Part shown: positions 1 to 18,856 of the stretch, one piece after another
How positions within the stretch are numbered: the first letter of the stretch is position 1
Layout: every line of letters starts with the position of its first letter
Source: Candidatus Brocadiaceae bacterium
GTDB taxonomy: Bacteria > Planctomycetota > MHYJ01 > JACQXL01 > CAKKQI01
Direction: 5' to 3'
DNA length: 18,856 nt
NCBI GenBank assembly: GCA_919901895.1
Contig: CAKKQI010000379.1
Coordinates: 1-18,856, forward strand
The notes under the pieces: generated by a model
Seen by the model: only the letters and a program-made list of their open reading frames with translations
Database searches by the model: none
What the model was told of the DNA's origin: nothing
Position numbers and translations under genes: made by a program

Positions 1-607
1 CGGAACCATCCGGTTGTTTTTGTACCAGGATATTCCGTAATTGCAGGTCGTGGTGAAAAACGCCGGCCTGGTGTAATTTTTTAATGGCTCCGGCCACGGC
101 CCTGATTATTTTTTTCTTTTCTTCCAGGAACACCGCCAGCTGATTGCTGTATTTTTTCAAGTCGGTGATTATTTCAAATAAGTTACCGGCATCCGGTATT
201 TCCTTAAAAATTATCTCGGCCCGCCAGAAAGGGCCAAAAGCCCTTTTGAGAATCACCCCTAAAATTTCCGGGACAGCGGCCTTCTGCTGTCGAGCGGATT
301 CGGTTATGTTTAATTCGTTTATCGGACGACTGATACCGTAAAATAAATCGCCTAAAAACCATTGATTAATTAACCCGCCGCGCCGGTAACGCCGGACCAC
401 CACCCGTCCTAACCCACTTTTGTTAATCTGGAGTAACCAGTGCTTCGCCCGCCCCTGGACAAATTGGTTATTAGATTGCTCTTTTAAAGACGTTAAATCA
501 TTAATCATCTCCAGAATTATTTTCCGGTACGTTTTGTTAATGATGAAGAGTTTATTTTCATCGCTTTTAATTATTTCGAAATTTAGAGGAACTGATTTCA
601 AATCCAT
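1..607 (-). CDS. LPS core kinase of the WaaP/KdkA (Kdo kinase-like) family, 3' part outside window
   Basis: Translating the reverse strand from ATG at 607 gives an open frame of 202 codons to the window edge. It has a eukaryotic-type kinase layout as in 3-deoxy-D-manno-octulosonic acid kinase and WaaP: an N-terminal stretch with GRVVVRRYRRGG and WFLGDLFYG, then the catalytic loop HHDLQLRNILV near residue 190 (pattern HxDLxxxN, with the Asp as catalytic base). These enzymes phosphorylate Kdo or heptose of the LPS inner core in the cytoplasm. An in-frame TAA four codons upstream fixes the start region, and no other ATG occurs before residue 33. It is transcribed away from the heptosyltransferase gene at 727, which supports an LPS role. 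The DFG-equivalent region lies outside the window. Family assignment is firm; which sugar is phosphorylated is not known. Confidence 0.82.
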   Translation of the reverse strand, partial: MDLKSVPLNFEIIKSDENKLFIINKTYRKIILEMINDLTSLKEQSNNQFVQGRAKHWLLQINKSGLGRVVVRRYRRGGLINQWFLGDLFYGISRPINELNITESARQQKAAVPEILGVILKRAFGPFWRAEIIFKEIPDAGNLFEIITDLKKYSNQLAVFLEEKKKIIRAVAGAIKKLHQAGVFHHDLQLRNILVQKQPDGS

Positions 608-613
608 AATCTT

Positions 614-642
614 TATTTATCATTTTTACCCCATTCTGTCAA
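614..642 (-). promoter_or_regulatory. sigma70-type promoter for the LPS kinase, apparently leaderless
   Basis: On the reverse strand TTGACA (637-642), a 17-base spacer, and TAAATA (614-619). Only six bases separate the -10 box from the ATG at 607, so transcription would start at or next to the start codon. Confidence 0.6.
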
Positions 643-696
643 AACGTTTTAATGTTTATGTAAAGACACTTCTTGAAAACACGCTAACTTGACTTT

Positions 697-705
697 TGCT
701 ATAAT
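697..705 (+). promoter_or_regulatory. extended -10 promoter for the heptosyltransferase gene
   Basis: TGCTATAAT is a perfect extended -10 element (TGnTATAAT). No -35 box lies at normal spacing: TTGAAA at 673-678 would have a 21-base spacer and TTGACT at 689-694 only 5. The predicted transcript starts around 712. This argues against a TTG start at 706, which would overlap the -10 box, and for the ATG at 727. Confidence 0.55.
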
Positions 706-726
706 TTGCGGTATGATACACCGACT

Positions 727-1806
727 ATGAAATTTGATAAAATCCTAATTGTCCGTTTAAGCGCCATCGGCGATATTATTAATACCCTGCCGGCTTTAAC
801 GGTGTTAAGAACCAACTTCCCTAAAAGTTTTATCGCCTGGGTGGTGGAAGATAAAGCCAAAGATATTCTGCTTAACCATCCCGCCCTGGATAAAGTCATT
901 GTTTTTGAACGAAAAAAATGGCGGCCGGATATCCGGTCGTTTAGATCATGGCTCCATTCGGCCCGGACTTTTAAAGAAGCGCGTAATTTTATCCGACTGC
1001 TCAAACAGGAACATTTTGATATCGCGCTGGATTTTCAGGGAAATTTCAAAAGCGGTTTGCTGGCCTACCTCAGCGGCGCAAAAATACGCGTCGGATTTGA
1101 TAAAAAAATCTCTAAAGAAGGAAATCATTTGTTTATTAACCATAAAATTAAACTTGCTTCCTCTCCTCTTAACCGCGTGGCAAAAAATTTATACCTGCTG
1201 GAATCATTAGGATTAAATACCAAAAATCATTCGCCGGTCGTAGCCATCCCCCCAGCGGATCATAATTATATTAATAATTTTTTAAAAAGCCGGAACCTGC
1301 TTGATAAAAAATTAATTATTTTGCATCCGGGAACCAGCCCATTCGGGGTGTACAAACGCTGGCCATTAAAGTATTATACGGAACTGGCTAATAAATTAAC
1401 CGGTTTTAACGAAAATTACGGGGTCGTCGTAACCTGGGGACCGGGCGAACGCGGACTGGCTGAGAAGATTATCGCTGAAACAACGCCGGGGCAGGCGGAG
1501 CTGAGTTGTCCAATGAATTTAACCCAACTGGGTGCTTTATTAAAAAAAGCGACTCTCTTTGTCGGAAGCGATTCCGCCCCGTTACATTTAGCCAGCGCTT
1601 TAAAAATACCGCTGGTCGGACTTTACGGTCCGAAAGACCCGCTTATCTACGGTCCTTACGAACATCCGCACAGTATCGTGATTACCAAAAATTTGCCCTG
1701 CCAGCCATGCCGGAAACGGACCTGTCAACAACCGGATTGTATGAATTTAATTACACCGGAGGAAGTTTTGCGATCGGTAAAAAAATTGTTATTAAACACA
1801 GATTAA
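727..1806 (+). CDS. glycosyltransferase family 9, LPS heptosyltransferase (WaaC/WaaF-like)
   Basis: 359 residues, normal length for GT9 heptosyltransferases, which add ADP-heptose to Kdo or heptose of the LPS inner core at the cytoplasmic face of the inner membrane. The N-terminus has RLSAIGDIINTLPAL, where D16 matches the catalytic Asp of E. coli WaaC. The C-terminal ADP-heptose domain has LHPGTSPFGVYKRWPLKYY, then FVGSDSAPLHLASALKIPLVGLYGP and the family's P-C-x-x-C region near the end. I chose ATG 727 over an in-frame TTG at 706 because the latter overlaps the promoter and the family usually begins a few residues before the KILIVRLSAIGD motif. No clear Shine-Dalgarno is present. Divergent from the LPS kinase and upstream of kdsB. 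Whether it is heptosyltransferase I or II cannot be told from sequence alone. Confidence 0.88.
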   Translation: MKFDKILIVRLSAIGDIINTLPALTVLRTNFPKSFIAWVVEDKAKDILLNHPALDKVIVFERKKWRPDIRSFRSWLHSARTFKEARNFIRLLKQEHFDIALDFQGNFKSGLLAYLSGAKIRVGFDKKISKEGNHLFINHKIKLASSPLNRVAKNLYLLESLGLNTKNHSPVVAIPPADHNYINNFLKSRNLLDKKLIILHPGTSPFGVYKRWPLKYYTELANKLTGFNENYGVVVTWGPGERGLAEKIIAETTPGQAELSCPMNLTQLGALLKKATLFVGSDSAPLHLASALKIPLVGLYGPKDPLIYGPYEHPHSIVITKNLPCQPCRKRTCQQPDCMNLITPEEVLRSVKKLLLNTD

Positions 1807-1822
1807 AAATAGATTAGCCCAG

Positions 1823-3352
1823 ATGATAAAACAACAACTTATATTTAGATTGGCTCCACTCACCAGAAGTTCCGGGGACCTCCTTTCGGGATTTCGTGTT
1901 TTAAGTTTTTTACTTTGCCTGATTTGCTTCAGTTATTCCACGGCCTCGCATATTTTCGCCGAGCGTTCCGAAGAAGATATTGTGAACTGGCTGGAAGCGA
2001 CCGCGCCGATTGATGAACGCATCAGCTTATCCGAAGCGGCGTTATTACTCAGCAAAACTATTTATCCGGAAGTGGATGTTAAAAAATACACCGAACGGTT
2101 AGACCGAATGGCTGAAGATATAAAAAAACAGTTGCGGAAAGAACCCCAACCTGAAGAAATCATTACGGCCATTAATCAATATCTTTATCAGGAAAAAGGC
2201 GCCCGGGTCGCTCCGATTGAAATCGGCGATCGGATGGATAAGTTTATGTTGAGTAAAGTAATGGACTCAATGCAGGGAAATTGCCTGGGTTTCTCCACCC
2301 TTTATTATTGTTTGGCCGAACGGCTGGAATTACCCCTTTCGGCCGTGGTCATCCCCCAGCATGTTTTCCTGTGTTATGAAAATCGCGGTAAAATATCACG
2401 AAATATTGAGCCGACCTCCAACGGAGCCGAAATTTCCAATGATGAATATATTGAACGAACTAAAAAACTGATCGGCGATACCATTCCTAAATACAGCTAC
2501 CCGAAAAAAATTACGTTCCGTAAAATTTCCAAAAAACAATTTGTAGCCCTGATTCTTTACAATCGAGCCGTGGATTATTTTCGCCACGGACATTCCTGGC
2601 CGGCCATCAAAGATTTCAGCCAGTCACTGCGGATTGACCCGAACCATGCCGAAACCTATAAAAGCCGCGGATCGCTTTACCTGGAACAAAAAGTTTATAA
2701 TAAAGCCGCCGAAGACCTGAAAAAGGCCGACGAACTAGAACCTGATTGCCCTCAAACATTATATAACCTGGGGGCGGCTTATTTTTCTCAAGCCCAGATT
2801 ATATCGGGGCTTGACCCCGATGTTACCTCGGAGAACGACGCCCTGAAATGTTTTGAAAAAACAATCAAACTAGCGCCTGATTATACCGAAGCGTACTATA
2901 GCCGCGGCCTTATTTATCACCGCCAGGAAAATGACCGCCTGGCGCTGGAAGATTTCACCCAGGCTATTAAACTCAATCCAAACCATTCGACCAGTTACCT
3001 CGGCCGGGCCATGGCTTACTTCAGTCTTGACGTGCTGGACCGCGCCCTGATTGACCTTAATAAAAGTATTTCCCTTGATAATTCATCCGCCGACGCTTAT
3101 AATAACCGCGGTGTTATCCACGCCAAACAGGAAAATTGGGAAGAAGCTCTTAGTGATTTCCAACAAGCCGTTAATCTTGACGCTAACCTGACTGATGCTT
3201 ATCATAATCTGGCCATTACTTATTATAAAATGAAACGTTACGCTGAGGCCTTGCCGCATGCGAAAAAATATCTTACTCTGATTCCGGACGACCATCCCAA
3301 GCGCCAGGAAGCCCAGGAATTGCACCAGGCGTTGAAACGCTTAATAAAATAA
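1823..3352 (+). CDS. exported transglutaminase-like (Transglut_core2/SirB1-type) protein with C-terminal TPR repeats
   Basis: 509 residues. A hydrophobic segment at about 27-43 looks like a signal peptide with a long N-region, so the protein is probably periplasmic. Residues 130-200 resemble a transglutaminase-like core: C154 in GNCLGFSTLYYCLAERLELP, H180 in IPQHVFLCY and E196 in NIEPTSNG would form the Cys-His-acid triad. Residues about 240-500 are seven or so TPR units (for example AIKDFSQSLRIDPNHAETYK, ALEDFTQAIKLNPNHSTSY, ALSDFQQAVNLDANLTDAY). The third unit carries a roughly ten-residue insertion. It lies 16 bases after the heptosyltransferase and before kdsB, so it may belong to the envelope operon. 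No Shine-Dalgarno precedes the ATG, and the first about 27 residues could be untranslated. Substrate unknown. Confidence 0.75.
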   Translation: MIKQQLIFRLAPLTRSSGDLLSGFRVLSFLLCLICFSYSTASHIFAERSEEDIVNWLEATAPIDERISLSEAALLLSKTIYPEVDVKKYTERLDRMAEDIKKQLRKEPQPEEIITAINQYLYQEKGARVAPIEIGDRMDKFMLSKVMDSMQGNCLGFSTLYYCLAERLELPLSAVVIPQHVFLCYENRGKISRNIEPTSNGAEISNDEYIERTKKLIGDTIPKYSYPKKITFRKISKKQFVALILYNRAVDYFRHGHSWPAIKDFSQSLRIDPNHAETYKSRGSLYLEQKVYNKAAEDLKKADELEPDCPQTLYNLGAAYFSQAQIISGLDPDVTSENDALKCFEKTIKLAPDYTEAYYSRGLIYHRQENDRLALEDFTQAIKLNPNHSTSYLGRAMAYFSLDVLDRALIDLNKSISLDNSSADAYNNRGVIHAKQENWEEALSDFQQAVNLDANLTDAYHNLAITYYKMKRYAEALPHAKKYLTLIPDDHPKRQEAQELHQALKRLIK

Positions 3353-3357
3353 TGTCA

Positions 3358-3417
3358 ATTCGTGTCTTATAAATTCGCGTCTATTCGTGTTTTAAATTCG
3401 TGTTAATTCGTGTCTCT
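3358..3417 (+). repeat. five degenerate copies of ATTCGTGT in the TPR-kdsB spacer
   Basis: The spacer is made almost wholly of ATTCGTGT-like words (ATTCGTGT, ATTCGCGT, ATTCGTGT, ATTCGTGT, ATTCGTGT) about 11-15 bases apart, ending at the kdsB start codon. Related words occur in other spacers of this window (1798-1822 reversed, 8751-8792, 13640-13660, 17095-17117). Function unknown. Confidence 0.7.
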
Positions 3418-3418
3418 T

Positions 3419-4132
3419 ATGAAAAAAGCCATCGTCATCATCCCGGCCCGTTACGATTCAACCAGATTACCGGGCAAAGTGTTATTAAAACAAACCGGTA
3501 AGTATCTGGTTCAGCATACTTACGAACAGGTCTGTAAAGCTAAATTGATCGACCGGGTTATGGTGGCCACGGATGACCGGCGTGTTTACCGAGCGGTAAA
3601 AAGTTTCGGTGGCGCAGTCGTGATGACTTCTTCTAAACATCGTTCCGGAACCGACCGCGTAGCCGAAATCGCCCGCAAGTTAAACTATGATTTCATTATT
3701 AATGTTCAGGCCGATGAACCGGAAATTGACCCGTCCGCCATTGACCTGGTTGTCAACTTATTATCACGTTCGCAAAAAACCGATATGGTCACGCTGGCCT
3801 GTCCTTTTAAGAACCGCGCTGAATTTTGCGACCCCAATAAAGTCAAGGTCTGGCTCAACCGTCAAAACTTTGCCGTTGATTTCTCGCGAAACGGTTGCCG
3901 CCGGCCGGCCCAGCCGTTACGACATATCGGTATTTATGGTTATCGCAGGAAATCTTTGCTTAAATTTGTCCGGCTCGATCCCATAGAACGGGAAAAGTCA
4001 GAAAAACTAGAACAATTACGGGCTTTAGAAAACGGTTTCCTGATTAAGGTCGGCCTGATTAAAAAAGCGCCGGCTGGAATAGATACCTTAAAAGATTATC
4101 AAGCGTTTGTAAAAAGAATGGAAAAAACTTGA
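3419..4132 (+). CDS. kdsB: 3-deoxy-manno-octulosonate cytidylyltransferase (CMP-Kdo synthetase)
   Basis: 237 residues, slightly short for KdsB (about 245-255). It activates Kdo with CTP to CMP-Kdo for lipid A glycosylation. Signatures: the nucleotide-binding start IIPARYDSTRLPGKVL, ATDDRRV, the SGTDRVAEIARKL segment, NVQADEPEIDP (usually NVQGDEP), the RHIGIYGYRR segment and the C-terminal EKLEQLRALENG followed by GIDTLKDYQ. I start at ATG 3419; the in-frame GTG at 3410 lies inside the ATTCGTGT repeats and would add only three residues. Directly upstream of pyrG, whose product CTP is the co-substrate, a pairing seen in many diderms. No Shine-Dalgarno visible. Confidence 0.95.
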   Translation: MKKAIVIIPARYDSTRLPGKVLLKQTGKYLVQHTYEQVCKAKLIDRVMVATDDRRVYRAVKSFGGAVVMTSSKHRSGTDRVAEIARKLNYDFIINVQADEPEIDPSAIDLVVNLLSRSQKTDMVTLACPFKNRAEFCDPNKVKVWLNRQNFAVDFSRNGCRRPAQPLRHIGIYGYRRKSLLKFVRLDPIEREKSEKLEQLRALENGFLIKVGLIKKAPAGIDTLKDYQAFVKRMEKT

Positions 4133-4152
4133 TTTTTTTTACAAGAGTTAAT

Positions 4153-4171
4153 AGAATATTATTAATATTCT
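4153..4171. promoter_or_regulatory. perfect AT-rich palindrome upstream of pyrG
   Basis: AGAATATTA, one central T, then TAATATTCT: a perfect 9-bp inverted repeat ending 26 bases before the pyrG start. It sits where a -35 region would be, so it may be an operator. It could also be a chance AT-rich palindrome. No regulator is identified. Confidence 0.35.
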
Positions 4172-4184
4172 TTCTAATCACAGG

Positions 4185-4193
4185 TGCTATTAT
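4185..4193 (+). promoter_or_regulatory. possible extended -10 promoter of pyrG
   Basis: TGCTATTAT resembles the TGCTATAAT element before the heptosyltransferase gene. It ends four bases before the ATG at 4198, so any transcript would be essentially leaderless. No good -35 is seen. Confidence 0.35.
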
Positions 4194-4197
4194 ATAA

Positions 4198-5814
4198 ATG
4201 GCTAAGCATATCTTTATTACCGGCGGTGTTGTTTCTTCCTTGGGTAAAGGATTAACCTCGGCGGCCATCGGACTTTTACTGGAACGCCGGGGACTCAAGA
4301 TTACCATCCAGAAATTAGACCCTTACATTAACGTTGATCCCGGCACAATGAGCCCTTTCCAGCACGGCGAAGTCTATGTTACCGACGACGGAGCGGAAAC
4401 TGATTTAGACCTGGGCCATTACGAACGGTTCACCAACGCAATCCTGACTAAAGACTCCAATTTTACCACCGGCAAAATATACAGCACCGTTATCGCCAAT
4501 GAAAGACGCGGTAAATATCTGGGCAAAACGGTCCAGGTCATTCCTCATATCACTAATGAAATCAAATCAGCCATAAAAAAACCGGTGGAACGCAATACCG
4601 ACGTGGCTATTACCGAAATCGGCGGAACGGTCGGCGATATTGAAAGTTTACCGTTCCTGGAAGCCATCCGCCAGATGCGGCTGGAACTCGGTCCGGAAAA
4701 CGTCCTTTTCATCCACCTGACCTTAATCCCGTATCTCCGGGCCAGCGGCGAGATGAAAACTAAACCAACCCAGCACAGCGTCGGTAAATTACGGGAAATC
4801 GGTATCCAGCCGGATATCCTCATCTGCCGGACGGAAAAACCGCTGTCCGAAGATTTGAAATATAAATTATCGTTATTCTGCAATGTCCCCAAAAAATTCG
4901 TGATTGAAGAACAGGATGTCAGTCACAGTATTTATGAAGTGCCGCTGGTTTTGGTGGAACAAAAGGTGGATGAACTGATTCTGAAACAGTTTAATATTAA
5001 AAGGAACGGCCGCGACCTGAAAGACTGGCGGCGAATGATAGAAATTATTAAGCATCCGAAACATACGATGGAAATCGCCGTAGTCGGAAAATACTTGGAA
5101 CTCCAGGATGCTTACAAATCAATTTATGAAGCACTGACGCACGGTGGAATTGCCAATCATTGCCGCCTGCAAATCAAAAGAATTAATGCCGAGGATATAG
5201 AAAAATCCGGTGCGGAAAAGTATTTAAAAAATATGCCCGGCCTTCTGGTCCCGGGCGGATTCGGTCAGCGCGGTGTGGAAGGAAAAATTCAGGCCATTGA
5301 ATATGCCCGCATTAACCAGATACCATTTTTCGGAATCTGCCTCGGGATGCAGTGCGCCGTGATTGAATTCGCCCGCAATGTCTGCGGATTAAAAGATGCC
5401 CACAGCACCGAGTTTAGCCGGGAAACCAACCATCCGGTAATTGATTTAATGGCCAGCCAGCGCGATATTAAAGACCTGGGCGGCACCATGCGGTTGGGTT
5501 CTTATCAGTGCCATTTAAAAAAAGATTCTGCGGCCTACCGGGCTTATCAACAGGAAATAATCTTAGAACGACACCGCCACCGGTTTGAATTTAATAATAA
5601 TTACCGTGAACAGTTTACCAAAAAAGGATTGCGTTTAAGTGGTATTTGTCCTAAAAATAACCTGGTGGAAATCGTGGAACTTACAGAGCATCCCTGGTTT
5701 GTCGGCGTACAATTTCATCCCGAATTCAAGTCCAAGCCGATTGCCCCTCATCCCTTATTCAGGGATTTCATTAAATCCGCTTTATCTAAACAATCAGCAA
5801 TGGGAGACTGTTGA
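4198..5814 (+). CDS. pyrG: CTP synthase
   Basis: 538 residues, full length. It converts UTP, ATP and glutamine to CTP. The N-terminal synthetase domain begins [18 protein letters not shown] (P-loop) and has [19 protein letters not shown] and [17 protein letters not shown]. The C-terminal class I glutamine amidotransferase domain has [12 protein letters not shown], the nucleophile elbow FFGICLGMQ with C381, and the [12 protein letters not shown] segment with H507 and E509. No Shine-Dalgarno precedes the ATG. The last three codons and the stop (from 5804) lie inside the left terminal inverted repeat of a MITE-like element, so the native C-terminus was probably slightly different; the catalytic part is intact. 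Confidence 0.97.
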
Positions 5815-5981
5815 AAAACCAACTGTAGCGGCGACCCCGTTATTCAACGGGGCAGGCTCTTTATGTAGTCCCGACCTAATCGGGATGGTCGCCCTTAATA
5901 TGATTATATGAAAGATTACCCCGCCGTAGCGGGACGCTACTAAGATGTAATAACATCAGAGGTTGATTTTTCAACAGTCTC
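5804..5981. mobile_element. MITE-like element, 178 bp, with 20-bp terminal inverted repeats
   Basis: GAGACTGTTGAAAAACCAAC (5804-5823) and the reverse complement of 5962-5981 match at 19 of 20 positions. The interior has no credible gene but dense secondary structure: GGCGACC/GGTCGCC (5830-5836 with 5887-5893), CCCCGTT-ATTC-AACGGGG (5835-5852), TCCCGA-CCTAA-TCGGGA (5869-5885) and GTAGCG-GGA-CGCTAC (5926-5940). This is the layout of a non-autonomous, transposase-mobilised element. No clear target-site duplication is seen, so its exact ends are uncertain. It provides the pyrG stop codon and fills most of the 227-base gap between pyrG and the CPBP gene. Confidence 0.7.
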
Positions 5982-6007
5982 AAGGTAAACGGGGTAAATC
6001 GCGGCAA

Positions 6008-6038
6008 GTCCCGCCCTTTCATGGTAAAAGAGCGGGAC
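6008..6038 (-). terminator. stem-loop just after the CPBP protease gene
   Basis: GTCCCGC (6008-6014) pairs with GCGGGAC (6032-6038), and inside it CTTT pairs with AAAG. On the reverse strand it starts three bases beyond the stop at 6042. No U-tract follows, so it may be a transcript-end stabiliser or a repeat rather than a Rho-independent terminator. Confidence 0.4.
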
Positions 6039-6041
6039 AAG

Positions 6042-6905
6042 TCAAATCATTATAAAATACATTATTACCGCAGTGAAGTTCAAGGCAATATGTCCGGCCA
6101 TGGCGCTTTCAACGCAACTCCGCCTGGTAAATTCACTAAATACAATACCAATAATAAATATCTGCAAGGATTTTATTGCCGGCATATCAGTATTAAAAAT
6201 ATGGAGTCCCGCCCATAATAATGAAACAAAAATAATTGAACCGATCACGGCCGGCCGTTTATTTCCGCTCAGCCGTAATAAAAATGCCTGGAGGCCACCT
6301 CTAAAAACTAATTCTTCTATCACCGCGGCTCCGGTTACAAATAGCAGAAGAACCGGGATACGAATAATAAGACCGGCTTCCGCGGCATGAGGAAACATCA
6401 ACGTTATTCTCTTAAGCGGTTCGCTTTCATTCATACCAAGGGCGACAAATATAACGGTGCTCACCACCCCGCTGACCACCCCAAAGATGGCCGCGGCCAG
6501 AATTACTTTCCAGGGAACATTTTTACTCTTCTTTAAAACGGTAAATGCCTCAGGCCTAATTTTATCCCACTCGGACACGGCGGCATAATAAACTATCATA
6601 TGCCAACCAATTTTAAGAATCAAAATACCCAACCCGACAATCAAGCCGATATATATGTAAATTTTTAAAAAGGGTTCCGGACGACCTTTAAGAATAACGG
6701 ACGGGTCAAAATATATCAGATTGAAAATAGCCGCGGGCAGGGTCATCAAAAAAACAATTATCCCAACAAACAGTCCTGTTTTATAGTACTTCTTTAATGC
6801 CTTCAAATTCAAAACGGCTAATACTACAAAAAATATAAATATTAAAACGCTTAAAGACAGGACAAAAATAGACTGGACCAGTTCCGAAAAATCAGGATAA
6901 AGCAT
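6042..6905 (-). CDS. CPBP family intramembrane metalloprotease (Abi/CAAX-protease-like)
   Basis: 287 residues, very hydrophobic, with about seven or eight membrane segments (for example 17-33, 45-62, 83-100, 135-155, 180-196, 218-235, 247-258, 272-286). The CPBP motifs are all present: EExxxR at 197-202 (EELVFR), H235 in LLWAGLH and HxxxN at 272-276. These would hold the catalytic glutamates and metal ligands of this glutamate-type membrane protease family. A good Shine-Dalgarno (AAAGGA, nine bases before the ATG) and a promoter at 6936-6964 support the start. Transcribed alone and convergent with pyrG. Substrate unknown; family members process prenylated or secreted peptides or serve in immunity. 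Confidence 0.85.
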   Translation of the reverse strand: MLYPDFSELVQSIFVLSLSVLIFIFFVVLAVLNLKALKKYYKTGLFVGIIVFLMTLPAAIFNLIYFDPSVILKGRPEPFLKIYIYIGLIVGLGILILKIGWHMIVYYAAVSEWDKIRPEAFTVLKKSKNVPWKVILAAAIFGVVSGVVSTVIFVALGMNESEPLKRITLMFPHAAEAGLIIRIPVLLLFVTGAAVIEELVFRGGLQAFLLRLSGNKRPAVIGSIIFVSLLWAGLHIFNTDMPAIKSLQIFIIGIVFSEFTRRSCVESAMAGHIALNFTAVIMYFIMI

Positions 6906-6935
6906 AATCGTTATCCTTTAATTAAAACGATTTTA

Positions 6936-6964
6936 ATTTTATCAGATATTTATTTAGCCGTCAA
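6936..6964 (-). promoter_or_regulatory. sigma70-type promoter of the CPBP protease gene
   Basis: On the reverse strand TTGACG (6959-6964), a 17-base spacer, TAAAAT (6936-6941), then about 24 bases of leader with the AAAGGA ribosome binding site. Confidence 0.65.
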
Positions 6965-7036
6965 TCTAATGATTAAAAAAAAACTTGCTTTTTAATTAAT
7001 TAGAAGTAAAGTATAAGGTTATCCGGTATCAGAAAG

Positions 7037-7085
7037 TCAAGAAAATCTGCCCTTCGGGCAGAGACTTAAGGCAGATTTTCCTTGA
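7037..7085. repeat. nested inverted repeat, intergenic palindromic element
   Basis: The outer arms at 7037-7051 and 7070-7085 are complementary except for one extra base (TCAAGAAAATCTGCC against TCAAGGAAAATCTGCC). A second hairpin, TCTGCCC-TTC-GGGCAGA (7046-7062), competes with it. The 275-base gap 6906-7180 holds this, the CPBP promoter, the next palindrome and the tRNA promoter, but no gene that I can support. Confidence 0.65.
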
Positions 7086-7115
7086 TCCTGACCCCGCCTT
7101 AGCGTGGGAAGGATC
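7084..7115. repeat. palindrome with the CCCCGCC..TAGCG word family
   Basis: GATCCT (7084-7089) pairs with AGGATC (7110-7115), and CCC with GGG inside. The centre, ACCCCGCCTTAGCGTGGGA, closely matches ACCCCGCCGTAGCGGGA in the MITE-like element (5919-5934). This suggests a common repeat family. Confidence 0.5.
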
Positions 7116-7129
7116 TAATTTAGGTAACC

Positions 7130-7138
7130 TGGTATAAT
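7130..7138 (+). promoter_or_regulatory. extended -10 promoter of tRNA-Leu
   Basis: TGGTATAAT is a perfect extended -10 element 42 bases before the tRNA. A second candidate, TGCTATAAA (7145-7153), lies closer. No convincing -35 is present for either. Confidence 0.45.
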
Positions 7139-7180
7139 TCCCTATGCTATAAAAAGATATTATCAGAAAATAATTCTTCC

Positions 7181-7263
7181 GGGCGAGTGGCGGAATGGCA
7201 GACGCTATGGACTTAAAATCCATTCTTCGTAAGAAGGTGAGGGTTCGACTCCCTCCTCGCCCA
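7181..7263 (+). tRNA. tRNA-Leu (anticodon UAA)
   Basis: The acceptor stem GGGCGAG pairs with CTCGCCC (7256-7262), with A as discriminator. The anticodon stem ATGGA/TCCAT holds the loop CTTAAAA, giving anticodon UAA. The long variable arm CTTC-GTAA-GAAG is typical of class II leucine tRNAs, and the T arm is GAGGG-TTCGACT-CCCTC. CCA is not encoded. Confidence 0.95.
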
Positions 7264-7267
7264 TGAC

Positions 7268-7288
7268 AAAATTTACATCGTAAATTTT
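7268..7288 (+). terminator. AT-rich hairpin after tRNA-Leu
   Basis: AAAATTTAC-ATC-GTAAATTTT, a perfect 9-bp stem five bases beyond the tRNA, ending in T residues. It may act as a terminator or processing signal. It resembles the hairpins on both sides of the tRNA at 12259. Confidence 0.45.
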
Positions 7289-7292
7289 ATAT

Positions 7293-7392
7293 ATGCCGAT
7301 GCGACATAGTTTTTGAAGATATCCCGCTGGAAGCGGGATCCGTCCTTCGGCGGAGGTATATCCCGATGTAATAGATCGGGACAGGTCGGCAT
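7293..7392. repeat. palindromic repeat cluster between tRNA-Leu and the sigma factor gene
   Basis: The outer arms ATGCCGA (7293-7299) and TCGGCAT (7386-7392) enclose two strong hairpins: ATCCCGCT-GGA-AGCGGGAT (7321-7339) and TCCCGAT-GTAATAG-ATCGGGA (7361-7381). The word GGATCCGTCC (7336-7345) recurs, reversed, in the insert of the MetE-like gene (11613-11622). No gene is seen in the 235-base gap 7264-7498. Confidence 0.6.
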
Positions 7393-7404
7393 TACCTTTT
7401 TTTC

Positions 7405-7463
7405 CGCCAGAGGCGGATCAGTCCTACGGCTGACGCCAGAGGACGAATCAGTCCTTTGGCTGA
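7405..7463 (+). repeat. two tandem 29/30-base hairpin-forming units
   Basis: Unit 1 (7405-7433) and unit 2 (7434-7463) both read CGCCAGAGG, a short variable piece, ATCAGTCC, two variable bases, GGCTGA. Within each, TCAG pairs with CTGA; in unit 1 TCCGCC also pairs with GGCGGA (7403-7417). Unit 2 ends about 35 bases before the sigma gene. Confidence 0.65.
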
Positions 7464-7485
7464 AACATTAATAAAGAAATTTAAT
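7456..7485 (+). promoter_or_regulatory. weak candidate promoter of the sigma factor operon
   Basis: TTGGCT (7456-7461), 18 bases, TTTAAT (7480-7485), giving a start near 7492 and a leader of a few bases. The -35 would be contributed by the second tandem repeat. An ECF-like TGAAAC (7461-7466) followed by CGTAA (7486-7490) is also present, but its 19-base gap is too long for a normal ECF promoter. Confidence 0.25.
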
Positions 7486-7498
7486 CGTAACGGCCTAT

Positions 7499-8065
7499 AT
7501 GAATTTCCTATCGGATCAGGAATTGATTAACCTTTGCCGGGAAGGCAAACCGGAAGCATTCACTGTTCTCTACGAACGCTACCGACAAACCATAATGAAT
7601 TTCGCCTACCGGATACTTCGTGATTCTCACCTCTCAGCCGATGTGCTTCAGGAAACCTTTATCTACGTTTTTAAAAAATTACCAACCTATGAATCCAGAG
7701 CAAAATTCACCACTCTGCTCTTTCAGGTCGCCCGACATATCTCTTTTAATAAGTTAAAAAAAATAAAACACTTGAAAATCCAGCCGCTGCCCGAAGAAAT
7801 ATCCGGCCCGGACACAGAGATAAATTCAAATCCGGAAAAAATTTTACAGAATGAAGAAATCGGAAAAAATATTGCCGGGGCATTAAAACAATTACCCTTG
7901 CTGTACCGGGAAGTTATTAACTTGCGGATTATTCAAAACTTGCCTTACCGGGAAATAAGTGCTATACTTGATTGTCCGCTCGGAACCGTAAAATCAAGGC
8001 TCCATAACGGGTTGGAGATGTTAAGAACTTATTTAAGAAGTAAAATTGAACAAAATAAAGAATAA
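7499..8065 (+). CDS. ECF-type RNA polymerase sigma factor
   Basis: 188 residues, typical of extracytoplasmic-function sigma factors, with only regions 2 and 4. Region 2 spans about residues 20-88 and includes YRILRDSHLSADVLQETFIYVFKKL (region 2.1-2.2, core binding) followed by the -10 recognition helices. Region 4 spans about 124-180 with the helix-turn-helix LPYREISAILDCPLGTVKSRL that reads the -35 element. A charged linker of about 35 residues separates them. The next gene, 15 bases downstream, is a membrane anti-sigma factor, so activity is probably held at the membrane until a signal arrives. A canonical ECF promoter at 9301-9328 is the best target in the window. No Shine-Dalgarno is seen before the ATG. 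Confidence 0.93.
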   Translation: MNFLSDQELINLCREGKPEAFTVLYERYRQTIMNFAYRILRDSHLSADVLQETFIYVFKKLPTYESRAKFTTLLFQVARHISFNKLKKIKHLKIQPLPEEISGPDTEINSNPEKILQNEEIGKNIAGALKQLPLLYREVINLRIIQNLPYREISAILDCPLGTVKSRLHNGLEMLRTYLRSKIEQNKE

Positions 8066-8080
8066 ATTGCTTATATTATT

Positions 8081-8734
8081 ATGAAATGCCAAGAAATTAC
8101 TAACGATCTTCTCAATGATTATAACCAGGAGTCACTTGAGGAGACATTGTCTCAAAACATCAGAGGACATCTTACTGCCTGTAAACAATGTCTGTCGCGC
8201 CGAGAAGAAATTAAAAATATTACGGATTCACTCAAGCACTCGCCGGAATTAAATCTAAAAACACCAATTTCCGAATTGGTGGATGAAAAAATTTATACCG
8301 ATATCCACCGCCTGGTTGCCTCAAGACAACGTAAACCAGCCCAGACGACTCCAGGTAATTTCAGATTAATTTTACTCTCCACCGCTGCGGTTACCCTGTT
8401 CGGCATTTGCAGTTATTTCGTTTTAGAATTTTTGCTAACCGAACAAAAATTAAGTCCACCGCAAGAATTACCTACCACCGAAACCGGCACTGCTGTAATT
8501 TCAGATCCATCACTGTTACTACCTCAATCGGTTATTCAAACTAAAAAAATTAACGTTATTAAAGGCGATATTAATATGGATGGTGCATCAGATATCATTG
8601 ACAGCATGCTCATCTGCCAGTATATTTTAGATGAAAAAAAATTAGTGCTGAACGATTTAACCGCTGATATGAATAATGACGGCGAAGTTGACATCGGAGA
8701 TGCCCTGTTGATTGCCCAAAAAGTGATGGAATAA
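8081..8734 (+). CDS. transmembrane zinc anti-sigma factor with C-terminal dockerin domain
   Basis: 217 residues. Residues 1-40 form a zinc-binding anti-sigma (ZAS/zf-HC2) domain: C3 and the H30-x3-C34-x2-C37 motif (GHLTACKQC). A membrane helix covers about 95-118, so the C-terminus should lie outside the inner membrane. After a Pro/Thr-rich linker comes a complete dockerin (162-217) with two calcium loops: D163, N165, D167, D174 in the first and D196, N198, D200, D204, D207 in the second, each followed by the usual helix (SMLICQYIL, ALLIAQKVM). The gene follows the ECF sigma factor and precedes a cohesin-like lipoprotein, its probable binding partner. The N-terminal domain should sequester the sigma factor. 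A dockerin as the sensory domain of an anti-sigma factor is unusual. Confidence 0.88.
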   Translation: MKCQEITNDLLNDYNQESLEETLSQNIRGHLTACKQCLSRREEIKNITDSLKHSPELNLKTPISELVDEKIYTDIHRLVASRQRKPAQTTPGNFRLILLSTAAVTLFGICSYFVLEFLLTEQKLSPPQELPTTETGTAVISDPSLLLPQSVIQTKKINVIKGDINMDGASDIIDSMLICQYILDEKKLVLNDLTADMNNDGEVDIGDALLIAQKVME

Positions 8735-8750
8735 GATTATCTATAGTATG

Positions 8751-8792
8751 TCTGTGAAATCTGCGACAATCAGTAAAATCCGTTGTAATCAT
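8751..8792 (+). repeat. degenerate ATCTGTGA-type repeats before the cohesin gene
   Basis: Four or five words of the form ATCTGTGA/ATCTGCGA/ATCAGTAA/ATCCGTTG spaced about 10-11 bases apart fill the spacer up to the start codon at 8793. They resemble the ATTCGTGT repeats before kdsB. No ribosome binding site is visible. Confidence 0.5.
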
Positions 8793-9263
8793 ATGAAAAA
8801 ATTATTACTTTTATTCCTTATTGCCGGCCTGACCGGTTGCGCTACTGCTGATCAGCCGTCCTCCGTAAAATTACTTAAACTAAACTATGATAAGTCTTAC
8901 CCGGTTGACATCTGGATTGAATCTGGTGAAAATCAGGTCGGCGCTTATACCGTGACGCTTGAATATGATGCCGGCATTGTCAATATTAAAAATATCATCG
9001 TCCCCACCGGCTATAATTCTTTCCCCGGCAGTCCGATGGCCAATCAAGCCACTTTTACGACCGGTAAAACTATTATTACCGGTTTTTATCCGGGCAAAAA
9101 CTCTTTGAGCGGCCGGGTAAAAATCGCCACAGTCACTTTTCAAGCAATTAACCCGGGCACCAGCCCGTTCAAAACCACCCTGCAAAACCTCTATAATTAT
9201 TCCAGCCAGCCACTAAAAGGAAAAGTAATCCTTTCCACTGATAGCATCACCGTTAGCAAATAA
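8793..9263 (+). CDS. cohesin-like domain lipoprotein, likely partner of the dockerin anti-sigma factor
   Basis: 156 residues from ATG 8793; an upstream in-frame ATG at 8748 would put 15 extra residues, encoded by spacer repeats, before an otherwise perfect signal peptide. MKKLLLLFLIAGLTGC has lipobox LTGC with C16 as the lipidated residue and Ala at +2, which by the E. coli rule favours the outer membrane. Residues 24-156 look like a cohesin: YPVDIWIESGENQVGAYTVT, then LEYDAGIVNIKNI, a GK/TGFYPGKNSLSGRVKIATVTFQA strand set and a final beta strand. The cohesin beta-sandwich order (VDV..V.GYQFTLEYDP..L, later SG.L.TVTF.) fits. It follows the dockerin-bearing anti-sigma gene by 58 bases, strongly suggesting binding between the two products. 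Cohesin assignment is by motif pattern and neighbourhood. Confidence 0.78.
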   Translation: MKKLLLLFLIAGLTGCATADQPSSVKLLKLNYDKSYPVDIWIESGENQVGAYTVTLEYDAGIVNIKNIIVPTGYNSFPGSPMANQATFTTGKTIITGFYPGKNSLSGRVKIATVTFQAINPGTSPFKTTLQNLYNYSSQPLKGKVILSTDSITVSK

Positions 9264-9300
9264 CCCTTTCTAAAAATTTTCTATAAAAAATTATTTTTTT

Positions 9301-9328
9301 TGAACTTTTCACCTTATTTAACGTCTAA
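9301..9328 (+). promoter_or_regulatory. canonical ECF sigma promoter upstream of the vWA gene
   Basis: TGAACTTTT (9301-9309), 16 bases from GAAC to the next box, then CGTCTAA (9322-9328). GAAC with CGTC at this spacing is the usual ECF promoter form. The predicted transcript has about 100 bases of leader before the vWA gene at 9438. The rest of the 174-base gap holds an AT palindrome with TATAAT (9371-9376) and the hairpin ACTCGCT-N7-AGTGAGT (9400-9420, one mismatch) just before the ribosome binding site. Confidence 0.65.
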
Positions 9329-9437
9329 ATAAATAGAGAACCTGATAAACCGGCGGTCATCAGATAATATTATAATATCAGGATGCTCTGTTGAAAACCA
9401 CTCGCTCTGACATAGTGAGTAATAAGGAGGCATTGTT

Positions 9438-11060
9438 ATGAGGAATTTTATAGCCATCTTAATGGGATTGGGCCTGGCCGTATTGTTGGTCTTGGGAATA
9501 AGTATGAACAATTGCATATCTTATAAAACAAGGCGATCAATGTCTGATAATTATAAAGTTGCCTGTTTGAGCGCCCCTTCTCCTTCTCAACCAGTCGGAG
9601 TTATTTCAGAAACAGAACCGGATTTTTACCGCCAGGATTTTAATACTGAATCTTATGACCGCGTTTATGAAAATCCTTTTCTATCGGTACGTCAAAATCC
9701 CCTTTCCACTTTTTCCATTGATGTGGATACGGCTTCTTACGCCAATGCCCGCCGTTTTTTGAACGAAGAACAGTTCCCTCCCAAAGATGCGGTGCGAATA
9801 GAAGAATTTATTAACTATTTTTCTTATTATTACCCGCCACCGGAAGGGAATAAACCTTTTTCGGTTAATATTGAAACATCAGAATGTCCCTGGGCTAATA
9901 ACCACCGATTAGTACGTATCGGTTTAAAAGGAAAAGAAATTACGCTGGAAAATCGACCACTCAGCAACCTGGTTTTTCTGATTGATGTTTCCGGTTCGAT
10001 GCAACCGGATAATAAGTTACCACTAGCTAAAAAAACGATGCAATTATTGGTGGAACAATTAACCGAAAACGACCGGGTAGCCATAGTGGTTTACGCCGGT
10101 GCTTCCGGATTAGTCCTGCCAGCCACCACCGGAGACCAAAAAGAAAAGATTCTTTCTGCTTTAGGCCGACTTGAAGCCGGCGGTTCCACCAACGGCGGAG
10201 AAGGAATCCAACTGGCTTATCAAATCGCTCTGTCTAATTTCATCAAGAATGGTATTAACCGGGTTATCCTGGCCACAGATGGTGATTTCAATATCGGGGT
10301 TACCAATCAAGGAGACCTAATTCGGCTGATTGAGGAAAAAGCAAAGAGCGGTGTTTTTCTAAGCGTGCTGGGATTCGGGATGGGTAATTATAAAGATTCA
10401 ACTCTGGAAAAATTAGCCGATCAGGGTAACGGTAATTATGCCTATATTGATACGCTCAACGAAGCCCGTAAAGTGCTGGTGGAACAAATGAGCGGCATGC
10501 TTATTACCATTGCCAAAGACGTTAAGATTCAGGTGGAATTCAACCAGGCGCAGGTTACGGCTTATCGCTTAATTGGTTACGAAAATCGGTTACTCCGGTC
10601 TGAAGATTTTAACGATGATAAAAAAGATGCCGGCGAAATCGGCGCCGGTCACACCGTTACCGCCCTTTATGAAGTGGTTCCGACCGGTCAGGAAATCAAT
10701 TTTTCTTCGGTGGACCCATTAAAATATCAACCACAAATGGAAACCGGCCGGACCACGCACAGCAATGAACTCCTGACGGTTAAACTTCGTTACAAAAAAC
10801 CGGATGGCGATATGAGTCAACTTTTAGAATTTCCGGTAACTGATAGTGGCAGTAAACTTAACTCTGCTTCAAGTGATTTTAAATTTGCCGCGGCGGTGGC
10901 GGCCTTCGGAATGATTCTACGTGATTCTGAATATAAAGGAAACGTAACTTTTGACAGCGTTCTTAAGTTAGCCCAGGAAAACGCCAGGTCGGATGAATCT
11001 GGTTACCGCTCTGAGTTTATCAGTCTGGTAAAGAAAGCTAAAAAGATCAAGAAAGATTAA
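9438..11060 (+). CDS. von Willebrand factor A domain protein, YfbK-like (with DUF3520-type C-terminus)
   Basis: 540 residues with a strong Shine-Dalgarno (AAGGAGG, eight bases before ATG). Residues 4-21 form a membrane or signal segment; C26 is not in a normal lipobox, so a membrane-anchored periplasmic form is likely. Residues 78-160 are the conserved YfbK N-terminal region (ENPFLSVRQNPLSTFSIDVDTASYANARRFL). The vWA domain spans about 177-355 with a full metal-ion site: D183-x-S185-x-S187, T251 and D281. Residues about 360-535 match the C-terminal YfbK/DUF3520 region (SDFKFAAAVAAFGMILRDSEY, SGYRSEFISLV). The family's role is unclear; vWA domains bind protein partners through the metal. An ECF promoter upstream points to control by the neighbouring sigma factor. 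Its last 14 bases overlap the convergent MetE-like gene. Confidence 0.88.
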   Translation: MRNFIAILMGLGLAVLLVLGISMNNCISYKTRRSMSDNYKVACLSAPSPSQPVGVISETEPDFYRQDFNTESYDRVYENPFLSVRQNPLSTFSIDVDTASYANARRFLNEEQFPPKDAVRIEEFINYFSYYYPPPEGNKPFSVNIETSECPWANNHRLVRIGLKGKEITLENRPLSNLVFLIDVSGSMQPDNKLPLAKKTMQLLVEQLTENDRVAIVVYAGASGLVLPATTGDQKEKILSALGRLEAGGSTNGGEGIQLAYQIALSNFIKNGINRVILATDGDFNIGVTNQGDLIRLIEEKAKSGVFLSVLGFGMGNYKDSTLEKLADQGNGNYAYIDTLNEARKVLVEQMSGMLITIAKDVKIQVEFNQAQVTAYRLIGYENRLLRSEDFNDDKKDAGEIGAGHTVTALYEVVPTGQEINFSSVDPLKYQPQMETGRTTHSNELLTVKLRYKKPDGDMSQLLEFPVTDSGSKLNSASSDFKFAAAVAAFGMILRDSEYKGNVTFDSVLKLAQENARSDESGYRSEFISLVKKAKKIKKD

Positions 11061-12198
11061 AAAATTCCCCGACTTTTTGGCTAGTTTGACCAAGAATGGA
11101 TAATAATTTCTCCGCCTCGGCTTCGGTCCGCATTCCCATTCCGCAGGACGGAGTCAGAAGCGATTGGTTTAGGATGCGTTCTTTATCAATCCCTTTTTTA
11201 ACCAGCGTATCAATGGCGATATAAATACGTTTGGTTAAATCAGTTATAAATTCTGGAGACCTAAAGGTCTCCTCGACACGCCTGTCTTCTAAAGTAACCG
11301 GCACAATCCCCCAAGCAATCACCCCGCCCCGGTTAATAAATTTTTTAATATCATCCGCATATAATAAGAATTTATCCATAAATCCATAGGCGTCAAAACT
11401 GATAATATCTACAGGTAATTCTAAAAGCAAACTCCAGTCCGTATTACCGCAACAGTGAATACCCACTAACGAACCGGTGGGATGAATAGTTTCAATGATT
11501 TCTCCCAGATATTTGGTAACCATTTCGCTGGTTAAAGGCGAATAGGCCGAACCGTAGCCCATCAGGGAAGGTTCGTCAATGAAGATGATCGGTTTTCCGC
11601 CCCGCCCTGGCGGGACGGATCCGCCTCCCCGGCCCCGCCAAGCGAAGCGGGGCGGGCTGACGGAAAGATTTAAGGTGTTAGCAAAAAGATTAATCTGCCA
11701 GAGTGCCTTCATTGCTAAATTTTTAACCATCACATCGGCGATGATTTCATTATGGATAATCGCCTGGCCGGTTTCATCTGTCACCGCCAGCCCCCAGGTA
11801 ATCGGACCGGTAATCTGGCCCTTGATAAAAATCGCAGGGCGATTTTTATCCATTTTCAAAAGGTCTAACATTTTATATAACCCCGGTACATAATCCGGAC
11901 TGATGGCGAAATAATCAAGATTTTTATTGAGATAATGCTGATAAAAATTCGCCAGTTCTTCCGGCGAATTTTTATTGGCTGTATCAAAATAGATTTTTTT
12001 CTTCTCGCGGTCGGTGCTTAAACCGGGCAGGCCTTCGCTGAACTGGGTCGCCATCCCCTCCTTAAAATCACGTTGGGGTAATTGGGGCCAGAAGGGAATT
12101 CCCGGCAGGTTTTTCAGGATTAACTCGCAGGCCTTAACCGGGTCTTGATGAGGCAGGCTTCCGATACCGGTTGGGGTAAAATTAAACTTATTAGTCAT
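11047..12198 (-). CDS. MetE-core-like (UROD/MetE superfamily) methyltransferase, possibly corrinoid-dependent methionine synthase
   Basis: 383 residues, about half the size of classical MetE and lacking its N-terminal folate-binding half. The TIM-barrel catalytic half keeps the zinc ligands: H248 and C250 in GIHCCGNTDW (C249 adjacent), E209 in IIFIDEPSL and C352 in LTPSCGMGMR. Opening motifs PTGIGSLPHQDP and IPFWPQLPQRDF are typical of the bacterial UROD/MetE-like group. Short MetE-core proteins can make methionine from methyl-corrinoid donors, so the CFeSP subunit gene 1.5 kb away is suggestive. Residues about 180-200 are an in-frame insert made from a GC-rich palindromic repeat, between a helix and the FIDEP strand. 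Upstream on the same strand lies a tRNA. No Shine-Dalgarno. Substrate not settled by sequence. Confidence 0.75.
   Translation of the reverse strand: MTNKFNFTPTGIGSLPHQDPVKACELILKNLPGIPFWPQLPQRDFKEGMATQFSEGLPGLSTDREKKKIYFDTANKNSPEELANFYQHYLNKNLDYFAISPDYVPGLYKMLDLLKMDKNRPAIFIKGQITGPITWGLAVTDETGQAIIHNEIIADVMVKNLAMKALWQINLFANTLNLSVSPPRFAWRGRGGGSVPPGRGGKPIIFIDEPSLMGYGSAYSPLTSEMVTKYLGEIIETIHPTGSLVGIHCCGNTDWSLLLELPVDIISFDAYGFMDKFLLYADDIKKFINRGGVIAWGIVPVTLEDRRVEETFRSPEFITDLTKRIYIAIDTLVKKGIDKERILNQSLLTPSCGMGMRTEAEAEKLLSILGQTSQKVGEFFNLS
11597..11663 (-). repeat. GC-rich palindromic element inserted in frame in the MetE-like gene
   Basis: Hairpins CCCGCC-CT-GGCGGG (11601-11614) and CCCCGC-N8-GCGGGG (11633-11652), with outer arms CCGCCCC (11597-11603) and GGGGCGG (11649-11655). 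It is far richer in G and C than the rest of the gene and shares GGATCCGTCC (reverse strand 11622-11613) with the intergenic repeat at 7336-7345. Translated, it adds about 21 low-complexity Gly/Pro/Arg residues. Confidence 0.75.
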
Positions 12199-12229
12199 TT
12201 TTAAAAATAGAATAAAACTGATTTAATAG

Positions 12230-12256
12230 ATAAAAATTTTGTTTCAAAATTTTTAT
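12230..12256 (-). terminator. AT-rich hairpin after the CAU tRNA
   Basis: ATAAAAATTTTG-TTT-CAAAATTTTTAT: perfect 12-bp arms at 12230-12241 and 12245-12256, two bases beyond the 3' end of the tRNA on the reverse strand. Probable tRNA terminator or processing hairpin; the MetE-like gene starts 31 bases further. Confidence 0.5.
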
Positions 12257-12258
12257 AA

Positions 12259-12330
12259 TGGGCCCAGCAGGTTTCGAACCTGCGACCAACGGATTATGAG
12301 TCCGCTGCTCTACCACTGAGCTATGGGCCC
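12259..12330 (-). tRNA. tRNA with CAU anticodon (elongator Met or Ile2)
   Basis: On the reverse strand the acceptor stem GGGCCCA pairs with TGGGCCC, discriminator A, no encoded CCA. The D arm is AGCTCAGTGGTAGAGC, the anticodon stem GCGGA/TCCGT encloses CTCATAA (anticodon CAU), and the T arm is GCAGG-TTCGAAA-CCTGC. It lacks the three G-C pairs at the anticodon stem base typical of initiator tRNA. Whether it is methionine elongator or the lysidine-modified isoleucine tRNA cannot be settled by eye; the TTGGTCGC context is like Ile2. Confidence 0.93.
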
Positions 12331-12334
12331 GTAA

Positions 12335-12362
12335 ATAAATTTTGTGCGGTCACAAAATTTAT
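12335..12362 (-). repeat. perfect 12-bp hairpin in the 5' leader of the CAU tRNA
   Basis: ATAAATTTTGTG-CGGT-CACAAAATTTAT lies between the tRNA promoter and the tRNA, four bases from the acceptor stem. It resembles the hairpin on the other side of the tRNA and the one behind tRNA-Leu. It may be a processing or attenuation structure. Confidence 0.55.
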
Positions 12363-12390
12363 GTTTATTTCTGATGATTTTTACGTATCT

Positions 12391-12418
12391 AATATAACTT
12401 TTAACTTGATTTCGTCAA
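12391..12418 (-). promoter_or_regulatory. sigma70-type promoter of the CAU tRNA
   Basis: On the reverse strand TTGACG (12413-12418), 16-base spacer, TATATT (12391-12396). The transcript would start about 53 bases before the tRNA and include the hairpin at 12335-12362. Confidence 0.65.
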
Positions 12419-12473
12419 GTTTTTATTATGCGAGCAAGTAAAACGCCTCCCTCGTTTACGTTAAAGAATAAAT

Positions 12474-12501
12474 TTGCTTTTAAAAAATAGAAAGATATAA
12501 T
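12474..12501 (+). promoter_or_regulatory. promoter of the Nudix operon, apparently leaderless
   Basis: TTGCTT (12474-12479), 16 bases, TATAAT (12496-12501). Only eight bases lie between the -10 box and ATG 12510, so transcription should start at or very near the start codon; no Shine-Dalgarno is present. Confidence 0.6.
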
Positions 12502-12509
12502 TAATAACA

Positions 12510-13037
12510 ATGTCATATAAAATTCTCAAAACCGAAGAAATTTACCGCGGGAAGATTTTTAACGTCCGGCGCAGTCAGCTCAACCTGAAAAACGGACGGA
12601 ACACCTGGTGGGAGATGGTCGCCCATAACGGGGCGGCGGTCATCCTGCCTCTCCTTTCGCGGAATAAAGTCATCCTGGTCTACCAATACCGCTACCCAAT
12701 TAATAAATCTATCTGGGAACTGCCGGCCGGCCGGCTGGAACGCGGAGAATTACCGTTAACCTGCGCCCGGCGGGAACTCCAGGAAGAAATCGGCTGCACG
12801 GCCCGCCGTTTCAAAAAAATGATTACTTTTTATAGCACCCCGGGCTTTACCAGCGAAAAACTTCATATTTTCGCGGCAAAAGGATTAACACCTTCTTACG
12901 CTTGCCCCGATGATGACGAAAAAATTAAAACCCGCGTCTTTACCCGCCCGGAAATAGTTAAACTAATCAACCAAAATAAAATTATTGATGCCAAAACGCT
13001 GATCGGATTAATGTTATGGTTACGGAATCAGATTTAG
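12510..13037 (+). CDS. Nudix hydrolase, ADP-ribose pyrophosphatase type
   Basis: 175 residues. A perfect Nudix box spans about 74-96 (G-x5-E-x7-REL-x-EE-x-G: GRLERGE, then RELQEEIG), holding the magnesium-binding glutamates. YSTPGFTSEK follows about 15 residues later, with the proline characteristic of ADP-ribose pyrophosphatases. The preceding VILVYQYRYPINKSIWELPAG segment is also typical of that subfamily. It would hydrolyse ADP-ribose to AMP and ribose 5-phosphate in the cytosol, clearing a reactive NAD breakdown product. Its last 22 bases overlap the start of the next gene, so the two are probably translated together. Family is certain; ADP-ribose as substrate is inferred. Confidence 0.92.
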   Translation: MSYKILKTEEIYRGKIFNVRRSQLNLKNGRNTWWEMVAHNGAAVILPLLSRNKVILVYQYRYPINKSIWELPAGRLERGELPLTCARRELQEEIGCTARRFKKMITFYSTPGFTSEKLHIFAAKGLTPSYACPDDDEKIKTRVFTRPEIVKLINQNKIIDAKTLIGLMLWLRNQI

Positions 13038-13567
13038 TCTTCGGTGAAATCGCCATCAAAACCAGACTGGTCACGGCCCGGCAGATTGACGAAGCCATTA
13101 CCATTCAGCATGGGTTGCCTGAATGGAAACCGCTCGGATTAATCCTTCTGGAAAAACAATATCTCACCAAGGAACAACTGGAGAACATTATTGATATCCA
13201 GAAACGGAACCTGGAAACCCGAGCGATTCAACTTCGTTATATTAAAGAAGACAACATCTTCGGACGCTTGGCGATTAAACTCAATCTGGCTACGGAACAG
13301 CAGGTCGAAGAATGCCTGGGCGTCCAGTTAATGATGCAGGATGATTATTTGTTACGTCTGGGCGAACTGATGGTGAAAAAAAAATACCTTTCCGGCACAG
13401 ACGTAAAAAAAATACTGGAATACCAATCCGCCCAGGTAATTCATTGCCCAAAATGCGATACGAAATATAACGTCGTGTTATTTAACCCGGGCGCCAAATT
13501 TATCTGTTATGAATGCGAAACAGAGTTGACGGTACCGAAAAATTTAACCAGTACGATGAATTTATAA
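13016..13567 (+). CDS. four-repeat helical (GspE N-terminal/MshEN-like) protein with C-terminal zinc ribbon
   Basis: 183 residues, no signal peptide or membrane segment. Four similar units lie at about 9-31, 40-62, 82-104 and 115-137, each of the form FGEIAIKxxLVTxxQIDEAIxxQ. This is the pattern of the GspE/PilB/MshE N-terminal domain, which in some proteins binds cyclic di-GMP. A zinc ribbon follows: C144-x2-C147 and C164-x2-C167. No ATPase domain is present, so it is not a complete type II/IV secretion motor. It overlaps the Nudix gene by 22 bases and ends 132 bases before acsC. The spacer 13568-13699 has a promoter at 13573-13601 and the acsC Shine-Dalgarno. Function unknown. Confidence 0.7.
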   Translation: MVTESDLVFGEIAIKTRLVTARQIDEAITIQHGLPEWKPLGLILLEKQYLTKEQLENIIDIQKRNLETRAIQLRYIKEDNIFGRLAIKLNLATEQQVEECLGVQLMMQDDYLLRLGELMVKKKYLSGTDVKKILEYQSAQVIHCPKCDTKYNVVLFNPGAKFICYECETELTVPKNLTSTMNL

Positions 13568-13572
13568 ATTAT

Positions 13573-13601
13573 TTGACCCCGTTAGAAATGTTTACTATAA
13601 T
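13573..13601 (+). promoter_or_regulatory. strong sigma70-type promoter of acsC
   Basis: TTGACC (13573-13578), 17-base spacer, TATAAT (13596-13601): one of the best promoter matches in the window. The leader to ATG 13700 would be about 92 bases and contains TTAATCTGTATAATCACTGT, a word of the dispersed repeat family, then AAAGGAG. Confidence 0.7.
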
Positions 13602-13699
13602 TACGAATGTTTTATTATCAACTAAATAAAAATATTTTGTGTTAATCTGTATAATCACTGTCCCAATGTCCATCGGGGTGTGGTTAAAGGAGCGCAACT

Positions 13700-15040
13700 A
13701 TGGCTTTAACCGGATTGGATATTTATAAACTGTTACCCAAGACCAACTGCGGCGAATGCGGCACGCCGACCTGCTTGGCTTTTGCGATGGCCCTGGCCGG
13801 TAAAAAAACTTCATTAGATAAATGCCCTCATGTCTCGGCTCAAGCTAAAACCGCCCTGGAAAGCGCCTCGGCCCCGCCCATCCAACTGGTTACCATCGGA
13901 ACCGGACCCAATAAGTTGGAAATCGGCAATGAGACCGTAATGTTCAGACATGAACAAACTTTCTATCACCCTTGCGGCATTGCCATTGAAATACCCGATA
14001 ATCTGCCGGCTGATGAAATCAAAAAACGCACTCAGACAATCAATAACCTCATCTTTGACCGGGTCGGCAAAAAAATTCATGTGGAACTGATTGCTCTCAG
14101 AGACGTCAGCCATAATCCTGATACCTTTGCCAATGCCGTCAAAACAATCACCGCTTCTTCCCAACTGGCTTTGGTCCTGGTAAGTTTTAATCCGGGTATT
14201 ATAGAAGCCGGTCTAAAAATCTGCGCTTCCGCAAAACCGCTTATTTATGCGGCCAATCAGGAAAATTACCAGGCCATGGCTGAACTGGCTAAAAAATATG
14301 ATTGCCCACTCGGCGCGGCCGGAAAAAATCTGGATGATTTAAGCGACCTGACCGTTAAGATCACCGCCCTGGGCGTAAAAAATCTGGTTATTGACCCGGG
14401 TTCAGCAGACTTATACCGCCGGCTTAACGATATTACCCAGATTCGTAAACTTGCTTTAAAAAAGACCTTCCGGCCGTTCGGATTTCCGATAATTACTTTT
14501 ACGCCGGAAAATATTTCACCCGAAGAAGAACCGATGTATGCCACGGTTTTTATTGCCAAATATACCGGTATCGTCGTGGTCAAAGGCCGCGCACCATGGC
14601 AGATACTGCCGTTAATCACGCTCCGGTTAAATATTTATACCGACCCGCAGAAGCCGATCCAGATTGAATCTAAAATTTATGAAATCGGTGCGGTCACGGC
14701 CTCATCGCCGGTTCTAGTTACCACCAACTTCTCACTGACCTACTTTACGGTGGAACCGGAAATTGAAGGCAGCAAAGTACCCAGTTATATACTCGTGGTT
14801 AATACTGAAGGAATGTCGGTTTTAACGGCCTATGCAGCGGATAAATTAAACGAAAAGGTAATCACTAAAGCGTTAAATGATTATAATGTTAAAAGTAAAG
14901 TAACTCATAAAAAGGTAATTATTCCGGGCTATATCTCGGCCATGAGCGGAAAATTGGAAGCAGAATCCGGTTGGGAAGTGATGGTTGGCCCGCGCGAGGC
15001 ATCCGGAATTCCGACTTATCTTAAAAATGTCTGGAAATGA
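13700..15040 (+). CDS. acsC: corrinoid iron-sulfur protein large subunit (acetyl-CoA synthase/decarbonylase gamma subunit)
   Basis: 446 residues, normal full length. Part of the methyl branch of the Wood-Ljungdahl pathway: CFeSP carries a methyl group on cobalamin from methyltetrahydrofolate to acetyl-CoA synthase. The N-terminal 4Fe-4S site is C17-x2-C20-x4-C25-x16-C42 (TNCGECGTPTCLAFAMAL and DKCPH). A TIM-barrel middle domain (KKIHVELIALRDVSHNPDTF, LSDLTVKITALGVKNLVIDPG) and a C-terminal cobalamin-binding region (PSYILVVNTEGMSVLTAYAADKL) follow. The Shine-Dalgarno AAAGGAG, about eight bases before ATG, and the promoter at 13573 are strong. The usual partners acsD, acsB and acsE are not in this window, so the gene is either separated from them or a stand-alone copy. 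Confidence 0.95.
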   Translation: MALTGLDIYKLLPKTNCGECGTPTCLAFAMALAGKKTSLDKCPHVSAQAKTALESASAPPIQLVTIGTGPNKLEIGNETVMFRHEQTFYHPCGIAIEIPDNLPADEIKKRTQTINNLIFDRVGKKIHVELIALRDVSHNPDTFANAVKTITASSQLALVLVSFNPGIIEAGLKICASAKPLIYAANQENYQAMAELAKKYDCPLGAAGKNLDDLSDLTVKITALGVKNLVIDPGSADLYRRLNDITQIRKLALKKTFRPFGFPIITFTPENISPEEEPMYATVFIAKYTGIVVVKGRAPWQILPLITLRLNIYTDPQKPIQIESKIYEIGAVTASSPVLVTTNFSLTYFTVEPEIEGSKVPSYILVVNTEGMSVLTAYAADKLNEKVITKALNDYNVKSKVTHKKVIIPGYISAMSGKLEAESGWEVMVGPREASGIPTYLKNVWK

Positions 15041-15056
15041 AGCGCTATCAACTTTT

Positions 15057-15824
15057 ATGCAACCGCAAGCCATCATCGCTGATATCCATGCTAATTTTGA
15101 AGCATTTTTAGCCGTTCTGGACGATCTTAAGCAAAAAAGCATTACGGAAATTATTTCTTTAGGCGACCTGGTTGGCTACGGCCCCAATCCGATTGAATGC
15201 ATCATCCTTTCCCTGGAACATAATGTCATTAATCTTTACGGCAACCATGAACTCGCCCTGTTTAAAGATAAAACTAATTTCAACCCGGCCGCCCAGCGGG
15301 CGATTGACTGGACCAAACAGGTCATTAAAAATAACCAGCGCCACCCGCGCATTAAATCCTTCTTTGATAACCTTCAGTATGAATACAAAAAAAATAATAT
15401 TATCTATACCCACGGTTCGCCGAAAGGTATTATTGATGAATACGTCATTAAAAAAGAAGACTTTTTTAAACTAACGCCTGAAGTTAAAAAAAACCTGAAA
15501 GATAATTTTGAACTGGTGGAAGAAATCGGATTTATCGGACATACCCATATTCCCTATATTTGCACCTCTGATTTTTACCTGGTCCATCCCGAATGGCAGG
15601 AATACCAACCTTATCCCCTGTTGCCGGGCACGAAAACCATTATCAACCCCGGTTCGGTCGGCCAGCCGCGTGATAATGACCCGCGGGCCTGCTATGCGGT
15701 TTTTGACGGCCAAACGGTTACGCATCACCGGGTCAAATACGACCTGGAAACAACCATAAAAAAAATGCAGGAGAACCTTGTTCTGGACAAAGCACTCTGG
15801 ATGCGGTTAAGAAAAGGAATCTAA
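15057..15824 (+). CDS. calcineurin-like metallophosphoesterase (YfcE/DevT-like family)
   Basis: 255 residues from ATG 15057. All metallophosphatase blocks are present: IIADIHAN (D-x-H), ISLGDLVGYGPNP (GD), LYGNHE, YTHGSP and IGHTHIPY (GHxH), plus INPGSVGQPRDNDPRACY near the end. This binds a two-metal centre and hydrolyses phosphate esters; substrate unknown, and it is cytosolic as no signal is seen. I prefer 15057 because relatives begin a few residues before the AIIADIH strand. ATG 15027 is possible and would overlap the acsC end by 14 bases. It follows acsC without a promoter, so it is probably cotranscribed. Confidence 0.9.
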   Translation: MQPQAIIADIHANFEAFLAVLDDLKQKSITEIISLGDLVGYGPNPIECIILSLEHNVINLYGNHELALFKDKTNFNPAAQRAIDWTKQVIKNNQRHPRIKSFFDNLQYEYKKNNIIYTHGSPKGIIDEYVIKKEDFFKLTPEVKKNLKDNFELVEEIGFIGHTHIPYICTSDFYLVHPEWQEYQPYPLLPGTKTIINPGSVGQPRDNDPRACYAVFDGQTVTHHRVKYDLETTIKKMQENLVLDKALWMRLRKGI

Positions 15825-15825
15825 A

Positions 15826-15948
15826 ATGAAATCTGGTTCAACAACAATATCAGTTCTTTCTTTAAAAGATTTGATTGCTCTTAAAAAATCTACGGGACGT
15901 CCACAGGATATTTCTGATATCCATTATCTACAAATAATTATTTGTTAA
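15826..15948 (+). pseudogene. remnant C-terminus of a nucleotidyltransferase (MNT/AbiEii-like)
   Basis: An open frame of 40 codons begins one base after the phosphoesterase stop. Its VLSLKDLIALKKSTGRPQDISDIHYL closely matches the conserved C-terminal signature of small nucleotidyltransferase-like proteins (LS-x-DLIALK-x-x-GRPKD-x-DI-x-x-L). The N-terminal catalytic GS-x10-DxD part is absent, so this looks like a decayed leftover or a very short protein read through from the phosphoesterase. Its end overlaps the convergent mnmA stop by 11 bases. Confidence 0.5.
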
Positions 15949-17029
15949 TCCATCCGCCTCCCAGGACCACATCTCCCTGATAAAAAACCGCGGCCTGACC
16001 CGGTGTAATAGCTAGTTCCGGCCTTTCAAACTCCACTTTTACCACACCCGACTGAGTGTTAACCGTTCTTACCGTCGCCCGAACCGGCCGGTGAGCATAA
16101 CGAATTTTAACTTCGGCCATTAAAGATTCTCCTGGCTTAATACCTTCAATACTTACCCAGTTTATTTCTTCAACCGTCATTGTCCAGCGCGCCAGTTCTT
16201 TTTTTGGGCCAACAATAATAGTATTAGTATCCGGTAAAACTTGCGTCACATAAACCGGTTCGCCTAACGCAATTTTTAAACCGTGTCTCTGCCCGATGGT
16301 AAATAGCTGGTAACCGGGATGACGCCCAAGTAATTTACCACCGGCATCCCTGATTTCACCTTCATTAATACGACCCGGCAGCCGGGTCCGGATAATATTT
16401 CCATAATTATTATCCGGCACAAAACAGATTTCCTGGCTATCCGGTTTATCCTGCACCGGCAGATCTATTTTTTTAGCCAGCGCCCTGACCTGAGATTTGG
16501 TATAATCACCCAGCGGCAAAACTGTCCGGCTTAATTGCTCCTGCGTTAAGGAAAAAAGCACATAAGACTGGTCCTTGGCTTCATCTTTCCCTTTTCTAAT
16601 AATATAACGGTTACAGTGAGAATTATATTCTATTCTGGCATAATGGCCGGTGGCGATATAACCCGCTCCCATATTTTGCGCGTAAGAAAGCAACCGTCCG
16701 AATTTGAGGTCCTGGTTACACCGGATGCAGGGGTTCGGCGTCCGGCCCGCATCGTATTCCCGGCAGAAATAATCAATTAATTTTTCAAACTCGGCTTTAA
16801 AATCAATGACCAAGAAGTCTAGGCCTAGTTTTTGCGCGACCTGCCTGGCATCGTTGGCATCAAAAGTACTGCAACAGGCCCGTTTGCGAGGCGCCAACTT
16901 CTCTAAACAGGTCCCCAGACTCATAAAAAGACCGGTTACCTCATAACCCTGCTCTTTCAAAAGAGCGGCCGTCACGCTGGAATCCACTCCACCGCTCATC
17001 GCCACGACAATTTTTTTACCGGTGATCAT
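15938..17029 (-). CDS. mnmA: tRNA-specific 2-thiouridylase
   Basis: 363 residues from ATG 17029. It thiolates U34 of tRNA-Lys, -Glu and -Gln using sulfur passed from a cysteine desulfurase. Motifs: the PP-loop VVAMSGGVDSSV (7-18), TPNPCIRCN with catalytic C101, IATGHYAR, KDQSYVLFSL, KPDSQEICFVPD with the second catalytic C202, and GYQLFTIGQRHGL. C52 and C53 (RACCS) match the conserved CCS motif near the N-terminus. An in-frame ATG at 17137 would add 36 residues unlike MnmA that run across a palindrome and a candidate promoter, so I reject it. Convergent with the nucleotidyltransferase remnant. Confidence 0.95.
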   Translation of the reverse strand: MITGKKIVVAMSGGVDSSVTAALLKEQGYEVTGLFMSLGTCLEKLAPRKRACCSTFDANDARQVAQKLGLDFLVIDFKAEFEKLIDYFCREYDAGRTPNPCIRCNQDLKFGRLLSYAQNMGAGYIATGHYARIEYNSHCNRYIIRKGKDEAKDQSYVLFSLTQEQLSRTVLPLGDYTKSQVRALAKKIDLPVQDKPDSQEICFVPDNNYGNIIRTRLPGRINEGEIRDAGGKLLGRHPGYQLFTIGQRHGLKIALGEPVYVTQVLPDTNTIIVGPKKELARWTMTVEEINWVSIEGIKPGESLMAEVKIRYAHRPVRATVRTVNTQSGVVKVEFERPELAITPGQAAVFYQGDVVLGGGWINK

Positions 17030-17039
17030 ATATTTTATC

Positions 17040-17067
17040 AATGTATCATAATTTCTCTTGAGGTCAA
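17040..17067 (-). promoter_or_regulatory. candidate promoter of mnmA
   Basis: On the reverse strand TTGACC (17062-17067), 16 bases, TACATT (17040-17045), ten bases before ATG 17029. Moderate match; it again leaves almost no leader and supports the shorter MnmA start. Confidence 0.4.
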
Positions 17068-17094
17068 TAGATTTAAAGTGCTCTGATAACATTG

Positions 17095-17117
17095 AAGCAC
17101 GAATAGAATTCGTACTT
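17095..17117. repeat. inverted repeat in the mnmA-ABC exporter spacer
   Basis: AAGCACGAAT-AGA-ATTCGTACTT pairs at nine of ten positions. One arm holds the ATTCGTG word, on the reverse strand, seen before kdsB. The 192-base divergent spacer 17030-17221 otherwise contains the promoters of both genes. Confidence 0.5.
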
Positions 17118-17147
17118 ACAATTCCATTTATTTGCACTCAAATATTC

Positions 17148-17175
17148 TTGTAAAGAATCAGAAAAATACTATAAT
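17148..17175 (+). promoter_or_regulatory. sigma70-type promoter of the ABC exporter
   Basis: TTGTAA (17148-17153), 16 bases, TATAAT (17170-17175). The transcript should begin near 17182, leaving a leader of about 40 bases with AAAGGA. Confidence 0.6.
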
Positions 17176-17221
17176 AATCCAAATTACTTTTGGTAATTTT
17201 GATATAAAGGAATTTATCTTT

Positions 17222-18856
17222 GTGGAATCATCCTCAAAGCCAACGATAAATCTCAAACGGCATTTTTTTGAACTGCTAAAACCATACTGGCGCTCGTTGC
17301 TGATTGTCGGCCTGTGCGCCGTTTTAGGTGAAGTAATCCAGATTGCCACGCCTCTTATTATCCGCTCCGGAATTGTGGCCATTGAAGGACAAAAAACAAA
17401 ACTCCTTTTAACACTCGCCGTGGTACTTTTAGTTTTAAGCGTCTTAGGTGTTTTATTCCGGTTTGGCGTCACCTCGGCCGGACATATCGCCGGTTATGGA
17501 GCCGTCGTTACCATCCGGTCGCGGCTTTACAGCCATCTGCAACGATTATCACTTCAGTTTTACCAGAAAAAAAAGATCGGAGACCTGATTAGCCGGACCA
17601 TCAGCGATACGATGACGTTTGAACAACTAATCGCCCACGGCTCTCCGCAATTAATCCGTTGTAGTATTCTTATCGCAGGTTCCACCGTCGTATTATTTTT
17701 ACTTAACTGGAAACTGGCAGCCATCAGTTTGCTTCCCATCCCGGTAATGATACTAATCCTGATGGTTTTTTCCAAACTTATTATGAAGCAATATGAGGCT
17801 CTCGGCGAAAAATTAGGTCATATCTCGGCGATGATTCAGGAAAATTTATTAGGAATGCCGGTGATTCAGGCCTTTGCCCGGGAAGACCATGAACTGCAGA
17901 AATTTAACCAGAAAAATATCGGATTCCTAAATACAGCCAAGAAAGCGATGCGGATTATCGGAATCTGGTTACCGTTAACCGGATTTCTCGCTTCCGCAGC
18001 AACAATTTTAACCCTCTGGTTTGGCGGCAATCAGATTATCCACGGACAAATGGCAATACAAGACCTAGTGGCTTTTCTGCTATACATTGGTTTTCTTTAC
18101 GGCCCTTTGATGGAATTTGCCGGCGTGCTTGATATGATCCAAAACGCCCGAGCGAGTGCCAAGCGGGTATTCGCGATTTTAGAAGAATCGCCGATTATTA
18201 CTTCCTCCACCGGCGCCGTTATTCCTGAAAAATTTGAACCGCGGATTGAATTTAACAACGTAACTTTTGCTTACGGAACGGAAAACCCGGTCATAAAAAA
18301 TATTTCTTTTATGATTAACCCGGGAGAAACACTGGCGCTGGTCGGTTCCAGCGGCGCCGGAAAAAGCACCATTGCCAGTTTAATTGCCCGTTTTTATGAT
18401 GTCCAATCCGGACAGATCCTTATCGGAAAACACGATATCAAGGAACTTGACCTTAAATTTTTAAGGGAATCGATCGCCCTGATTCTCCAGGATGTTTTTC
18501 TATTTAACGGAACGGTGCAGGAAAATATTTCTTACGGCAAACTTAATGCTCCGATGAACGAAATAATTAAAGCCGCCCAGGCGGCCGGGGCGGATGAATT
18601 TATCCGGCAGTTGCCGTATGGTTATAACACGGTTGTAGGCGAACGCGGGACGCGGCTTTCCGGCGGAGAAAAACAGCGTCTTTCCATCGCCCGCGCCTTC
18701 CTGAAAGACGCTCCCATCCTCATTATGGACGAACCGACCTCGGCCGTGGACAGCGAAACAGAACAGACTATCCAGAAAACGCTGGAATGGTTGATGAAAA
18801 ACCGGACGACCCTGGTCATCGCCCACCGGCTTTCCACCATCCGCAATGCCGATAAA
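17222..18856 (+). CDS. MsbA-like ABC exporter (lipid A or multidrug), 3' end outside window
   Basis: 545 codons to the window edge, open throughout. GTG 17222 is the likely start, with AAAGGA about ten bases upstream. Residues 1-340 form the six-helix exporter domain (first helix LLIVGLCAVLGEVIQIATPL). The nucleotide-binding domain has Walker A GSSGAGKS at 375-382, the Q-loop ILQD, signature LSGGEKQR at 479-486, Walker B ILIMDEPTSAVD and the H-loop AHRLSTI. Only about 30-40 residues are missing. It is a half-transporter that works as a homodimer in the inner membrane. With Kdo, heptose and LPS-kinase genes in the same window, flipping of lipid A-core (MsbA) is a reasonable guess, but drug exporters look alike. 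Divergent from mnmA. Confidence 0.88.
   Translation, partial: MESSSKPTINLKRHFFELLKPYWRSLLIVGLCAVLGEVIQIATPLIIRSGIVAIEGQKTKLLLTLAVVLLVLSVLGVLFRFGVTSAGHIAGYGAVVTIRSRLYSHLQRLSLQFYQKKKIGDLISRTISDTMTFEQLIAHGSPQLIRCSILIAGSTVVLFLLNWKLAAISLLPIPVMILILMVFSKLIMKQYEALGEKLGHISAMIQENLLGMPVIQAFAREDHELQKFNQKNIGFLNTAKKAMRIIGIWLPLTGFLASAATILTLWFGGNQIIHGQMAIQDLVAFLLYIGFLYGPLMEFAGVLDMIQNARASAKRVFAILEESPIITSSTGAVIPEKFEPRIEFNNVTFAYGTENPVIKNISFMINPGETLALVGSSGAGKSTIASLIARFYDVQSGQILIGKHDIKELDLKFLRESIALILQDVFLFNGTVQENISYGKLNAPMNEIIKAAQAAGADEFIRQLPYGYNTVVGERGTRLSGGEKQRLSIARAFLKDAPILIMDEPTSAVDSETEQTIQKTLEWLMKNRTTLVIAHRLSTIRNADK

Follow-up and report, generated by a model that had tools for sequence, protein, structure and literature searches.

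The window analysed here, a stretch of 18,856 nucleotides, is one contig of a draft genome of a Candidatus Brocadiaceae bacterium (2.5 Mb, 93% complete, 4.75% estimated contamination). In the window, a tRNA-Leu gene is followed by three genes on the same (+) strand, coding for a sigma factor, an anti-sigma factor, and a lipoprotein. The first gene (7499..8065) codes for a protein of 188 amino acids that matched the Pfam families Sigma70_r2 (1.2e-12) and Sigma70_r4_2 (8.3e-14), and that scored 95.2 bits against the NCBIfam profile TIGR02937, whose cut-off is 42.9. With regions 2 and 4 only, in about 190 residues, it has the architecture of an ECF sigma factor, in agreement with the preliminary description of this DNA. 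The stretch that separates the tRNA-Leu gene from the sigma gene contains a 20-base repeat in three copies (7335-7463), and upstream of the three genes the opposite strand codes for an Rce1-like CAAX membrane protease (6042-6905; Pfam). The protein encoded at 13016-13567, farther downstream, is small; it gave two matches to MshE-related c-di-GMP motifs, and its C-terminus resembles a zinc ribbon by eye. A CODH/ACS gamma subunit is encoded at 13700-15040 (598 bits), and the organism may therefore have a pathway of the Wood-Ljungdahl type.

The second gene (8081..8734, + strand; protein-database entry P0002) codes for a membrane anti-sigma factor of 217 amino acids with a C-terminal dockerin. 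A hydrophobic stretch at residues 97-115 (8369..8425; hydropathy maximum 2.08) bears out the single membrane helix described before. It is followed by a spacer (8426..8560) and by a type I dockerin at residues 161-215 (8561..8725), which scored 34.1 bits against PF00404 (cut-off 22.9). Both calcium loops (residues 163-174 and 196-207; 8567-8602 and 8666-8701) match D-x-N-x-D-G-x-x-D-x-x-D perfectly, and the best sequence match to a solved dockerin had an E-value of 1.3e-4; the two-loop dockerin that had been read from the sequence is thus secure. Before the helix, C3, H30, C34, and C37 (8087..8191) form a Cys / His-x3-Cys-x2-Cys arrangement, which we take to be the ligand pattern of zinc anti-sigma (ZAS) factors. 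The ZAS assignment, originally made from H30, C34, and C37, gains C3 and holds for the motif; it does not hold for the profiles, where the best of the weak matches to curated NCBIfam anti-sigma profiles reached 16.3 bits, below the cut-off of 50, and where zf-HC2 of Pfam gave no match at E up to 1. The protein can be called ZAS-like by motif only. The RsgI N-terminal domain, the Pfam domain that presumably marks RsgI-type anti-sigma factors, was likewise absent at E up to 1, and Pfam matched no outer domain other than the dockerin.

The third gene was listed as an open reading frame starting at 8748. This start is probably wrong because the protein has a normal signal peptide with a lipobox when translated from 8793, and the resulting lipoprotein of 156 residues (8793..9263, + strand) is also the form in the protein database. 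The lipobox L-T-G-C places the lipidated position at Cys16, followed by Ala17, so that the earlier reading as a lipobox protein stands with the start at 8793. Asp follows the lipobox Cys in none of the 11 rows of the family alignment (0/11); the sorting rule for this residue comes from E. coli and may not be that of the host.

Sequence searches with the third protein gave no cohesin; its fold was settled by structure comparison. PF00963 gave nothing at E up to 1, and the profile of the protein matched only lipoprotein signal regions among solved structures. The best match of the single sequence to a solved structure, a photosynthetic reaction-centre chain (E 0.0071), was rejected. In the protein database, a single lipoprotein or a single anti-sigma query returned only the window itself, and an alignment query returned 7 proteins, including the window's own, when the 7999 candidates sharing most words were scored. 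The AlphaFold model (pLDDT 89.2) has the cohesin jelly-roll fold over residues 28-156 (8874..9260, + strand), and a protein of the second subtype described below likewise has a cohesin fold in its structure model. A profile comparison of five window-type proteins with six Pfam-positive cohesins gave a probability of 95.1 and an E-value of 3.5e-8. With E up to 1 allowed, three of 11 members of the lipoprotein family matched the Pfam cohesin model, the best at 2.8e-5, and one relative (G030) just passes its cut-off (24.2 vs 24.1 bits). The cohesin-like domain of the preliminary description is thus supported by the fold and by the family profile, and fails in Pfam for the window protein alone; we class the product of gene 3 as a cohesin-fold protein and not as a Pfam cohesin.

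In the 2.5 Mb genome, the search for dockerins found the window's alone, and the search for the cohesin-like family likewise found a single gene, the one in the window; no Pfam cohesin was found. The pairing is more than chance because these two genes adjoin. That the likely partner of the dockerin is encoded next door, as had been proposed, agrees with these two single-copy, adjacent modules, which we regard as a predicted pair.

A profile of the lipoprotein was searched against 392 genomes of Planctomycetota; with up to nine candidates scored in each, it gave 40 matches in 37 genomes. The remaining 355, including a genome of the same family (G001), gave no match. An independent profile, from the second subtype, recovered the window at E 6e-9 and matched 33 of the 392 genomes in all. 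Within the phylum, the module is thus patchy. The cohesin is directly preceded by a dockerin, or fused to one, in 36 of the 40 loci, 33 of them found by profile and three by eye (L026, L059, and L073). The four other matches (L074, L079, L082, and L083) have the lowest scores for the family, 42 bits or less, and sit in other proteins, some of which are Pfam cohesins; they were dropped from the module loci, a step that is partly circular because they also lack the neighbour, and the count is therefore given as 36/40. Of the 36 module loci, 26 have an ECF sigma gene directly upstream in the same orientation and 2 have one on the other strand; among the remaining 8, contig ends interrupt L023, L027, and L028. 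The three-gene order seen in the window thus recurs in relatives, in favour of the earlier interpretation.

Dockerins were searched in 39 genomes, the 37 with the lipoprotein family and two relatives without it. Exactly one match was present in 16 of them; among the 14 positions listed for these single dockerins, 13 are beside the cohesin gene and one (G023) is in the same gene. G034 and G042 are the other two genomes with a single match. Ten of the 39 genomes had no dockerin match, eight of them with the lipoprotein family (G016, G011, G018, G020, G022, G026, G262, and G323). The Planctomycetota genomes G319, G084, G097, and G078 have 30-102 dockerin matches in all, and pair specificity would be interesting in these dockerin-rich organisms. 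Two clear dockerin-cohesin fusions were found, L107 and L121/L070, the latter on contigs of equal length that are apparently one assembly and were counted as one; L073 is a doubtful fusion, with a short signal peptide possible in the same frame. The fragment from L121, a natural fusion with a short linker, was predicted to fold as a dockerin plus a cohesin, with a pTM of 0.83 as the sole read-out and five linker residues below a pLDDT of 50. The alignment behind the second model has about nine residues out of place where its cohesin rows begin; another alignment, with misplaced dockerin rows, was set aside. In G042, a 99-residue membrane dockerin (L026:7707-8004) lies directly before a cohesin lipoprotein (8007-8501). 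It has no anti-sigma part, and no sigma gene was found in the 8.9 kb examined, so the pair may also have a non-regulatory, structural role.

The sigma factor was also used as the starting point, with a profile that is biased towards its sources, the window and four relatives that have the module. Among the best 80 of 158 loci, 47 have the complete triad, 6 have dockerin and cohesin on the opposite strand, one has the cohesin farther away, one ends after the dockerin, and one (L166) has a cohesin with no dockerin called. An ordinary zinc anti-sigma factor without dockerin is present in 14, neither this nor the module in 6, and the other 4 lie at contig ends. None of these 14 ordinary loci is titled Planctomycetota, and they include Calditrichota, Clostridia, Nitrospirota, and Elusimicrobia; five of the 6 empty loci are titled Planctomycetota or Phycisphaerae. 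Twelve of the 47 triads are titled Gammaproteobacteria, Woeseia, Woeseiaceae, or Pseudomonadales, and in the Gammaproteobacteria triads the dockerin call is half a module with weak scores of 15-20 bits. Such recurrence in Planctomycetota and some Gammaproteobacteria suggests an undescribed type of envelope sensor.

The loci fall into two subtypes, the window type and a larger type. By eye, the cohesin carries a lipobox in all 12 untruncated window-type loci, and the zinc motif is present in 11 of these 12, L062 being the exception. In the larger type, the cohesin mostly has an ordinary-looking signal peptide without a lipobox (by eye), and the zinc motif is mostly absent, with L028 and L065 having it. 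In the window type, 39-197 residues separate the dockerin from the membrane helix (median 105, n=12, without the truncated L023 and L027); in the other type, this spacer has 5-138 residues (median 18, n=62, without two fusions), and eight spacers have 39 residues or more. The difference gave P 2.1e-7, or 5.2e-6 with four loci of one genus taken as one, in a post hoc regrouping of loci that are not independent. The loci were regrouped by profile subtype because the automatic lipobox calls were wrong for some of them: inspection by eye makes lipoproteins of L017, L023, and L058, which had been called negative, and not of L076 and L171, which had been called positive, and leaves L071 and L101 ambiguous. 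Grouping by the automatic calls gives a weaker difference (P 0.023). In four of six window-type anti-sigma factors examined, the spacer is heptad-rich and coiled-coil-like over stretches of 150-189 residues, which would span some 22-28 nm if helical throughout at about 0.15 nm per residue; the spacers of the window and of G003 are not filled in this way, and that of the window is short and proline-rich. A long spacer in the lipoprotein subtype would fit a reach towards a lipid-anchored partner in the outer membrane. It is possible, though doubtful, that the module acts as an envelope ruler, in which an outer-membrane cohesin lipoprotein would hold, across the periplasm, the dockerin of the inner-membrane anti-sigma factor, the length of the spacer would set the reach, and failed sorting of the lipoprotein or a changed distance between the membranes would break or strain the tether and so release sigma.

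Downstream of the three genes, 9438..11060 (+ strand) codes for a vWA protein of the YfbK type (YfbK_C 1.6e-78, vWF_A 8.8e-41, VWA 2.1e-20), possibly a fourth member of the module or its target. A vWA metal-site motif is present within 3 kb downstream in 37 of the 43 sigma-selected cohesin loci with room and in 0 of the 25 sigma-selected loci that have no cohesin, a group in which some loci end early; none was found 2.5-5 kb upstream in any locus where sequence was available. In the lipoprotein-profile loci, a set that overlaps with the sigma-selected one, the motif is present in 18 of 33 with room (16/19 of the larger type and 2/14 of the window type). Seven of eight larger-type downstream proteins scanned are VIT-vWA proteins in Pfam, and the eighth (L061) matched nothing. 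This fourth gene of the larger subtype is related to the VIT-vWA family TIGR03788 (marine sortase target), against which four of five proteins scanned scored 459-498 bits, below the cut-off of 551.65. In the literature searched, no report tying VIT-vWA proteins to ECF sigma factors was found. In two Woeseia-type Gammaproteobacteria (L146:6419-9469 and L162:6416-9379), the VIT-vWA protein is lipoprotein-like by eye, and the gene after it codes for another putative lipoprotein, of about 265 amino acids, possibly a fifth gene. In G003, a DUF4349 protein (L016:8956-10185) takes the place of a vWA protein downstream of the module.

A motif search placed an ECF-type promoter-like site, TGAAC-N16-CGTCT, before the vWA gene (9301..9326, + strand). 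The motif has 1 match in the window against 0.07 expected, and at least one match occurs in 12 of 200 shuffled sequences; as an ECF target, the site is suggestive only. GAAC-N15-18-CGTC was found in none of 64 regions upstream of sigma genes, against 2.1 expected. In the same regions the hexamer GGAACT occurred 17 times against 3.2 expected; it was read as coding, and rejected as a promoter element, because few copies are left when 5, not 30, bases past the start of the sigma domain are included.

The module is real and conserved, though patchy, and it carries a predicted dockerin-cohesin link. We propose, with a probability of about 0.6, that it is an envelope-sensing ECF unit in which the cohesin-fold protein is a dedicated, normally bound co-sensor on the anti-sigma dockerin. 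The anti-sigma factor would hold the sigma factor inside the cell and end in a dockerin outside, onto which the secreted cohesin-fold protein encoded next to it would dock and normally stay bound. The state of this complex, set by its ligand, by where in the envelope it sits, or by whether the cohesin is present, would decide whether the anti-sigma factor is kept or cleaved, and the freed sigma factor may drive the neighbouring vWA envelope gene and perhaps others. We infer the binding, proteolysis, promoter use, signal direction, and outer-membrane location that this proposal includes. The natural fusions argue that the bound state is the normal one, and the one-to-one pair together with the fusions favours a lasting complex with the cohesin-fold protein as co-sensor. 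Cleavage by a site-2 protease is possible; M50 (site-2 type) proteases are present in the genome and in all 14 of 14 control genomes, and therefore add little support. With its lipid-anchored cohesin and the long spacer of its anti-sigma factor, the window subtype would probably also use the complex to tether the inner membrane to the outer-membrane lipoprotein. The bridge between the two membranes put forward in the preliminary description is in this sense plausible for the window subtype with its long spacer, and is not supported as a general rule, since most larger-type cohesins have no lipobox.

The preliminary description had also suggested a switch that dissociates, in which low calcium or a competing dockerin protein would break the pair and release sigma. 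The calcium dependence of dockerins is well established, and the two perfect loops of the window speak for such a switch. However, one or both loops fail the strict motif in many relatives (one of the two in Gammaproteobacteria, both in L107), L166 has no dockerin called, and fused versions would be unable to separate by diffusion. No other dockerin that could compete was found in the genome. With decayed loops, no competitor found, and most cohesins without a lipobox, calcium or competition is unlikely to be a general mechanism, and we consider a dissociable switch quite improbable for the window as well. The fusions, which imply a lasting complex, would also suit a pair that merely anchors the cohesin (and the vWA) protein at the membrane while the signal enters elsewhere, and the membrane dockerin of G042, paired with a cohesin lipoprotein and free of any anti-sigma part, points the same way. 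A purely structural pair is nevertheless rather unlikely, as the sigma factor stands directly upstream in 26 of the 36 module loci and the window's anti-sigma factor matched no other outer domain.

The divergence of the lipoprotein family from classical cohesins, with binding between the neighbours a prediction, leaves some room for a dockerin partner other than the adjacent protein. We regard this as very unlikely, given that no Pfam cohesin was found elsewhere in the genome, and that dockerin and cohesin adjoin or are fused in 36 of 40 loci. A chance or horizontal juxtaposition without functional meaning might be suspected in a single contig when the contamination of the draft genome is estimated at 4.75%, but the order is conserved in Gammaproteobacteria as well as in many families of Planctomycetota, and this explanation has next to no credibility. 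The reading that we prefer is the envelope-sensing unit with a bound co-sensor.

No cohesin-dockerin-linked sigma module was found in the literature searched, mostly papers outside subscription, which agrees with the earlier statement that no system of this form was known. The survey of non-cellulosomal cohesins by Peer and co-workers may contain an earlier mention of such a module. To our knowledge, cohesin-dockerin pairs outside cellulosomes have few clear jobs so far; if our reading is true, a conserved sigma/anti-sigma unit gives them a signalling role, and Planctomycetota and Woeseia-type Gammaproteobacteria gain an envelope sensor that can be named. The spacer difference between the subtypes makes the tether model directly testable, and the module offers a simple test with one binding pair and one sigma reporter.

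Several known systems share parts of this arrangement. Outer-membrane lipoproteins that contact an inner-membrane regulator across the periplasm are known from RcsF/IgaA and NlpE/CpxA, and the window system differs from them in its proteins, folds, and output. In the sigma-E system, the periplasmic RseB binds the outer domain of RseA and gates its cleavage, much as a periplasmic protein is proposed here to bind the outer domain of the anti-sigma factor; as far as we know, RseB does not belong to the cohesins, and no dockerin is present in RseA. Cohesin and dockerin are the two folds of the cellulosome and of the 'planctosome', the latter proposed for peptide degradation in freshwater Planctomycetes, and such pairs are described there, or proposed, as a way of assembling enzymes on scaffolds (PMC6461901). 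Unlike in these assemblies of a cohesin scaffold with dockerin enzymes, one dockerin, on an anti-sigma factor, and 0 Pfam cohesins were found in the 93% complete genome. The closest described logic is that of sigma-I/RsgI in cellulolytic clostridia, where the membrane anti-sigma factor is paired with its sigma gene and carries outer CBM, PA14, or similar modules as proposed polysaccharide sensors (PMC3413522). The window shares the membrane anti-sigma factor with an outer sensory module beside its sigma gene; unlike in RsgI, this module is a dockerin, and its likely ligand is a protein encoded next door.
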